Assembly (NCBI RefSeq): GCF_024362525.1
Contig: NZ_CP101458.1
Span: 1,054,001 to 1,118,000 of the forward strand
Origin: Natrononativus amylolyticus
Lineage (GTDB): Archaea; Halobacteriota; Halobacteria; Halobacteriales; Natrialbaceae
Direction of reading: 5' to 3'
DNA: 64,000 nt
Below, piece by piece: positions 1 through 64,000 of this stretch (within the stretch, counting starts at the first letter, position 1; every line of letters begins with the position of its first letter). Made by a program: the position numbers and the translations under genes. Below the pieces are notes generated by a model that was not told the DNA's origin, made no database searches, and worked only from the letters and a program-made list of their open reading frames with translations.

Positions 1-811
1 GCGGGACGAGACGTTCTTGCTCTCGGAGGCGCTGCGCGGTGAGGGCGCGTTGCTTCGAAACGCCCGCGGCGAGCGGTTCATGCCCAACTACCACGCGGAC
101 GCCGAACTCGCACCGCGGGACGTCGTCGCCCGCGCCGTAAGCGACGAACGCGAGGCCACCGGCGAGGTCGTCCTCGACGTGCGCCCGATCGCGTTCGAAG
201 ACGAGTTCCCCGCGCTCGCCGAGAAATGTCGCGACCGTGGGCTCGAGGGCGACGAAATTCCGGTCGCACCCTGTGAACACTTCCTCTGTGGCGGCGTCGC
301 CGTCGACGACCGGGGGCGGACGAGCCTGGACCGGCTGTACGCCGTCGGCGAGTGCTCTCGAACGGGGGTCCACGGCGCGAACCGGTTGGCGAGTACGAGC
401 TTGCTCGAGGGACTCGTCTGGGGGCTCCGGGCGGGCGAGGACGCCGCGAGCGCCGGCGAACCGGACCCCGTCGAGACGCCCGGCCTGCTGAACAGCGATC
501 CGGACCTGCCCGCGCGCTTCGCCGCGGAGAAGTTCGTCCGGCTTCGACGGACCATGGACGAGTACCTCGGACTCCGGCGCGACCCCGACGACGTCGCCCG
601 CGCCGGGGCCGTCCTCCGGCGGCTCAAAGGCGAGGTCGACGCCTACACCCGGACTCGCACGTCCCGTAGCCTCTACGAGCTCCGAAACGCCTGCGTGACG
701 GCGCTGCTGATCGCTCGCGCGGCGAGCGAGAACCCCGACTCGAGGGGCTGTCACTACGTCGTCGCGGAGGACCGCACCCCAACCGAGGCAGAGCCGAGGG
801 CCGACGACTGA
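1..811 (+). CDS. nadB: L-aspartate oxidase, 3' part
   Basis: This is the C-terminal part of a flavoprotein that oxidises L-aspartate to iminoaspartate, the first step of de novo NAD synthesis. The 5' end lies outside the window and the reading frame enters at base 2. The stretch LYAVGECSRTGVHGANRLAS followed by SLLEGLVWG is the FAD-binding C-terminal signature of the succinate dehydrogenase/aspartate oxidase family, and a helical C-terminal domain follows. The stop codon overlaps the nadC start by one base (811), so the two genes are translationally coupled. A nadA gene would be expected upstream but cannot be seen here. Confidence 0.93.
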   Translation, partial: RDETFLLSEALRGEGALLRNARGERFMPNYHADAELAPRDVVARAVSDEREATGEVVLDVRPIAFEDEFPALAEKCRDRGLEGDEIPVAPCEHFLCGGVAVDDRGRTSLDRLYAVGECSRTGVHGANRLASTSLLEGLVWGLRAGEDAASAGEPDPVETPGLLNSDPDLPARFAAEKFVRLRRTMDEYLGLRRDPDDVARAGAVLRRLKGEVDAYTRTRTSRSLYELRNACVTALLIARAASENPDSRGCHYVVAEDRTPTEAEPRADD

Positions 812-1635
812 TGCTCACGACCACCCAGATCGAGCGCTGGCTGTCCGAGGACGTCGGTCACCACGACGTGACGAACCAGGTGCCCGGCGAGACGACCGGC
901 CGCCTCGTCGCAAAGGAGACAGGAACCGCGGCGGGTCTCGAGGCCGCAACAGCCGTCTTCGACTACCTCGGAGCCGACGTACTCGAGGCGGTCGACGGCG
1001 GCACCCGCGTCGACCCCGGCGACGAACTACTCGTCCTCGAGGGGCCCGCACGCACCCTTCTGCGCGGGGAACGCGTCGCCGTCAATCTCGTCGGCCACGC
1101 CTCGGGGGTCGCAACGAGTACCGCCGAGGCCGTCGCGGCCGCCCGCGCGGAGCGCGACGAGGTGCGGATCGCAGCAACGCGAAAGACCACGCCCGGCCTG
1201 CGGGGCATAGAGAAACGCGCCGTCGTCGCGGGCGGCGGCGACACCCACCGGCTCGATCTCTCACACATGGTGATGGTGAAGGACAACCACGTCGCCGAGA
1301 TGGGTCTCGAGGGGGCGATCTCGCACTTCCGCGAGCGGGTTTCCTTCGCGACGAAGATCGAAGTCGAGGTGGAGTCCGTCGCGGACGCGCCGCAGGCCGC
1401 AGCGGCGGGGGCCGATATCGTCATGCTCGACAACATGGCGCCCGCGGCGGTTCGGGAAGCCGTGGCGGCGCTCGAGGAAGCGGGCCACGAGGACGTGTTA
1501 ACGGAAGCGAGTGGGGGGATCGGGCTCGAGGCGGTTCCGGAGTACGCGGCGACGGGCGTCGACGTCATCTCGATGGGATCGCTCACCCACTCGGCGCCGT
1601 CGCTCGACGTTTCGCTGTACACGGGCGAGCCCTAA
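811..1635 (+). CDS. nadC: Quinolinate phosphoribosyltransferase
   Basis: The 274-residue enzyme converts quinolinate and PRPP to nicotinate mononucleotide with CO2 release. It has the usual N-terminal open-faced domain, then the barrel domain with RKTTPGLR (about residues 125-132), the HRLDLSHMVMVKDNH segment, and the C-terminal ASGGI and VDVISMGSLTHS motifs that bind phosphate. The length is normal for the family. Its ATG overlaps the nadB stop, so it follows nadB in one operon. The next gene is on the opposite strand, so this is the operon end. Confidence 0.97.
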   Translation: MLTTTQIERWLSEDVGHHDVTNQVPGETTGRLVAKETGTAAGLEAATAVFDYLGADVLEAVDGGTRVDPGDELLVLEGPARTLLRGERVAVNLVGHASGVATSTAEAVAAARAERDEVRIAATRKTTPGLRGIEKRAVVAGGGDTHRLDLSHMVMVKDNHVAEMGLEGAISHFRERVSFATKIEVEVESVADAPQAAAAGADIVMLDNMAPAAVREAVAALEEAGHEDVLTEASGGIGLEAVPEYAATGVDVISMGSLTHSAPSLDVSLYTGEP

Positions 1636-1653
1636 GCCGACTCGAGAGCGGAG

Positions 1654-2124
1654 TTACAGCGGTTTCTCCATCGAGACGAAATCGTACGGCCGTTCCGGCC
1701 GCTCGTGGCGTTTCGTCCGCTCGTACCCCCGCTGTTCGTACCACTCGAGCAGGAACGGGTGGTCGTCGAACGTCGTGAGCTGAATACAGTCGTACTCCTT
1801 CTCGCGGGCGACCGCTTCGATTCGATCCATCAACCGCCTGCCGACGCCCGATCCCTGCCTGTCGGGGTCGACCGCCAGCCGCTCGAGGTACGGCTCATCG
1901 CGCTCGTAAAGCAGGCGAACCGTCCCGATCAGCCGCTCGTCGTCGAGGGCGACGAGCGTCGTCGAGTCGTTCGCGAGCCACTCTCCGACCGTTTCCGCGT
2001 CGATTTCGGTCATCCGCGAGGGAAAGCCGAGCGCGGCGGCGCTCTCGTAGGCACCGCGGTAGAGGGCGGCGATGTCGAGGGCGTCCCCGGACGTTGCGGG
2101 ACGGATCCGTATTTCGGCGGTCAC
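1654..2124 (-). CDS. GNAT family N-acetyltransferase
   Basis: A 156-residue protein starting from a GTG at 2122-2124, where homology-like sequence begins (VTAEIRIRPA). It has the GNAT fold: the acetyl-CoA pyrophosphate loop DRQGSGVGRRLMDRIE, then the C-terminal FYE-type segment HPFLLEWYEQRGYE. An upstream in-frame start at 2202 would add 26 residues of poor quality. The substrate cannot be predicted. It converges on nadC. It is a clear paralogue of the acetyltransferase at 35488-35994, sharing the LYRxAY, LGFPSR, RLAV and TFDxHPFL stretches. Confidence 0.85.
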   Translation of the reverse strand: MTAEIRIRPATSGDALDIAALYRGAYESAAALGFPSRMTEIDAETVGEWLANDSTTLVALDDERLIGTVRLLYERDEPYLERLAVDPDRQGSGVGRRLMDRIEAVAREKEYDCIQLTTFDDHPFLLEWYEQRGYERTKRHERPERPYDFVSMEKPL

Positions 2125-2231
2125 GGTCTTTCGGTTCGAAGCCGTCGAGAAAAACCCCGACGGTTCCCGCCCGAGCGAGGTTGCACCTGCGGGTGTTCCC
2201 ATTTTTCAACTCGGGATAGTAGCACGCCCGC

Positions 2232-3707
2232 ATGACCGACCAGCTACCACTGACGCCGGAATCGGGCTGGAACGCGCTCTTTCTCGACGGAGCGTGGATC
2301 GACGCCGGCGAGCGGGAGACGATCGGCGTCGAGAATCCCTACACGCGCGAGGAGATCGCGACCGTGCCCGCGGGGACGGCAGACGACGTCGACGCGGCCT
2401 ACGAGAGCGCCGCCGAGGCACAGTCCGAGTGGGCGACCCAGCCACCCCAGCGGCGGGCCAGTATCGTCAACTCGGCGCTCGAGTCCCTCGGCGAGCACTG
2501 GGAGGAGGTCCTCGAGTTGCTCGCCCTCGAGTCCGGAAGCACGCGCGTCAAGGGCGTCGCCGAACTCCAGACCGCGAAAGGGATGATGCAGCAGGCGGCG
2601 AGCTACCCGTTCCGGATGGCCGGCGAGCACGACGACTCGATCGTTCCCGGGAAAGAGAACGTCGTCGAGCGGGTTCCGGTCGGCGTCGTGGGCGTCATCT
2701 CGCCGTGGAACTTCCCGTTTCACCTCTCGATGCGTGCCGTCGCCCCCGCGATCGCCGCCGGTAACGCCGTCGTCCTCAAACCCGCATCGAACACGCCGAT
2801 AACCGGGGGACTCCTGCTCGCAAAGATCTTCGAGGAGGCGGGGCTCCCCGACGGCGTCCTCAACGTCGTCACCGGCAACGGCTCCGACGTCGGCGACGCC
2901 GTCGCGGGCCACGAAACCCCGCGCGTGCTGGCGTTTACGGGCTCGACGGAGATCGGCCAGCAGGTCGCGAAGCAGGCCGCTGGGAACTGCGCGCTGCCGG
3001 CGCTCGAACTCGGCGGCAACAACGTCCACGTCGTTACCGAAAACGCCGACGTAGAGCGCGCCGTCGACGGCGGCGTCTTCGGCTCGTTTCTGCACTCCGG
3101 GCAGGCCTGCATCTCGATCAACCGCCACCTCGTTCACGAGTCGCTGTACGACGGCTACGTGAGTACGCTCGCCGACCGCGCCGAGTCGCTCCCGGCGGGC
3201 GATCCGACCGACGAGGAGACGGTCATCGGTCCGATCATCGACGAGGCCCAGCGCGATCAGATCCTCGAGTACGTCGAGGAGACCGTCGACGCGGGTGCGA
3301 CCCTCGAGACCGGCGGCGACCACGACGGTCTCGTGATCGAACCGACGGTGCTCTCGGGCGTGGACAACGAGATGGCCGCCGCTTGCAACGAGCACTTCGG
3401 TCCCGTCGCACCGGTGATCCCCTACTCGAGCGACGAGGAGGCGATCGAACTGGCGAACGACACGATCCACGGCCTCTCCGGCTCCGTGCACTCGGAAGAC
3501 CTCGAACAGGCCCGTCGGATCGCCGACGGCATCGAAACGGGGATGGTCCACATCAACGACCAGCCGCTCAACGACGAGCCCCACGTCGCCTTCGGTGGAA
3601 CGAAACAGTCCGGCCTCGGTCGGTACAACGCCGAGGAGATCCTCGAGGAACTCACGACGACGAAGTGGATCTCGGTCCAGCGCGAGCCCCGGGAGTACCC
3701 GTTCTGA
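2232..3707 (+). CDS. NAD(P)-dependent aldehyde dehydrogenase
   Basis: The 491-residue protein is a full-length aldehyde dehydrogenase superfamily member that oxidises an aldehyde to the carboxylate with NAD(P)+. Visible motifs are the PWNFPFHLSM cofactor/substrate loop, the FTGSTEIG Rossmann segment, the general base Glu259 in ELGGNN, and the catalytic nucleophile Cys293 in SGQAC. The C-terminal FGGTKQSGLGRY motif is also present. The substrate is not evident; the sequence is closest in style to benzaldehyde/salicylaldehyde-type dehydrogenases, but that is weak. It stands alone, divergent from the acetyltransferase. Confidence 0.95.
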   Translation: MTDQLPLTPESGWNALFLDGAWIDAGERETIGVENPYTREEIATVPAGTADDVDAAYESAAEAQSEWATQPPQRRASIVNSALESLGEHWEEVLELLALESGSTRVKGVAELQTAKGMMQQAASYPFRMAGEHDDSIVPGKENVVERVPVGVVGVISPWNFPFHLSMRAVAPAIAAGNAVVLKPASNTPITGGLLLAKIFEEAGLPDGVLNVVTGNGSDVGDAVAGHETPRVLAFTGSTEIGQQVAKQAAGNCALPALELGGNNVHVVTENADVERAVDGGVFGSFLHSGQACISINRHLVHESLYDGYVSTLADRAESLPAGDPTDEETVIGPIIDEAQRDQILEYVEETVDAGATLETGGDHDGLVIEPTVLSGVDNEMAAACNEHFGPVAPVIPYSSDEEAIELANDTIHGLSGSVHSEDLEQARRIADGIETGMVHINDQPLNDEPHVAFGGTKQSGLGRYNAEEILEELTTTKWISVQREPREYPF

Positions 3708-3735
3708 TCGGTCGCAGCCCGGTTTCGCGGCGGAT

Positions 3736-3978
3736 TCACTCGAAAAACGAGAGCAGGCGACTCCAGCCCCAGATGACGAGGCCGATCAGGGCGACGGCGA
3801 ACAGGCCGTAGAGCGGAAGCGAGTCCGCCGCCGGCCCTCCGGGAGGAACGACGACCTCGAGGACGCTCGTCCAGTAGAGCACGGCGAGGGCGATCACCAC
3901 CGCCAGCGAACCGACCGCGACGGCCGCGGCCAGTCGGTTCTCGCCGATTCGCGACGGGGTGCGACTCGAATCGTCCAT
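3736..3978 (-). CDS. Small membrane protein, unknown function
   Basis: An 80-residue protein if it starts at the ATG preceding DDSSRTPSRIGENR; a start at 4026 would add 16 unconvincing residues. It has two hydrophobic segments, one around AAAVAVGSLAVVIALAVLYW and one around LYGLFAVALIGLVIWGWSRL, joined by a short proline/glycine loop. The likely topology is two-pass with both ends on the same side. No catalytic motif is seen. It converges on the aldehyde dehydrogenase and lies next to the tRNA-Leu region. Confidence 0.65.
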   Translation of the reverse strand: MDDSSRTPSRIGENRLAAAVAVGSLAVVIALAVLYWTSVLEVVVPPGGPAADSLPLYGLFAVALIGLVIWGWSRLLSFFE

Positions 3979-4058
3979 CTCACTCGAGAGAGGAGGCCCA
4001 GGTCGATAACGAGTGGACCTGCACACTCGAGGTCTACGGTACTGCGTGAGAGTACGGG

Positions 4059-4079
4059 GCGAGGGAAGGGATTTGAACC
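4059..4079. repeat. 21-bp direct repeat of the tRNA-Leu 3' end (att-like)
   Basis: These 21 bases are identical to 4175-4195, the 3' end of the tRNA-Leu gene (acceptor and T arm), 116 bp away in the same orientation. The sequence between and beyond is not a functional tRNA. Duplicated tRNA 3' ends are the usual scar of tyrosine-recombinase integration at tRNA genes. No integrase gene lies between the copies, so if this is an att pair, the element has been lost down to a stub. Confidence 0.75.
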
Positions 4080-4173
4080 GCGTCCGAGAATCTGCTCGCT
4101 ACGCTCGCAGAACCTCGGCCTCATTCACATCCCTCCGTCTCGCAGCTACCGCTCACGTGTGTTCGCGGTAGCA

Positions 4174-4257
4174 TGCGAGGGAAGGGATTTGAACCCTCGG
4201 ACCCCTACGGGAGCGGGTCTTAAGCCCACCGCCGTTGGCCTGCTTGGCTACCCTCGC
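4174..4257 (-). tRNA. tRNA-Leu (anticodon UAA)
   Basis: Read on the minus strand, the acceptor arm GCGAGGG pairs with CCCTCGC and the discriminator is A. The D arm starts TAGCCAAGC, the anticodon loop contains TTAAG with anticodon TAA, a long variable arm (CCGCTCCCGTAGGGGT region) marks a class II tRNA, and the T arm is GAGGG-TTCAAAT-CCCTT. There is no intron in the anticodon loop and no encoded CCA. The 3' terminal 21 bases recur at 4059-4079. Confidence 0.95.
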
Positions 4258-4314
4258 ACAGAATGCACTCGAGGGTAGCCACCCCGTGGGGTTGTGCGTT
4301 TCGGTGTCGCTCGG

Positions 4315-4656
4315 CTACCAGTCGACGCTCAACGTCCCGTCGCCGTGTGGGTTCGGTGCGATCTCCTCGTCGGTTCGGCGGTCGACGACGTGAATACAGC
4401 CCTGATCTTTCTTCGCCGGGCAGACCTCCGCCGCGCGGACGTTCTCCTCGAGTTCGTCCTCGCCGATGAAGTAGGAGTTCGCACGCGCGAGGCCGGTCCC
4501 GAGATCCATCTCCCAGTTGTCGGCGACCTCCGCGCACTTGCCAGCGCCGAAGCACTTGTTCGCCTCGAAGATGATCTTGTACGGTTTCTCCTCGACCGGC
4601 GGCGCGTCGCTACCGCTCGAGCCGACGTCGCTCGGCCGCTGAATGCCGTCACTCAT
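4315..4656 (-). CDS. Single-cluster ferredoxin
   Basis: A 113-residue acidic ferredoxin. The cluster ligands visible are Cys35 and Cys41 in CFGAGKC, Cys79 in VCPAK, and a further Cys87. The usual middle cysteine of the CxxCxxC motif is replaced by alanine (Ala38), the pattern seen in 3Fe-4S or labile-4Fe ferredoxins that often serve P450s. It is therefore a one-electron carrier, cytosolic, with unknown partner; no oxidoreductase is adjacent. About 20 disordered acidic residues precede the domain, as is common in halophiles. Confidence 0.85.
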   Translation of the reverse strand: MSDGIQRPSDVGSSGSDAPPVEEKPYKIIFEANKCFGAGKCAEVADNWEMDLGTGLARANSYFIGEDELEENVRAAEVCPAKKDQGCIHVVDRRTDEEIAPNPHGDGTLSVDW

Positions 4657-5032
4657 CGTTCGACTATCGGTCTCGACCGCTCTTTCACGTTACGGTCCTC
4701 GAGACGAGGTGAACGGCGGCGACGCCGTTTCGGATTCGATGGTGGTGTGTCTCGTCGACTGCCGTCCGGCAGTTCGCCGCCGAGCGCCGGTCGCCGTTCG
4801 AAACGACGACCGCGAAGAGTCGTTGCCTCCGACCGACCTGCGTGTGCGGTCGGCGTGTGGTTGCCTACCCAGACTCTCGTCCCCGTAGACGAAGCGAATC
4901 CGCGCGTAGCCGACCCCCATCGGCTCTCGCGTTCCCTCCGCCCCTGACTCGTGTCAGGTGATGGTACTGTTTACGATACCACCCTATGAAGATTTCTATC
5001 GCGATCGGCCGCGAAAGAGCGGGCCAGCGGCG
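4657..5032. other. Non-coding stretch upstream of the ferredoxin
   Basis: About 375 bases between the ferredoxin start and the cyclophilin stop. Open frames exist (for example 4690-4920 on the minus strand) but their composition is arginine/serine-rich and typical of antisense shadows. The ferredoxin promoter must lie at the left edge. A small AT-richer patch occurs at about 4958-5005. I see no RNA gene or repeat here. Confidence 0.5.
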
Positions 5033-5554
5033 TTACTCGTCCCGGTGGACGGTGACCGACTCGAGGACGACGTCCTCCGTCGGGCGGTCGTTCGGCCCGG
5101 TCTCGACGGAGCCGATCTCGCGGACGACGTCCATCCCGTCGACCACTTCGCCGAAGACCGAGTGGCGACCGTCGAGGTGGGGCGTCGCGTCGAGGGTGAT
5201 GAAGAACTGCGAGCCGTTCGTGTTCGGCCCGGAGTTGGCCATCGAAAGGATGCCCTCACTGTCGTGGGTGAGTTCGTCGTGGAACTCGTCGTCGAACTGG
5301 TAGCCGGGGCCGCCGCGGCCGGTTCCGGTCGGGTCCCCGCCCTGGATCATGAAGCCCTCGATGACGCGGTGGAAGAGCACGTCGTCGTACAGCGGCTCGT
5401 CGGTGATGCGGTCGCCGGACTCGGGATCGGTCCACTCGCGCTCGCCCGTCGCGAGCCCGATGAAGTTGCCGACCGTCCGCGGCGCGCGCTCTTCGAACAG
5501 TTCGACCTCGATGTCGCCCTCGCTGGTGTGCAGGGTGGCAGTCGGATTACCCAT
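5033..5554 (-). CDS. Cyclophilin-type peptidyl-prolyl cis-trans isomerase
   Basis: A 173-residue cyclophilin starting at the ATG of MGNPTATLHTSEGDIEVELF; longer starts reach into an unrelated leader. Characteristic active-site stretches are FHRVIEGFMIQGGDPTGTGRGG, FDDEFHDELTHDSEGILSMAN, and GSQFFITLD followed by LDGRHSVFGEVVDGMDVV. It catalyses isomerisation of Xaa-Pro bonds and assists protein folding in the cytosol. The catalytic Arg in FHR and the Gln-Phe-Phe-Ile motif are intact. It is divergent from the deacylase gene at 5689. Confidence 0.95.
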   Translation of the reverse strand: MGNPTATLHTSEGDIEVELFEERAPRTVGNFIGLATGEREWTDPESGDRITDEPLYDDVLFHRVIEGFMIQGGDPTGTGRGGPGYQFDDEFHDELTHDSEGILSMANSGPNTNGSQFFITLDATPHLDGRHSVFGEVVDGMDVVREIGSVETGPNDRPTEDVVLESVTVHRDE

Positions 5555-5688
5555 AGGGTGGCCGACGAGGAGGGACGTGAAAACGATGGTGGTCTCTCCC
5601 GTCGCCGGCGGGCGCGACGGTCGATCCGGTGACGAGCTGCCGCCTGCCGGGGTTTCATTAGCGGGCCTGTCGAACCCCAGAGACGACA

Positions 5689-6663
5689 ATGTCACCATCG
5701 GGAACGCACACCGCAGAGGACCTCGAGCTCGCCCGGCTGCCCTCGGGCGTCTCGATCTCGACGACGGTTCACACCTACGACGGGGGCGAGGACGGCCCGG
5801 CGCTGTACGTCCAGGCCGCCCAGCACGGCCGCGAGGTAAACGGCACCGAAGTGCTCCGGCGCTTTCACGACCGGCTCCCGCTCGAGTCGCTTTCCGGCAC
5901 CGTGATCGCCGTCCCCGTCGCGGATCCGCTCACCTTCGATCACGTCTCCTACACCACCCCGGAGATCATCGACAGCGTCAACCCGAACATGAACCGCGTC
6001 TGGCCCGGCGACGACGGCGGGAGTCTCCACGAGCGGATGGCTGCCGCGCTCTGGGAGTACGTCGAGGGCGCCGACGCGCTGGTCGACCTCCACACCGGCA
6101 GCCCCGACATGTGGCCCCACGTCGTCTTCCTCGAGGGCGACGCCGACTCGCGGGGCCTCGCCGAGGCGTTCGGCACCGACCTGCTGCTCTCGGAGGAGGC
6201 CAACGACGACGCCCCCGAGGAGTGGCACAGGCGCAGCTTCGACGGCAAGCTTCGGGTGGCCGCCGCAACGGAGGGGATTCCGTCGATCACGCCCGAACTC
6301 GCCTACAACAAGCAGATCGTCGAGGACGTCGTCGAGGAGGGCGTCGACGGCCTGCTCGACGTGCTTCGCCACCTCGAGATGCTCCCCGGCGAGGTGACGA
6401 CGCGCGAACAGACGCTCGCGCGCAACCACCTCGGGAAGGTCACGGCGAGAGAGTCGGGGCTGTTCCGGGCGAACCCCGACCTCGAGATGGGGCAGTTCGT
6501 CCCCGAAGGACTCCACGTCGGCACCGTCTACCACCCGACGACGTACGAACCGCTCCACGAAGCCGAGACGGACCGCGAGGGGATCCTCTACGCGCTCACC
6601 CAGGAGGCGACCGTGACGGCGGGCGCCAAACTGGCGAGCGTCGCGTTGGTCCGCGAGGAGTAA
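5689..6663 (+). CDS. Succinylglutamate desuccinylase/aspartoacylase family protein
   Basis: The 324-residue protein belongs to the zinc carboxypeptidase-like AstE/AspA family. Zinc ligands are suggested by AAQHGREVNGTE (HxxE arrangement) and VDLHTGSPD, with the general acid Glu in PSITPELAY. The C-terminal part carries the beta-barrel-like segment typical of the family (LARNHLGKVTARESGLF). It probably removes an acyl group from an amino acid or similar small amide; the exact substrate is not determined. It faces the trpD-like gene in a convergent arrangement. Confidence 0.88.
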   Translation: MSPSGTHTAEDLELARLPSGVSISTTVHTYDGGEDGPALYVQAAQHGREVNGTEVLRRFHDRLPLESLSGTVIAVPVADPLTFDHVSYTTPEIIDSVNPNMNRVWPGDDGGSLHERMAAALWEYVEGADALVDLHTGSPDMWPHVVFLEGDADSRGLAEAFGTDLLLSEEANDDAPEEWHRRSFDGKLRVAAATEGIPSITPELAYNKQIVEDVVEEGVDGLLDVLRHLEMLPGEVTTREQTLARNHLGKVTARESGLFRANPDLEMGQFVPEGLHVGTVYHPTTYEPLHEAETDREGILYALTQEATVTAGAKLASVALVREE

Positions 6664-6676
6664 CGAAAAAACGGCC

Positions 6677-7741
6677 TCAGAACGCTCGGAGTTCCTCGAG
6701 CACCGCTTCGGCGCTCCCGTCGGTAATGACCTCGCGAGCGCGCTCGAGACCCGCCTCCAGGCTGTCGACATCGCGGTTGACGTACATCCGGAACGCGCCG
6801 TTGAGCGCGATGGCGTCGGCGAAGCCGTCCTCGCGCTCGTCCGCGAGGACGGCCTCGGTGATCGCCGCCGAATCGGCCTCGAGGTCGTCGACTGCGAGGT
6901 CCTCGCTCTCGAGATCCATGCCGAACTCGGCGGTTTCGATCTCGTAGTCCTCGAAGGACTCGGGGGACCACTCGGCGACCTTCGTATAGCCCGGCCGGAT
7001 GTCGTCGTACCCCTCCATCCCCTGGAACATGACGACCCGCGAGAACGGCAACTGCTCGCTCTCGGCGACGAGGTCGCTCACCTTCTTCGCGAACGCGAGG
7101 TGGTAGAAGGAGCCGAGGTGAACGTCGGCGTTCGCCGGGTTCGCCACCGTCTCGATGGTGTTGACGAACGTCCGGACCCCCATCTGGTCGCGCCGGTCCC
7201 ACAGCGCGTGGATGCCGGGGTTGAAATTGGGCTGGTAGTAGAACCCGAATCCGGTCTCGTCGACCATGTCGGCCGATTCGTCGGGCTCGAGGTCGGTCCG
7301 GACGCCGAGTTCGTCTAAGACGTGCTTGTACGCACACGCCTTCTGGGTGGGGACCCGGTCGCCGGAGTGGGTGACGACCGGCGTGCCGGCGGCGGCGGCG
7401 ACCAGTCCTGCGCCGACGCCGAGGACCGCCGTGGTGTGCTTGCCGTCGTAGTTCGCCCCGCAGTCGACGGGGTCGCAGTCGGGTTCCGCGGTGATCACCG
7501 ACTCCTCGCGCATCACGTCGGCGTACGCCGCCAGCTCCTCGGCGTTGTTGCGCTTCCAGCGGTTCGCGAGCCAGAACGCCCCCAGCGTGGTGTGATCCGG
7601 TTCCCCCGCCAGAATGCGTTGGAACGCTTCGCGGGCCTGCTCGCGGGTCATGTCGTCGGCGGACTTGTGTCCCGAGCCGACGACCTCCGTCATCAGGCGT
7701 TTCAGCGGCCACTCGCCGAACTCCTGGGTTGCCTGCGCCAT
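6677..7741 (-). CDS. Anthranilate phosphoribosyltransferase-like protein
   Basis: A 354-residue protein starting at the ATG before AQATQEFGEW. It has the TrpD helical N-terminal domain (MTREQAREAFQRILAGE, HTTLGAFWLANRWK) and the nucleoside-phosphorylase-like C-terminal domain (KHTTAVLGVGAGLVAAAAGTPVVTHSGDR). The PRPP-binding glycine loop GTGGD of true TrpD is replaced by DCGANYDGKHTT, so it is more likely a TrpD2/YbiB-like paralogue than the tryptophan enzyme. No other trp gene is near. The function is unknown; it may bind nucleic acid or a phosphoribosyl substrate. Confidence 0.75.
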   Translation of the reverse strand: MAQATQEFGEWPLKRLMTEVVGSGHKSADDMTREQAREAFQRILAGEPDHTTLGAFWLANRWKRNNAEELAAYADVMREESVITAEPDCDPVDCGANYDGKHTTAVLGVGAGLVAAAAGTPVVTHSGDRVPTQKACAYKHVLDELGVRTDLEPDESADMVDETGFGFYYQPNFNPGIHALWDRRDQMGVRTFVNTIETVANPANADVHLGSFYHLAFAKKVSDLVAESEQLPFSRVVMFQGMEGYDDIRPGYTKVAEWSPESFEDYEIETAEFGMDLESEDLAVDDLEADSAAITEAVLADEREDGFADAIALNGAFRMYVNRDVDSLEAGLERAREVITDGSAEAVLEELRAF

Positions 7742-7870
7742 GAGCGGGGGTTGGGTCGGCGGGCGCAAAAGCGTCCCGTTTCCGGCGGCGCTGGCGACTC
7801 GAGACGTCGTCGACAACCGTCCGCGACGGACCCGAAAGCGATTCCTTCCGCCTCTCCCTACTGCCCCCCA

Positions 7871-8914
7871 ATGAGCAGCCTGTCGGGCGACTGGCGCGAG
7901 GGGATCGACGATATCGACGCCGCGATCATCGACGGCTACCAGAGCGGCTTCCCGATCGAAGAACGCCCGTTCCGAACCGTGGGTGACGAGCTGGGAGTCA
8001 GCGAGGACGAGGCGTTCGATCGCGTCATGACGTTACGCGAGAACGGCGTCTTCCGGCGCTTCGGCGCCGTCCTCAACCCGCCGGTGATCGGCTCCTCGAC
8101 GCTGGCCGCCGTCCAGGCCCCCGATGACCGGTTCGAGGAGATCGCCGAGGTGATCAACGGCTACCGGCAGGTCAATCACAACTACCGGCGCGACCACGAG
8201 TGGAACATGTGGTTCGTCGTCACCGCCGGTTCGCGCGATACGCGCGACCGAATTCTCGAGGAGATCGAGGACCAGACCGGCTGTGACGTCCTCGTCCTGC
8301 CGATGCTCACGGATTACTACATCGACCTCGAGTTTCCGGTCGTCAACGCCGACCGATTTGCGAGAGAATCCCTCGAGGCCGACACCGACGCCTCCGCCAC
8401 CCGCATCAGCGAGGACGCCGCGGGCGACCTCTCCGAATTCGACGCCGAACTACTGCTCGAGATCCAGGACGGGTTTCCGCTCACGAAGACACCCTACCGC
8501 GACCTCGCGGAGGGCCTCGGTGCAGACGCGAGCGAGGTGCTCGAGGCGATCTCCCGACTGCAGGGCGACGGCTGCATCAAGCGCATCGGCTGTATCGTCA
8601 ACCACGTCGTGACCGGCTTCGACGCCAACTGTATGGTCGTCTGGGACGTTCCCGACGACCGCCTCGACGAGTGGGGCGAGCGGGCGGGCTCGCTGCCGTA
8701 CGTCACCCTCTGCTATCACCGACCGCGCCGACCCGACCAGGAGTGGCCGTACAACCTCTTTACGATGATCCACGGGCGCGACCCGGAGACAGTCGACGAA
8801 AAGATCGACGAACTGGCCGCCGACTACCTGCCCGTTGCACACGAGCGGCTCTACTCGACGGAGACGCTGAAACAGACCGGCGCGCGCTACGACGAGATCG
8901 TCGGCGGCGAGTAA
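7871..8914 (+). CDS. Siroheme decarboxylase, fused AhbA/AhbB (Lrp/AsnC fold)
   Basis: This 347-residue protein is two Lrp/AsnC-type halves in one chain. Each half has a winged-helix region (IDAAIIDGYQSGFPIEERPF; FDAELLLEIQDGFPLTKTPY) followed by a RAM-like domain. The halves carry the decarboxylase motifs HNYRRDHEWNMWFVV and CYHRPRRPDQEWPYNLFTMI. Family members (AhbA/B, NirDL) decarboxylate siroheme to didecarboxysiroheme in the alternative heme pathway. The helix-turn-helix is normally vestigial, so it should not be named a transcription regulator. It diverges from the trpD-like gene and has no other heme gene beside it. Confidence 0.85.
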   Translation: MSSLSGDWREGIDDIDAAIIDGYQSGFPIEERPFRTVGDELGVSEDEAFDRVMTLRENGVFRRFGAVLNPPVIGSSTLAAVQAPDDRFEEIAEVINGYRQVNHNYRRDHEWNMWFVVTAGSRDTRDRILEEIEDQTGCDVLVLPMLTDYYIDLEFPVVNADRFARESLEADTDASATRISEDAAGDLSEFDAELLLEIQDGFPLTKTPYRDLAEGLGADASEVLEAISRLQGDGCIKRIGCIVNHVVTGFDANCMVVWDVPDDRLDEWGERAGSLPYVTLCYHRPRRPDQEWPYNLFTMIHGRDPETVDEKIDELAADYLPVAHERLYSTETLKQTGARYDEIVGGE

Positions 8915-8985
8915 CGGACGGCGAAGGAACGCAGTGACGAAACCGCCGCGTGAGAAACAGACAGGGAGATCGAACGCTCGCTCGG

Positions 8986-9246
8986 TTACCGGCCGAGAAC
9001 GTACAGCATCGGACCGATGACGATCAGTCCGACGCCGATCAGTCGATACATGATGTTGTCGCCGGTCATCGACACCGGCGCCAGCAGGAAGATCGTTCCG
9101 AACAGTATGACGTTGAGGCCGAGGATCTTCATCGACTTCAGCGGCAGCGATCCCAGGACCGCGAGCACGAGTCCGCCGAGCAGGATGTGCCCCAGGTGCA
9201 TCTCGAGTAGAATGTTGTCGATCGTCTGGAGAGGTACCTCGATCAT
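8986..9246 (-). CDS. Small membrane protein, unknown function
   Basis: An 86-residue protein with three hydrophobic segments (around LGHILLGGLVLAVLGSL, LGLNVILFGTIFLLAPV and LIGVGLIVIGPMLYVLG). It is not acidic in its membrane parts and carries few charged residues. It lies convergent to the siroheme decarboxylase and directly downstream of the large FAD/Fe-S gene on the same strand, 31 bp past that gene's stop. No known domain is recognised. Confidence 0.7.
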   Translation of the reverse strand: MIEVPLQTIDNILLEMHLGHILLGGLVLAVLGSLPLKSMKILGLNVILFGTIFLLAPVSMTGDNIMYRLIGVGLIVIGPMLYVLGR

Positions 9247-9276
9247 TCCTGTACGATACTCCCCACGATTCGGCCT

Positions 9277-12200
9277 TTAATACTTCGATTCGCGGGTTCG
9301 GCCCGACTCCCCGTCGCCCGCCGGCAGCGTCGCCGCCAGCCGCTCGATCGGCGTCTCGGGCGCTTCCGTGCCGTGGTAGCCCTCGAGTTGCGTGCGACAG
9401 GAGGCGCCGGGGGCGACGACCCGGTCGCCGTCGCTCGCCTCGACCTGCTCGAAGAGGATGGTCGCGATCGCGTCGCTCATCGAGGCGTGTTCGGCCTCGT
9501 AGCCGAACGAGCCGGCCATCCCGCAACAGCCCGAGTCGAGCGGGTCGACGGCGTACCCCGCCCGCCGGAGGACGCCGACGGCGTGGTGGTCTTTCGCGAC
9601 GGCCTTCTGGTGGCAGTGGCCGTGGTAGGTGAGCGCCTCGTCGACCGCGTCGGGATCGAAGGCGATCCCCTCGTCCAGCCCGAAGGTGTCGAGGTACTCG
9701 CAGATTCCGTAGCTGTTCGCCGCGAGCGTCGCGGCGTTCTCGCCGAGCAGATCCAGGTAATCCGACTGGAACATCACCGCGTCGGAGGGTTCGATCACGA
9801 CGACGTCCCAGCCCTCGTTGATCGCCGGCTCGAGACCCGCGACGTTGTCTTTGGCCGTCTCGCGCGCCCGGTCGAGAAACCCCTTCGAGAACGCCGGTCG
9901 GCCGGTGTCGCCGAGGTCGCGGGGGACGTCGACGTGGACGCCCGCGGCCTCGAGCACCCGAACGGCGGCTTTCCCGGCCTCGGGATGGCTGTAGTTGGTG
10001 TAGGTGTCGGGGTAGAGGATCGCGCGTCTCGTCGCCCCGGACTCGGAGACCGCGGCGCCGCCGCGGCGGTCGAACCAGTCGCGGAACGTGTGGGCGTGAA
10101 ACGTCGGCAGCGGCCGGTCGGCGGCGATTCCCACGGTGGCCTCGAGGACCTGGCGCGCGCCCGGAACCTTCGGCGCGAGGTTCGAGAGGGGCGCGAGCGT
10201 GCTCCCCCACCGCGAGAGGTCGTCTACGCGGGCGAACAGTCGGTCTCTGAAGCCGGCGCCGTTTCGCCGGTGGTACTCGTGGGTCACCTCGGCTTTGAGT
10301 TTGGCCATGTCGACCTCGCTGGGACAGTCGATCGCACAGCCCTTACAGCCGATACAGAGGGCCATCACCTCCTCGACGAACTCGTCGGAAAAGGCCTCGC
10401 CCGGCTCGAGACCGCCGCTCATCGCCTCCCGGAGCGCGTTGGCCCGCCCGCGGGTGCTCGTGATCTCCTCGCCGCTGGCGCGGTAGGTCGGGCACATCAC
10501 GCCACCGGTGGTCGACTGGCCGCCCCGACAGCCGCCACAGCCGTGACAGAGCTCGGCCATCCCCCGAAACCCGTTGTCGTTCTCCCACTCGAGGGCGGGT
10601 TCGAAGCCCGGTTCGAAGGCGTACTCGGGATCGAACCGCAGGTTCTCGGTGAGGTCGACGACCTCGGCTCGCGACGGTGCGTCTTCGGGCCGTTCGTCCG
10701 CGTCGTCGTAGCCACAGACCTGCCCCGGATTGAGCAGCCAGTCGGGGTCGAACGCCGACTTGAGGGATCGAAACGTCTTCCAGACCCGGTCGCCGTACAG
10801 CTTGTGGTTCCACTGCGAGCGCGCGCGGCCGTCGCCGTGTTCGCCCGACACCGACCCGCCGAGTTCGACCACGAGGTCGGTGACGTCGTCGGCGATGCCG
10901 TACAGCTGTTCGATCCCCGTCACCGTCTTGGTGTTCACGAGCGGTCGGACGTGGAGAACGCCGGGTCCGGCGTGGGCGTAGAAGGTGGCGTACGTGTCGT
11001 GGGACTCGAGGATCGACTCGAACTCCTCGACGAACTCGGGCAGCCGCTCGGGCGGGATCGCGGTGTCCTCGATGAAGGAGATGTGCTTCTCGTCGGTCGT
11101 CCGCGAGAGCAGGATCGGCAGTCCCGACTTCCGGAGCTTCCAGAGCTGGGCGCGCTCGTCGGCGTCGTAGGCCTCGAGGCCCTCGATGGCGGTCGCCTCC
11201 GCGTCGATCCGCGGCGCGTCCGCGGCCGGCTCCCCGGTCGGCTCGACGGACGGTGCGCGGTCGGCGAGCAGTCCGGCGACCCGTTCGCGGCCCTCGTCGG
11301 TATCCGAAGCGTAGAACTCGACCAGAAGGACCGCGTTGGTCCCTTCGGGGAGTATCTCCGTGACGGGCGCGAACTCGGCGGTCCCCCGCGCGAGGTCGAT
11401 CAACACGTCGTCGAGCACCTCGACGGCCGCGGGGTCGTGCTCGAGGATCGGCGCGACGTCGGCCATCGCGTCGTGGAGATCCCGGTAACAGAGCAGCGAG
11501 ACCGCCTTCGTCTCGGGAATCGCCTCGAGCGAGACGGTCGCCTCGGTGACGATTGCGAGGGTGCCCTCGCTGCCAGCGAGCGCGCGGGCGAGGTTGACCG
11601 ATCCCGGTTCGCCCGTCTCTTCGCCACCGGGTAGCGGTTCGCCGCGGGATTCGGCGACGAGCCTGTCGAGGTTGTACCCGGAGACGTTGCGCTTGAGGTC
11701 GGGGTACGCCACGTCGATCGCGTTGGCCTCCTCGGAGAGGATCCGGTCGAACTCGGCGTAAATGCGGGCCTCGAGATCGCCCGACGGATCCGCTCGCTCG
11801 CCGATTTCCTCGACGGTCACCTCGCCGAACCGGGTGACTGTGCCGTCGGCGAGGACGACCTCGCAGGCCTCGAGGTAGGCGTCGGTCTTGCCGTACTGCA
11901 GGGAGTGGGCGCCCGTCGAGTTGTTGCCGATCGCGCCGCCGATCGCGCTCTTGTCGCCCCACGCGGGATCGGGCGCGAACTTCAATCCGTGGGGCTCGAG
12001 TGTCTCGTTCAACTCGCCGAGGACGACGCCCGGTTCGACGGTCGCCGTTCGGCCCTCGGGATCGACCTCCCGGATCGCGCGCATCTCCTTCGTGAAATCG
12101 AGGACGACCGCCCGATTGACGGTCTGCCCGGCGAGGCTCGTCCCCCCGCCGCGGGGGAGAACCGGTATCTCGCGCTCGGCGCAGTACTCCATCACGCCGA

Positions 12201-12423
12201 CGACGTCGGCCGTCGATTCCGGGAACACGACGCCGACCGGCGTCACCTCGTAGGGGCTCGCGTCGGTCGCGTACAGCTGTCTCGAGTACGAATCGAAGCG
12301 GACATCGCCGTCGACGAGGCGGTTGAGATCCTCGACGAGCGCCGGCCGGTCGACGTCGTCGCTCGCGTAGTCGTAGGTCGCGCGGGCGTCGCCGGCCGGG
12401 TCTGCGCTGCGCTCCGTTGCCAT
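9277..12423 (-). CDS. FAD-linked/Fe-S oxidoreductase (GlcD-GlcF fusion, D-lactate dehydrogenase type)
   Basis: A 1048-residue fusion. Residues about 50-240 are the PCMH-type FAD domain (LPRGGGTSLAGQTVNRAVV; GNNSTGAHSLQYGKTDA), about 270-570 the FAD-oxidase C-terminal domain ending in GEHGDGRARSQW and LLNPGQVCG. A ferredoxin-like module follows with CHGCGGCRG and CIGCKGCAIDCPSEVDMAKLK. The last 350 residues hold two CCG-type domains (YHGHCHQKAVAKDHHAVG, DSGCCGMAGSFGYE). Family members oxidise D-lactate, glycolate or related 2-hydroxyacids and pass electrons to the chain. The substrate here is not fixed by sequence. Confidence 0.92.
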   Translation of the reverse strand: MATERSADPAGDARATYDYASDDVDRPALVEDLNRLVDGDVRFDSYSRQLYATDASPYEVTPVGVVFPESTADVVGVMEYCAEREIPVLPRGGGTSLAGQTVNRAVVLDFTKEMRAIREVDPEGRTATVEPGVVLGELNETLEPHGLKFAPDPAWGDKSAIGGAIGNNSTGAHSLQYGKTDAYLEACEVVLADGTVTRFGEVTVEEIGERADPSGDLEARIYAEFDRILSEEANAIDVAYPDLKRNVSGYNLDRLVAESRGEPLPGGEETGEPGSVNLARALAGSEGTLAIVTEATVSLEAIPETKAVSLLCYRDLHDAMADVAPILEHDPAAVEVLDDVLIDLARGTAEFAPVTEILPEGTNAVLLVEFYASDTDEGRERVAGLLADRAPSVEPTGEPAADAPRIDAEATAIEGLEAYDADERAQLWKLRKSGLPILLSRTTDEKHISFIEDTAIPPERLPEFVEEFESILESHDTYATFYAHAGPGVLHVRPLVNTKTVTGIEQLYGIADDVTDLVVELGGSVSGEHGDGRARSQWNHKLYGDRVWKTFRSLKSAFDPDWLLNPGQVCGYDDADERPEDAPSRAEVVDLTENLRFDPEYAFEPGFEPALEWENDNGFRGMAELCHGCGGCRGGQSTTGGVMCPTYRASGEEITSTRGRANALREAMSGGLEPGEAFSDEFVEEVMALCIGCKGCAIDCPSEVDMAKLKAEVTHEYHRRNGAGFRDRLFARVDDLSRWGSTLAPLSNLAPKVPGARQVLEATVGIAADRPLPTFHAHTFRDWFDRRGGAAVSESGATRRAILYPDTYTNYSHPEAGKAAVRVLEAAGVHVDVPRDLGDTGRPAFSKGFLDRARETAKDNVAGLEPAINEGWDVVVIEPSDAVMFQSDYLDLLGENAATLAANSYGICEYLDTFGLDEGIAFDPDAVDEALTYHGHCHQKAVAKDHHAVGVLRRAGYAVDPLDSGCCGMAGSFGYEAEHASMSDAIATILFEQVEASDGDRVVAPGASCRTQLEGYHGTEAPETPIERLAATLPAGDGESGRTRESKY

Positions 12424-12480
12424 ATCACACCCTTCACAGAGAGGCGTATAAAGCGTCTGGAACGCGCCAAACCGGCCGGG

Positions 12481-13281
12481 TTATCGGTTCCAGGCGGCCT
12501 CGTCGGGGTCGACCAGCCGTCGGCCGGCGGCGAGGTCGTCGATCCGGGCGCGATCCTCGTCGTCGAGGTCGAGGTCGTGGCCCGCGAGGTTCTCCGCGAC
12601 GTGGTCGTCCGATCCCTTCGGAATGGCGACGACCCCCTCCCGCCCGGCGAACCACGCCATCGTCACCTGGGCCGGCGTCGCGTCGTACCCCTCGGCGACG
12701 GCCTCGAGTTCGTCGCTGTCGACGACGTCGCCCTGGGCGAGCGGACAGTAGGCGACGGTCGTGATGGCGCGCTCGCGGGCGTACGAAACCAGCTCGTCCT
12801 GTGGGAACCACGGGTGGCTCTCGACCTGATGGGCGAGAACCGGCGACTCGAGGATCTCGGCCGCCTCCTCGAGGAGGTCGGTCGTGAAGTTGCTCACACC
12901 GACGTGGCGTGTCAGCCCGCGCTCGCGGGCCTCGTCGAACGCCGGCAGCGTCTCCGCGGCGTCGTAGGCACCCGTCGGCCAGTGGACGTACAGCAGGTCG
13001 GCGGCGTCGACGCCGAGGCGGTCGAGGCTCGCCTCGGTGCTCTCGAGGACGTCCTCGGGGGCGAGGTTCGACGGGTGGACTTTCGTCGCGAGGAAGACCT
13101 CCTCACGCGGCACGTCCGCTCGCTCGAGCGCCTCGCCGACGGCCGCCTCGTTGTCGTACATCTGGGCGGTGTCGACGTGTCGGTAGCCCGCCTCGAGGGC
13201 CGCAACGACGTTCTCGGTGCAGGAATCGCCCTCGTGGCCGGACGTACCGAAACCGGGTTCGGGAAGCTGAGATGGTGTCAC
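12481..13281 (-). CDS. Aldo/keto reductase
   Basis: A 266-residue NADPH-dependent oxidoreductase of the AKR superfamily, probably starting with GTG at 13279-13281 (TPSQLPEPGFGTSG). The catalytic tetrad is visible: Asp in DTAQMYDNE, Tyr in the same motif, Lys in LATKVHPSN, His in YVHWPTGA. The C-terminal cofactor segment VVAIPKGSDDHVAENL is intact. It resembles small bacterial 2,5-diketogluconate reductase-like enzymes; the substrate is open. It lies downstream, on the same strand side, of nothing related. Confidence 0.9.
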   Translation of the reverse strand: MTPSQLPEPGFGTSGHEGDSCTENVVAALEAGYRHVDTAQMYDNEAAVGEALERADVPREEVFLATKVHPSNLAPEDVLESTEASLDRLGVDAADLLYVHWPTGAYDAAETLPAFDEARERGLTRHVGVSNFTTDLLEEAAEILESPVLAHQVESHPWFPQDELVSYARERAITTVAYCPLAQGDVVDSDELEAVAEGYDATPAQVTMAWFAGREGVVAIPKGSDDHVAENLAGHDLDLDDEDRARIDDLAAGRRLVDPDEAAWNR

Positions 13282-13482
13282 AGGCGGATTACGGCCGGTG
13301 GCCACACCACACTCCGGGAACCGGCAAGACGGCCGCGCTCGGAGAGTGGTACGAAGCGGCCCCGTCGGTTTTCCCACGTGCGCCCCCGGGGCCGACCGTC
13401 CGGCAGCGGACGGCAGTGAGGGGTAGTACTCGAACGGTCAGAACGGAACGGCCTACTAACGTGGGACCACTCCCGTCGAGAG

Positions 13483-13490
13483 TTTATATC
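13483..13490 (+). promoter_or_regulatory. TATA box for a leaderless transcript
   Basis: TTTATATC centred about 27 bases before the ATG at 13513. This places the predicted transcription start at or next to the start codon, as for leaderless haloarchaeal mRNAs. Confidence 0.6.
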
Positions 13491-13512
13491 GGATGGGGCG
13501 GCCAGCCGGCGT

Positions 13513-13968
13513 ATGGCAGGACCAACTGTCAGCCGACGAGCAGCCGTACGAACGCTCTGTGCGCTCGGTTTCGGCGGACTCGCCGCCACCAGTGCTGCAG
13601 GCTCCGACCACACACCACCGGGTCGCTGCAAACGGAACGCCCACGGGACTCCGCCCGCCGCGACCGAGGCCCTGGTGCGGGACGACGACGCGTACATCGC
13701 GGCCGTCGACCGCATCGTCGACGGGGAGCACGTCGTTCTCATCCTCGAGGAAGGGGGCGATCCCGTCGAGCAACTCGTCGTCCCGCTCTCCGAGTATCCG
13801 GTGTTCGAAGAGACGGGCGTGTTCCTCCTGACCCTCGAGGACGACGAGATAGCCGACGCACGGCCGCTTCGGGGAGAGACGAAACGTCGCCGTCGCCGCA
13901 ATCGAGACCGACTCGACTGTCTCACCGGCGACCTCGAAGACGCCGACGCCAAGGACGACGATACCTGA
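13513..13968 (+). CDS. Tat-exported protein with DUF3006-like domain
   Basis: A 151-residue protein that begins with a twin-arginine signal: SRRAAVRTL followed by a hydrophobic run (CALGFGGLAATSAAG). The mature part contains YIAAVDRIVDGEHVVLILEE and VEQLVVPLSEYP, the pattern of the small DUF3006 beta domain, often found in proteins beside lamin-tail or metallo-beta-lactamase exoenzymes. The C-terminus is Arg-rich then Asp-rich. It would act outside the membrane; no catalytic residues are seen. Convergent with the creatininase-like gene. Confidence 0.7.
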   Translation: MAGPTVSRRAAVRTLCALGFGGLAATSAAGSDHTPPGRCKRNAHGTPPAATEALVRDDDAYIAAVDRIVDGEHVVLILEEGGDPVEQLVVPLSEYPVFEETGVFLLTLEDDEIADARPLRGETKRRRRRNRDRLDCLTGDLEDADAKDDDT

Positions 13969-14030
13969 TCTCCCCCGCTCACCGGCCGGAACCGATCGTC
14001 ACAGGTGCGGCGTTGGCTCCCTCGAGTCGC

Positions 14031-14819
14031 TCACTCGTCCTCGAGCGCCTCGACGAGCGAGACGAGACTCGAAACCGCCGCTTCGACGAGGGCCGCGCCC
14101 TTCTCGGCGGTGGCAACCGTCGGGTCGCCGATGTTCCCGGTGTGAGTGAGTTCGGCCATCTCCGCGGCGGTGAGCGCCCAGCCCACCTCGTTCTCGCCCA
14201 GCGCGTCGTAGTCGGTCAGTGGCAGTGATTCGTCCGGGGGGTCGACCCGCTCTGCGCTGTCCATCCGGACCAGTTCCGGGAACAGCTCGAGCATGATGCT
14301 CGTCTCGAACTCCGATGCGTGAAACGAGATCTCGCCGGTGCGGATCTCGGCGGCAACCTCGGCGAAAAGGTTCACCAGCGGCGCGTGAAAGGCGTCGATT
14401 CCGTGTGACGACCGGAGTTCGCGAACGACGATCTCGAGTTCCGGATCCTGTGCGAGGTAGTGGCCGTTGAGCAGAATTACGTGCTCGATCCCCCACTCGC
14501 CCGCCGAAGCGCAGATGTCGATCACGTAGCGCTGAAACGTCTCCGTCGAGACGGTGAACGTTCCCGGTTTGAACGTGTGGTGGGGGCTAACGCCGTACCA
14601 GACCGGCGGCGCGAGCAGTGCGGGACACTCTCGGGCGACGCGCTCGCCGATCGCCTCGGGCATGAAGCCGTCGACCCCGAGGGGAAGGTGGTGGCCGTGC
14701 TGTTCGGTGCTCCCCACCGGGACGAGCAGCGTCGACGTCTCCTCGAGCGCACGTTCGACGTCCCGCCAGGTCATCTCCGTGAGCCGGTACGGTTTCGCGG
14801 GGGTGGCCGCCTCAGTCAT
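14031..14819 (-). CDS. Creatininase family protein
   Basis: A 262-residue metal-dependent amidohydrolase of the creatinine amidohydrolase family. The start at 14819 is chosen because the fold begins at YRLTEMTWRDVERAL. Metal-binding motifs are GSTEQHGHHLPLGVD (Glu39, His41, Asp50 region) and LLNGHYLAQDPELE, and a later Glu in HASEFETSIML. Family members include creatininase, the mycofactocin MftE and archaeal FAPy deformylase (ArfB); which reaction this one performs is not clear. There is no mycofactocin context. Confidence 0.85.
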   Translation of the reverse strand: MTEAATPAKPYRLTEMTWRDVERALEETSTLLVPVGSTEQHGHHLPLGVDGFMPEAIGERVARECPALLAPPVWYGVSPHHTFKPGTFTVSTETFQRYVIDICASAGEWGIEHVILLNGHYLAQDPELEIVVRELRSSHGIDAFHAPLVNLFAEVAAEIRTGEISFHASEFETSIMLELFPELVRMDSAERVDPPDESLPLTDYDALGENEVGWALTAAEMAELTHTGNIGDPTVATAEKGAALVEAAVSSLVSLVEALEDE

Positions 14820-14915
14820 ACCCCTCGTTCGTCGGGGCCAACGAAAGGTCGTTCGCCGTCGCGGAGCGATACCGCAGCGGATAGACCTATTTGTATCCGT
14901 GATGAAGCGGGAGCC

Positions 14916-15242
14916 ATGTCCGTCGATGCCGATCACGACACGTCCGCAGCTGCCGACCAGGAGTGGGAACTGCAGGAACAACTCGTCAACGAAGCCGTCC
15001 GTCTCGGCCTGGAGACCTCCTTTCGGGAGCCGATTCTCGAGGCCGTCAAAGAGTCCGGTGCGGTCGAGACACGCGGCGCGTCGGACGACACCGATGAGCC
15101 GACCGTCGGCGACGACGGGGTGACAGAGGAGTCCGGCTCGAGTCCGGTGACCACCGTCGTCCAGGGCCTCGTCGTGTTCGTCGTGATGTTCGTGGTCCTG
15201 TACGTCGTTCTTCGAAAGCTGACCGGTGGGGGGTCGGAGTAG
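14916..15242 (+). CDS. Small membrane-anchored acidic protein
   Basis: A 108-residue protein: an N-terminal helical, acidic region (WELQEQLVNEAVRLGLETSF), an Asp/Glu/Ser/Thr-rich linker, and one C-terminal transmembrane helix (VVQGLVVFVVMFVVLYVVL) followed by RKLTGG. This is a tail-anchored layout with the soluble part in the cytosol. The function is unknown. It is divergent from the creatininase-like gene. Confidence 0.7.
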   Translation: MSVDADHDTSAAADQEWELQEQLVNEAVRLGLETSFREPILEAVKESGAVETRGASDDTDEPTVGDDGVTEESGSSPVTTVVQGLVVFVVMFVVLYVVLRKLTGGGSE

Positions 15243-15431
15243 CCCGGGCGTGACGTCATCAAGGTCGAAAACGTCGGTTGAGCAGGGGTGAAACCCAACC
15301 GCTGGCGAACCGATTCGCTCTTTTCCCGCCGCTCGTGCGCTGTGCGATGCGACCAGTTACCTTCGGAAATGACCCAAATTATCTCAGAGAGAGCGCAGCA
15401 AAGTTCGTGTCCAGTTCCGAAACGGCACCAG

Positions 15432-15569
15432 TTCCAGACGGTCGGCATTCGGGTCTCCTCCAGACTCGTCAACCTCCTGCCCTACGTCGCCGTGATCGTT
15501 GTGCTCACGGCGTGGGGGAAGACCCGAATGCCCTCGTCAGTCGGCGAACCCTACGAGACCGAGGAGTGA
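15432..15569 (+). pseudogene. Remnant of an ABC sugar/nucleoside permease C-terminus
   Basis: In one frame this encodes FQTVGIRVSS, then LVNLLPYVAVIVVLTAWG, then a tail ending GEPYETEE. That is the characteristic last membrane helix and GxPY tail of BPD-type simple-sugar/nucleoside permeases. No upstream permease sequence is present in this frame: the codons before 15432 are basic and cysteine-rich, unlike a membrane protein. I infer a deletion that removed the main part of the gene. Confidence 0.6.
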
Positions 15570-15594
15570 CGCCGGTCGCGTTCGAACGCCCCTC

Positions 15595-15678
15595 GAACGC
15601 GGCTCGATCGCGTTCCAGGCGCTCCCCGACGGCTACCACGACGACCTCTGGAACCCGACCGAAGGTGACCGGAAGTGA
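15595..15678 (+). pseudogene. Possible C-terminal remnant of a second gene
   Basis: A 27-codon open tail reading ERGSIAFQALPDGYHDD then LWNPTEGDRK and stop. Its composition is acidic and gene-like, unlike the flanking bases, and it follows the permease remnant in a shifted frame. It could be the end of the gene that once lay downstream in the same transport operon. I do not recognise the family. Confidence 0.3.
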
Positions 15679-15798
15679 GGCGACGCGTCACCCACTCGCC
15701 GGATTCGGCGGTTTCAGCGCCGCTCAAGACTACTTTCGCTCCGCACATGGCGCAGGTTCATACGCTCGAGCGACCTACGAGTATCGAGGACAGTTCTT

Positions 15799-17007
15799 AT
15801 GAGCGACCCGCACACAGACCGAGACGACCGCAGCGTATCTCCTCGCGAGCACCCGCCCGTAATTCGTGACCTCGGCGGGGGACGGACGGGGAACGCTGTG
15901 GCGGACGAAACCTCGGATCGTACTGCCGCGCCCGCCTCCGCTGAGGTGGGCTCGAGGGATGCGAAACGCGGACGGCGCCCGTCCGCAGCCGGCGATCTCG
16001 ACCGCAGGAACGGAGACGACCCGACGTTCGCGATCGAAACGGAGGGGCTCGTAAAACACTTCGGGGACACGAAGGCCGTCGACGGGGTCGATCTGGCGGT
16101 TCCTGCGGGCGGAATCTACGGCCTCCTCGGCCCCAACGGTGCCGGGAAAACCACGGCGATTCGCATGTTGGCGACGCTGCTGCGTCCCGACGCGGGAACG
16201 GCGCGCGTGCTCGGGCACGACGTGGTGGACGATCCCGACGGAGTCCGCAGCCGGGTGAGCATGACCGGACAGTTCGCGTCGGTGGACGAGGACCTCACCG
16301 GCCGGGAGAACCTCGTCCTGCTGGCCCGACTGCTCGGCTACCCGCGAGCGCAGGCGAAAGCGCGGGCGGCGGAGCTGCTCGAGGCCTTCGGCCTGACCGA
16401 GGCGGCGCCGCGTCAGGTGAAGACGTACTCCGGCGGCATGCGACGACGGCTCGACATCGCGGCGAGCATCGTCGTCACTCCCGACCTCCTGTTCCTCGAC
16501 GAGCCGACGACCGGCCTCGATCCGCGAAACCGGACGCAGGTCTGGGACATCATTCGGGCCCTGGTCGACAACGGGACGACGGTCCTCCTTACCACGCAGT
16601 ACCTGGACGAGGCCGACCGGCTGGCCGATCGGATCGCCGTCATCGACGACGGCGAGATCATCGCCGAGGGGACGCCCGGCGAGCTCAAATCTTCGATCGG
16701 CTCGGGCGTCCTGAACGTCCGGGTGCGAGATCCCGACCAGCGGGGAGAGGCCGAGCGAGTGCTGACCGAGATCCTCGACGAACCGGTTCAGTTCGAGTCC
16801 GATCCGACGGCGCTGTCGGCCCGAATTACCGACGTGGATCGAGCCTCCCGCGCGTTTTCGGCGCTATCGGGTTCGGGAATCGAGATCACCGACTTCGCGC
16901 TCGGCCAGCCCAGCCTCGACGAGGTCTTCCTCGCGCTCACCGACCACCCCGCTCGCGGCGACGGCGGCCGTTCCGAGACCGCCGCGCTCGAGGAGGGATC
17001 CGTATGA
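15799..17007 (+). CDS. ABC exporter ATPase, DrrA type
   Basis: The 402-residue protein carries a full ABC ATPase domain beginning about residue 76: Walker [11 protein letters not shown]-loop near [14 protein letters not shown], signature [14 protein letters not shown], Walker [14 protein letters not shown] and the switch His-equivalent region [15 protein letters not shown] DrrA-type C-terminal domain ([14 protein letters not shown]) follows. The first 75 residues are a low-complexity extension unusual for the family; a GTG at 15898 is an alternative start. It forms an operon with the permease at 17004 (4-base overlap), giving a drug/lipid-type exporter. Confidence 0.93.
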
Positions 17008-17840
17008 CGACCGAGCGTTCGGTCGAAGAACCGGACGTCGAGACCCTTCGTTCGGCGGTGTCGGACCAGCCGCGGCCGCCGCGGCCGGGCGCTCTGTCCG
17101 CGTCGCTCACGTTCGGCTGGCGGGCGCTGTTGAAGATCAAACACGTTCCCGAGCAGCTGTTCGACGTGACCGTCTTCCCGATCATGTTCCTGCTCCTGTT
17201 CACCTACCTCTTCGGCGGCGCGCTCGCCGGGTCGACGAGCGCGTACCTCCAGGAACTCCTGCCGGGGATCCTCGCCATGACCGTCGTGTTCATCACCGTC
17301 TACACCGGCGTCACGCTGAACGACGACATCGACGAAGGCGTCTTCGACCGCTTCCGGACGCTGCCGATCTGGCAACCCGCGGTCATCGTCGGCGCACTGC
17401 TCGGCGATGCGGTTCGCTATTCGATCGCCTCGGCGATCGTCATCGCGCTCGGGCTCCTGCTCGGGTTCCGCCCGGACGGCGGAGCGGCCGGCGTCCTCGC
17501 AGCCGTGGCCCTCCTGCTGGTGTTCTCGTTCAGTCTCTCCTGGGTCTGGACCGCCCTCGGGTTCGTCATGCGATCACCGGAGTCACTCATGGCCGGGAGC
17601 TTCCTGATCCTGTTCCCGCTGACGTTCGTCAGCAACGTGTTCGTCGACCCGGAGACGATGCCGGGCTGGCTCGAGTCGTTCGTCGACGTCAACCCGTTCA
17701 GTCACCTCGTCACGGCGATGCGGGGACTGATGCACGGAACCGCCACCGCGGGCGAAATCGGCGTCGTGGTGCTCATGTCTGCGGTATTCGTCGTCGTGTT
17801 CGGCCCGCTCACGATGTACCTGTTCCGCAGCCAGGGGTAG
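17004..17840 (+). CDS. ABC-2 type exporter permease, DrrB type
   Basis: A 278-residue integral membrane protein with about six transmembrane segments (for example [56 protein letters not shown]) and the ABC-2 motif region [25 protein letters not shown]. It pairs with the overlapping DrrA-type ATPase to make a homodimeric or half-type exporter; daunorubicin-resistance homologues give the family name but the substrate here is unknown. It is the last gene before tRNA-Ile. Confidence 0.92.
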
Positions 17841-17890
17841 CGGCTGCCATCCACACTGTCCGATGTGGCTGTGACCTGTGGGACTCGAGA

Positions 17891-17990
17891 CAGTACCTGC
17901 GCCTCGCGGTATTGCTCGCCATTAGCCAACTCGGATCCAGTACCTGCCGCTCGCGAATTTGTTCGCCGTGAGAAGTGGGCCAACTCGGAT
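17891..17990. repeat. Imperfect ~48-bp tandem duplication reaching into tRNA-Ile
   Basis: Copy A starts at 17891 and copy B at 17938, both with CAGTACCTGC, then CTCGCG, TTCGCC/CTCGCC and finally CCAACTCGGAT (17926-17936 and 17980-17990). The last block of copy B is part of the T arm and 3' end of tRNA-Ile. Several indels separate the two copies. Confidence 0.55.
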
Positions 17991-18049
17991 TTGAACCGAG
18001 AGCCTCCACCTTATCAGAGTGGCGCTCAACCTGATTGAGCTATTGGCCC
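17976..18049 (-). tRNA. tRNA-Ile (anticodon GAU)
   Basis: On the minus strand the acceptor GGGCCAA pairs with TTGGCCC, discriminator A. The D stem is GCTC/GAGC, the anticodon stem CCACT/GGTGG encloses CTGATAA with anticodon GAT, and the T arm is CTCGG-TTCAAAT-CCGAG. It is 74 nt, without intron or encoded CCA. Confidence 0.96.
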
Positions 18050-18116
18050 GCGCTGCATCCCACAGTTGCGCGGTGGTAGGTTTAAACGTTTCTTTCTCCA
18101 CCCCCAGTGAGAACCG

Positions 18117-18722
18117 CTAGCGAGCGCCCGAATCGGTCGCGTCGTCGCGGCCGTCTCGAGTCCCGCTCGAGCGCTCGTCGTCGAAGTCGATCGAGTACCC
18201 CCCGCTGCCGGTGTTGACCGTATAATCGTCCTCGCTCAGGTCGTAGGTGTCGCCGGTCGTCGACGAGCCGCCGGCCGGGCCGGCGTCGCCGCCTTCCGCA
18301 TCGGGAAAGCCGAACGTCCAGACGTTGCCGGAGACGAAGCCGTCCATCTTTTTGTCGGCGTAGGGGACGACGACGAATCGCTTGAGCGCCTTCCGAATCG
18401 GAATCCGGGTGATCGGGATCACCAGCAGGAAACCGATGAGGTCGGTCACCAGGCCGGGGGTGAGAAGGAACGCGCCGGCTGCGATCAACAGCGCGCCATC
18501 GAGCAGTTGGTTCGTTGGGGGCGTCCCCTCCGCGAGCGAGCGCTGCATCTTTCCGATTGTCCGCCGGCCCTCCGCACGAACCAACAGCATCCCGACGAGT
18601 CCGGTCAGGACGACGAGCAACACCATCGCAACCCAGCCGAAATCCGTCTGACTGACGACGAGTGCCAGCAACACCGCGTCGAGAAACGGGATGAGCAACA
18701 GCGCGAAGAGCCACCGGAGCAT
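18117..18722 (-). CDS. FxsA family membrane protein
   Basis: A 201-residue protein with three or four N-terminal transmembrane helices and the FxsA signature: PFLDAVLLALVVSQ, then TGLVGMLLVRAEGRRTIGKMQ, then LTPGLVTDLIGFLLVIPITR. A long acidic, glycine/serine-rich cytosolic tail follows from about residue 135. In bacteria FxsA prevents phage F exclusion when overproduced; its normal role is unknown. It is divergent from the thioredoxin-domain gene. Confidence 0.88.
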   Translation of the reverse strand: MLRWLFALLLIPFLDAVLLALVVSQTDFGWVAMVLLVVLTGLVGMLLVRAEGRRTIGKMQRSLAEGTPPTNQLLDGALLIAAGAFLLTPGLVTDLIGFLLVIPITRIPIRKALKRFVVVPYADKKMDGFVSGNVWTFGFPDAEGGDAGPAGGSSTTGDTYDLSEDDYTVNTGSGGYSIDFDDERSSGTRDGRDDATDSGAR

Positions 18723-18848
18723 GCCCGTCAGTAGCCGCTCGAGGGTGAAAACGCTTTACTCTCGTGCAGGCGGCGGGCCGCGTGGCTGCCAGCGGTCCCG
18801 AGGACGGCGAACGAAGCGCTTACACCTGCGAGCGCCGACGCCTCGCGT

Positions 18849-20537
18849 ATGGAAGACGAAACCCACGTCGAGTGGCGCGAGTGGGGCCCCGAGGCGTTCG
18901 CGGCGGCCGCCGAGGCCGACGCTCCGATCCTGCTCTCGCTGACGGCGACGTGGTGCGATCACTGCCACGAGATGGACGCCGAGACGTACGCCGTCCCCAC
19001 GCTGGCGGCGAACGTCAACGACGGCTTCGTCCCGGTCCGGGTGGACGTCGACCGCCACCCGCGGGTGCGAGACCGCTACAACATGGGCGGCTTTCCCTCG
19101 ACGGTGTTTCTCACCCCGGACGGATCGATTCTTACGGGTGCGGGCTACCTCGGTCCGGACGGCCTTCGGCAAGTCCTCGAGAGCGTTCGGGGAATGTGGG
19201 ACGAGAAGGGCGCCGACGCGGGGCGGATTCCGCGGCCGCTCCGCGGGGACGAACCGCCCGCCGGCGACCTTACGACGGAAGCGGAAACGAACATGCTTGG
19301 CCAGCTCACCGATCAGTACGACGAGGTCGCCGGCGGCTGGGGAACGGAGCCGAAGTTTCCCCTGCCCGGCGCCCTCGAGTTCGCGCTCAAGCGCGACCGG
19401 GAGATGGCGCTGCGGTCGTTCGACGCCGTGAGCGCGAACGTGCTCGACGCCCACGACGGCGGTTTCTACCGGTTCGCGAGCGAACGCGACTGGTCGGGGC
19501 TCCACCGCGAGAAGCTGCTCGACGAGAACGCCGCCCTCCTCCGGGCGTTCGCGAACGCCTACCTCTACACGGGCCGCGAGGAGTACCGCGAGCCAGCCGA
19601 ACGAACCGTCGACTACCTCACGACGACGCTGTGGACGGTCGACGAAACCGGCACCGGCGCGTTCGCCGGCAGCCAGGCACCCGGCGACCCCGAGAGCTAC
19701 ACCCTCGAGGCGAGCGACCGCGAGGCGGCGGCCGAGCCGCCGGTCGACGAGACCGTGTTCGCCGGCGCGAACGCCCTCGCGGTCGACGCGCTCCTGACGT
19801 ATCACGCCTACACCGACGACGAGCGCGCCCGCCGGTTCGCAGAGCGGGCGCTGTCGTCGTTCCGCGAGCACTTACTCGAGGACGGCGTGACCGTCCACTA
19901 CCGCGACGGCGGGGAAGCGACGGGTGCGGGCGCACTCGAGGCGCGCGGCGGCGACGACGGCGAGCGCTGCCTGCTTTCGAACCAGGCGCGCGCGCTCGCC
20001 GCGCTGACGACCGCCGAGAGCGTACTCGGCCCGGAGACGGGAGCGCTCGAGGACGCGGTCACGGCGGCCGAGGCCACGGTCGACCGGCTGCGGGCGGGCG
20101 ACTCTTTCGTCGACGGTCCCCGGACCGGGGCAGGCCTGCTCGACCGGCCGCTTCGTCCCCTCGGCGCAAACGTCGAGTTCGCCGACGCCGCACTCGACCT
20201 GGCGGTTCTCACGGGAAACGAGCGGTACCGGGAAGTCGCCCGCGAGACGCTCGAGGCGTTCGCCGGCGCGAGCGATCGCTTCGGCGTCCAGGTCGCCCCG
20301 TACGCCTCGGTCGCCTCCCGGCTGCTCGAGGGGAGCCTCGCGATCCGGGTAGCCGACTCGCCAGGGTCGGACCTCCACCGCGCCGCGCTGCGGATAGCCG
20401 ACCACGAGAAAGTCGTCGTCCCGGAGAGCGACGACCTCGAGTCCGGAACCGCTCGCGTCGAACGGGGTGACCGCGTCTCGGAGCCCGCGTCGTCGCCCGA
20501 CGCGCTGAGCGAGCGGGTTCGGACGCTGCTCCCGTAG
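18849..20537 (+). CDS. Thioredoxin-domain/DUF255 protein (YyaL/spermatogenesis-associated 20 family)
   Basis: The 562-residue protein begins with a thioredoxin-like domain containing TWCDHCHEM (Cys36, Cys39) and MGGFPSTVFLTPDG. From about residue 140 there is a long alpha/alpha-toroid region (FYRFASERDWSGLHREKLLDENA and GANALAVDALLTYHAY) as in the N-acylglucosamine-epimerase-like half of this family. The biochemical role is unknown, though a redox or glycan function has been proposed for the family. It is somewhat shorter than the 650-700 residues of typical bacterial members. Confidence 0.88.
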   Translation: MEDETHVEWREWGPEAFAAAAEADAPILLSLTATWCDHCHEMDAETYAVPTLAANVNDGFVPVRVDVDRHPRVRDRYNMGGFPSTVFLTPDGSILTGAGYLGPDGLRQVLESVRGMWDEKGADAGRIPRPLRGDEPPAGDLTTEAETNMLGQLTDQYDEVAGGWGTEPKFPLPGALEFALKRDREMALRSFDAVSANVLDAHDGGFYRFASERDWSGLHREKLLDENAALLRAFANAYLYTGREEYREPAERTVDYLTTTLWTVDETGTGAFAGSQAPGDPESYTLEASDREAAAEPPVDETVFAGANALAVDALLTYHAYTDDERARRFAERALSSFREHLLEDGVTVHYRDGGEATGAGALEARGGDDGERCLLSNQARALAALTTAESVLGPETGALEDAVTAAEATVDRLRAGDSFVDGPRTGAGLLDRPLRPLGANVEFADAALDLAVLTGNERYREVARETLEAFAGASDRFGVQVAPYASVASRLLEGSLAIRVADSPGSDLHRAALRIADHEKVVVPESDDLESGTARVERGDRVSEPASSPDALSERVRTLLP

Positions 20538-20600
20538 GCGGATCGGCCGGTGGCTCGAGCGCTCCCCATCCCGTCATTCGGATATCAAACTACCACAGCG

Positions 20601-20608
20601 TTTATATC
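20601..20608 (+). promoter_or_regulatory. TATA box of the trmB-family gene
   Basis: TTTATATC centred 27-28 bases before the ATG at 20632, so a leaderless transcript is predicted. The AT-rich flank GATATCAAACTACC just upstream could hold a regulator site, but no operator is proven. Confidence 0.6.
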
Positions 20609-20631
20609 CGCTCGAACGAGTTCCTACCGAT

Positions 20632-21435
20632 ATGGCCAGTCTCAGGGACCTCGGGCTCTCAGAGTACGAAGCACGAGCCTACCGTGCACTGCTCAGCACG
20701 GGACCCACAACGGCAAAAGAGTTGTCACGTGCGAGCGACGTTCCGATGGGGCGGATCTACGACGTGCTCAACAGCATCGAGCAGTACAACCTCGTCCGAA
20801 GCCAGACGGCGAGCCGGCCGAAGAAGTACGTCGCAGTCGAGCCCGCGACCGCCCTGGATCGGCTGCTCGAGGACAAGCGCCGGGAACTCGAGGAGAAAGC
20901 CGACCAGTACGAGTCGATCGTCGACGACCTCGCCGACGAACTCGACGCCGCCGAGCCCGTCGAAGAGCAGTTCTGGACCGCCGCCGTCGGCCCGGAGGAG
21001 ACGATCGACCTGCTGCTCGAGCGACTGACCGCCGCCGACCGGGAGATCGTGATGGTCGCGGCCGACCCCTCCCCCCAGCTCGACATCCGAACGGTCGGCG
21101 AGGAGGTGTTGACCCAGCTCGAGGACGCCCTCGACCGGGGCGTGAGCGTCGAGGTGCTCCTGAGCCGCGATCTGGTCGACTCGCTCTCGGAGAACGTCGG
21201 CCGGCGGTACCAGGAAACCTTGCAATCGCACCCGGAGTTCGCCGTTCGGACGAACGAGGACGTCACGGGAACGTTCAACATCATCGACGGCGTCGAGGTC
21301 TGCATCCAGGTCCCGAACCCGCTCTCCTCGGGCGACGCGTTCGGCATGATCGACCTCAAGGACCCCGAGTTCGCCGCCGACGTCCACGAGGAGTTCCGCC
21401 CGCGCTGGGAGGAGGCGACGCCGCTGGCGTTCTGA
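20632..21435 (+). CDS. TrmB family transcriptional regulator
   Basis: A 267-residue regulator with an N-terminal winged helix (GLSEYEARAYRALLSTGPTTAKELSR, VPMGRIYDVLNSIE), a short coiled-coil region (LLEDKRRELEEKADQYESIVDDL) and a C-terminal phospholipase-D-like TrmB sensor domain (EVLLSRDLVDSL, VRTNEDVTGTFNIIDG). TrmB proteins control sugar uptake or central metabolism; in haloarchaea a TrmB regulates glucose-related pathways. No transporter is adjacent, so its regulon lies elsewhere. Transcription appears leaderless. Confidence 0.9.
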   Translation: MASLRDLGLSEYEARAYRALLSTGPTTAKELSRASDVPMGRIYDVLNSIEQYNLVRSQTASRPKKYVAVEPATALDRLLEDKRRELEEKADQYESIVDDLADELDAAEPVEEQFWTAAVGPEETIDLLLERLTAADREIVMVAADPSPQLDIRTVGEEVLTQLEDALDRGVSVEVLLSRDLVDSLSENVGRRYQETLQSHPEFAVRTNEDVTGTFNIIDGVEVCIQVPNPLSSGDAFGMIDLKDPEFAADVHEEFRPRWEEATPLAF

Positions 21436-21498
21436 TCGCCGCCTCGAGTAGAGTCGAAGAACGGGAGCGCCCGATGCGTCGTCTCGTAGCTGAGACGG

Positions 21499-22434
21499 CT
21501 ACTCGAGGTCGCCGTTTACTTCCTCGCGTAGCGTGCCCATCTCGACGACTCGTTCGGCGTGGGCGTTGTGCTGGTGGATCGACTCGTCGTTGGACTGGCG
21601 CATCGAAACGACCGCGTCGTCGGCGAGGTGGTCGAAGCGGTCGGTGACGCCCTCCGCCATCGCACGCACGCAGTCCTCGACGAACTTCGCGTCGGCGTGG
21701 GCCTCGTAGGTCATGTGGTCCTCGTCGGGCCGCTTCGCGAGGTTGTAGATCCGCGCGCTCATCGAGTCGCGGGCGATGTCGATGATCTCGTTCAGGTCGA
21801 CCTCGGGGTCGCCGGCCGCCTCGACGGTGAGCGTGGCGTGACCGCGCTGGGAGTGTCCCGGCTGGGGGACCTCCTCGAGAAATCGGGTGATCGTCTCGCC
21901 GTCGACCTCGAGGTCCTCGAGGGTCTGTTTCGCGCGGGCGGCGGACATCCCCTGCGAGCAGGGACAGACCGTCATCCCGACGACGTGGGCGCCGATCTCC
22001 TCGCGGGTGCCCTCCTCGGTGGCCGTCGCCGAGGCGATGATATCGACGGTGTGCTGGGTTTCCTTATCGGAGGCGGGGGTCCGCTCGCGCTTGACGAACT
22101 CCGCTTCCATCGAAACCTCCGCTCTCGTGGTGTACTCGTGTTTCTCGAGCAGTCGCTCGGCGGCGTCGCCGCAGACGTCCTCGACGCGGTAGGCCTCCTC
22201 GCGGGTCGCCTCCTCCAAGATCTCGTCGATGACCTCCATGTTGCGGCTCATGTCCGCCCCCTTGCGCCAGGACGGGAGGTCGACGAACACCTCGAAGTCG
22301 GCCATGAGGACGATGGGGCGTTTCCCCTCGCGGGCGATCTTGACGAGTTTCTCGACGCCGGTGACGCCGACCTGGCTCAGGCCGACGGTGACGTCGGGTG
22401 CGGTCGCCTGAACGTCCGGCAGTTGCTTGCTCAT
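21499..22434 (-). CDS. mptA: GTP cyclohydrolase MptA (FolE2 family)
   Basis: This 311-residue enzyme opens GTP to a 7,8-dihydroneopterin cyclic phosphate in archaeal pterin synthesis (tetrahydromethanopterin/folate route) and, in haloarchaea, for archaeosine precursors. It begins [20 protein letters not shown]; the metal site is indicated by [12 protein letters not shown] (Cys157, Cys159) with His in IGAH and [13 protein letters not shown]. The start at 22434 is chosen because the upstream extension is basic. Its promoter lies just left of the first of three repeats described at 22511. It is linked in function to RaSEA (61204) through archaeosine. Confidence 0.93.
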
Positions 22435-22510
22435 TATCGGCAACTCGGGACGACGCGCGATTAGACCTTTCGGATGGGGTATCACGGCGCTCACACCGGT
22501 CGGCCGTCGG

Positions 22511-22565
22511 TTCTTTAAGTGTCTCTGGTCACAAGGGAGAGCTATGAAGGGCTTTTCGCAGATCC
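22511..22565 (+). repeat. Promoter/start repeat, copy 1 (mini-[14 protein letters not shown])
   Basis: First of three near-identical units. TATA-like TTTAAG (22514-22519) lies 30 bases before ATG (22544), with the conserved block CTGGTCACAAGGGAGAGCT between them and AAGGGCTTTTCG after the start. The frame reads [11 protein letters not shown] and stops at 22577-22579. The geometry predicts a leaderless transcript. Confidence 0.8.
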
Positions 22566-22644
22566 CACAGTTCGAGTGAGCGGTGTGTACCGCACGGAGC
22601 GTGGCCGACTCGGGACGCGACGAGCCCGGGCCGCAACCGGCGGT

Positions 22645-22695
22645 CCTTTAAGTGCTTCTGGTCACAAGGGAAAGCTATGAAGGACTTTTGCGGGG
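22645..22695 (+). repeat. Promoter/start repeat, copy 2 (mini-ORF MKDFCGALDS...)
   Basis: Second unit: TTTAAG at 22647-22652, ATG at 22677, again 30 bases apart, with CTGGTCACAAGGGAAAGCT between. The open frame runs 42 codons and its TGA (22803-22805) overlaps the ATG of copy 3. The similarity fades after CTTTT, so the conserved unit is promoter plus the first few codons. Confidence 0.8.
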
Positions 22696-22769
22696 CGTTG
22701 GACTCGAGAGCGGCCGCGATACCCGGATCCCGCGGTCACTCACGCGCCACCGTGTCACTCGTCCGCACC

Positions 22770-22824
22770 CGTTTATGTTCCTCTGGTCACAAGGGAGAGC
22801 TATGAAGGGCTTTTCGCGGATACC
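22770..22824 (+). repeat. Promoter/start repeat, copy 3 (mini-ORF MKGFSRIPRPP...)
   Basis: Third unit: TTTATG at 22772-22777, ATG at 22802, the same 30-base spacing and the same CTGGTCACAAGGGAGAGCT block. The frame reads MKGFSRIP and continues to 26 codons, ending at 22880-22882. It is the copy closest to the RNA polymerase epsilon-like gene. Confidence 0.8.
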
Positions 22825-22895
22825 GCGTCCTCCGAGCGGCCGCGATCGGCGATCGCCGTTCCGATTAGTAGCATATACCTGATGTGTTGGGACGG

Positions 22896-22902
22896 CTTTA
22901 TC
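22896..22902 (+). promoter_or_regulatory. TATA-like box of the RNA polymerase epsilon-like gene
   Basis: CTTTATC lies about 29 bases before the ATG at 22928, giving a near-leaderless start. It is a separate promoter from the three repeats upstream, whose downstream effects would have to read through it. Confidence 0.5.
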
Positions 22903-22927
22903 CGTCTCTACGTACGACCAGACTCGT

Positions 22928-23665
22928 ATGCAAGTCGATGGTGGGTCGCCCGAAACACCCTCCGAGTCGACCGTCGCCGGGTACGACGAGCCGCGTCGGC
23001 TCGAGACCCGCGCCGGCGCCGGCTCGCTCTCCCGGGCGGCCGCCCAGCGCGACGCGACGGTCCGCCGGTGGGGCGTCGTCACGCCGAGTGCGACGATCAT
23101 CGGGCGCGCGGCGTCGCCCGAGGCGGACCTCTCAGAGAGCATCCGCCGGCTCCACGACGAGCAACACACCGCGACGGCGGGCCACGCAGCGCGTGCCCAC
23201 CAGCTGGACCGGCTGCGGACGACGCAAGCGCTGTGTAACGCCCTCGAGGTCACCCCCTGGCAGCGCGACCTCGCGCTCGGAATCATGGACGAGATCGACC
23301 TCACCGAGTTCGGCAGCCAGCGCGCTATTCCGAAGGTCGCGCTGGTCGTGATTCGCCACGTCGTCGACGTCGACCGACGCCGATACTTCGGGCTGGACGA
23401 CCTCGACGCCGGGGCGCTCTCGGCCGACCGGATGGACGAGCTGTTCATCCAGTACCGCGCCCACGACATCACCGACGAGCCGGCGTTCAAGCGCCTCGCC
23501 GCCGAACACGGCCTCGAGACGACCAGCCTCAACCGACTCCGCCGGGTGCTGAAGAGCCAGCTCGAGGACGCCGACGGGCTGCCGGCGTACGGACGCAGCC
23601 CGAACCGCGATCCGAACCTCCCGAGTGTCACCGACCGCGAGTTCGAGGATGCCGCCGGAGAGTAG
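22928..23665 (+). CDS. Haloarchaeal RNA polymerase subunit epsilon-like protein
   Basis: A 245-residue protein with the stretch RRWGVVTPSATIIGR, then a cyclin-like helical core (TQALCNALEVTPWQRDLALG, LTEFGSQRAIPKVALVVIRH) and a C-terminal SPNRDPNLPSVTDREF tail. This matches the haloarchaeal protein annotated as DNA-directed RNA polymerase subunit epsilon, which resembles a cyclin fold of TFB. The name rests on my recollection of the family, not on a search. It would bind RNA polymerase or act as a transcription factor. Its upstream region carries three repeated promoter units. Confidence 0.6.
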   Translation: MQVDGGSPETPSESTVAGYDEPRRLETRAGAGSLSRAAAQRDATVRRWGVVTPSATIIGRAASPEADLSESIRRLHDEQHTATAGHAARAHQLDRLRTTQALCNALEVTPWQRDLALGIMDEIDLTEFGSQRAIPKVALVVIRHVVDVDRRRYFGLDDLDAGALSADRMDELFIQYRAHDITDEPAFKRLAAEHGLETTSLNRLRRVLKSQLEDADGLPAYGRSPNRDPNLPSVTDREFEDAAGE

Positions 23666-23734
23666 TCGCCCGGTTCGAAGGCGCCGGAACCGGGAGCGAC
23701 GGCGCGCGTGGCCGGCCGCCGGGGTCCGACGACC

Positions 23735-24379
23735 GTGAGCGACTCGAGTCCCACAGAGCGGGTCACCGTCTACGCCGACTACGTCTGTCCGTTCTGTTAC
23801 CTCGGCCGGCGGGTGCTCGACCGGGTCCGGGCCGACCGCGAGCGCCCGCTCGCCGTCGACTGGCACCCGTTCGACCTCAGGTACGACAGCCGCGCTCCCG
23901 ACGGCTCGATCGAGCGCGCCGCCGCCGGAAAAGACGAAGCCTACTACGACCGGGCCAGAGAGAACGTCCGGCGGCTACAGGAGCGCTACGACGTCGAGAT
24001 GGATCGAGAGCTCGCAACCGACGTCGACTCACGCCCCGCCCAGCTCGCCTCCCTCGCCGTCCGCGAGCGCGAGCCGGAGCGGTGGGAGGCGTTCGACGGC
24101 GCCGTCTACGGGGCGCTCTGGCGGGAGAGTCGCGACATCGGCGATCCGGCGGTGCTGGCCGACCTCCTCGAGTCGGTGGGCTTCTCGGAGTCGACGACGG
24201 TCGCCGCGGTGCTCGAGGACGACGAGCTCTCGGCTCGCCTCGATGAGCGGTTCGTCGACGCCCGCCGTACCGGCGTCACCGGCGTTCCGACGTTCGTCGT
24301 CGACGGGCACGTCGCCCGCGGCGCGGTGTCGCCCGAACACCTCGAGCGGCTGCTAGACGGTAGCGGTAGTAATCGTTGA
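23735..24379 (+). CDS. DsbA family oxidoreductase (FrnE-like)
   Basis: A 214-residue thioredoxin-fold protein with CPFC (Cys18, Cys21) in YADYVCPFCYLGRRVLD, a helical insertion, and the cis-Pro segment GVTGVPTFVVDG. The start is taken at the GTG at 23735; an upstream GTG at 23708 adds only a basic leader. There is no signal peptide, so it acts in the cytosol, like FrnE disulfide isomerases. The last codons and the stop fall inside a copy of the 33.2-kb structured repeat, whose left end supplies SNR and TGA. Confidence 0.87.
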   Translation: MSDSSPTERVTVYADYVCPFCYLGRRVLDRVRADRERPLAVDWHPFDLRYDSRAPDGSIERAAAGKDEAYYDRARENVRRLQERYDVEMDRELATDVDSRPAQLASLAVREREPERWEAFDGAVYGALWRESRDIGDPAVLADLLESVGFSESTTVAAVLEDDELSARLDERFVDARRTGVTGVPTFVVDGHVARGAVSPEHLERLLDGSGSNR

Positions 24380-24434
24380 AACGGTTTACCCATCGATCGC
24401 ACGTTCGCGACCGAGACTGCAATGACTACGATAC
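24366..24434 (+). repeat. Structured repeat, shortened copy
   Basis: This shares with 33199-33300 the left block TCGTTGAAACG, the internal block CGCACGTTCGCGACCG (24398-24413) and TGC-ATGAC near the right end. It lacks the right inverted terminus because the final GTTCAACGAC is missing. It overlaps the 3' end of the DsbA-like gene. Confidence 0.6.
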
Positions 24435-24484
24435 TGCGCGGGCCCACCGCGGGATTTTTCCCGGTGGGCTGGGAGGGGACGGGC

Positions 24485-25750
24485 ATGACGCTCGATCCGG
24501 TACACTTCGAGGGGATCGCGCGGCTGGCGCGACGGATCGACCACGGCGCGGACGAACGCGACCACCGGGCCTTCGCCGAGACGGTCTGGCGGGAGTTTCT
24601 CGACCCGCTCGTCCACGACGGCCGCACGATACTCGAGCCGATCGACGGGGTCTCGAGACACCTCGTCGACTGCGAGGACGTCGCCCTCTGTGCGCGGCCG
24701 TTCCCGACCGAACACGGCCTCGACGCGGGGACGATCAACCCGACGACGTTTCGCAACGGGCTGGTGATCGACATCGCCCAGGCGGCGATGAGCGCGACGC
24801 CCTCGGATCTCGACGTCCACCGGTCGCGAACCGTCGTCGCGACGGTCCACTCGAACGACGAAACCGCCCGCGTCGACGACCGCTGGGACCGGTTCGACGA
24901 GGGGTACAGCCGGAGCCGGGCGGTGAAGGTGCCGCCGCTCCCCCGCTTCGCGGAGGGGGTCGTCCACGCGCTGGCGCTCTACCTCGCCGAGAGCGAACAC
25001 GCCCGCGACCACGCCGAGGACGTGACCGACCTGCTCGTCCTCGACGGCCCGCTCTACCCTCGCGGCCTGTTGCGGTGGGCCGACCAGCACCCCGACCTCG
25101 CCGACTTCTTACTCGAGGACCCGCGGCCGGCGACGGTGCTCGAGAACTACGTCCGCCTGGTCGAGACGTTCGTCGACCGAGGGGTCCCCCTCGTCGGCTT
25201 CGTGAAGAACCCCGCGACGCGGGTGCTCACCCGGGCGGTAAAGGCCAAGGACCTCGAGGCGCCCTGGACCGACGACTCGGCCTTTTTCTCGCGGATCTTA
25301 GAGCGCGGCGAGTACGTCGAGCGCGACGGCGACCGCTGGGAGCGAGACACGAGCGCGCTCACCTACACGGGCTGGTTCCGCTCGCGGGGCGGCGTCGACC
25401 GCCCACTGTCGGCCGATGGAGACGCCCTCGGCGTCGAACGACGACTGGACGCCGAACAGTACGAGGTGACGTTCTTCGTCCTCTACGACCCGCGCGACGA
25501 CCTCTGTTACCGGATCGAGGCGCCGTACGCGTTCACCGGCGACCCCGATCTGCGAGAGCGCCTGACGCGTCAGCTGTTACAGGACGTCGCGATCTCTCAC
25601 GGTCCGCCGGGGATCGTCGAGAAGGCCGACGAACTCGCCCGGATCAGCGCCGTCGAGAAGGAGTCGCTGCGAGAGTCGCTCGAGCGGCGCTTCGCGACGG
25701 CGCGACGCCGGACGTACGACGACCACCGCTGGGGGGACGACCTCGGGTAG
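24485..25750 (+). CDS. nurA: NurA-type 5'-3' nuclease
   Basis: A 421-residue protein of the NurA family, the nuclease that works with the HerA hexamer in double-strand-break end resection. The N-terminal LVHDGRTILEPIDGV and GLVIDIAQAAMS carry acidic residues of the RNase-H-like fold; LLVLDGPLYPRGLL, VPLVGFVKNPATRVLTRAVK and LCYRIEAPYAF are the other family motifs. An ATG at 24485 preceded by GGGAGGGG is preferred over 24422. The partner herA-like gene follows 1.35 kb downstream, separated by two small genes. Confidence 0.8.
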   Translation: MTLDPVHFEGIARLARRIDHGADERDHRAFAETVWREFLDPLVHDGRTILEPIDGVSRHLVDCEDVALCARPFPTEHGLDAGTINPTTFRNGLVIDIAQAAMSATPSDLDVHRSRTVVATVHSNDETARVDDRWDRFDEGYSRSRAVKVPPLPRFAEGVVHALALYLAESEHARDHAEDVTDLLVLDGPLYPRGLLRWADQHPDLADFLLEDPRPATVLENYVRLVETFVDRGVPLVGFVKNPATRVLTRAVKAKDLEAPWTDDSAFFSRILERGEYVERDGDRWERDTSALTYTGWFRSRGGVDRPLSADGDALGVERRLDAEQYEVTFFVLYDPRDDLCYRIEAPYAFTGDPDLRERLTRQLLQDVAISHGPPGIVEKADELARISAVEKESLRESLERRFATARRRTYDDHRWGDDLG

Positions 25751-25752
25751 TC

Positions 25753-25809
25753 ATACTGTCGGACAGAAGCCAATGAGAAGTCGATCGCGATAGTTTTGTC
25801 CGACAGTAT
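25753..25809. repeat. 57-bp element with perfect 13-bp inverted ends
   Basis: ATACTGTCGGACA (25753-25765) and TGTCCGACAGTAT (25797-25809) are exact inverted repeats around a 31-base AT-richer core. It sits between convergent genes and its right end overlaps the stop codon of the minus-strand gene at 25809. It may be a bidirectional terminator or a miniature element. Confidence 0.75.
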
Positions 25810-26153
25810 CAGGTCTGGGGCTCGACCTCCCCCTTCTCGACCTCGAGTTCGACCGTCTCGGGGTCGATGCCGATGCGCGCGAACTGCGTTCGGACGTGCT
25901 CGCGGGCGGCCTCGAGCGCCTGGTCGCGGGTGTCGAAGCCCCGGGGCATCGGCGACTCGAACGCGAGGTGGACCTCGCGACCGTCGACCAGCTGGGTCGT
26001 GCCGCCGCTGTCGACCTCGTAGAACTCGTCGCAGACCCAGACGTAGGCGGCGTCTTCGTCGGGGGCACCGCGGAACGACGGGGCACACTCGCCGCGCTCG
26101 TACAGGGTACCGGTGAGTTCGGTGCCGCCCGCGCGTCCGCGTACCAGGAGCAT
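25809..26153 (-). CDS. Conserved haloarchaeal-type protein, unknown function
   Basis: A 114-residue acidic protein from the ATG before LLVRGRAGGTELTG. It has a beta-rich first half (GTLYERGECAPSFRG, AAYVWVCDEFYEVDSGG, VHLAFESPMPRGFDT) and a helical second half (ALEAAREHVRTQFARIG, VELEVEKG). The composition is clearly coding. No known domain is recognised. It lies between nurA and the double winged-helix gene on the opposite strand. Confidence 0.7.
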   Translation of the reverse strand: MLLVRGRAGGTELTGTLYERGECAPSFRGAPDEDAAYVWVCDEFYEVDSGGTTQLVDGREVHLAFESPMPRGFDTRDQALEAAREHVRTQFARIGIDPETVELEVEKGEVEPQT

Positions 26154-26338
26154 ACCTTCCGGGTACGCGGTCACGACGGAAAAAGCCGCGGGGGGCAATC
26201 GCGTGCTCGGTCGCGATTTCCCGATCCCGACCGCTGGAAACCGATCGAGGCGAGATGCCGACACACTTCCTGAACGAGCTATACTACCTAATTGTTTTGG
26301 ATCCGGGCTTATGCTGTTGCCGGGGAAACCGTGTGGCA

Positions 26339-26986
26339 ATGAGTTCGGACGTCCACGTCCCCCGGCCGAGCGACCGATCGACCCGGCTACTCGAGAGTTC
26401 GCCCGACGCACTCGAGGCGTTCGCCCACCCGCGGCGCTCGACGGCGCTCTCGGTCCTTCGCGAACGCGAGCGACCGCTTTCGGTGTCCGAACTCGCCACG
26501 GAGATCGTCGCGCGCGAAACCGCGGTGCGCCCGCCGTCGGTGGACGAACGCGAACGGACCGCCGTCTGCGTCTCGCTTCACCACGCGCACCTCCCGAAAC
26601 TGGCCGACTGCGGGGCCGTCGAGTGGGACCGTGCGAGCCGCGACGTCTCGATCGCCGACGACGCGCGCCGTTGGGTGGCGTCCGTCCTCGAGTCGGAACT
26701 CGCCGATCCGGCGTGCTGTCAGGCGCTGGCGAACCCCCGCCGTCGGTCGGTACTGGCGGCGCTTCTCGAGTTCGACGAGCCGGTGTCGACCACCGTTCTC
26801 GCGGGGGCCGTCGGCGCGCACGAACGCGACGACGCGGGGGCGGTCACGCCGGCCGCCCGCGAGCGGATCGCCGTCTCGCTTCACCACGCCGACCTCCCGC
26901 TGCTCGAGACCGCGGGGCTCCTCGAGTACGACCACGAGGCGAAGCGGGTCGATCCGTCGACGATGGCATCGGTCGTCTCCCGCTGA
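26339..26986 (+). CDS. Protein with two tandem winged-helix domains
   Basis: A 215-residue protein made of two copies of the same ~95-residue unit. Each starts with AxPRR (AFAHPRRSTALSVLRE; ALANPRRRSVLAALLE), then SVSELATEI or STTVLAGAV, and ends with the strongly matching VSLHHAHLPKL / VSLHHADLPLL. The repeat resembles the small haloarchaeal DUF7344-type winged helix, also seen as a single copy at 49695. It is probably a DNA-binding regulator; the target is unknown. It lies just upstream of the HerA gene. Confidence 0.75.
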   Translation: MSSDVHVPRPSDRSTRLLESSPDALEAFAHPRRSTALSVLRERERPLSVSELATEIVARETAVRPPSVDERERTAVCVSLHHAHLPKLADCGAVEWDRASRDVSIADDARRWVASVLESELADPACCQALANPRRRSVLAALLEFDEPVSTTVLAGAVGAHERDDAGAVTPAARERIAVSLHHADLPLLETAGLLEYDHEAKRVDPSTMASVVSR

Positions 26987-27102
26987 GCCGCCCGTTTTCG
27001 CCCCGACAGCTTCCAAAGAGGGGACCGGCTGGCGCATCCTCTCGTGTGTCGGGTACCGATCGGAGGGAAACGCGTTTGGGGATCGGCTCAGATATCCTGA
27101 GT

Positions 27103-29001
27103 ATGACCGATCTTGGTGATTTCAGCGGCTACTCCGCGGACGAGGCGACTGCGGACGCCGACCCAACCGCCGAGCGATCCGGCGGCGCCGACGCCGACGA
27201 CTTCGAGCCGATGGACGTCGCACCCCGCGGGGGGGACGTCGGCATCGGGACGCTCTGTGTCTCCCAGGGGCTCCGCGTCGCCGAGGACGAAGAGGAGACG
27301 ACGCTGCGGGCGTACGTGACGACCGGCAACCGCTCCGACGTTCGCATCGGCACCTACCTGCTCGTTCCGTATCCGGATGGGGCGGCGGCTGCCGCCAATC
27401 CGGAGCGTGCCGGTGGGCACGCGGATGGGGCGGCGGCTGCCGCCGATCAAGGGCGCGCCGGCGGGCGCGCGAGCGGCGAGTCGCTGTTCTGTCGAATCAC
27501 CGGCCTCGAGTACGCCCAGCAGTACCGCACCGACGACGCCACCGAGATCCACGCCCGCCGGGCGATGCGCCGCTCCGACGTCGACGAGGCCGACTACAAG
27601 TTCGTCGCGAGCCTCGAGCCGGTCGCCGTGCTCTACGAGGACGACGGCGAGCTCAAACGGCGGATGACCGACCGGGTTCCCAAACCCCAGACGGTCGTCC
27701 GCGAGGCGACCGAGACGGAGGAGATCAAGACGGGGCTGAAGATGCCCGAGGACGGCGTCTTCCTCGGCCACCTCGCCGTCGGCGGCGAGAAGGTGCGGAC
27801 CGCGGCGTCGCCGCCGACGATCGACTACCGGGTGAAAGACGACTACGAGGCGGGCGACCCGCTCGTCTTCCGGCACACGCTGATCGCCGGCGGGACGGGC
27901 TCGGGGAAGACCCACGGCGCGAAGAACGTCCTCAGGCAGTACCTCCACGAGAAGCGTACGTACCCGATGGACGGCGGCCGCGAGGCCCAGATGGCGGTCG
28001 TCCAGTTCGACCCCCAGGACGAGTACGCCCAGATGCACGACGACAACCCCGATCTGGATTCGGAGTTCGCCCGGCGACTCGAGCGTGAGGGGATCGCCCA
28101 CGGCGGCCACGACGACACGGTTGCGTTCGTCCCGAAGGTCGGCACGTCCACGTACGCCGCGGGCCACCACCGCGCGGAGTGCGTCGAGTTCACCGTCCCG
28201 TTCTCGATGGTGTACGACAACCCGTGGCTGGTCGCCGGCAGCGGCCTCAACGACAACCAGTACGGCGCGCTCGTCAGCGTGCTCCTGCCGCGGTTCAAAA
28301 AGCAGTTCGGCCGCGGGGGCACCTACGAGGAGTTCACGACGTTCCTCGACGACCCCGCCCTGCGCGAGGAACTCGACGAGTCGGGTCGGGTCCACGAGGC
28401 GACCTTCGACGCCGTTCGCCGCCGGATCTTCGGGTTCAGCCACGTCTTCGATCAGGACGCTCGGCCGATCACCGAGCTCGTCCACGAGTTCGTCCGTCCC
28501 GGCGGGCTCACGGTCGTCCCCACCTACCACATCAACGACTCGCGAGCGACCGAAGCCGTCGTGCTCGCGCTCTCGAGTCTGCTGATCGACCAGAAGCTCT
28601 CGAACGATCCCACCTACGAGCGGATCAAGGAGACGCCGCTCGTCCTCGGAATGGACGAGGCGCACAACTTCCTCACCGACGCCGACAGCGTGCAGGCGGG
28701 GAAAGTCATCGGGAAGTTCACCGAGGCGGCCAAGCAGGGACGCAAGGAACGGCTCGGCCTCTTTCTCATCACGCAGGACCCTCAGGACATCGACGATGCG
28801 GTGTTCAAACAGCTCAACACCACCGTCGTCCTGAACCTGGGAGACGAGGACGCGATCAAGAGCGTCAACATCCCGAGCAGCCTCGAGTCGAAGGTGCCCT
28901 ACATGGAGAAGGGCCAGATGGTGGTCTACTCGCCGGATAACTCAGAACCCGTCGAGATCGTCGGCCTCTCGAGGTGCGTCACCCGTCACGGCCGGGACTG
29001 A
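27103..29001 (+). CDS. herA: HerA-type ATP-dependent DNA translocase
   Basis: A 632-residue P-loop ATPase of the HerA/FtsK group. A beta-barrel HAS-like domain occupies the first 240 residues, followed by Walker A GGTGSGKTHGAKN (about residue 265), FDPQDEYAQMH, a Walker B-like VLGMDEAHNFL, the sensor region LGLFLITQDPQDID and the arginine-rich end VEIVGLSRCVTRHGRD. It drives NurA in end resection. A 16-residue Ala-rich tandem repeat is inserted at about residues 91-125. The last 92 bases recur at 29986-30077 after a toxin-antitoxin cassette. Confidence 0.88.
   Translation: MTDLGDFSGYSADEATADADPTAERSGGADADDFEPMDVAPRGGDVGIGTLCVSQGLRVAEDEEETTLRAYVTTGNRSDVRIGTYLLVPYPDGAAAAANPERAGGHADGAAAAADQGRAGGRASGESLFCRITGLEYAQQYRTDDATEIHARRAMRRSDVDEADYKFVASLEPVAVLYEDDGELKRRMTDRVPKPQTVVREATETEEIKTGLKMPEDGVFLGHLAVGGEKVRTAASPPTIDYRVKDDYEAGDPLVFRHTLIAGGTGSGKTHGAKNVLRQYLHEKRTYPMDGGREAQMAVVQFDPQDEYAQMHDDNPDLDSEFARRLEREGIAHGGHDDTVAFVPKVGTSTYAAGHHRAECVEFTVPFSMVYDNPWLVAGSGLNDNQYGALVSVLLPRFKKQFGRGGTYEEFTTFLDDPALREELDESGRVHEATFDAVRRRIFGFSHVFDQDARPITELVHEFVRPGGLTVVPTYHINDSRATEAVVLALSSLLIDQKLSNDPTYERIKETPLVLGMDEAHNFLTDADSVQAGKVIGKFTEAAKQGRKERLGLFLITQDPQDIDDAVFKQLNTTVVLNLGDEDAIKSVNIPSSLESKVPYMEKGQMVVYSPDNSEPVEIVGLSRCVTRHGRD
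27375..27470 (+). repeat. Two 48-bp in-frame tandem repeats in herA
   Basis: Units start at 27375 and 27423. The first 22 bases are identical and include a short hairpin GGCGGC-GGCT-GCCGCC; the rest is similar. Each encodes 16 residues (DGAAAAANPERAGGHA; DGAAAAADQGRAGGRA). The block is low-complexity and looks inserted into the conserved N-terminal domain. Confidence 0.8.
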
Positions 29002-29005
29002 CGGC
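28914..29005 (+). repeat. 92-bp direct repeat, left copy (herA 3' end)
   Basis: This is the 3' end of herA plus four bases. It matches 29986-30077 at 91 of 92 positions (T at 28938 versus C at 30010), in the same orientation, offset by 1072 bases. The mntA-hepT cassette lies between. Confidence 0.95.
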
Positions 29006-29022
29006 GTGACACTGACACGACT

Positions 29023-29463
29023 TCAGTCGTGAGAGTAGCCACTACGCTGGACCCACTGAGCCACCTGCTGACTGTACGCGTCGTAGACCGTCAACCCGGT
29101 CTGAAGCGTTTCGTACACCACTGCGTAGTCAACGTGTCCGTACTCGTGGGCCAGAACGTTTCTGAATCCAACAGCAGCAACGAGTGTATTCGTCGTTTGC
29201 TCGTCGATGACGCCTTCACTGCCGAGGACGCGAATCGCTCCCTTAGAGGTACTCCCGTCGAAGTCGAAATCCTGGGAGGCGATATGCCGAGCGAGATCGG
29301 CACACGCCTGGATCACGTTCTCGAACATTCGTTCGACTGCACGTTGCTCGGTCGTGTTCGTGAGTAGATCGTTCCGGGAGAGCGTCTTTTGCTTCTCTTT
29401 CAGTTCGCCGTGATACTGCTCGATTTGCGTGAGCTTGACCGAGACGACCCGGTCGTCAGCCAC
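29023..29463 (-). CDS. hepT: HepT-type HEPN toxin of a MntA/HepT module
   Basis: A 146-residue HEPN-domain protein. The RNase motif Rx4H is present as RNVLAHEY (Arg101, His106), with Tyr108, the residue AMPylated by MntA in studied systems. The protein is otherwise helical. HepT toxins cleave RNA; MntA neutralises them by transferring AMP. It overlaps mntA by eight bases and lies downstream of it, the usual order. It is located between two copies of the herA tail and is less GC-rich than its neighbours. Confidence 0.88.
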   Translation of the reverse strand: MADDRVVSVKLTQIEQYHGELKEKQKTLSRNDLLTNTTEQRAVERMFENVIQACADLARHIASQDFDFDGSTSKGAIRVLGSEGVIDEQTTNTLVAAVGFRNVLAHEYGHVDYAVVYETLQTGLTVYDAYSQQVAQWVQRSGYSHD

Positions 29464-29887
29464 GTAGTCCTCCCTCCGCGATCCGATCGATTACGTCGTG
29501 TCGTTGCCGGCGGAGATCGTCACGCCGCTCAGAGAACGCCGCTTCGATGTCTTCCCTGCACTGTTGAAACGCTTGTTCGTCGCCACAGACGAGGTAGCCG
29601 TGGACGGCATCGTGCGCGACGTCCAGCGGCAACTCTTCGATATCGGACAGATCGACGAACGGTGCGTCTTCCTGTTGGAGGTCACCGGAGAGGAAACATC
29701 GCCTCTGGAACCGTTCGTGAGAGGAGAGACTGTCAGCAAACCTGATCGCGACATCGAGGTCGGAGGCGAGAGTCGGTTCGCCCGTGACCTGTGACCCGAA
29801 CGCGACCGCGAACTCGATATGCGGATCGGAACAGACCGACTCCTCGAGAGCGGCGAGCACTCGTGAACGCCCGTCACTCGCATCCAT
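29456..29887 (-). CDS. mntA: MntA-type nucleotidyltransferase antitoxin
   Basis: A 143-residue minimal nucleotidyltransferase starting at MDASDGRSRVLAA. The catalytic GSx10DxD motif is seen as GSQVTGEPTLASDLDVAIRF (Gly31, Ser32, Asp43, Asp45). This type transfers AMP to HepT and so acts as antitoxin. Its stop region overlaps the hepT start by eight bases. The gene has a noticeably lower GC content than the surrounding housekeeping genes, which supports transfer. Confidence 0.88.
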   Translation of the reverse strand: MDASDGRSRVLAALEESVCSDPHIEFAVAFGSQVTGEPTLASDLDVAIRFADSLSSHERFQRRCFLSGDLQQEDAPFVDLSDIEELPLDVAHDAVHGYLVCGDEQAFQQCREDIEAAFSERRDDLRRQRHDVIDRIAEGGLRG

Positions 29888-29985
29888 ATCTGTACGGATG
29901 GCGCATTTCCACAAAAGAATTCCGCCGGTTCGGCGAGAACACGAAGGCAACAGCCCCGAACCGAAGGTGCCAGACATAGCAACGA

Positions 29986-30077
29986 CCAGATGGTGGTCTA
30001 CTCGCCGGACAACTCAGAACCCGTCGAGATCGTCGGCCTCTCGAGGTGCGTCACCCGTCACGGCCGGGACTGACGGC
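29986..30077 (+). repeat. 92-bp direct repeat, right copy (herA tail fragment)
   Basis: A detached copy of the herA 3' end (one mismatch to 28914-29005). It has no start codon or upstream gene; its frame ends in the same TGA. It marks the far boundary of the mntA-hepT insertion. Confidence 0.95.
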
Positions 30078-30086
30078 CGGAACGGC

Positions 30087-31412
30087 TCAGAAGTAGCCGA
30101 ACAGCGTCCCCACGAGCACGAGCGCCCACATCCCGACGCCGGCGATCAGCATGTCGTTGAGCCGCGAGTCCCGCGTCGCCCGTCGGGCCGCGCCGCCGGC
30201 GATCAGCCCCAGCGCGGCGACGACGAGAATCCGCTGAAGGACGACGTCGACCGGCAGCGAGTCCACCCCGAGCAGGCCGTAGTCGACCCAGATCGCGACC
30301 GCCAGCGAGAGCGAGGCGACGATCGCCGCGTCGAGTCGGCGCTCGAGGCCGCTCGCGACCGCGTAGGTCGCGATCGGAATTCCCAGCGCGATCACCGGGT
30401 ACAGCAGCGCCGCGATCACGTGCATCGTCAGGAACGGGGCGTTTCGCTCGAGGGCGACGCCGGCGAGTCGAACCCCCAAAAACAGCGTGAGGATCGTCGC
30501 AGCCAGAACGAGGTGGCGCGCCTCGAGGCGGTCGTAGGCGGCCTGGAGGCGGGCGCGGTCGACCTCGGTGAGCTGGGCGATGTCCTCGGTTTCGTCGGTT
30601 CGACTGCGCTGTTTGCCCACGCTCGCACTCGCAGTTAGCGCGAGGCCGGCGACTGCGGGAGCGACGATCATCCCCAGCAGGTCGACGAGCGTCGCCCAGC
30701 CGTCGGAGTCGGAGGGACCGGAGTTGCCGATGTTGATCCGCTGGATGTCGCTCTGGTTGTCCGTCTGGGGGAGCGCCATGAACTCGGATTCGATCTCGAG
30801 CTGGGCCGCCTCGACGCCGTCGACGCGGTGTCTGAGGGTGAACCAGTCGAAGTGTTCGGTGTGGCCCTGCATGGCGACCCACTGGTCGTCGGGGTTCGGG
30901 CTCTCGTAGAGGCGGATGTGAGAGCGCTCGCCGTAGTAATCGCCGTTGTCGAGCTGGAGGGTTTCGGTCGCCCAGTACGGATCGCCGTTGCCGTCGCCGG
31001 GGTCGATCCAGGCGTACCGGGTCGTCCCCGCGGCCTCCCCCCATTCGGTGCCGGTGGCGTGGTGGCCCTCGTCGGCGAGGAACGAGTAGGTCCCGGGTTC
31101 GGCGTCCTCCTCGTCCTCGTCGAGCGCTTCCCAGTCGCCGTCGCCCTCCTCGGTCATCAGCCGAACGACATCGTCGGTGTCGCCCCGGACGATGACGTTT
31201 ATCGGACTCCGCTTCTCGTGGGATTCACGGGCGTTGAGGTAGGCCCAGAACCCGCTCTCAGAGTCCTCGAAGGAGACGACCTCCGGAGTCGCCTGCTCTT
31301 CCTCTTCGGGAGCGACGTCGCTGGCCGACGGCGAGGTGAGCAGCGACGGACCGCCGACGAAGAGAAACGCGATCGCGATAACCACGACGGCGATGACGAT
31401 TGACCGGCGCAT
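30087..31412 (-). CDS. Membrane protein with extracytoplasmic LssY-like domain
   Basis: A 441-residue protein. An N-terminal helix (SIVIAVVVIAIAFLFVGGPSLL) anchors it, followed by an acidic extracytoplasmic domain (SESGFWAYLNARESHEKRSP; IRLYESPNPDDQWVAMQG) resembling the LssY C-terminal domain, and then about five further helices (LLGMIVAPAVAGLALTAS; AATILTLFLGVRLAGVAL; LRDSRLNDMLIAGVGMWALVL region). The function is unknown. It is convergent with herA across the duplicated herA tail. Confidence 0.7.
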   Translation of the reverse strand: MRRSIVIAVVVIAIAFLFVGGPSLLTSPSASDVAPEEEEQATPEVVSFEDSESGFWAYLNARESHEKRSPINVIVRGDTDDVVRLMTEEGDGDWEALDEDEEDAEPGTYSFLADEGHHATGTEWGEAAGTTRYAWIDPGDGNGDPYWATETLQLDNGDYYGERSHIRLYESPNPDDQWVAMQGHTEHFDWFTLRHRVDGVEAAQLEIESEFMALPQTDNQSDIQRINIGNSGPSDSDGWATLVDLLGMIVAPAVAGLALTASASVGKQRSRTDETEDIAQLTEVDRARLQAAYDRLEARHLVLAATILTLFLGVRLAGVALERNAPFLTMHVIAALLYPVIALGIPIATYAVASGLERRLDAAIVASLSLAVAIWVDYGLLGVDSLPVDVVLQRILVVAALGLIAGGAARRATRDSRLNDMLIAGVGMWALVLVGTLFGYF

Positions 31413-31508
31413 CTCGCGGGTGTATCACCGGCGGTGATATTAATGTATCCGTAGCGGTCGCGTCTGTCACCGTTCCCGCCGCTGACAGGCCGCTCGCTGG
31501 ATCCCGTC

Positions 31509-31871
31509 TCAAACGCCCGGAATGCCGAGTGCGTCGGGCGCGATCACGCCGAGGAGGGTGAACGCGTAGACGATCGCCACCGCGACGACCCAGGCGACGA
31601 ACCCGATTCCGACGGCGGTCCCCCAGCCGCCGGGATAGCGCCAGTTGATGACGCCGATCCAGGCGACGAGCATCAACAGAACGCCGACGATCGGGATCCA
31701 GCCGACCAGCAGGCTCGAGGCTGCCCAGACGATCGCGCCGACGAGCGCGGTCAGCGTCGCGTTCGCGAAGTCGGCCTCGCTATCGACGATCAGTCGCGCG
31801 CCGGCGAGAATCGCCACGGTACCGACGAGGAGGCTGAGCAGAAAGATCAGAACCGCATCAGCGACGGCCAT
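31509..31871 (-). CDS. Four-helix membrane protein, unknown function
   Basis: A 120-residue protein with four predicted transmembrane helices (VLIFLLSLLVGTVAILAGA, LTALVGAIVWAASSLLVGW, VGVLLMLVAWIGVINW, AVGIGFVAWVVAVAIVYAF). There are few charged residues outside the loops. Three bases separate its start from the stop of the upstream amphi-Trp gene, so the two form an operon. Confidence 0.75.
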   Translation of the reverse strand: MAVADAVLIFLLSLLVGTVAILAGARLIVDSEADFANATLTALVGAIVWAASSLLVGWIPIVGVLLMLVAWIGVINWRYPGGWGTAVGIGFVAWVVAVAIVYAFTLLGVIAPDALGIPGV

Positions 31872-31874
31872 CGC

Positions 31875-32114
31875 TTACGGTTTCCAGCTGAGTTCGATGT
31901 CGATCGTTTCCCGTTCGCCCCGGAGTACGGACGAGCGCTCGACGACCTCCACCGAGAGGTCGACGTTCTCCGGCGGGTGAAGCGACACCGTCTTGTTGCC
32001 GACGCTGACGGCGATCTCCTCGCCGCCGCGCTCGAACTCGGTGGCGAGTCCCTCGAGATAGGCCGCAAGCTCCGGGCGCGGGATCGTCTCCTCGGTCGTG
32101 GTTCGGTCGGCCAT
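31875..32114 (-). CDS. Amphi-Trp domain protein
   Basis: A 79-residue protein with the amphi-Trp pattern: a helix (AAYLEGLATEFERGG), strands EIAVSVGNKTVSLHPPENVDLSVEVVE, and the terminal alternating IDIELSWKP that ends with Trp. The domain is common in haloarchaea, with no established biochemical role. It precedes the four-helix membrane protein in an operon and is divergent from NAD kinase. Confidence 0.8.
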   Translation of the reverse strand: MADRTTTEETIPRPELAAYLEGLATEFERGGEEIAVSVGNKTVSLHPPENVDLSVEVVERSSVLRGERETIDIELSWKP

Positions 32115-32362
32115 GGCCGTCCCTATCGGGGATCGGCCGCAAAAGTATGGGTCCCGAACGACGGTCCAACGCGGAGTTACTCCGCGAAACGCGGTGGTAA
32201 CGAGCTGTTTCCTCGACAGCGGCTCCCGATCGAGTCCGCCCCAGGCGGTCGCCTCGCGGGCTGTCGCACGGCCGTCGGGCGGCCGCGGCGCCGATGGACG
32301 GCGACCGCGGGACCGCGAGCGACTGGTGGGTTTTTTGGCTCCGCGAGCGGTATCCGGCGACG

Positions 32363-33193
32363 ATGGACGTTGACGTCGGAATCGTCGCCCAGCGGAACAA
32401 CGAGCGTGCACAGTCCCTCGTCGCGGCGCTCATCGAGACGCTCGAGCCGGACGGCGTTCGGGTCGTCGTCGACGAGTCGACGGCCCCGGCGGTCGACGCC
32501 GAGGGGGTGCCGGTCGCGGCGATGGACGACTGTGACCTCGTCGTCAGCATCGGCGGCGACGGAACCTTCCTCTTCGTCGCTCGAGAGGCGGGATCCGCGC
32601 CGATCCTCGGCGTCAACCTCGGCGAGGTCGGGTTCCTGAACGCGGTCTCGCCGGCGGACGCCGTCGACGCCGTCTCGACGCTCGTCGCGCAGCTCCGGGA
32701 GACCGGCGGCGTCGACGGCCGCGAGGTCGTCCGCCTCGAGGCGAGCGGCGACGACTGGACGCTCGAGCCGGCGGTCAACGAGGTCGTCGTCCACGGGCCG
32801 CGCCGGGGCCACGGCGGCCGGACGGACGTCGAGATCCGCGTCGACGGCGACGCCTACGCCGCGAGCCGCGCCGACGGCGTGCTGGTCGCGACGCCGACGG
32901 GCTCGACCGCCTACAACCTGAGCGAGGGCGGGCCGCTGATCCGCCCGCCGGTCGACGCGCTCGTGATCGCCCAGATGTGCGCGACGGAGCGGGCGCCGCC
33001 GCTCGTCGTCGACGGCGACAGCGAGATCGAACTGCGCGTCTCGGGCTCGGACACCGCCTACGCGATCAGCGACGGCCGGAGCCGACGCGAACTCGAGCCG
33101 CCGGCGACGGTGACGGTCGAACTCGCCGACAGTCCGATCACGGTCGCCGGCCCCCGAGTGAACTTCTTCGACGCCCTCGGGAAACTCGAGTGA
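32363..33193 (+). CDS. nadK: NAD kinase
   Basis: A 276-residue ATP/polyphosphate-dependent NAD kinase that makes NADP+. The signature SIGGDGTFLFVA (about residue 62) and GVNLGEVGFLN, NEVVVHG, and ATPTGSTAYNLSEGGPLIRP are all intact. The ATG at 32363 is used; a start at 32294 would add 23 unrelated residues. The gene is single, not in an operon with nadB-nadC. A structured repeat begins immediately after its stop codon. Confidence 0.96.
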   Translation: MDVDVGIVAQRNNERAQSLVAALIETLEPDGVRVVVDESTAPAVDAEGVPVAAMDDCDLVVSIGGDGTFLFVAREAGSAPILGVNLGEVGFLNAVSPADAVDAVSTLVAQLRETGGVDGREVVRLEASGDDWTLEPAVNEVVVHGPRRGHGGRTDVEIRVDGDAYAASRADGVLVATPTGSTAYNLSEGGPLIRPPVDALVIAQMCATERAPPLVVDGDSEIELRVSGSDTAYAISDGRSRRELEPPATVTVELADSPITVAGPRVNFFDALGKLE

Positions 33194-33198
33194 GTATC

Positions 33199-33300
33199 GT
33201 AGTCGTTGAAACGAGATACTCACCGGTCGCCGGGAACGGCCAGCGAGCACGCGCTGGCCGCACGTTCGCGACCGGGAGTGCGATGACGTTCAACGACTAC
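33199..33300. repeat. 102-bp MITE-like element with 12-bp inverted ends
   Basis: GTAGTCGTTGAA (33199-33210) and TTCAACGACTAC (33289-33300) are perfect terminal inverted repeats. Inside are the hairpin GGCCAGCG-AGCACG-CGCTGGCC (33238-33259) and CGCACGTTCGCGACCG, shared with 24398-24413. A further hairpin TGAGTATC/GATACTCA (33191-33198, 33215-33222) includes the nadK stop codon. There is no coding capacity. Confidence 0.8.
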
Positions 33301-33370
33301 TAGAACTCGTCCGCGGGTAAAAATCTATCAGAAGGGTTATACGACCGGGGGCGGTGCACTCGGGTATCCG

Positions 33371-33628
33371 ATGTCGAAGCGAGCGCGACAGGCCGGCGAC
33401 CCCGACGGCGAAGCGATCAACTGGCGCCAGACGGCCTCCGGGGTGACCGTCTACGACGAGGAGAACCCCGACGCGTGGGTTCACATGGAGTTCAAAGCGG
33501 GCGTGCCGCCGGAGCACCGCCTGTACATGGTCTGTGATGAGTGTGGCAGCGTGTTCGCCCAGCGCGGCAAACCCGGCAGCGGCACCCGCTGTGGGGAGTG
33601 TGGCGCGCTGTACGATCACGGCGACTGA
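33371..33628 (+). CDS. Small zinc-ribbon protein
   Basis: An 85-residue protein ending in a zinc-ribbon: CDECGS and, 16 residues on, CGECGA, giving a CxxC-x16-CxxC site. The N-terminal half (VTVYDEENPDAWVHMEFKAG) is a small beta region. A TATA-like TTATAC lies about 31 bases before the ATG. It belongs to the many small zinc proteins typical of haloarchaea, most of unknown function. Confidence 0.75.
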   Translation: MSKRARQAGDPDGEAINWRQTASGVTVYDEENPDAWVHMEFKAGVPPEHRLYMVCDECGSVFAQRGKPGSGTRCGECGALYDHGD

Positions 33629-33828
33629 TCGGTCTCTCGGCCTCGAGGGAGTGGTGTTGGCGCGTGCGGGTTCGTCACCGGTCGGAGCCGGTGCTCCCGG
33701 CGACCGGGCGAATCCGGGCCGTTCGAGGCGGCGCCGACCCGCGGGCTGGGACGTCCGCGCGAGCGACGACCGCCGCGTCGACCCCCGCGAACGATAGCTA
33801 GTTACGGCGTCGTGGTGACCGCTCGAGT

Positions 33829-35478
33829 ATGGAGGCGGCTCTGATCATCCTCGACGGCTGGGGTCTCAGCGACGGGACGGGCAGAGACGCGGTCGAAGCC
33901 GCACACACCCCGGTCTTCGACCGACTCTCGAGAAACGGCGCGACGGGACGGCTCGAAGTCGCGGGCCGGCGGGTCGGGCTTCCCGACGGGCAGATGGGCA
34001 ACAGCGAGGTCGGCCACCTCAACATCGGCGCCGGCCGGGTGGTCCACCAGGAGTACACCCGTATCTCGGACTCCGTCGCCGACGGCTCCTTCCGCGAGAA
34101 CGCCGCGATCACCCGGGCGTTCGACCACGCCCGCGAGCGCGACGGCCGCGTTCACTTTCTGGGCCTCGTCAGCGACGGCGGCGTCCACTCGGATCACGAA
34201 CACCTCCACGCGCTGATCCGGATGGCCGCCGACCGCGAGGTCGAGGCGTTCACGCACGCGATTACCGACGGCCGGGACACCTCGCCGACCGGCGGCGAGG
34301 GCTACCTCGAGAGGCTCGAGGACGTGATCGACGACGCCGGTACCGGTCACGTCGCGACCGTTTCGGGGCGGTACTACGCGATGGATCGCGACCAGAACTG
34401 GGAGCGGACGAAGCGAGCCTACGACGCCATCGTGAACCGGGAGGCCGAGCACGCGGCCGAAAGCGGGCTCGCGGCCGTCCGAGAGGCCTACGACCGCGGC
34501 GAGACCGACGAGTTCGTCGAGCCGACGCTGGTGACGGGCGGGAGAACCGGGGAGGAGCCGAACGGCTTCGCGTTACGAGACGGCGACAGCGAGACGCCAG
34601 AGGCGTCTCGAGCAGCCGGAGTCGAAGACTCGGGCGACAGCGCTGAACACAGCGCAGCTGGCAGCCATCTTGCGCTGCAAGACGGCGACGCGGTCGTCTG
34701 GTTCAACTTCCGCTCCGACCGGGCCCGCCAGCTAACCCGACTGCTCGCGGACATCCGCCCCGAGAACTGGGCGAGCGAGTTCGAGACGCACCCGCCTGAC
34801 GTCGAGGTCGTGGTGATGACCCAGTACGACAGGACGTTCGACCTCCCGGTCGCGTTCCCGCCGAACCAGCCCACGCAGGTGCTCGGGGAGGTGCTCGCAG
34901 ACGCCGGAAAGACCCAGCTCAGGATCGCCGAATCCGAGAAGTACGCCCACGTCACCTACTTCTTGAACGGCGGCCGCGAGGTAGAGTTCGACGGCGAGCG
35001 CCGCGAAATCGTCGACAGTCCGGACGTCCCGACCTACGACCTGCGACCGGAGATGAGCGCCCCCGAAGTGACCGACGCCGCCATCGAGATCATCGAGCGT
35101 GAGGACCCGGACGTGCTCGTGCTCAACTACGCCAACCCCGACATGGTCGGCCACACGGGCGACTACCGGGCCGCCGTCGAGGCCGTCGAGGCCGTCGACA
35201 CGCAGCTCGGGCGGCTGGCCGAGATTCTCGAGGCCCACGGCGCACACGTCCTCGTAACGGCGGATCACGGCAACGCCGACGACATGGGTACCGAGGAGGA
35301 GCCCCACACGGCGCACACGTACAACGACGTGCCGTTCGTCTACGTGGCACCCGACGGGACGGGTGGCGGGAAACGCGTCCGCGAGGACGGTACGCTCGCC
35401 GACATCGCGCCGACGCTGCTCTCGCTCGTCGACGTCGACCAGCCCCCCGAGATGACGGGCGAGAACGTACTCGAGTGA
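33829..35478 (+). CDS. gpmI: 2,3-bisphosphoglycerate-independent phosphoglycerate mutase
   Basis: A 549-residue enzyme interconverting 3- and 2-phosphoglycerate in glycolysis/gluconeogenesis. The N-terminal alkaline-phosphatase-fold motif LIILDGWGLSDGTGRDA, the catalytic Ser in DGQMGNSEVGHLNIGAG, DGRDTSPTGGE, RYYAMDRDQNWERT and ITADHGNAD-type end LVTADHGNADDMG are all present. It is longer than usual because of a 34-codon insertion at about residues 253-287, between ALRDGD and its repeat ALQDGD, which breaks the conserved stretch leading into AVVWFNFRSDRAR. Confidence 0.95.
   Translation: MEAALIILDGWGLSDGTGRDAVEAAHTPVFDRLSRNGATGRLEVAGRRVGLPDGQMGNSEVGHLNIGAGRVVHQEYTRISDSVADGSFRENAAITRAFDHARERDGRVHFLGLVSDGGVHSDHEHLHALIRMAADREVEAFTHAITDGRDTSPTGGEGYLERLEDVIDDAGTGHVATVSGRYYAMDRDQNWERTKRAYDAIVNREAEHAAESGLAAVREAYDRGETDEFVEPTLVTGGRTGEEPNGFALRDGDSETPEASRAAGVEDSGDSAEHSAAGSHLALQDGDAVVWFNFRSDRARQLTRLLADIRPENWASEFETHPPDVEVVVMTQYDRTFDLPVAFPPNQPTQVLGEVLADAGKTQLRIAESEKYAHVTYFLNGGREVEFDGERREIVDSPDVPTYDLRPEMSAPEVTDAAIEIIEREDPDVLVLNYANPDMVGHTGDYRAAVEAVEAVDTQLGRLAEILEAHGAHVLVTADHGNADDMGTEEEPHTAHTYNDVPFVYVAPDGTGGGKRVREDGTLADIAPTLLSLVDVDQPPEMTGENVLE
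34570..34689 (+). repeat. In-frame palindromic insertion in gpmI with 18-bp flanking repeat
   Basis: Positions 34570-34587 and 34672-34689 are near-identical 18-mers (15 of 18), 102 bp apart. Between them lie the perfect 9-bp hairpin CGAGACGCC-AGA-GGCGTCTCG (34590-34610) and GCGCTG-AACA-CAGCGC. The whole unit is 34 codons and keeps the frame. Confidence 0.7.
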
Positions 35479-35487
35479 GGCGGCCGC

Positions 35488-35994
35488 ATGCAGTCGACAC
35501 GCGAAACTGCGACCACGACCGGAATCGACTCGATCCGCCCCGCGAAGCTCGCCGACGCCCCGACGCTAGCGCGGCTGTACCGGGCGGCCTACGCGACGAA
35601 CGTCGAACTCGGCTTTCCCTCCCGGGCCGCCGAGGCCGACCGCGCCGCCCTCGAGAACTGGGTCCGGGAGGCGCGCCTCTACCTCGCGGTCCGCGCGGGT
35701 AAACTCCTCGGCAGCATCCGGTACCGCAACGAGGGGCGCTACGACGAGGAGGCCCCGGAGTTCGGCCGCCTCGCCGTCCCGCCGCGGGCTCGCGGGGCCG
35801 GCGTCGGGAGCGCGTTAGTCGGCCACGCCGAGGAGGTCGCCCGACGGGAAGGCGCCGACCGGCTCCGACTCCGGACGTTCGACGGCCACCCGTTCCTGCC
35901 GGCGATGTACCGCCGCCGGGGCTACGAGGACGTCCGGGTGCGCCGACTCGAGACCGCGCCGTTCGACGTCCTCCACATGGAAAAACGGCTGTAG
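35488..35994 (+). CDS. GNAT family N-acetyltransferase
   Basis: A 168-residue acetyltransferase: IRPAKLADAPTLARLYRAAY, the acetyl-CoA loop ARGAGVGSALVGHAEEVA and the C-terminal HPFLPAMYRRRGYEDV. It starts ten bases after the gpmI stop and is probably co-transcribed with it. It is a paralogue of the protein at 1654-2124. The first 15 residues look poorly conserved, so translation could start slightly later. Confidence 0.85.
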   Translation: MQSTRETATTTGIDSIRPAKLADAPTLARLYRAAYATNVELGFPSRAAEADRAALENWVREARLYLAVRAGKLLGSIRYRNEGRYDEEAPEFGRLAVPPRARGAGVGSALVGHAEEVARREGADRLRLRTFDGHPFLPAMYRRRGYEDVRVRRLETAPFDVLHMEKRL

Positions 35995-36070
35995 GTGCCG
36001 CGGCTCCGGGACACCGACCGTTTTTGCAGCTACTCGCGCCTTTACGGTGACTCGCTCCCAGAAGTCGGCC

Positions 36071-37348
36071 ATGACGGACGACCACCGCTTCGCGACGAAC
36101 AGCGTCCACGCCGGCCAGGAACCGGACCCGACCACGGGCGCGCGGGCGCCGCCGATCTACCAGACGACCTCCTACGAGTTCGAGGACACCGAGCACGCGG
36201 CCGCCCTCTTCGGACTCGAGGAGTTCGGCAACATTTACTCGCGGATCATGAACCCGACGAACGCGATGTTAGAGGAGCGCATCGCGACCCTCGAGGGCGG
36301 CGTCGGCGCGCTCGCGACCTCGTCGGGGATGGCCGCCTTCGACCTGGCGACGTTCATCCTCGCTGACGTCGGCGACAACATCGTGAGCGCGTCGTCGCTG
36401 TACGGCGGCACGTACACCTACCTCACCCACACCGTCGCAAAGCGGGGGATCGAGACGAAATTCGTCGACACGCTCGAGTACGACGCCTACGACGAGGCGA
36501 TCGACGACGACACCGCGTTCGTCCACCTCGAGACGATCGGCAACCCGGCGCTGGTGACGCCCGACATCGAGCGGATCGCCGACATCGCCCACGACCACGA
36601 CGTCCCGCTGTTCGTCGACAACACGTTCGCGACGCCGTACCTGTGTCGTCCGATCGAACACGGCGCGGACCTCGTCTGGAACTCGACGACGAAGTGGATC
36701 CACGGCGCGGGCTCGACCGTCGGCGGCGTGCTCGTCGACGGCGGCACCTTCCCCTGGGACGAGGGCGACTACCCCGAACTCACGGAACCGAACCCGGCCT
36801 ATCACGGCGTCAACTTCCACGAGACGTTCGGCGAGCAGGCGTTCTCGATCGCCGCTCGCACCCGCGGCCTGCGGGACCTGGGCAACCAGCAGTCGCCGTT
36901 CGACGCCTGGGTCACGCTCCAGAAACTCGAGTCACTCCCCCTTCGCATGGAGAAACACTGCGAGAACGCGATGGCCGTCGCGGAGTTCTTAGAGGCTCAC
37001 CCCGACGTCGCGTGGGTCACCTACCCCGGTCTCGAGAGTCACGAGACGCACGACCACGCCAGCAAGTACCTGGACGGGGGGTACGGTGGGATGATCACGT
37101 TCGGGCTCGAAGGGGGCTACGACGCGGCCGAAACCGTCTGCAACGAGGTCGACCTGACGAGCCTGCTGGCGAACGTCGGCGACGCGAAGACGCTGATCAT
37201 CCACCCGGCGAGCACGACCCACCAGCAACTCACGGAAGCGGAGAAGCTGGCCAGCGGCGTGACCGACGATCTCGTGCGGATCTCCGTGGGAATCGAGGAC
37301 GTCGACGACGTGATCGCGGATCTCGAGGCGGCGATCGACGCTGCCTGA
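36071..37348 (+). CDS. O-acetylhomoserine sulfhydrylase/cystathionine gamma-synthase family enzyme
   Basis: A 425-residue PLP enzyme of the Cys/Met metabolism family, from ATG at 36071 (TDDHRFATNSVHAGQEPD). Motifs: YSRIMNPTNAMLEERIATLEGG, the PLP-phosphate region SSLYGGTYTYL, FVDNTFATPYLCRP, and the Schiff-base Lys in STTKWIHGAG. The end VRISVGIEDVDDVIADLE is typical. Length and the LYGGTYTYLTHT stretch favour MetY (O-acetylhomoserine aminocarboxypropyltransferase), but MetB cannot be excluded. No homoserine acetyltransferase gene (metX) is next to it. Confidence 0.93.
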   Translation: MTDDHRFATNSVHAGQEPDPTTGARAPPIYQTTSYEFEDTEHAAALFGLEEFGNIYSRIMNPTNAMLEERIATLEGGVGALATSSGMAAFDLATFILADVGDNIVSASSLYGGTYTYLTHTVAKRGIETKFVDTLEYDAYDEAIDDDTAFVHLETIGNPALVTPDIERIADIAHDHDVPLFVDNTFATPYLCRPIEHGADLVWNSTTKWIHGAGSTVGGVLVDGGTFPWDEGDYPELTEPNPAYHGVNFHETFGEQAFSIAARTRGLRDLGNQQSPFDAWVTLQKLESLPLRMEKHCENAMAVAEFLEAHPDVAWVTYPGLESHETHDHASKYLDGGYGGMITFGLEGGYDAAETVCNEVDLTSLLANVGDAKTLIIHPASTTHQQLTEAEKLASGVTDDLVRISVGIEDVDDVIADLEAAIDAA

Positions 37349-37579
37349 GCGCCCCGACCTGTGACGGGTGGGTGACGTCAGTCGGGTTGATCTCACCGGT
37401 GAGAGACACTCCGTTTCGTTCTGGTATCCCTCGTGCCATTAATACGTTCGAGCCCGCCGAGACCGCCGATAGTGTCGAAGCGGTCCCAGTTACCAATCGA
37501 CAGTTATCGACGTATGAGATATCGAATAGGTTGTAGTAGAGTGCGTCGGGCGAGGTTTCCGAATGGAACGACCGCGGTC

Positions 37580-37587
37580 GTTTATTT
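37580..37587 (+). promoter_or_regulatory. TATA box of the PRC-barrel gene
   Basis: GTTTATTT around 37580-37587 lies about 30 bases before ATG 37614; a short leader of a few bases or none is predicted. Confidence 0.5.
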
Positions 37588-37613
37588 GACGCGTCGCCGT
37601 TTCGTTTCGTACC

Positions 37614-38975
37614 ATGTCACACGATTCGACCGACAATCGGGACGCCCAGATATCGGCGAGCCGAGAGACGATCCGCGAGTGGGCAGACGAACACGGCGCG
37701 ATTCCGGTCCGGCACACCGCGGCGACGGAGGAAACTGAAGCGTTCGTTCTCGTTCCGGAGACGGAGGTCGACGAGGTCCACGAACGGGTAGAGTGGGACG
37801 TCTTCTTCGACGAGATGGACGAGCGGGACTACGTCGTCCGCTACTACAGCTCGTCGACCGCGGAGCCGTTTCACGTGATGGGGCGCGAGGAGGCGCTCGC
37901 CGGCGTCGACCGCGAACAGGTGGAGGAGAGCCTCCTCGAGGGCGAGACGGTTCGAAGCACGGTCACCGAAACCACCACCGTCGAGAGCGTCATCGTGGAG
38001 GAGGCGACGGTCGAGAGCGAACTCGCCGGCCGCGAGGTGCTCGACCAGCGCGTCGTCGACGCCGAACCGCTGAGCCGCGAGTGTACGAACTGCACGCTCG
38101 TCGACGATCGAACCGCCGACTACGACGGCTGGTTCGACAGCGACCGATACCTCGGTTCCGCCGCACTATACGAGCGCGACGCGACCGGCGCGGAAACCGA
38201 GACGGTAGAAACGGATACCGACGCCACCACCCTGGAGCAGGAGTTGCCGTACCGCCCCGAACTCGAGGTCGAGGAACGGTGGCTGGTCACGCGGGCGGTC
38301 GTCGAGCGGTTCACGGTCGAGAGCCGAATCGCCGACACCGACGTCACCGAGACGGACACCATCGAGGACCACGACATCGACGTCAGCGGGCTCCACCAGA
38401 CGATCGCCGAGACGGGGATTCTCGAGAGTGATCTCTCGCCCGACGAGGTCATGACCCACTACGACATCGAGACCGAAATCGCCACGGACGACGTGATACA
38501 CACCCACTTCGACCGCGAGCGCCTCGTCGAAGAGGAGGTCGTCGACCGCAAACGGCTCGACGTCGAGATCACCGGGGGCGACCTCCTCGACATGGAGATC
38601 GTTCGCTCCGAGGACCTCGCGGTCGAAGTCGCGGGAGACGAAGGGGACGAGCCGACCGGTGCGACGGACCCCGCGACCGACGAACCGGACGAGGCGACGG
38701 CTCGGACGGCGCTCTCGGAGGACGACGCCGGAAAGCGAGTGGTCGACGCCAGCGGGGAGGAGATCGGGATGGTCACGGCCGTCGAAGCGGACGAAAACGT
38801 GATGTACGTCGACGCACACCCGGGCATCACCGATCGTATCAAAGCCGCGTTCGACTGGGGGAACGCGGACGACGACGCCTTCCCGGTGCGCGGAGAACAG
38901 ATCGGGCGCATCACCGACGACGAAGTCCAACTCGAGCACCAGAGCGATCTCGAAGGCGACGAACAGATGCACTGA
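37614..38975 (+). CDS. Acidic beta-repeat protein with C-terminal PRC-barrel-like domain
   Basis: A 453-residue, very acidic protein. The N-terminal ~90 residues hold SRETIREWADEHGAIPVRH and WDVFFDEMDERDYVVRYY. The middle region is built from alternating valine/threonine/glutamate strands (VRSTVTETTTVESVIVEEAT; VVDRKRLDVEITGGDLLDME), suggestive of a beta-solenoid, with ECTNC in between. The last ~90 residues (GKRVVDASGEEIGMVTAVEA ... PVRGEQIGRITDDEVQLE) look like a PRC barrel, often binding RNA-processing or photosynthetic-complex partners. It may be a stress protein; the function is unknown. Confidence 0.7.
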   Translation: MSHDSTDNRDAQISASRETIREWADEHGAIPVRHTAATEETEAFVLVPETEVDEVHERVEWDVFFDEMDERDYVVRYYSSSTAEPFHVMGREEALAGVDREQVEESLLEGETVRSTVTETTTVESVIVEEATVESELAGREVLDQRVVDAEPLSRECTNCTLVDDRTADYDGWFDSDRYLGSAALYERDATGAETETVETDTDATTLEQELPYRPELEVEERWLVTRAVVERFTVESRIADTDVTETDTIEDHDIDVSGLHQTIAETGILESDLSPDEVMTHYDIETEIATDDVIHTHFDRERLVEEEVVDRKRLDVEITGGDLLDMEIVRSEDLAVEVAGDEGDEPTGATDPATDEPDEATARTALSEDDAGKRVVDASGEEIGMVTAVEADENVMYVDAHPGITDRIKAAFDWGNADDDAFPVRGEQIGRITDDEVQLEHQSDLEGDEQMH

Positions 38976-38994
38976 GCGGTCCCCCGGGTACGGC

Positions 38995-39942
38995 TCAGAC
39001 GATCCGGTTTCGCATTCCCTCGAGATCACCCGCCCGAAACCGCTCGTAGTTCTCCCGGAAGATCTCCGCGACTCGTTCGTAATACTGTGGCGTCGACCCC
39101 GCCATGTGCGGCGTGACGAGGACGTTCGGCAGGTCCCACAGCGGCGATTCCTGCGGAAGGGGTTCCTCCTCGAAGACGTCGAGGGCGGCGCCGGCGATCC
39201 GCCCCTGTTGGAGCCCCTCGACCAGCGCCGCCTCCTCGACGACCCCGCCGCGGGCGACGTTGACCAGCACCGCGTCGGACGGCATCGTCTCGAGGGCCGC
39301 CCCGTCGATCAGCCCCCGCGTCTCGTCGGTCAGCGGACAGGCGAGCACCAGGTACTCCGCGCGACGCAGCACCTCGTCGAGTTCCTCCGGCGGGTAGACC
39401 GTCTCGACGGCCGCCGGCGCGCTCGAGGGATCTCGCTTGGTTCCGATGACCGTCGAGCCGACGGCCGCGGCGAGCTCCGCGGTCCGGCCGCCGATCGCAC
39501 CGAGACCGACGATACCGACGGTCTTGCGGGCGAGTTCGCCGCCTTCGGTACGGAGCCAGAGACCGTCCCCTTGCTGATCGCGGGCGGTGAACAGTTCTCG
39601 CTCGAAAGAGAGCATCGCCCCCAGCACCTGCTCGGCGATCGGCTGGGCGTGGACGCCCGCGGCGTTCGTGAGGACGATCCCCGCCGCCTCGAGCGCCTCG
39701 AGGTCGTAGTGGTCGTACCCCGCGCTGGTCGCCTGGGCCCACTCGAGGCGCTCCGCGCGCTCGCGCCACTCCGCGGGAAGGCGTGGGGTCATGGCGACGG
39801 TAGCGGTCTCGAACCCCGCGCGGGTTTCGGCGGGCGTCTCCGCGACGACCACCGAGACGCCCTCGAGCGACGAGAGCTCGGCCTCGAGGGTCGTCTTCGC
39901 CTCGCGAGAGAACGGGTGTGGAATCAGGAGTTCGTCGGTCAT
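38995..39942 (-). CDS. D-2-hydroxyacid dehydrogenase
   Basis: A 315-residue NAD(P)-dependent dehydrogenase. It has the Rossmann motif VGIVGLGAIGGRTAEL, the catalytic Arg in NVARGGVVEEAALVEGL, Glu in ALDVFEEEPLPQESPLW and His in VTPHMAGSTPQY. The family reduces 2-oxoacids (hydroxypyruvate, glyoxylate) to D-2-hydroxyacids; the substrate is not determined. It is convergent with the PRC-barrel gene and divergent from the gene at 40041. Confidence 0.93.
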   Translation of the reverse strand: MTDELLIPHPFSREAKTTLEAELSSLEGVSVVVAETPAETRAGFETATVAMTPRLPAEWRERAERLEWAQATSAGYDHYDLEALEAAGIVLTNAAGVHAQPIAEQVLGAMLSFERELFTARDQQGDGLWLRTEGGELARKTVGIVGLGAIGGRTAELAAAVGSTVIGTKRDPSSAPAAVETVYPPEELDEVLRRAEYLVLACPLTDETRGLIDGAALETMPSDAVLVNVARGGVVEEAALVEGLQQGRIAGAALDVFEEEPLPQESPLWDLPNVLVTPHMAGSTPQYYERVAEIFRENYERFRAGDLEGMRNRIV

Positions 39943-40040
39943 CGGCCGTAGCTGTGGCCGCCGGCGAGTTTGCTCTTTTCGTTCCCGCTGGCGAAGCGAA
40001 AGCCACGGCCGTTAAGGCACCGGCGGTCGACGGTGACGGC

Positions 40041-40430
40041 ATGACAGCGGGGTTACTGCCGGGTGAAACCGCAGACCACGTTCGGACGGTCTGTCGAACC
40101 GCCGTGGGCGACAGCCTGCGGTCGGTCACCTACTTCACGCGGGACGACTTCGAGCAGCTGTACCTGCGCGGGGACCTCTCGCGGGACGCCGACCTCTCGA
40201 CGTTCATCGGCCACGAGTGGCGCGGGTTTAAGACCACGCAAACGGCCTACGAGGGATCTGAACTGGGCGATTACCGCTACACGATACGGGCGTTCGACAA
40301 CGGCTTTCTCGTTCGGGTGACCACCGACCGCGAGGGCGTGTTCGTCACGACGGACGGGCTGACGATGAAGGACTTCGAGGAGGTCGCCACCGCGCTCGGA
40401 ACGATCCTCGAGAACCGAACCGATCGCTAA
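40041..40430 (+). CDS. Conserved haloarchaeal-type protein, unknown function
   Basis: A 129-residue protein from ATG 40041 (TAGLLPGETADHVRTVCR). It has a helical start, then DDFEQLYLRGDLS, FIGHEWRGFKTTQTAYEGSELGDYRYTIRAF, and VRVTTDREGVFVTTDGL. The fold looks alpha/beta, without transmembrane segments or metal ligands. Coding composition is strong. No function is recognised. Confidence 0.75.
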   Translation: MTAGLLPGETADHVRTVCRTAVGDSLRSVTYFTRDDFEQLYLRGDLSRDADLSTFIGHEWRGFKTTQTAYEGSELGDYRYTIRAFDNGFLVRVTTDREGVFVTTDGLTMKDFEEVATALGTILENRTDR

Positions 40431-40436
40431 CAAGCG

Positions 40437-40607
40437 TTAATCGTCGGCCGAAACCGACCGTACGTCGTTACCGGCCGTTACTGTCGATTCGACGTCGAGT
40501 TCCGCCTCGTCGACCGCAGCGCCGACCGGAAGGCCGCTGCGGTCGGAGTCCGTTCCGAGAAGACGCGCGAACCGTCGCTGTTCGGCAACGTGCTTATCAA
40601 GAGCCAT
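40437..40607 (-). CDS. Small acidic protein, uncertain
   Basis: A possible 56-residue protein starting ALDKHVAEQRRFARLLGTDS after the Met, with a basic helical start and an acidic tail. Upstream, an AT-richer ATAACTA lies about 28-30 bases before the ATG, which fits a leaderless start. It could instead be chance; it is convergent with 40041-40430. Confidence 0.4.
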   Translation of the reverse strand: MALDKHVAEQRRFARLLGTDSDRSGLPVGAAVDEAELDVESTVTAGNDVRSVSADD

Positions 40608-40783
40608 GACCCCGACCGACGCCGACCGCACTCGTAGTTATGCGGGGCGAACACCGCTCTAACGGCGGCTTATTTCGCGCAACGGTTTCGCGGGCCGACG
40701 CCGGAGGGGTAACACGAGATTACGGGAGTCGACCGACGGCGCGAGCGTAACAGCCTTGCCGCAGAAACCCGATCCATCGAGCG

Positions 40784-41302
40784 ATGACAGACCTTCCCGG
40801 GGCCGTCGACCGCGCGCTCGAGGCCCACGACTCGTTCGCTCCGACGGCGGATGGCTACGCACTCGAAACGACCGTCTTCGAGGCGATCGTCACCGCCGCG
40901 GAGGCGCCGGGCGAGCGCGACGGCGCCTTCCATCTGATCGTCGACCTGCCGTCGCTCTCGGCGGCAACCCACGACCCCGTCGATCCCGTCGTCGAGGACG
41001 GCTGGTTCGAGACGCTCGAGCGCCGCCTCGCGGACGTCTTCTCGGTGGCCCGCACGAGCACCCACGAGGAGCCACGGCTCGAGCGCGACCCGGAGCGCGT
41101 TCGCGTCGTCCTCGAGTACGTCGCCTGGGACGCCGAGGAGGGCGTCGACGACGCCAAGACACTGATCGAGTACGTCGAGGGAACGTACGCCCAGGGAATC
41201 ATCCCCGGTTACGAGTACCGAGGCGCCGCCGCGACCCTGCTCGAGAGCGCCCAGCAGCGCGGCCAGCAGGCGGACGGCGAGCGCGGTGGGACGCCGCTGT
41301 GA
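40784..41302 (+). CDS. DUF5813-like haloarchaeal protein
   Basis: A 172-residue acidic protein: ALEAHDSFAPTADGYALETTVF, then FHLIVDLPSLSAATHDPVDPVVEDGWFETLERR, and VRVVLEYVAWDAEEGVDDAK, ending with a Gln/Gly-rich helix. The pattern matches haloarchaeal DUF5813 proteins as I recall them. No catalytic motif is apparent. The function is unknown. Confidence 0.75.
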   Translation: MTDLPGAVDRALEAHDSFAPTADGYALETTVFEAIVTAAEAPGERDGAFHLIVDLPSLSAATHDPVDPVVEDGWFETLERRLADVFSVARTSTHEEPRLERDPERVRVVLEYVAWDAEEGVDDAKTLIEYVEGTYAQGIIPGYEYRGAAATLLESAQQRGQQADGERGGTPL

Positions 41303-41638
41303 TGCTGCTGGCGGCTCACGCTACGCTTTCAGCAGCGACTCTCAGTTCCTCGAGGTCGGAATGGTCGGTGCCTGAAACGCTCCCGACCAGACATAACATA
41401 ACAGGCAACTGGGGCCGAGGCGCGTGTGAGACGGCTCTTGCCCCCTTGCAACCACGTGTACAACTGCAGTTTTTATAAACTAAATTGGCCAATTCAAATG
41501 ATTTGTAAATCAATTTCTAATGGTAATTCTCAGCGAACAGAACGCGCGTCGATCCGGCAACGGGTGGTCGGCCAGAGCCGGTGCCGAGAGGCGTGTCGGC
41601 TGATCGGCGAGCGACCGTTCGAGCGACGCAACCGACGG
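41303..41638. other. Non-coding stretch with an AT-rich palindromic patch
   Basis: 336 bases between two convergent genes. Most is GC-rich without a convincing frame (a 65-codon minus-strand frame at 41316-41513 is basic and mixed). At 41469-41530 the composition drops to mostly A/T and contains the palindromes AATTGGCCAATT (41483-41494) and GATTT-GT-AAATC (41500-41511). Confidence 0.6.
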
Positions 41639-41869
41639 TCAGTCCATCGCGATGTACGTCTTCGTCCCTTCCACGCCGTCGAACCCCTGAATCTCGGAGG
41701 AGGAGGTCTTCAGAACGTCGTACACCTCGCCGGCGTCGACCTCGACGATGATGTCGAAGTTGCCCGCGACGATGTGGGCGCCTCCGACCGTCTCGAGGCT
41801 GCGGATCTCCTCGAGCAGGTGCTCTGACTGTCCGGATGCGGTCTTCACCATGATGTACGCGTGAACCAT
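41639..41869 (-). CDS. Stand-alone Lrp/AsnC ligand-binding (RAM) protein
   Basis: A 76-residue protein consisting only of the RAM domain of Lrp/AsnC regulators, without a helix-turn-helix: VHAYIMVKTASGQSEHLLEEI, GAHIVAGNFDIIVEVDAGEV, FDGVEGTKTYIAMD. Such domains bind amino acids and oligomerise; a role as co-regulator or sensor partner is inferred. It is divergent from trkA, and its paralogue at 42674 overlaps the trkA end. Confidence 0.88.
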   Translation of the reverse strand: MVHAYIMVKTASGQSEHLLEEIRSLETVGGAHIVAGNFDIIVEVDAGEVYDVLKTSSSEIQGFDGVEGTKTYIAMD

Positions 41870-41881
41870 CGATCTCGGCGG

Positions 41882-41898
41882 TGTGATACACCATCACA
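41882..41898. promoter_or_regulatory. Candidate operator TGTGAT-N5-ATCACA
   Basis: A perfect 6-bp dyad with a 5-base gap, in the divergent spacer between the RAM-domain gene and trkA. It lies between the minus-strand TATA-like TTTAG (41902-41906) and the predicted start near 41877, so a bound protein would block transcription of the RAM gene. Confidence 0.5.
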
Positions 41899-41972
41899 TG
41901 ACTAAAGCCTTTGCCCAATTTTCTCCGCCCGGCGGGGCAAACTTATTGACGGGGGACGGCGTACCCTTGCCC

Positions 41973-42674
41973 ATGCGGTTTGTCATCATTGGTGCCGGAC
42001 GGGTCGGTCTGCGCACGGCGCGCGTCTTGCGCGAAGAGGGCCACGAGGTGACGCTCATCGAGCGCGACGAGGCGAAGGTCCGTCGCGCCCGCAACCAGGA
42101 GTTCACCGTCGTCCACGGCGACGGCTCGCGCGAAGAGCTTCTCAGAGAGGCGGGAGTCGAGGAGGCCGACGCCGTCGGCGCGCTCACGGGCGATCTGAAC
42201 GCCAACTTCGCGGCGTGTATGATCGCCAAACACCACGCCTGCCGGACGATCATGCGGATCGACGAGGACTACCGCGAGGAGATCTACCGCAAGTACGCCG
42301 ACGAGGTCGACGAGGTGATCTACCCCGAACGGCTCGGTGCGATGGGCGCGAAAAACGCCCTGCTGGGCGGCACGATCCGGGCGATCGCCGACATCGCACA
42401 GCACCTCCAGGTCGTCGAGCTCACGATCACCGACGACGCCCCCGTCCGGGGGTACACGATCAGCGAACTCCAGTTGCCGGCCGACGCCACGATGCTTGCG
42501 TTCGGCAAGCGCGGCGAGCCGCTCGAGATCCCCACCCCCGACGAGTCCCTCGAGACCGGCGACCGGCTGGTGGTGCTCGCGGACTTCGCGGTGTTGAGCG
42601 ACGTCCGGCAGATCCTCGTCGGTAACTCGGCGACGAACGCGATCGCGAACGCGGAACGCGGAGGTGTCAACTGA
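41973..42674 (+). CDS. TrkA-type potassium channel regulatory protein
   Basis: A 233-residue cytosolic RCK protein: N-terminal nucleotide-binding RCK-N domain (MRFVIIGAGRVGLRTARVLR, LIERDEAKVRR, VVHGDGSREELLREAGVEEADA) and a C-terminal TrkA_C domain (TISELQLPADATMLAFGKR, LETGDRLVVLADF). It gates a Trk/Ktr K+ channel in response to nucleotides, important for salt balance. The channel gene itself is not in this window. Its stop overlaps the start of the RAM-domain gene at 42674. Confidence 0.93.
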   Translation: MRFVIIGAGRVGLRTARVLREEGHEVTLIERDEAKVRRARNQEFTVVHGDGSREELLREAGVEEADAVGALTGDLNANFAACMIAKHHACRTIMRIDEDYREEIYRKYADEVDEVIYPERLGAMGAKNALLGGTIRAIADIAQHLQVVELTITDDAPVRGYTISELQLPADATMLAFGKRGEPLEIPTPDESLETGDRLVVLADFAVLSDVRQILVGNSATNAIANAERGGVN

Positions 42675-42904
42675 TGGTCACGGCATTCGTTATGGTCAAG
42701 GCGAACACGGGCGAGGCGGACAGACTGAGAGACAGCATCGAGGGGATCGACGGCGTGGAGGCGGCCCACATCGTCGCCGGCGACGTCGACATCATCGCGA
42801 AGGCGCGCGTCGACACGCCCGGCGAGGTAAAGGAGATCGCGGCGAGCCAGATCCAGGGTATCCGCGGCGTCGAGGACACGCAGACGTACATCGCGATGGA
42901 CTAA
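42674..42904 (+). CDS. Stand-alone Lrp/AsnC ligand-binding (RAM) protein
   Basis: A 76-residue RAM-only protein, translationally coupled to trkA (TGATG overlap). VTAFVMVKANTGEADRLRDSIEG, AAHIVAGDVDIIAKARVDTPGEV and GVEDTQTYIAMD match the protein at 41639 along the whole length, including the identical TYIAMD end. It may sense an amino acid and tune TrkA or a regulator; this is inference from coupling. Confidence 0.9.
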   Translation: MVTAFVMVKANTGEADRLRDSIEGIDGVEAAHIVAGDVDIIAKARVDTPGEVKEIAASQIQGIRGVEDTQTYIAMD

Positions 42905-42912
42905 GGAACGAC

Positions 42913-42957
42913 CTTTTACGCTGCGGGCGCGGCAAAGCCGCGCCCGCAGCGTAAAAG
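42913..42957. terminator. Perfect 21-bp hairpin after the trkA operon
   Basis: The arm CTTTTACGCTGCGGG... (42913-42933) pairs exactly with 42937-42957 around a three-base AAA loop. It starts nine bases after the stop of the RAM gene. It could terminate or stabilise the transcript; archaeal termination normally relies on T-runs, so a terminator role is unproven. Confidence 0.6.
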
Positions 42958-42975
42958 CTCTCCTCTCTTCCCGCC

Positions 42976-43100
42976 AGCCGCGCGACGCGCGGCTTCCGGG
43001 TCGATCGTCGGCCCGCTCGCCTCTCCGAGGCTCGCGGTGAGTGCAGGAAACGGCCTGCCCTTCCCCGAGTTACGCGGCTCTCGCAATGCTCGAGCCGCGT
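42976..43100. other. Non-coding stretch with two further hairpins
   Basis: AGCCGCGC-GAC-GCGCGGCT (42976-42994) and ACGCGGCTC-N11-GAGCCGCGT (43072-43100) are additional perfect stems in the ~265-base spacer before the dehydrogenase gene. No coding frame is convincing here. Confidence 0.55.
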
Positions 43101-43170
43101 GCCCGGCCGTGTGACGGTTACTACAGAATGAGCAGAATCGCTCGGTTGCGAGAATTGACTCGAGACCCGC

Positions 43171-44217
43171 TCAGTGCTCGAGTTCCTGGACGTCGTGTTC
43201 TTCGGTGAACGACTCGAGCCACGCCTTCTGTTCCTCGAGTCGGGGGGTCCGCTCGGCGTAGACGTGATCGAAGATTTCGTCGCGTTCGGGGGCTGGCGCC
43301 TCCTCGGCGGTGTCGACCGCCTCCGCGAGTTCGTCGTCGGCCTCCGCCTCGATCGTCTCGGCGAGTTCGTCGTCGAGGAGGCCCTGCTCGCGGAGGTACG
43401 TTTCGTAGCGCTCGAGCGGATCGGCGGTGCGCCACTCCGGGAGGTCGTCGCGCTCCTCGCGGTAGCGGGAGGGGTCGTCGCTCGTCGTGTGGGCGCCCTG
43501 ACGGTAGGTCAGGCTCTCGACGAGGACCGGTTCGCCCTCGCGGGCGGACTCGAGCGCCTCGGAGACCGTTTCGCGGACAGCGAGTGGGTCGTTGCCGTCG
43601 ACCTGCGTGCCCGAGAAACCGTAGGCCTCGGCCTTCTGGGCGATGGTGTCGCTCGCGGTCTGTTTCTCCCGTGGCAGCGAGATGGCCCAGTCGTTGTTCT
43701 CACAGAAGAAGACGACCGGCGCCTCGAAGACGCCGGCGAAGTTGAGCCCCTCGTGGAAGTCGCCCTCGCTGGTCGCGCCGTCGCCGAAGTAACAGCAGAC
43801 CGCGGCGTCGTCGTCCGCGTAGTTCGCGGCCATCCCGATCCCCGCGGCGTGGGGGATCTGGGTCGCGATCGGCACCGCCTGCGGGAAGACGTTCAGGTCG
43901 TGGCCGGAGGTGTACTCCGCGTAGCCCCGGCGGAACAGCAGGATGTCGCTCATCGGCACCCCGAAGGCGATCTGCATCGCGTTCGAGCGGTAGGTCGGCA
44001 CGAGCCAGTCGTCGCCGGCCAGCGCGTGGGCAGCGCCCACCTGCGAGGCCTCCTGACCCTTGTACGGCGGGTAGCCGCTCATCCAGCCCCGGCGCTGTAA
44101 TGCGAGCGCGCGCTCGTCGAATCGGCGCGTCCGGACCACGTCGCGATAGAGCGCGATCGCCTCCTCGTCGCCGTACGGCGTCTCGTCGAGGTCGCGCTCC
44201 CCGATAACTCGGTTCAT
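43171..44217 (-). CDS. 2-oxoacid dehydrogenase E1 component, alpha subunit
   Basis: A 348-residue TPP enzyme subunit, from the ATG before NRVIGERDLDETPYG. The TPP motif is GDGATSEGDFHEGLNFAGVF through VVFFCENNDWAIS; RGWMSGYPPYKGQEASQVG and YRQGAHTTSDDPSRYRE are also conserved. It belongs to the pyruvate/branched-chain E1-alpha family. No E1-beta, E2 or E3 gene is adjacent, which is odd for this complex: a partner must be encoded elsewhere, or this is an orphan paralogue. Confidence 0.92.
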   Translation of the reverse strand: MNRVIGERDLDETPYGDEEAIALYRDVVRTRRFDERALALQRRGWMSGYPPYKGQEASQVGAAHALAGDDWLVPTYRSNAMQIAFGVPMSDILLFRRGYAEYTSGHDLNVFPQAVPIATQIPHAAGIGMAANYADDDAAVCCYFGDGATSEGDFHEGLNFAGVFEAPVVFFCENNDWAISLPREKQTASDTIAQKAEAYGFSGTQVDGNDPLAVRETVSEALESAREGEPVLVESLTYRQGAHTTSDDPSRYREERDDLPEWRTADPLERYETYLREQGLLDDELAETIEAEADDELAEAVDTAEEAPAPERDEIFDHVYAERTPRLEEQKAWLESFTEEHDVQELEH

Positions 44218-44289
44218 GCCCGGTGTCTCTCGCGCGGGTATCAAAGCGGTTCCGATACCGAAAAGAGCGTGCACCCGCTAGCGACGATT

Positions 44290-44613
44290 ATGGTGTCGCT
44301 CGTCTCGGTGATCGGCCTTCTCGTGATCCTCCTGATCAACACGCTGTTCGCGGCCGTCGCCACCCGGTTTCTGCGCATTCGACTCGAGACGCATTGGGGG
44401 ACGCTGCTGTACGTGCTCGTCCTGATTCCGATGGTGTTGTTCGTCTTCACGCTGGTGTTGAGCGGCCCGCTCGGTCTCGGCGCGGACCTGGGGTCGACCG
44501 AGATGGTGTTCACCGTCGTCATCGGCATCCCGCTCGCGCTGGGGTACACCATCGACGTGTTCTGGATGCCACACCCCGACGACGTCGAACTGCCGGAGAC
44601 GACGGAGAACTGA
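44290..44613 (+). CDS. Three-helix membrane protein, unknown function
   Basis: A 107-residue protein with three hydrophobic segments (LVSVIGLLVILLINTLFAAV, LLYVLVLIPMVLFVFTLVLS, MVFTVVIGIPLALGYTIDVFW) and a short acidic cytosolic tail. A GTG at 44269 would add seven residues. Its stop lies one base before the stop of thymidylate kinase on the other strand. No family name is recognised. Confidence 0.75.
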   Translation: MVSLVSVIGLLVILLINTLFAAVATRFLRIRLETHWGTLLYVLVLIPMVLFVFTLVLSGPLGLGADLGSTEMVFTVVIGIPLALGYTIDVFWMPHPDDVELPETTEN

Positions 44614-45210
44614 TCACTCCTCGAGGACGTTCGCGAGCACCGATTCGACCCGTTCCAGGACGTCCTCCGGCGGGCGGGTCGCGTCGACGCGGACGAACCG
44701 ATCGGGCTCACCCCGGATCAGCCGCTCGTAATTGGCCTGGACCGCAGAGAGGTACGCCTCGTGTTCGAACTTGTTGGTCTGGCCCGCGCGGGCGGCCGCG
44801 GTCTCGGGGTCGACGTCGAGGTAGATCGTGAGATCCGGATCGGTCGAGAACGCGCGGTGGACGCCGACGACGTACTCCATCGGACGGACGATCCTCCCCT
44901 CGAGGCTCGCCCCCTGGTAGGCGTACCGGGAGTCGGAGTACCGATCCGAGATCACGAGGTCGCCGCGCTCGAGGGCTGGTTCGATCAGCCGCGAGAGGTG
45001 GTCGGCGTGGTCTGCGGTGTACAGAAACAGCTCGGCGAGCGGGTCGGCGTCGTCGTCGGCGATCGAGCGGTAGACGGCCTCGCCGTACCAGGAGCCGGTC
45101 TCGCCCGAGGTCGGTTCGGAGGTGAACACCGCCTCGGGGTAGACGTCATGGAGCGCCTCCCAGACCGTCGTCTTGCCGCTGCCGTCCAGTCCCTCGAGCG
45201 TAACGAGCAT
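44614..45210 (-). CDS. tmk: Thymidylate kinase
   Basis: A 198-residue dTMP kinase that makes dTDP. Walker A is GLDGSGKTT near the N-terminus; the DRY-type [13 protein letters not shown] region and the lid [14 protein letters not shown] are present. Its length is normal. It ends convergent with the small membrane protein and is divergent from the NDUFA9-like gene. Confidence 0.95.
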
Positions 45211-45324
45211 ACCCGTCAGTCTCGCCGGTAGCTACTAGAATCTGTCGAGAGCAGCGATCGTTCCCGCTGAACCATTACAGTGTAGCCTTCTAGTTATTTA
45301 CCGCTCGAGACACAGTACTCGAGT

Positions 45325-46245
45325 ATGCGAATCCTCGTCGCAGGCGGCAGCGGCTTCATCGGCACGAACCTGACCGCGGAACTGGTCGACCGCGGTCACG
45401 AGGTAACCGTGCTCTCGCGCAGCCCCGAGAGCGACGACCTCCCGGACGGGGTGTCGACGGCGATGGGCGACGCCACCGCCTACGACTCCATCGCCGACTC
45501 CGTGGCCGGACACGACGTCGTCGTCAACCTCGTTTCGCTCTCGCCGCTGTTTCAGCCCTCGGGTGACAGGAGCCACGAGGACGTCCACCTCGGGGGAACC
45601 GAGAACCTCGTCAGAGCCGCCGAGGAAGGAGACGTCCCGCGGTTCGTCCAGATGAGCGGCCTCGGCGTCGATCCGAACGGGCCGACCGAGTTCCTCCGGG
45701 CGAAGGGGAAAGCCGAGGAGGTCGTCCGGGAGTCGGACCGCGCGTGGACGATCTTCCGGCCCTCGGTCGTCTTCGGCGACGGCGCCGAGTTCATCGAGTT
45801 CACGAAACTGGTGACGACGCCGTACGTCACGGGGCTCCCCGCCGGGGGGGAGACGCGGTTTCAGCCGATCTGGGTCGGCGATCTGGTTCCGATGCTGGCC
45901 GACGCGCTCGAGGACGACGAACACGTCGGGGAGACCTACGAACTCGGCGGCCCCGACGTGCTGTCGCTCGCGGACGTGACGGAACTCGCGTACGAAGCCG
46001 AGGGGAAGTCGGTCGCAATCGTCCCGGTGCCGATGCCGCTGGCGAAACTCGGGCTCACCGTCGCCGGGCCGATCCCGTTCGTCCCGTTCGGTCCGGATCA
46101 GGCGCGCTCGCTGAAGGTGGACAACGTCGTCAGCCGGAACGACATCGCCGCGTTCGGCCGGTCAGAGAGCGATCTGAAGACCCTCCGGGAGTACCTCGGC
46201 CTCGAGACGCGGGCGACCAGCGACCCCCCGCGCGAGACCGCGTAG
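45325..46245 (+). CDS. NAD(P)-binding protein, NDUFA9-like SDR family
   Basis: A 306-residue extended short-chain-dehydrogenase-like protein. The Rossmann motif GGSGFIGTNLTAEL is at the start; NLVSLSPLFQPSG and FRPSVVFGDGAEF follow, as in complex I NDUFA9-type proteins. The catalytic YxxxK is not evident, consistent with a binding rather than catalytic role. It may aid the respiratory chain or quinone metabolism; the assignment to complex I is by similarity only. Confidence 0.85.
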   Translation: MRILVAGGSGFIGTNLTAELVDRGHEVTVLSRSPESDDLPDGVSTAMGDATAYDSIADSVAGHDVVVNLVSLSPLFQPSGDRSHEDVHLGGTENLVRAAEEGDVPRFVQMSGLGVDPNGPTEFLRAKGKAEEVVRESDRAWTIFRPSVVFGDGAEFIEFTKLVTTPYVTGLPAGGETRFQPIWVGDLVPMLADALEDDEHVGETYELGGPDVLSLADVTELAYEAEGKSVAIVPVPMPLAKLGLTVAGPIPFVPFGPDQARSLKVDNVVSRNDIAAFGRSESDLKTLREYLGLETRATSDPPRETA

Positions 46246-46440
46246 CGCCGCGCCGATCGGGAGTCGCGTATGGGGGTGGGGTTTAATGGCTGGACTGGAG
46301 GACCCAAACACTTACTATAAAGAATTGAACTCGAGACAGTCAAATATACAATATGTTCAGAGAGTCCGTCGACGAACTCGGCGCAGTCTCCCGGTTTCCG
46401 ATGGTGCCCACATATGCCACATATTCACACAATCAAAAGA

Positions 46441-46455
46441 TTTATACTGTTTATC
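46441..46455 (+). promoter_or_regulatory. TATA-like boxes of the cetZ gene
   Basis: TTTATACT (46441-46448) and TTTATC (46450-46455) lie in an unusually AT-rich stretch (about 46300-46460) before ATG 46493. A start near 46470 would leave a leader of about 20 bases. Confidence 0.5.
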
Positions 46456-46492
46456 GCACTGGTGTCAACGCAACGGAGCCCCCAAACTAACT

Positions 46493-47680
46493 ATGAAGCT
46501 GGCGATGATCGGATTCGGACAGGCCGGTGGGAAAATCGTCGATCGATTCCTCGAGTACGACGATCGAACGGACGGCGGGATCGTCCGCGCGGCGATCGCC
46601 GTCAACACCGCGAAGGCGGATCTCATCGGTCTCGAGAACATTCCACAGGAGAATCGCGTGCTCATCGGCCAGGCCCGGGTAAAGGGCCACGGCGTGGGCG
46701 CAGACAACGAACTCGGCGCGGAAGTCGCCGAGGAAGACATCGACGAGGTGCAGAACGCGGTCGACGCGATCCCGACCCACGAGGTCGACGCGTTCCTCGT
46801 CTGTGCGGGCATGGGCGGCGGCACCGGCAGCGGTGGCGCACCCGTCCTCGCGAAACACCTCAAACGGATCTATACCATCCCCGTCTACGGGCTGGGCGTC
46901 CTGCCCGGCACGGACGAGGGCGGTATCTACACCCTCAACGCGGCACGGTCGTTCCAGACGTTCGTCCGCGAGGTGGACAACCTGCTGGTCTTCGACAACG
47001 ACTCCTGGCGACAGACCGGCGAGTCCGTCGAGGGCGGCTACGACCAGATCAACGAGGAGATCGTCCGCCGCTTCGGCATCCTCTTCGGCGCCGGCGAGGT
47101 CGGCGAGGGACAGGACGTCGCCGAGAGCGTCGTCGACTCCTCGGAGATCATCAACACGCTCTCCGGCGGCGGCGTCTCGACGGTCGGCTACGCGAGCGAG
47201 GACGTCGAACTCACCGGCGGCGGCGGTGGGCTGCTGGCGCGCTTTACCGGCGGCACCGGAAACGGCCCGGAGGACGGCCTCGACGCCGCGAACACGACCA
47301 ACCGCATCACGAGTCTCGTCCGCAAGGCCGCGCTCGGCCGGCTCACGCTCCCCTGTGAGATCGACGGCACCGAGCGGGCGCTGCTCGTCCTCGCGGGCCC
47401 CAACGAGTACCTGAACCGGAAAGGTATCGAGCGCGGGCGCAAGTGGCTCGAGGAGGAGACCGGCTCGATGGAGGTCCGGGGCGGCGACTACCCGCTCGAC
47501 GATCCGGAAGTCTCCGCGGCCATCCTGCTGTCGGGCGTGACGAACGTCCCGCGGATCAAGCGCCTCCAGCAGGTCGCGATCGAGGCACAGGAGAACATGG
47601 AGGACATCCAGGCCGAGAGCCAGCAGAACCTCGAGACGCTCGTCGAGGACGAAGAGGACGAACTCGAGCCGCTGTTCTAG
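46493..47680 (+). CDS. cetZ: CetZ-type tubulin-like protein
   Basis: A 395-residue GTPase of the archaeal tubulin/FtsZ superfamily. It has MIGFGQAGGKIVDRFLEYD at the N-terminus, GIVRAAIAVNTAKADL, and the tubulin signature AGMGGGTGSGGAPV, followed by GGYDQINEEIVRRFG. CetZ proteins control cell shape and motility in haloarchaea rather than division. The acidic C-terminal tail ends DEEDELEPLF. The start at 46493 is chosen because the first residues match the CetZ N-terminus exactly. It precedes cofC by about 100 bases. Confidence 0.9.
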   Translation: MKLAMIGFGQAGGKIVDRFLEYDDRTDGGIVRAAIAVNTAKADLIGLENIPQENRVLIGQARVKGHGVGADNELGAEVAEEDIDEVQNAVDAIPTHEVDAFLVCAGMGGGTGSGGAPVLAKHLKRIYTIPVYGLGVLPGTDEGGIYTLNAARSFQTFVREVDNLLVFDNDSWRQTGESVEGGYDQINEEIVRRFGILFGAGEVGEGQDVAESVVDSSEIINTLSGGGVSTVGYASEDVELTGGGGGLLARFTGGTGNGPEDGLDAANTTNRITSLVRKAALGRLTLPCEIDGTERALLVLAGPNEYLNRKGIERGRKWLEEETGSMEVRGGDYPLDDPEVSAAILLSGVTNVPRIKRLQQVAIEAQENMEDIQAESQQNLETLVEDEEDELEPLF

Positions 47681-47785
47681 CTCTCGCGCTGTCGCTGCTC
47701 GTTTCACACACCGGAGAGCGACCGCCTCGAGCCCCGTTCGGCGATGGCGACGCCCTTTTGCCGACGTACCGGCAACCACCGGACG

Positions 47786-48430
47786 ATGCAGGTCGTCGTC
47801 CCGTTCGCCGTCGACGCACCGAAGACGCGACTCGCGCCGGTGCTCTCGCCGGCCGAACGCGAGCGGTTCGCCCGAGCGATGCTCGAGGACGTGCTGACGG
47901 CGATCGACGACACCCGCGGAGAGCCGACGGTGCTTTCGACTGCGCCGGTCGATCTCGAGGCCGACGTCCGCGTCGACGAGCGACCGCTGAGCGAGGCCGT
48001 CAACGGTGTCCTCGAGGCCGCGACGGGCCCCGTCGCGGTCGTGATGGCGGACCTCGCGCTGGCGACGAGCGACGCGCTCGAGGCGCTGTTCGCCGCCGAC
48101 GGCGAGGTCGTCGTCGCACCCGGTCGCGGCGGCGGAACGAACGCCCTCGTCGTCCGCCACCCCGAGTTCCGGGTGGACTACCACGGCGCGTCGTACCTCG
48201 ACCACCGGGCGGTCGCCGACGGGATCGGGGCGCGCCTCGAGACGGTCGACTCCTTCCGGCTCGCGACCGACGTCGACGAACCGGCGGATCTCGTCGAGGT
48301 GGTGCTCCACGGCGGAAGTCGCTCGCGGGCGTTCCTCGAGGAGGCGGGATTTCGCCTCGAGACGACCGGCGGTCGCGTCGGCGTCTCCCGGACGGAAACC
48401 GCGCGCGTCGACGACCCCGGGCCGAAGTGA
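47786..48430 (+). CDS. cofC: 2-phospho-L-lactate guanylyltransferase
   Basis: A 214-residue nucleotidyltransferase that activates 2-phospholactate with GTP in coenzyme F420 synthesis. It starts [20 protein letters not shown], with the [18 protein letters not shown] helix and the [11 protein letters not shown] and [13 protein letters not shown] motifs. The upstream ATG region at 47744 gives an unrelated leader. The next gene, cofG, starts 34 bases downstream, so the two probably form an operon. Confidence 0.93.
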
Positions 48431-48463
48431 GAGCGCTTATACTCGCGGGGCGGCCACACCGAC

Positions 48464-49621
48464 GTGATGATCCCCGGCGCGGCCGAGTACGGCGTCGACG
48501 TCCCGATCGATCCCGACGAGCGCGAGCGGCTGCTCTCGGTGACGCCGGAGGACGTCTCCCCCGCGCCGGCGCTCAGCTTCGCTCGCAACGTCTTCGTTCC
48601 GCTGACGACCGCCTGCCGGTACACCTGCACCTACTGTACGTACTTCGACCCGCCCGGCGAGGCGTCGCTGCTCTCCCTCGAGGAGGTTCGCGAGATCTGT
48701 CGAACCGGCGCCGAAGCCGGCTGTACGGAGGCCCTCTTTACGTTCGGCGACGACCCGGACGACCGCTACACCGAAATCTACGAGCAGCTTTCGGAGTGGG
48801 GCCACGACTCGATCCACACCTATCTCCGGGCGGCCTGCGAGGTCGCCATAGAGGAGGGGCTGCTCCCCCACGCGAATCCCGGCGACCAGACCCGCGAGCA
48901 GATGGCAGAAGTGGCCGACCTGAACGCCAGCATGGGCGTGATGCTCGAGTCCACGGCGGCAGTCGACGCCCACGCCGGCCCTCGGCGCAAGGAGCCGGGC
49001 CAGCGCCTGCGAACCATCGAAACCGCGGGCGAACTGGACGTCGCGTTCACGACCGGCATCCTCGTCGGAATCGGCGAGAGCTGGGCCGACCGGGCGGAGA
49101 GCCTGCTCGCGATCCGCGAGCTGCACGAACGCTACGACCACATCCAGGAGGTGATCGTCCAGCCGGTCGTCGACAACGAGCGGTGGTCCGGCGGCACCCC
49201 GAGCCTCGAGACGATGCGGCGGGTGACGGCGATGGCCCGCGTCGCCCTCCCCGAAGAGGTCTCGGTGCAAGTGCCGCCGAACCTCGCGCCCGCCCGACAG
49301 CTGGTCGACTGCGGCATCGACGATCTGGGCGGCGTCTCCCCGGTGACGGACGACCACATCAACCCCGACTACGCCTGGCCGGCGCTGCGCGAACTCGAGG
49401 CGATCGCCGAGGAAGCCGGCGTCCCGCTCTGCGAGCGCCTGCCCGTCTACGAGCGGTTCCTCCCGGCCGACCTGCGCCCGGACGGGTTCGACGGCGTTCC
49501 CGCGGAGGGCGCGGCCGGCGGCGACCGCGAGTGGATCTCCCCGCGCGTTCGGGCGGCGCTCGAGGCCGACGACGGGAGCGGGCGGCGCTACCGGGCGGTT
49601 CTCGCCGGGCGACACGGCTGA
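48464..49621 (+). CDS. cofG: FO synthase subunit CofG
   Basis: A 385-residue radical SAM enzyme. The cluster motif is CRYTCTYC (Cys51, Cys55, Cys58), with the neighbouring FDPPGEASLLSLEEV and later VDNERWSGGTPS. With CofH (51774, opposite strand) it builds the deazaflavin chromophore FO from a tyrosine-derived intermediate and a ribitylamino-uracil. Length is normal. It is 34 bases from cofC. Confidence 0.95.
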   Translation: MMIPGAAEYGVDVPIDPDERERLLSVTPEDVSPAPALSFARNVFVPLTTACRYTCTYCTYFDPPGEASLLSLEEVREICRTGAEAGCTEALFTFGDDPDDRYTEIYEQLSEWGHDSIHTYLRAACEVAIEEGLLPHANPGDQTREQMAEVADLNASMGVMLESTAAVDAHAGPRRKEPGQRLRTIETAGELDVAFTTGILVGIGESWADRAESLLAIRELHERYDHIQEVIVQPVVDNERWSGGTPSLETMRRVTAMARVALPEEVSVQVPPNLAPARQLVDCGIDDLGGVSPVTDDHINPDYAWPALRELEAIAEEAGVPLCERLPVYERFLPADLRPDGFDGVPAEGAAGGDREWISPRVRAALEADDGSGRRYRAVLAGRHG

Positions 49622-49694
49622 TCCCGGCGTCTCCCGCAAGTCCCCTACGCTGGTAGGCACTCTGGAGATGTGCCGGCGCGGCTAGCGACCCCAC

Positions 49695-50003
49695 ATGGAC
49701 GGAGCGAACTGGGAGCGGATCTTCGGCGCGCTCGCGAGCGAACACCGGCGACGGCTCCTGCTCTCGCTGCTGGAACGGGACCCACAGGACGACCGCGTTA
49801 CTTCCGGTGTCGGTCCGTCAGCGCGCGAGCACCACGAACGAACGCGACTGGCGCTCGCACACGCTCACCTGCCGGCGCTCGAGGACGCGGGCTACGTCAC
49901 CTGGCACCGCGAGCACGGGGAGATCACCGCGGGGCCGAACTTCGCGGAGATCCAGCCGACCCTCGAGACGCTCGTGGAGACCCAGAAATCGTACTCGGAC
50001 TGA
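49695..50003 (+). CDS. Small winged-helix protein (single DUF7344-like domain)
   Basis: A 102-residue protein: WERIFGALASEHRRRLLLSLLERD, then HHERTRLALAHAHLPALEDAGYVTWHREHGEITAGPN. The HAHLPALEDAGYV stretch matches the two domains of the protein at 26339. It is a probable DNA-binding regulator of unknown target. It lies between the cofG operon and the M48 protease gene, with convergent stops 7 bases apart. Confidence 0.8.
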   Translation: MDGANWERIFGALASEHRRRLLLSLLERDPQDDRVTSGVGPSAREHHERTRLALAHAHLPALEDAGYVTWHREHGEITAGPNFAEIQPTLETLVETQKSYSD

Positions 50004-50009
50004 GAACGT

Positions 50010-51299
50010 TCAGTCCGCGCCGCTTGCGCCCGGCGGCGACGTCTCGCCCGCCCGGTCCTCGCGCAGGTTCTGGATGTAGCGGATCCGGTCCGGAATCGGC
50101 GGGTGCGTGTAGTGAAACGTCGCGTACCAGGGGTGGGGAAACGGGTTCGAGAGGTTCTCGCTCGTCAGGCGACAGAGGCCGTCGATCAGGGGCTCGCCGT
50201 CGCCCATCACGTCCGTCGCGAAGGCGTCGGCTTCTCGCTCGTGGGCCAGCGAGAGTCTGTTCTCGAGCGGTCGCGAGAGCTTCGCGAGCGGCTGAATCCA
50301 CAGCGCGCCGACGGCGAGGCCGAGGTAGGCGGTTTCCGGCAGAGCGAACATCTCGTACAGCCACGGCGCCGACAGCAGGTACCAGAGGATCACGAGAATC
50401 GCGCCGACGCGCACCAGCCCCGCGCCGAACCCCTTCCAGATGTGGCCGCGCTTCCAGTGGGCGAGTTCGTGCGCCAGGACGGCCTCGATTTCGGGCAACT
50501 CCATCTGCTCGACGAGGGTGTCGAACAGCACCACGCGCTTGGTGCGCCCGAAGCCGACGAAGTAGGCGTTCGAGTGCGAGGAGCGTCTGCTCGCGTCCAT
50601 CACGTAGATGCCGTCACAGGAGAACCCGGCGCGGTCGAACACCCGCTCGACGGCCGCCCGCAACTCGCCCGACTCGACGTGCTCGAAGTCGTTGAACAGC
50701 GGGGCGATCACCCGCGGATAGACGACGAGCATGACGAGCGAGAAGGCGGCGTACAGCGCGAGCGCCGCGACTGGCCAGTACGTCGGGGCGGCCGCGATGA
50801 ACCAGAGCACCCCACCCGCGAGCGCGACGACGAACGTCGCCGAGATGACCGTTCCCAGAACGAGGTCCTTCGCGAACAGCCCCGGCGTTTGTTCGTTGAA
50901 GTCGAACCGCTCCTCGAGGACGAACGTATCGTAGAGGTCGAACGGCACCGAGAACAGCTGGAGTGCAACGGTCACCCCGACGAAGAAGGCGACGCCCGTA
51001 GGGACAGGCCCGTAGCCGAGCGCCTCGAGGCCCTCCCCGACGGCCGCGAGCGCGCCGGAGTAGAGAACGAGGAGGAACAGCGCGACGGTGGCCCAGGTCT
51101 GGACCGCTCCCAGCCGGGTCTTCGCGCGCTGGTAGGCGACGACCCGGTCGGTATCCTCGAGGTCGAGGCGATCCTCGACCCACTCGCGTTCGCGCTCGAG
51201 CATCGCCGCCCCGTATCGGAGGTTCAACAGGGAGAGACCGGTGAAAAACGCCGTCGTTCCGACGAACAGGACGAGAAAGACGAGGTGGACGGTGAGCAT
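50010..51299 (-). CDS. M48 family membrane metalloprotease
   Basis: A 429-residue integral membrane zinc protease of the Ste24/HtpX family. Several transmembrane helices (VHLVFLVLFVGTTAFFTGL, VALFLLVLYSGALAAV, FVVALAGGVLWFIAAAPT, LVMLVVYPRVIAPLFNDFE) surround the catalytic HELAHWKRGH at about residue 275, with the third ligand region LAHEREADAFATDV. It degrades damaged membrane proteins or processes prenylated ones; Ste24-like length and YDTFVLEERFDFN motif favour the CAAX-type branch. It lies upstream of the small gene at 51375. Confidence 0.93.
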   Translation of the reverse strand: MLTVHLVFLVLFVGTTAFFTGLSLLNLRYGAAMLEREREWVEDRLDLEDTDRVVAYQRAKTRLGAVQTWATVALFLLVLYSGALAAVGEGLEALGYGPVPTGVAFFVGVTVALQLFSVPFDLYDTFVLEERFDFNEQTPGLFAKDLVLGTVISATFVVALAGGVLWFIAAAPTYWPVAALALYAAFSLVMLVVYPRVIAPLFNDFEHVESGELRAAVERVFDRAGFSCDGIYVMDASRRSSHSNAYFVGFGRTKRVVLFDTLVEQMELPEIEAVLAHELAHWKRGHIWKGFGAGLVRVGAILVILWYLLSAPWLYEMFALPETAYLGLAVGALWIQPLAKLSRPLENRLSLAHEREADAFATDVMGDGEPLIDGLCRLTSENLSNPFPHPWYATFHYTHPPIPDRIRYIQNLREDRAGETSPPGASGAD

Positions 51300-51374
51300 G
51301 CCACGGGAATGTCATCGGGCGCGGTTAACGGTTGCGACGGACGGAGGCGCCGGTCGGCGACCGGCGCCGGACAG

Positions 51375-51647
51375 TCAGGCCGGAACGATCCGATACCGGT
51401 CATCGCCGACGCGCTCGAGGGCTGCTTGCTCGCGGAGCGAGACGACCCGCCCAGTCGGGTTCTGTCGGATCTCCGCGCGGGCGTCGACCGACTCGAGGCT
51501 ACCGAGTAGCTGTGCGGAGGGCGGTTTCTGTGCCGCCCCGCAGTCGTAGATCGTGAGCAGGCCACGTGGTTCGCGGTCGTAGACGACGAGGTGGGCGTGG
51601 GGTGCCAGCCGCCACCGGTTTTCTGCGGTCTGGAACAGGTGGTTCAT
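51375..51647 (-). CDS. Small acidic/neutral protein, unknown
   Basis: A 90-residue protein: MNHLFQTAENRWRLAPHAHL, VVYDREPRGLLTIYD, SLREQAALERVGDDRYRIVPA. It has a beta-helix alternation typical of small regulatory domains. No motif is recognised. It lies upstream of the M48 gene on the same strand. Confidence 0.65.
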   Translation of the reverse strand: MNHLFQTAENRWRLAPHAHLVVYDREPRGLLTIYDCGAAQKPPSAQLLGSLESVDARAEIRQNPTGRVVSLREQAALERVGDDRYRIVPA

Positions 51648-51773
51648 AACGCACTCGAAGCGCGGATGGATGAAAAATCGGTCGTCCGGGTCGTACGGAC
51701 TGCTGTAACTGTGTACCGGTGGGGCAACAGGACGGGTCGCGGTCCCACCGGAAATGACTTACAGCAGACCGTA

Positions 51774-53156
51774 TCAGTCGTCCGCCGTCGCCCGCGCCCC
51801 TGACTCGAGCAGCGGCGTCCCGTCGGCTTTCGGTCCCAGTCGCGGCCCGAACGGCGGGTCGTCGGGGTCGATCACGCGCCGTTGCTCGTAGTCAGTCGAG
51901 CGCTCGACCGGAATCCGGCCGATCGAGGTGATCATCTCGACGTACTCCGCAAAGGAGCGGAACTCGCCGTGCTCGCCGCCCGCGCGGGTCGTGATCTCCT
52001 CGGAGAGGATCGTCCCCATGTAGTCGTCGGCCCCGCAGTTGAGCATCTTCAGGCCGCCCGCGTCGCCGTACTTGACCCACGAGGACTGGACGTGCTCGAC
52101 GTTGTCGAGGAAGAGCCTCGAGACGGCGATCAGCAGCTCGTCTTCGGCCTGGCTCGCCCCGCCCGAGACCACGTCGTGTTCGTAAAGCGGGGTGTTCTGG
52201 TGGATAAAGGAGAGCGGGACGAACTCCGTGATTGCGCCGTCGACGCGCTCCTGGAGGTCGCGCACTCGCGCTAAGTGCATCGCCCGGTGGCGCTCGTTCT
52301 CGACGTGGCCGTACATGATCGTCGCGGTCAGCCCGAGGCCGACGTCGGCGGCGGCCTCCATCGCCTCGAGCCACCCCTGCGTGTCGATCTTGCCGGGACA
52401 GATCACGTCTCGCACCTCGTCGACGAGGATTTCGGCTGCCGTGCCGGGAACGGTGTCGAGTCCCGCGTCCTGGAGGCGGCTGTAGACCTCCTCGTAGGAC
52501 CAGTCGGTCCCCCGCCGGGCGTGGTAGGCCTCCTCGGGGGTCATCGAGTGGACGTGGACGCCGTCGACCGCCATCGCCTCGAGCTGCTCGACGTAGGTGC
52601 CGGGATCGACTGCGTACCGTTCGGGCGGGACGAAGTTGACCGCCTTCGGCTCCTCGTGTGCGCGAAGGATCTCGAGGTGTTCGGCGTCGAGTGCGAAGCC
52701 GGGGTGGAGTCCGGAGACCGACGTGACCTCGTAGATGCCGCGGGCGACGGCGTCGCTGACGATCTCTCGGGATTCGGCGGGCGTCTTCGTGAACCCGGCC
52801 GCCTCGACGCCGGGGTCGGCCTCGTACCCCTCCTCGAAGGTGTGGGCCGCGTCCTTGAAGTTACAGAACAGACAGCCGACGTTGCAGGCGGTCGTGACGT
52901 TGTTGTTGAGGTTGGCGACGAAGGTGACCTCCTCGCCGACGACCTCGGCGCGGCGACGGTCCGCGGTCTCGAGCACCCGCTCCTTGCGTCGCCGGTCGAT
53001 CCCCTCGACGTCGCTTCCCGTCGTCAGCAGGGCGACGGCGTCCTCGACGGAAAGTCGCTCGCCTGCCCGCGCTTTCTCGAGGGCGTTCTCGAACGGCTGG
53101 TCGGTCTCGGGGGCGTGCGCGAAGGCGAGGTCGTCGTCGGTCACCGGTCGGTCCAT
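51774..53156 (-). CDS. cofH: FO synthase subunit CofH
   Basis: A 460-residue radical SAM enzyme that joins a tyrosine-derived fragment to 5-amino-6-ribitylaminouracil. The motif CNVGCLFC (Cys91, Cys95, Cys98) is clear, followed by NFKDAAHTFEEG and VHVHSMTPEEAYHARRGTDWSYEEV. It is longer than many CofH proteins owing to extra N-terminal residues. Its partner cofG is 2.2 kb away on the opposite strand, so F420 genes are close but not one operon. Confidence 0.93.
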   Translation of the reverse strand: MDRPVTDDDLAFAHAPETDQPFENALEKARAGERLSVEDAVALLTTGSDVEGIDRRRKERVLETADRRRAEVVGEEVTFVANLNNNVTTACNVGCLFCNFKDAAHTFEEGYEADPGVEAAGFTKTPAESREIVSDAVARGIYEVTSVSGLHPGFALDAEHLEILRAHEEPKAVNFVPPERYAVDPGTYVEQLEAMAVDGVHVHSMTPEEAYHARRGTDWSYEEVYSRLQDAGLDTVPGTAAEILVDEVRDVICPGKIDTQGWLEAMEAAADVGLGLTATIMYGHVENERHRAMHLARVRDLQERVDGAITEFVPLSFIHQNTPLYEHDVVSGGASQAEDELLIAVSRLFLDNVEHVQSSWVKYGDAGGLKMLNCGADDYMGTILSEEITTRAGGEHGEFRSFAEYVEMITSIGRIPVERSTDYEQRRVIDPDDPPFGPRLGPKADGTPLLESGARATADD

Positions 53157-53316
53157 CGTCGCAACGATACGCGCACAGCACAAAAAGGATGCCGTCTCGG
53201 CGGGTGTCGGTGGGCCGACGACGGCGACCGCTGCCGGATACTGAAACCTTCTTAGGTCCCCACCCCGGCAACTCGAGTATGCACAGCGGTGACTGTCCGT
53301 CCCCGAGGTGGCGGCC

Positions 53317-54381
53317 GTGACGAGCGTCAAGGAGTTCCGGATCGAGGAGGAGGCGACGGCCGACGCACTCGGGCGCGGCTCGTTCGTCTTCACCGACGAC
53401 TACTCGGTGTTCGACTGGGGGAAGATGCCCGACCAGATCCCCGACAAGGGCGCGAGTCTCTGTACGATGGGCGCGTTCAACTTCGAACTGCTCGAGGCAG
53501 CCGGCATCCCGACGCACTACCGCGGTATCGTCGAGAACGGCGAGACGCTCGCTCTCGGGGAGGCGTCGCGACCGCCCTGGGAGATGGCGATCGACCTCAC
53601 GCAGGTGCCCGACCTGCCCAACGAGGGGCGCACCTACGACTACGAGGCCTACCACGAGGCGGCGGGTGAGAACTACCTCGTTCCGCTCGAAGTGATCTTC
53701 CGCAACCGGGTCCCCGTCGGCTCGAGTCTGCGCCGCCGGACGGAGCCGGCCGACCACGGCCTCGACGCCGAGACGTGGCCCGAGGGGGTCGTCGAACTCG
53801 AGGAGCCGATCGTCGAGTTCTCCACGAAGTACGAGGAGGGCGACCGCTACCTCGCCCGCGAGGAGGCCGACGAGATCGCCGGCCGCGCCTCGGTCGACGA
53901 TCTCGAGGCCCTCGCCCGCGAGGTCAACGACGTGATCACCGACCAGGCCTCGGCGACGGACCTGGTCCACGAGGACGGCAAGATCGAGTGTCTGTACTAC
54001 GGGGCGGCTGCCGCCGCCGACGGCGAGCGGGCCAGCGGGCCCGCGAGCGGCGAACTCCGCGTCGCCGACGTCGTCGGCACGTTCGACGAGAACCGCTTCA
54101 GCTACGAGGGCACCCAGCTCTCGAAGGAGGTGCTCCGCCAGTACCACAAGCGCACCCAGCCCCAGTGGGTCCAGGCGGTCAAAGCCGCGAAGGCCGAAGC
54201 GAAGCAGGAGGACGTCGCGAACTGGAAACAGCTCTGTGACGTCAAGCCGGAACCGCTCGACGACCGGGTGCTCACGACCGCCCGGAACATGTACTGCGCC
54301 GGAACGAACGCCTACACCGGCCGGGAGTTCTTCGACGCGCCGCCGCTCTCGAGTGCGATCGGTTCGGTCAGCGGCCTCTAG
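53317..54381 (+). CDS. purC: SAICAR synthetase
   Basis: A 354-residue ATP-dependent ligase joining aspartate to CAIR in purine synthesis. The start is taken at GTG 53317 ([18 protein letters not shown]). Conserved parts are [41 protein letters not shown], and [14 protein letters not shown]. It carries an Ala-rich in-frame insertion (54001-54052) just before [12 protein letters not shown]. It is divergent from cofH. Confidence 0.93.
54001..54060 (+). repeat. In-frame Ala-rich insertion in purC, related to the herA repeat
   Basis: Encodes [18 protein letters not shown], which aligns with GAAAAADQGRAGGRASGE in HerA at 14 of 18 positions. The DNA carries the same hairpin type, GGCGGC-TGCC-GCCGCC. 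The segment lies between YYY-like and LRVADVV conserved purC sequence. Confidence 0.7.
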
Positions 54382-54470
54382 CCGGCGACCGTCTCTCGTG
54401 GTCTATAATGAGGGATTCCGGGCGATTCAGAAAACCTCATAAGACCGAACGGGTAACGTCGAGGTAACGA

Positions 54471-54653
54471 ATGACTCTCGACAGTATCGCACCCGCCATC
54501 GTTCCGTTCGATCCGACGATCGGTGTCACCGTCGTCGCAACGATCATGCTCGCGCTCTCGGTCGCGTTTATGGTGTACATCGCGTTCGTCATGCCCGGCT
54601 GGTCGGGCAGCCCGAACACGGCGGAGCTCACCGAGGCACAGAACGCAGACTGA
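54471..54653 (+). CDS. Small single-helix membrane protein
   Basis: A 60-residue protein with one transmembrane helix (VTVVATIMLALSVAFMVYIAFV) and a short acidic C-terminus after MPGWSGSP. A TATA-like CTCATAAG is about 35 bases upstream of the ATG. No function is known. Confidence 0.65.
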   Translation: MTLDSIAPAIVPFDPTIGVTVVATIMLALSVAFMVYIAFVMPGWSGSPNTAELTEAQNAD

Positions 54654-54703
54654 CCTGGTTTCGTTTTCGAGAGGCGGTACGGCTCTCGAGTCACTGCTCG
54701 GGC

Positions 54704-54898
54704 TCACTGGCGCGTCGAGAGCGGCGGCGGCGGGACGGTGTCGATCGACTCGATCGTGTGGCCGGTCTCGAGGAAGTGTCTGATCGCCGCCCGCGAACTG
54801 GAGCCCTCCGTCGGTTGCTGCTCGCTCGTGAACCAGCCGCAGTCGACGCAGTACTTTACGCGGGGTCGGTCGCAGCCGCGCTCGGAGTTATCGCTCAT
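54704..54898 (-). CDS. Small zinc-binding-type protein
   Basis: A 64-residue protein with CVDCGWFTSE and a conserved HFLETGHTIE, suggesting a Cys2/His2 metal site. The first 12 residues are disordered and the tail is proline-rich. It is one of several tiny zinc proteins in this window. Convergent with the gene at 54471. Confidence 0.65.
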   Translation of the reverse strand: MSDNSERGCDRPRVKYCVDCGWFTSEQQPTEGSSSRAAIRHFLETGHTIESIDTVPPPPLSTRQ

Positions 54899-55002
54899 TG
54901 TCAGCCTCACACCACCGCGACAGTTGACGGTAGTGCTTGCTTCAACAGGCAGAGCCGACGAGCGCCATCCGAACGGGAACGACGCGAACGACGGGTGAGC
55001 CG

Positions 55003-55959
55003 TCAGCGCCCGGGTTCGTCGGCGACCGCGGTTCCGATCCCGTCGACCGGACGGTCGGGCGCCACCGATTCGATCTCCGCGGGCAGACCGAGCTGGTAGT
55101 CGTCGCCGTCGTCGCGGACCGTCGTCCGCCCCCGGTGGACCGAGACGTCGCCGTTCAAGTGGAGGCGCACCGCCTCGAGCAGCGCCTCGGCCTCGAGGGG
55201 CTGGCCGCGCCGCTTGATCGCCTCGAGGTCGGCGTCGTCGGGGACGTCGAACGCCCGCTGGGTGATCACCGGCCCCTGGTCGAGGTCCGTCGTCACGTAG
55301 TGGGCGGTGACCCCCGCGACGCGGACGCCCTCCTCGAGCGCCTGGCGGTAGGCCTCGGCGCCGGGGAACGCCGGAAGCAAGGAGGGGTGGATGTTGATGA
55401 TGCGATCCTCGTACCGGAAGACGACGTTGGGGCCGAGGATCCGCATGTAGCGCGCGAGGACGATCAGGTCGGCGTCGTACTCCGCCAGCAACGCGAGCAG
55501 TTCGTCCTCGTTCTGGACGCCGCGGTCGGTGCCGACGTCGTGAAACGGGACGTCGTAGTGTTCGGCCAGCGGCCGGAGGTCGTCGTGGTTGCCGATGACG
55601 ACCCCGATGTCGGCGCCCAGCCGGTCGTTCGCCCAGGCCTCGAACAGCGCCTCGAGGCAGTGACTCTCCCTGGTGACGAGGACGGCGATCTGCTGAGTCT
55701 CCCGGTCGGCCGGAAAGCGGACCTGGACGTCCTGGCCGAGGTCGTCGCCGAGGGCCTCGAGGTCGCGCCGGAGCGTCGCCTCGGTACAGACCATTCCGGC
55801 GGTGTCCACCGCGAGGTACATCCGGAACACGTCGTCGCGAACCGCCTGGTCGATGTCCTCGATGTTGACCCCGCGCTCGAACAGCAGCGTCGTCACCCTG
55901 GCGACGAGTCCGGTGTCGTCGTCTCCGATGACCGTGATTTCGGTCAGATCGGTCGTCAT
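55003..55959 (-). CDS. purU: Formyltetrahydrofolate deformylase
   Basis: A 318-residue enzyme with an N-terminal ACT domain (EITVIGDDDTGLVARVTTLLFE) and a C-terminal formyltransferase-like domain (VLARYMRILGPNVVFRYEDRIINIHPSLLPAFPGA, catalytic His/Asp in NIHPS and TDLDQGPVITQ). It releases formate from 10-formyl-THF, supplying formate for PurT-type purine synthesis. It is between purC and purS-purQ, in keeping with that role. The ATG at 55957-55959 is used. Confidence 0.92.
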   Translation of the reverse strand: MTTDLTEITVIGDDDTGLVARVTTLLFERGVNIEDIDQAVRDDVFRMYLAVDTAGMVCTEATLRRDLEALGDDLGQDVQVRFPADRETQQIAVLVTRESHCLEALFEAWANDRLGADIGVVIGNHDDLRPLAEHYDVPFHDVGTDRGVQNEDELLALLAEYDADLIVLARYMRILGPNVVFRYEDRIINIHPSLLPAFPGAEAYRQALEEGVRVAGVTAHYVTTDLDQGPVITQRAFDVPDDADLEAIKRRGQPLEAEALLEAVRLHLNGDVSVHRGRTTVRDDGDDYQLGLPAEIESVAPDRPVDGIGTAVADEPGR

Positions 55960-56066
55960 CGACACCACCACTGCGCGGCCGGGGCACGGAACATTGCTAC
56001 ACCCTCAGGCCGCACGGGTGTAAAAGCCCTGCTGTCCGCGCTCGAGCGGCAAATACTGCGGAAGAG

Positions 56067-56219
56067 TCAGTGGTTGTCGTGGATGTGCTCGCGGAGGGCG
56101 TCGGTTTCGTCGAACTCCTCGTCGCACTCCGCGCAGGTGTTGTGGTGCAACGCGACGTGCTGTGTGACGCCGGCCGCCGACTGGAACTCCGAATCGCAGC
56201 GTGAGCAGGTGTATGCCAT
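56067..56219 (-). CDS. 50-residue protein with two C2H2 zinc fingers
   Basis: The protein reads MAYTCSRCDSEFQSAAG, then VTQHVALHHNTCAEC, then ending HIHDNH. It carries CxxC-x12-HxxxHH and CxxC-x12-HxxxxH, two adjacent C2H2-type fingers in 50 residues. An AT-rich GCTTTTCAC lies about 30 bases before the ATG, fitting a leaderless gene. It is short enough to be missed by usual gene-length limits. A nucleic-acid- or protein-binding role is inferred. Confidence 0.7.
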   Translation of the reverse strand: MAYTCSRCDSEFQSAAGVTQHVALHHNTCAECDEEFDETDALREHIHDNH

Positions 56220-56426
56220 CGCGCTAGCAAGCGACCACGATGAGTGTGAAAAGCGTTGCTAGGAGACGAACGGCGAGCGGTAGTACGGGTTAACAACTCG
56301 GTCGACGCGCCTGTTACGAGCGGAGTGCGCCGAGTCGTCGGTGGCGTCTCGACAGGGGTATCCACGAACGTGTATCACAGACTGAAGCCGAAAGCGTTTT
56401 TGAGCACGGTTGCGGGGTATCACGTA

Positions 56427-56678
56427 ATGTCCGCCTACACCGCGACGGTGACGGTTCGACTCAAACACGGCGTGCTCGATCCCGAAGCCGAGACGACGAA
56501 ACGGGCCTTAGAGCGCCTCGACTTCGATATCGAGGCGCTCCGGATGGCCGACCGCTTCGAGATCGACCTCGAGGCCGACTCCGCCGACGGCGCCCGCGAG
56601 CGCGCCGGCGAGATGGCAGAGCGCCTGCTCGCCAACCCGACGATCCACGACTACGACGTGGAGGTCGACGAGCGGTAG
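56427..56678 (+). CDS. purS: Phosphoribosylformylglycinamidine synthase subunit PurS
   Basis: An 83-residue subunit bridging PurL and PurQ. YTATVTVRLKHGVLDPEAETTKRALERL and GEMAERLLANPTIHDYDVEVDE match the family over its full length. TTTTTGA about 27 bases before the ATG fits a leaderless start. purQ begins immediately after its stop. Confidence 0.95.
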   Translation: MSAYTATVTVRLKHGVLDPEAETTKRALERLDFDIEALRMADRFEIDLEADSADGARERAGEMAERLLANPTIHDYDVEVDER

Positions 56679-57356
56679 ATGACCGTTTCGATAATTCGGT
56701 TCGGCGGCTCGAACTGCGACCGCGACGCCGAGCGCGCCCTCGCACACCTCGGGATCGACGCCGAGATCGTCTGGCACGAGGACGGCCTGCCGGCCGAGAC
56801 GACAGGGATCGTCCTCCCCGGCGGCTTCTCCTACGGCGACTACCTGCGGGCCGGCGCGATGGCCGCCCGCTCGCCGATCATGAGCGAGGTTCGGGCAGCG
56901 GCAGCCGACGATATCCCGGTTCTCGGCGTCTGCAACGGCGCCCAGGTCGGCTGCGAGTCCGGGCTCACCGATGGCGCGTTCACGACCAACGCGAGCGCGC
57001 GCTTCCAGTGTGAGCACGTCCACCTGCGGGTCGAGCGCGACGACACCCCGTGGACCGCCGCCTACGAGGAAGGCGACGTCATCGAGATCCCGATCGCCCA
57101 CGGCGAGGGGCGCTACGAGGTCGACGACGAGCGCCTCGAGGAACTCGAGGCGGCCGGTCGCGTCCTGTTTCGCTACTGCGACGAGAGCGGCGCGGTTCGC
57201 GACGGCGTCAATCCGAACGGCTCGAAACACAACGTCGCGGGGATCCTCGGCGAGCGCGACACCGTCGCCGTCCTGATGCCCCACCCCGAGCGGGCGACGC
57301 TCCCCGACGTCGGCGGCACCGACGGGCAGGGAATCCTTCGCGGGTTCGACGCGTAA
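56679..57356 (+). CDS. purQ: Phosphoribosylformylglycinamidine synthase subunit PurQ
   Basis: A 225-residue class I glutamine amidotransferase that supplies ammonia to PurL. The catalytic Cys is in LGVCNGAQVGCESG, the oxyanion segment GGFSYGDYLRAGAMAARSP precedes it, and the His-x-Glu pair is in MPHPERATLPD. It directly follows purS. purL is not in the window. Confidence 0.96.
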   Translation: MTVSIIRFGGSNCDRDAERALAHLGIDAEIVWHEDGLPAETTGIVLPGGFSYGDYLRAGAMAARSPIMSEVRAAAADDIPVLGVCNGAQVGCESGLTDGAFTTNASARFQCEHVHLRVERDDTPWTAAYEEGDVIEIPIAHGEGRYEVDDERLEELEAAGRVLFRYCDESGAVRDGVNPNGSKHNVAGILGERDTVAVLMPHPERATLPDVGGTDGQGILRGFDA

Positions 57357-57449
57357 GCGCCACACGGGATCGAACCGCGCGCCACGAACGGGGCCGACGC
57401 AGCCGCTTTTTGCGAGCCGACGGCCGCGGGCCAGGCAGTAGCCCCAAAG

Positions 57450-57456
57450 TTTAAAC
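57450..57456 (+). promoter_or_regulatory. TATA-like box of the sensor kinase gene
   Basis: TTTAAAC centred about 64 bases before ATG 57517; a leader of about 35 bases is predicted. Confidence 0.45.
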
Positions 57457-57516
57457 AGTGAAGTAACTCCACAGCAGTGAGATGAAAAGAGACCGATCGG
57501 ATGAGTTCACAGAATC

Positions 57517-60500
57517 ATGGCGACTGAACCACACATCGTCTGCGTCGATCCGGCCGCAGACGGGCTGGCCGCCGCGGTGTCGGCGATCATCGACGCGACC
57601 GCCGAACGCGTCGAATCCGTTACGGCCTGTCTCGAGGCGCTCGAGCGCGCAGACTGCGTCGTGTGGGCCGGGGCGGATTCCGACCGCGGCCTCGAGTTCT
57701 GCTCGCTCGTTCGCGCCCGGCGGTCGAACGTGCCGGTGGTGTTGTTTCCCACAGACGGCAGCGAGGCGCTCGCGGGGTCGGCTCTGGCCGCGGGCGCGGC
57801 GGGGTACGTCCCGCGGGGCCAGGGGATTTCGACGCTGGCGGCACGCATCGACGGTATCCTCGACGGCGCGGAACCCGGCCGCGAGCCCGCGGCGTCGTCG
57901 GCGGCGCGTCTGGAGTTGCTCGTCGAGCAGGTGCCGCTTGCGGTCATCGAGTGGAACCTCGAGTTCGAGGTGGTCGCCTGGAATCCTGCCGCGACCGACC
58001 TGTTCGGCTACACGACGGCCGAAGCGACCGAGGAACGCGCCACGGACCTCCTCGTTCCCGAATCCGAGCGAGAGACGGTGCTCGCGGCCTGGGAAGCGCT
58101 CGTCGGCCGCGGCGAGAGCACCCTGACGACCAACCGGAACCGGCGCAAGGACGGGACGGAGATCACCTGCGAGTGGATCAACACGCCCCTCGTCGAGGAC
58201 GGAGAGGTCATCAGCGTGCTCTCGATCGCCCGCGACGTCACCCGGAATCGCAAGCGAGCCAGCGCGCTCGAGGCCTTACAGGGGACCGGACGAGCCCTGA
58301 TGCGTGCGAACACGCGCGAGGAGATCGCCGAGATCGTCGTCACGGCCACCGAGGAAGTGATCGAGCAGCCACGGGCCGCCGTGAGACTCGCCACGTGCGA
58401 CGGCGAGCGGCTGATCCCGGCGGCTCTCAGCGGCGAACTCCGTGAGGTGTACGGCGACCTTCCGCCGATCGAGGCCGGCGACGGGCTACTCTGGGACGCC
58501 TACAGCCGCCAGGAGCCGGCGTTCGTCGAGGCGTTGACGTCCGAGCACGTGCCCTACGACCTCGACGAGGAGGTCGGAAACACGATCGTCTGCCCGCTCG
58601 GGACACACGGGCTGCTCACCGTCGCGTCGCCCCGCCACCAGCGACTCGAGACGGTCGACCGCCACCTCGTAACCGTGCTCGCGACGACCGCCGAGGCGGC
58701 CCTCGACAGCGCCGAGCGCGACCGCGAACTCGAGCAAGCGAAGACCATCCTCGAAACGGTCGGTGACAGCGTCTACGCCCTGGACATCGACGGGCGGTTC
58801 GTGACGGTCAACGAGACGCTGACGAGTCTCACCGGCTACGACAGGGAAGAACTCGTCGGCGAACACGCGACGACGGTGCTCACCGAGGCCAGCGTCGAGC
58901 GGGCGACACTCGCGGTACGCGAGCTTCTGGTCGACGGGATCGAGGACGTCGTGACGTACGAACTCGAGGTCGTCGGGCGAGCGGGCGAGGCCGTTCCGTG
59001 CGAGGTGACCACGACGCTGTTGCGATCGGACGGGGAGATCAGCGGTAGCGTTGGCGTGATCCGCGACGTGCGAGAGCGAAAGCGGATGGAACGTGAACTC
59101 GTCGAGCAAAAGCGAAAGACCGAGCGGCTCCACGACGTCGCCTCGAGGCTCGAGGAGTGCCGGTCCGAGCGGGAGGTCTTCGAGGTGACGATCGCGGCCG
59201 CAGAGGACGTCCTGCAGTTCGACGTCTGCGTCGTCGACCGGGCCAGGGGGAGTCACCTCGAGACGGTCGCGGTCTCCTCGACGATCCACGACGACGACTA
59301 CACCAACCGGACGTCGGTCAACGACGGGCTCGCCGGGCTGGCCTACCGGACCGGCGAGACCAGCCGCGTCGCCGATCTGACCGACCACGAGCGGGCCGAG
59401 CCGGAGCGAGAGAGCTACCGGTCGGCGCTGACCGTCCCCATCGCGGAGTATGGGATCTTTCAGGCGGTGTCGAACGAGGTCGGCGCGTTCGATGCGGCCG
59501 ACCAGGAGCTCACCGAGCTGTTGCTCTCACACGTCGTCGACGCGTTAGACAGAATGGCGTTCGAGACGCAGCTCACGGCGGAGCGCGATCGGTTCGTCGC
59601 GCTCTTCGAGAACGTGCCGGACGCGGTCGTCAGCAGCCAGCCGGTCGACGGCGAACCGGTCATCGAGCGGGTGAACCCGGCGTTCGAGCGCATCTTCGGC
59701 TACGCCGCCGAGGACGTCGTCGGGCGGCGACTCGACTCGGTCATCGTTCCCCCCGAGCGGCGGGCCGACGCCGAGGAGATCAACCGGCGCGTGTGGCGGG
59801 GCGAAACCGTCGAAACGGAGGTCAAGCGACGAACCGCCGACGGACTGCGAGAGTTCATGATGCGGCTCGTGCCGATGGATCCCGACCGAAACGGTGACCG
59901 CGCGTTCGGCCTGTACACGGACGTCACCGAGCAGAAACAGCGACAGAAGCGACTCGAGGTGTTAAACCGGGTCCTGCGCCACGACCTGCGAAACGGGATG
60001 AACATTATCGACGGCTACGCCCAGACGCTCGCGACGATCGTCGACGACGACGTCGCCGCCGAGTACGTCGAGCCGATCCACGAGCGAGCCGACGAGTTAC
60101 TCGGGCTCGCAGAGAAAACCCGCGCGGTCGAGCGGACCCTCGAGACCGCGCCGGTCGCCGGACCGGTCGACGTCGTCGAGCGGGCGGCCGCCGCCATCGA
60201 CGACCTCGACCGGGCGTATCCGGACGCCGATATCAGTCGCTCGCTCCCCGAGCGCGCGACGGTTCGATCGGGAGCGCACGTAGAGACGGCGGTGCGTCAC
60301 GTCCTCGAGAACGCCATCGAACACGCCGACTCCCCCTCCCCGCGCGTGGACGTGACGCTCCGCGTTCTCGAGGACGCCCTGGAGATACGGATCGCAGACG
60401 ACGGCCCGGGTATCCCGGAGGACGAACGGGCGCTGCTCGAGGAGGACCGCGAGATCACGCAGTTGCGCCACGCGAGCGGGCTTGGGCTGTGGCTGGCCAA

Positions 60501-60606
60501 CTGGGCGGTCGTCACCGCCGGCGGCGAACTCGGGTTCGAGCCGAACGAGCCGCGAGGGACCGTCGTTCGGCTGACGGTTCCGGTGGCCGACCGGTCGGAC
60601 GAGTGA
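57517..60606 (+). CDS. PAS/GAF multi-domain sensor histidine kinase
   Basis: A 1029-residue cytosolic kinase. In order: a receiver-like domain (1-125, VVWAGADSDRGLEF, AAGAAGYVPRGQ), PAS (about 135-245), GAF (about 255-400), PAS (410-525), GAF (545-690), PAS (700-815), then HisKA with the phospho-His in LNRVLRHDLRNGMNI and an HATPase with ENAIEHADSP, DDGPGIP and GLGLWLANW. No transmembrane helix is predicted, so it senses soluble ligands or redox/light. The receiver domain lacks a clear phospho-Asp. No response regulator is adjacent. Confidence 0.93.
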   Translation: MATEPHIVCVDPAADGLAAAVSAIIDATAERVESVTACLEALERADCVVWAGADSDRGLEFCSLVRARRSNVPVVLFPTDGSEALAGSALAAGAAGYVPRGQGISTLAARIDGILDGAEPGREPAASSAARLELLVEQVPLAVIEWNLEFEVVAWNPAATDLFGYTTAEATEERATDLLVPESERETVLAAWEALVGRGESTLTTNRNRRKDGTEITCEWINTPLVEDGEVISVLSIARDVTRNRKRASALEALQGTGRALMRANTREEIAEIVVTATEEVIEQPRAAVRLATCDGERLIPAALSGELREVYGDLPPIEAGDGLLWDAYSRQEPAFVEALTSEHVPYDLDEEVGNTIVCPLGTHGLLTVASPRHQRLETVDRHLVTVLATTAEAALDSAERDRELEQAKTILETVGDSVYALDIDGRFVTVNETLTSLTGYDREELVGEHATTVLTEASVERATLAVRELLVDGIEDVVTYELEVVGRAGEAVPCEVTTTLLRSDGEISGSVGVIRDVRERKRMERELVEQKRKTERLHDVASRLEECRSEREVFEVTIAAAEDVLQFDVCVVDRARGSHLETVAVSSTIHDDDYTNRTSVNDGLAGLAYRTGETSRVADLTDHERAEPERESYRSALTVPIAEYGIFQAVSNEVGAFDAADQELTELLLSHVVDALDRMAFETQLTAERDRFVALFENVPDAVVSSQPVDGEPVIERVNPAFERIFGYAAEDVVGRRLDSVIVPPERRADAEEINRRVWRGETVETEVKRRTADGLREFMMRLVPMDPDRNGDRAFGLYTDVTEQKQRQKRLEVLNRVLRHDLRNGMNIIDGYAQTLATIVDDDVAAEYVEPIHERADELLGLAEKTRAVERTLETAPVAGPVDVVERAAAAIDDLDRAYPDADISRSLPERATVRSGAHVETAVRHVLENAIEHADSPSPRVDVTLRVLEDALEIRIADDGPGIPEDERALLEEDREITQLRHASGLGLWLANWAVVTAGGELGFEPNEPRGTVVRLTVPVADRSDE

Positions 60607-60658
60607 GCGGCGGGTGGACGATCGGCGGAGCGCCGGTCCGTCCCGGTAACGAGTCCGC

Positions 60659-61027
60659 TTACGACGTCGACGCGGTGACGTGGGAAAAATCCAGGTGAAC
60701 CGTCGGTCCCGTCTGGAGTTCGACGGAGACGATGTCGGGGGTCACACCGTTGAGCGTGTGGACGGCGGAGACCTTGCCCTTGACGTACTCGTAGGCGGTG
60801 TCGGGACCCTTTTCGCAGACCGTGGGAACGACGAGTTCCTCGCCGATCAGGTCGTGCCCGGAGACGCGTTGTGCATCCTTCAGGCGCTGTTTTACCGGCG
60901 AGACGGAGGACGACGAGCCGATACGGAACAGACAGATAAGACAGGAGTCGGCCATCCGGTTGTAGTAACACCCGTCGCGATATGCGGGAACGTGCAAGCG
61001 GCCCTCCGGACCGCGCTCCAGAGCCAT
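60659..61027 (-). CDS. Conserved-looking protein, unknown function
   Basis: A 122-residue protein with a Cys-containing start (DSCLICLFRIG), LIGEELVVPTVCEKGPD, and a beta-rich end VSAVHTLNGVTPDIVSVELQ. An internal ATG (60955) is an alternative start. Coding composition is good; no motif is recognised. It is convergent with the sensor kinase. Confidence 0.5.
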   Translation of the reverse strand: MALERGPEGRLHVPAYRDGCYYNRMADSCLICLFRIGSSSSVSPVKQRLKDAQRVSGHDLIGEELVVPTVCEKGPDTAYEYVKGKVSAVHTLNGVTPDIVSVELQTGPTVHLDFSHVTASTS

Positions 61028-61203
61028 ACCCTACGGAACGTCGTCAGCAGTAATGAGGGTATCCATTGGTTATTTCGAATTACCTATCGGATGGTAGAAC
61101 GGTGTCGCGTCCGACGGCGGCCGATACGCCCGAAGCGGTACCGATGCGAGAGCGGGTACACCGGAACGTATCGAACGCAGCAGCGCCTCGAGTCGAGACT
61201 CCA

Positions 61204-62298
61204 CTACCGGGTCAGCGGCTGGTTGAACCCGCGCTCGTACTCGCGGACGGCCTCCCAGGTCGCCTCGCACTCACAGGAGACCTGTTCGAACACCGTCGGG
61301 TCCTGCCGGAGGTCGAAGTCCTTGATCGCCTTCTGGACGAGGTCGTCACACTCCCCGCAGTTGTGCGGGCCCCGCTCGGAGCCGTGACCCACCGGGTCGG
61401 AGACGACGATGGCGTCGACACCGGCGGTCTCGCGGAGGACGTGAGCGACCGACCAGAGCCACGGCGGCCGGTAGCCGTCCCGGAAGAAGAGTTCGTCGAC
61501 CATCGTGTAGCGCTGGACGTTACAGGGGTTCATCGAGACGGTGTGACAGCCCTCGACGTCGGCGCAGCGCTCGATCGAGGAGATCATGTCCGCGATGGCT
61601 TCGGGTTCGGTGAGAAACGGCGGCTTCATCAGGAGGTAGGCCTTGATCCCCGCGTCGGCTTCGCTCTCGGCGTCCGCGACCGCCGCCTCGGCGCAGGCGT
61701 CCTCGAAGTCCGCGAAGTCGAAGTACTTGTTCACACAGTCGTGACGAACCCGGTCGGTCGCCGTCTCGAGGCCGACTGCGACGTCCGTCGCGATTCCGTA
61801 CTCGGTGAAGTCGGCGATCTTCTCGCGATCGACGAAGTCGGGCAGGGACTCGAGGACGATCCGCTCACGGTCGGCGAACGTCTCGGCGATCGCCTCTCGA
61901 GTGCGGGCGCCGACCTCGCGCTCGTCGAGGAACGAGCCGGAGGTGTAGATCTTGATCAGCTCGGCGGGCTCGTCGGCCTCGGCGGCCTCGTGGGCCAGGC
62001 AGACGTCGATCTGGTCCATCAGCGCCTCGTGCGAAACGGAGCCGCCGTCGACGCTCTCGGCGACGTAGCCACACATCGTACAGCCGCCGGCGCGGGCCCA
62101 CCGGCAGCCGCCGGTGTTCAGGATGATGGTCAGGCTGCGCCTGACGCCGTCGGGCGTGTTGTCCTCGTCCAGCCAGACGCGGGTGGGCTCGTGTGGATCG
62201 TAGCTCGCCTCCTTTCGCGAGCGGATCTCCCGCATCACCTGGTTGTGGGCGTCCATGCCCTTGCCCTGCTCGTAGACCTCGGGCGTGGGTTTGCTCAT
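61204..62298 (-). CDS. Archaeosine synthase radical SAM subunit RaSEA
   Basis: A 364-residue radical SAM protein. The cluster motif is CRWARAGGCTMC (Cys65, Cys73, Cys76; CX7CX2C, Elp3-like), with GLETATDRVRHDCVNKYF, MKPPFLTEPEAI and AVVSDPVGHGSERGPHNCGECDD carrying further cysteines. With ArcS it converts the lysine adduct on preQ0-tRNA to archaeosine at tRNA position 15. It is alone here, though mptA, also in the archaeosine/pterin branch, is in the window. Confidence 0.88.
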   Translation of the reverse strand: MSKPTPEVYEQGKGMDAHNQVMREIRSRKEASYDPHEPTRVWLDEDNTPDGVRRSLTIILNTGGCRWARAGGCTMCGYVAESVDGGSVSHEALMDQIDVCLAHEAAEADEPAELIKIYTSGSFLDEREVGARTREAIAETFADRERIVLESLPDFVDREKIADFTEYGIATDVAVGLETATDRVRHDCVNKYFDFADFEDACAEAAVADAESEADAGIKAYLLMKPPFLTEPEAIADMISSIERCADVEGCHTVSMNPCNVQRYTMVDELFFRDGYRPPWLWSVAHVLRETAGVDAIVVSDPVGHGSERGPHNCGECDDLVQKAIKDFDLRQDPTVFEQVSCECEATWEAVREYERGFNQPLTR

Positions 62299-62366
62299 TA
62301 GCGGGAAAAGCGGCTACGAGCGTAAAGCGGCTTCGTCTCGCTCGCTCGCGACGCGGGTGCCGGCGG

Positions 62367-62561
62367 TCAGAGACGCATCTCCCTGACCTCGACCGCGTCG
62401 CACGTCGGGCACATCCGCTGGTAGCGAACCTCGCTCCCGGCGGCGGTGACGCGCCAGCCGCCGTCAGCGTCGACGTAGCCACACTCCCGACAGCGTCGGT
62501 CGCCGTCGTCGAACTTCTGGCGGAGTCGCTCGAACGGTGATCGGCTTCGCTGTACTGACAT
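62367..62561 (-). CDS. Small zinc-ribbon protein (HVO_0649-like)
   Basis: A 64-residue protein with SPFERLRQKFDDGDRRC, CRECGY and CPTCDA, forming a CxxC-x24-CxxC ribbon. It resembles a haloarchaeal small zinc-finger family (HVO_0649) as I recall it. The function is not established. Its start is taken at the ATG before SVQRSRSPF. It precedes RaSEA on the same strand by about 70 bases. Confidence 0.65.
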   Translation of the reverse strand: MSVQRSRSPFERLRQKFDDGDRRCRECGYVDADGGWRVTAAGSEVRYQRMCPTCDAVEVREMRL

Positions 62562-62636
62562 ACGATAGCATACAGCACGAAGACACATAACTCCTGTGTC
62601 CGTTACCCGGAGGACACGTCGGCCCCCTATCGCGTC

Positions 62637-62665
62637 TATTTATGCACTTCCCCTACCTACGTAGG
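62637..62665 (+). promoter_or_regulatory. TATA box and palindrome before the LOV regulator
   Basis: TATTTATG (62637-62644) lies about 28 bases before ATG 62669, giving a leaderless start. The 10-bp palindrome CCTACGTAGG (62656-62665) sits between box and start, where a bound regulator would block initiation. Confidence 0.55.
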
Positions 62666-62668
62666 GCC

Positions 62669-64000
62669 ATGGAGTCAGGGGACCGAGAACGCGGTGGTGA
62701 GATCGGCGACGGGACACGGGCGATGGCCGCCCTCGAGGCCGTCGTCGACCCCGTCGTCGCGGTGGCGGATGGAACGGTAACGTACGCCAACGACGCGGCC
62801 CGCGAGGCGTTCTCCCTCTCGTCCGGCGACGAGGCCGCGGACGCACTCGGACCGCTCTGGGAGCGCCTACGCGAGGAGGTGGCCGAGACGACGGTCGGCA
62901 CCGCACGCCGGGTCGAGCTCGCCGACGACCGGTTCGACGCACGCGTCCACCGGGCTGCGGACGGGGCGACGATCGCGTTCGCGACGCTCGAGGCGGACGT
63001 CTCGACGAGCGACCGCGCCGTCACGGCCCGGGCAGTCAACGAGGCCCCCGTCGGCGTGACGATCTCGGACCCCTCGCGAGAGGACAACCCGCTCGTCTAC
63101 ATCAACCGCGCCTACCGCGAGATCACCGGCTACAGCGCCGACGAGGTCGTCGGCCGGAACTGTCGGTTCCTCCAGGGACCCGACTCCGATCCGGAGGCGG
63201 TCGCGGCCATGCGCGAGGCGATCGCGGACGAGCGCCCCGTCACCGTCGAACTCAAAAACTACCGCAAGGACGGCACCGAGTTCTGGAACGAGGTCACGAT
63301 CGCCCCCGTTCGAAACGCCGACGGCGAGCGCACTCACTACGTCGGCTTCCAGAACGACATCAGCGCCCGCAAAGTCGCCGAACTCGAGGCCGAGCGCCGA
63401 CGGGAGGAACTCGAGTACCTCCTCGAGCGCGTCGAGGGCGTCCTGCAGGACGTCACGAGCGCGATCGCGGGCTCGACCGCTCGGGAGAACCTCGAGGCGA
63501 CCGTCTGCGAGCGGATCGCCGAAGAGAGCGCCTACGACGGCGTCTGGATCGGCGAGCGAAACCCCGTCACCGACGCCGTCGACGTCCGGGCGAGCGCCGG
63601 CGTCGACCCGGAGCCGCCGGCGCCGGACTCGGACCACCCGGCGGTGACGACGCTCGCGACCGGCGAACCGGCGATCGCCTCCGCCGACGGCGCCACGATC
63701 GCCGCGTTTCCGCTCGCCTACAGCGGGGTCGAGTACGGCGTGCTCACCGTCCGGATCGCCGGGGAACGCGGGGTGAACGACCGCGAGTCGACCATCCTCT
63801 CGGCGCTGGCTCGAGCCGTCGCCAGCGGGATCAACGCCCGCGAGACGAGCCGGATGCTCGCCACCGACGCGGTCGTCGCCGTCGACGTCGAGTTCACCGA
63901 CCGCTCGATCGCCCCGGTCGCGCTCACCGCGGGGACGGACAGTCGACTCGAGTACCGCCGGTCGGTTCACGCGACCGGCGACGAGACGACCTCGCTGTTC
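62669..64000 (+). CDS. LOV/PAS-GAF regulator, bacterioopsin-activator-like, 3' end outside window
   Basis: The first 444 residues are seen. Residues about 20-110 form a degenerate PAS. Residues about 120-230 form a LOV/PAS domain with the flavin-binding motif GRNCRFLQGPDSDPEAV (photoactive Cys165) and HYVGFQNDISARK. A GAF domain (about 265-400) follows. This order matches haloarchaeal bacterioopsin-activator (Bat) proteins, which end in an HTH_10 DNA-binding domain; that part, if present, lies beyond the window. A blue-light response is likely from the LOV motif. Confidence 0.85.
   Translation, partial: MESGDRERGGEIGDGTRAMAALEAVVDPVVAVADGTVTYANDAAREAFSLSSGDEAADALGPLWERLREEVAETTVGTARRVELADDRFDARVHRAADGATIAFATLEADVSTSDRAVTARAVNEAPVGVTISDPSREDNPLVYINRAYREITGYSADEVVGRNCRFLQGPDSDPEAVAAMREAIADERPVTVELKNYRKDGTEFWNEVTIAPVRNADGERTHYVGFQNDISARKVAELEAERRREELEYLLERVEGVLQDVTSAIAGSTARENLEATVCERIAEESAYDGVWIGERNPVTDAVDVRASAGVDPEPPAPDSDHPAVTTLATGEPAIASADGATIAAFPLAYSGVEYGVLTVRIAGERGVNDRESTILSALARAVASGINARETSRMLATDAVVAVDVEFTDRSIAPVALTAGTDSRLEYRRSVHATGDETTSLF

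Follow-up and report, generated by a model that had tools for sequence, protein, structure and literature searches.

Upstream of the gene for DNA-directed RNA polymerase subunit epsilon stand three tandem repeat units, members of a large family of intergenic elements in Halobacteria that is unannotated and previously unreported. Throughout this family we observed an element of fixed geometry that lies between genes, co-occurs almost one-to-one with epsilon, diverges together with it and carries covarying arms. From these features we infer, with a confidence slightly better than even, a class of promoters that depend on or are bound by epsilon and that would mostly yield short noncoding transcripts.

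The window, a 64,000-nucleotide stretch of the Natrononativus amylolyticus genome, contains a 53-nt repeat in three copies on the forward strand (22514-22566, 22647-22699 and 22772-22824), spaced by 133 and 125 bp; copies 2 and 3 are 75% and 91% identical to copy 1. Each copy includes a promoter-like block of 38 bases. In copy 1 (22514..22551), a TATA-like TTTAAGT (22514-22520) is followed by a specific block (22524-22543) and a predicted transcription start near A22544, and the stretches TGAA (22545-22548) and TTCG (22555-22558) would form the arms of a 5' hairpin. Copy 2 (22647..22684) has TTTAAGT at 22647-22653, a predicted start near A22677 and a weaker putative hairpin, TGAA-ggact-TTTG. 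Copy 3 (22772..22809) has TTTATGT at 22772-22778, a predicted start near A22802 and a putative hairpin TGAA-gggctt-TTCG. In all three units the box stands exactly 30 bases before an ATG. Further downstream, a more weakly conserved patch, GAGCGGCCGCGAT, lies at 22708..22720 (forward strand, +61 of unit 2) and recurs exactly at 22834..22846 (+62 of unit 3). The first-pass annotation had reported the three near-identical units, the distance from box to ATG and the translations of the mini-ORFs that follow, and all of these were correct. The conserved stretch it described is also real but longer than claimed: it extends from about -10 to +50, and weaker patches continue to about +75. A CTTTT run at 22552-22556, which in A-type units (see below) falls 8-12 bases past the predicted start, could cause early pausing or termination.

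A 26-base block from the repeat, searched with up to 3 mismatches, matched only three places in the whole 3.99-Mb genome, all of them in the array, and its reversed control matched none; the repeats are thus not a chance similarity. The first-pass annotation had proposed looking for the block next to epsilon in other haloarchaea. Of 392 related genomes, 74 contained it (reversed control, 1 match), including Natrinema, Natrialba, Natronococcus, Haloterrigena and other Natrialbaceae, and it was not missing upstream of all epsilon orthologues. From the related genomes we gathered 177 and later 386 distinct units. Their consensus, TTTAAGT-N2-YTCTGGYNACAAGGTNNAGMTAYGANGG(G), hardly varies between the TATA box and a point about 8 bases past the predicted start. 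The family alignment retains a weak signal at -10 to -1 and weaker patches out to about +75, among them AGCGAC/TAGCGAC-like patches at +60 to +75. When we searched with the downstream core alone, leaving out the TATA part and allowing up to 3 mismatches, a TATA-like box was present at the same offset in all 400 matches, as a perfect TTTAAGT in 368. This invariant distance rules out a TATA box that merely happens to lie beside an unrelated repeat, and the two parts therefore form a single composite site. The proposals that these are duplicated promoter-like units and that they share a sequence-specific site spanning the spacer between TATA box and start were both borne out.

Canonical haloarchaeal promoters combine a BRE (CGAAA), a TATA element (TTWT) and a -10 WW (PMC4983044). 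The element resembles them in that a TATA-like box precedes the predicted start by about 27-30 bases and an invariant AA occupies the -10 WW position. It differs from them in three respects: upstream of the box the family consensus lacks a CGAAA BRE and is instead pyrimidine-rich (..CGTTC), with no column from -6 to -1 rich in A; near-invariance extends over about 20 more bases, as far as +8; and the element is found only alongside epsilon.

We scored 392 related genomes for both the element and epsilon. Both were present in 163, the element alone in 1, epsilon alone in 17 and neither in 211, which places the element in 163 of 180 epsilon-positive but only 1 of 212 epsilon-negative genomes. 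The Fisher value for these counts takes no account of phylogeny. In the lone element-only genome (G160), the 5,937-base contig continues for 291 bases beyond its last element and breaks off where epsilon would be expected. Among the 17 epsilon-only genomes, 11 carry element variants with 4-8 mismatches beside epsilon, 2 have epsilon at the start of a contig, one (G339) showed no recognisable element at its epsilon locus, and 3 fell outside close inspection. The G339 locus (L209, G339:C2) shares its coordinates with the epsilon match on plasmid NZ_CP096020 of Halocatena salina. An in-frame stop interrupts the epsilon match there, possibly the sign of a decaying pair of epsilon and element, although such stops also occur at some element-bearing loci. 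Loss can be seen within a single genus, g6, in which three genomes without epsilon (G128, G164 and G377) have no elements and two with epsilon (G087 and G261) have 2 and 4. The viral contigs searched contained no epsilon, and neither they nor the phage records searched contained the element.

The sequences of element and gene also diverge together. Genera g6 and g19, which belong to family f1, group in the epsilon tree with genera of f7, f8 and f4, apart from the rest of f1, and their elements are of the TCRTAGTGA-like type found in f7 and f8. The mean epsilon distance of g6/g19 is 0.45 to the main f1 group and 0.31 to f7/f8; the corresponding mean element differences are 13.8 and 6.4 of 29 bases. 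Over 41 loci, a Mantel-type correlation of 0.51 was reached in none of 2000 permutations, a permutation scheme that ignores phylogeny. With one exception in element type (L214, f14), the variants thus seem to follow the epsilon gene tree against taxonomy. Such joint change is the pattern expected of a reader and its site, and it suggests that the elements are DNA sites on which epsilon acts, although shared ancestry accounts for part of both the co-occurrence and the co-divergence. The tie to the epsilon gene is in any case much stronger than the first-pass annotation had proposed.

In the window, the epsilon gene (22928..23665, forward strand, 245 aa) lies downstream of the array. Its homologues are annotated as DNA-directed RNA polymerase subunit epsilon (57-63% identity by tblastn), and it belongs to the same family as the halobacterial subunit OE_1279R. 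It has a TATA-like box of its own, CTTTAT at 22896..22901 on the same strand, about 30 bases before its ATG, which has the layout of a leaderless-type promoter; a box at this distance was also present in most of the relatives' epsilon loci inspected. The array is therefore not needed as the basic promoter of epsilon, and it is unlikely to be simply that promoter. In many Natrialbaceae (for example L022, L023 and L024), the epsilon mRNA is predicted to start at a position overlapped by a dyad, CTGTCTGAGCGACAG, possibly an operator. The divergent neighbour on the other side of the array, mptA (GTP cyclohydrolase MptA; 21499..22434, reverse strand), is probably not a component of the system. Between mptA and epsilon, many Natrialbaceae carry an RlaP-like gene (PF10127, RNA repair pathway DNA polymerase beta family) flanked by two element arrays (for example L083:4971-5888 and L081:5212-6141); this gene is missing from the window's locus.

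Elsewhere, elements occur singly or in head-to-tail arrays, in most cases spaced by 93-200 bp. Besides the epsilon locus, dispersed copies lie at unrelated sites: before GNAT-thiE-thiM, before a PRPP-synthase-like gene and near a TrkA_C/PhoU-domain gene. Taking genes as predicted by a GC3 rule, which makes these counts approximate, 18 of 299 copies overlapped a gene, and the 109 array-terminal copies outside the epsilon locus were followed by a co-directional gene in 79 cases and by a convergent one in 30. On plasmids with existing annotation no copy lay under an annotated gene, and at five of the eight non-epsilon plasmid loci viewed the element faced a convergent gene. In f17 genomes (for example at L218 and G142:C1:2746035-2747336), the epsilon gene has elements on either side that are directed towards it, and antisense transcription into its 3' end would be expected from some of them.

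What would such elements produce? The first-pass annotation had taken the start codon to belong to the conserved part and had suggested tiny peptides translated from leaderless ATGs. All three copies in the window do have an ATG where leaderless translation would be expected to begin. Among 327 nonredundant units, however, the trinucleotide at this position, counted 30 bases from the first base of the box, was ACG in 226 (69%), ATG in 87 (27%) and ATA in 11 (3%), and open frames after ATG were no longer than those after other trinucleotides. The mini-ORF reading is unsupported because ACG replaces ATG in most copies, and we regard related leaderless peptides as very improbable.

A different signal is present in the first predicted transcribed bases (+31 to +34, YGAN), which are complementary to a stretch within +37 to +51. 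The arms paired in 80%, 44% and 60% of units with A, C and G at +34, against 18%, 19% and 29% after shuffling, percentages that may be affected by descent among units of one arm type. Each arm type favours its own partner (CGAA/TTCG, CGAC/GTCG and CGAG/CTCG); if a G-U pair is allowed, CGAG can pair with the partner of the A type too, and CGAT with that of the C type. Covariation of this kind supports an RNA hairpin at the 5' end and hence transcription from near +30, although it would also be compatible with a DNA dyad. Downstream of the element, the RNA showed no excess folding energy in the windows tested (Z about 0). Unlike known structured RNA families, the element had no match in an Rfam search, which returned just one far-below-threshold match elsewhere. 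Because epsilon has its own promoter and many elements face convergent genes, most elements look like stand-alone starts of short noncoding transcripts with a small covarying hairpin at the 5' end. Position, orientation and covarying arms are consistent with a putative family of small RNA genes.

A mechanism can be outlined on this basis. TBP, perhaps with TFB, would bind the TTTAAGT box, and the invariant bases from the box to about +8 would be read either by epsilon, a subunit specific to haloarchaea, or by an RNA polymerase that contains it. The first transcribed base would be the A of A(C/T)G, 30 bases from the beginning of the box, or one close to it, and the products would be mostly short noncoding RNAs that open with a small hairpin. 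The stand-alone units producing them would be duplicated in tandem and concentrated near the epsilon gene, where they may provide feedback by sensing or titrating the epsilon-containing polymerase.

The elements could instead be an array of decoys or operators that bind epsilon or the polymerase containing it and yield no functional transcript, those near the gene titrating or repressing epsilon. This is unlikely, though less so than the other alternatives. It would account for the clustering around epsilon, including the inward-pointing copies on both sides in f17, for the strong conservation outside the TATA box and for the lack of a stable RNA fold. Against it, the invariant TATA distance, the -10 AA and the arms that covary past the start point resemble initiation, and stand-alone copies lie far from epsilon. 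We think it improbable that the elements are in general alternative promoters giving long leaders to the mRNAs of epsilon, RlaP, thiE/thiM, the PRPP-synthase-like gene and others. Copies often stand 100-250 bp ahead of epsilon, and some of the 79 co-directional terminal copies may indeed drive mRNAs, but the other 30 face convergent genes, epsilon already has a leaderless-type promoter, and in Haloferax volcanii 72% of transcripts are leaderless and long 5'-UTRs are scarce (PMC4983044).

The remaining alternatives concern the identity of the reader and the nature of the repeat. Correlation by itself is unable to name the reader, which might be some other factor simply co-inherited with epsilon; such a factor would have to explain why elements cluster at epsilon across many families and why their variants track its gene tree rather than taxonomy, and we give it slightly less credence than long-leader promoters. 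A selfish, MITE-like repeat spread without function is the least credible reading, to the point of being negligible. The elements are multi-copy, intergenic and present on plasmids too, as such a repeat might be, but no terminal inverted repeats bound the units in the window, the geometry stays fixed across large divergence, the element is absent where epsilon is absent, and none was found in viral contigs or phage records.

The favoured reading, promoters that depend on or are bound by epsilon, draws attention to the protein itself. According to PMC8305020, epsilon (OE_1279R, rpoeps; Madon and Zillig 1983 and Leffers 1989, as cited there) is an additional RNA polymerase subunit that some haloarchaea possess, Hbt. 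salinarum among them. Epsilon was reported in 1983 to enable Halobacterium RNA polymerase to transcribe native DNA; PMC8305020 notes that efficient transcription of native templates sets polymerase containing epsilon apart from polymerase lacking it, and calls the biological relevance of the subunit 'enigmatic'. The open-access literature searched described no cognate DNA element for epsilon and contained nothing on the element block or an epsilon-specific promoter. Pfam, PDB-sequence and profile comparisons placed epsilon in no DNA-binding family. It had no Pfam TFIIB match, and hhalign gave similarity to TFB cyclin repeats a probability of just 0.1-2%; homology to TFB is thus unsupported by sequence or profile comparison. 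AlphaFold models were of low confidence, with a pLDDT of 53 when the whole protein was modelled and of 64 for a core of residues 40-216. Foldseek searches with them returned many TFIIB, Brf and archaeal TFB chains, at best with probability 0.60 and E 0.7. TFIIB ranked first for the whole-protein model (7zs9 chain M, which we take to be TFIIB from the usual chain naming; probability 0.60) and third and fifth for the core model. We treat this weak signal of a TFIIB-like fold as a lead only. The window's genome also holds, besides seven two-repeat TFB genes, a 105-aa open frame with a TFIIB-domain match (G000:C1:1899365-1899595). A bolder version of the favoured reading, which we offer tentatively and consider less likely than not, gives epsilon a dedicated role in the initiation specificity of archaeal RNA polymerase: the subunit, which may be a diverged TFIIB-like protein with a single domain, would mark out a second class of promoters for a small-RNA family.

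Several known systems share features with this one. The presence of a bacterial sigma factor, an accessory polymerase subunit, predicts a particular, extended promoter sequence, and by analogy the presence of epsilon predicts a distinct, extended promoter-like element. Unlike sigma-factor promoters, the element is archaeal and keeps a TATA box; its recognition is putative, and we claim no kinship between epsilon and sigma. The tandem rRNA promoters of halophilic archaea are head-to-tail units about 100-130 bp apart, a layout and spacing that the element arrays resemble, which we regard as a lead; the elements differ in not lying upstream of rRNA and in having dispersed, stand-alone copies. Tandem paralogous sRNA genes are likewise multi-copy, stand-alone short units that share a promoter and 5' end, and the putative transcription units of the element are similarly multi-copy, stand-alone and short, with a common promoter-like block and predicted 5' end; they differ in lacking an Rfam match.

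An element that appears, vanishes and diverges with epsilon gives this subunit a concrete candidate target, makes its role testable and provides a ready reporter assay. If the reading is confirmed, promoter choice in archaea would extend beyond TBP and TFB paralogues alone, and unannotated short transcription units would be visible in about 40% of the sampled haloarchaeal genomes. If epsilon is indeed an initiation-specificity subunit, it would be a functional archaeal counterpart of an alternative sigma factor together with its regulon.
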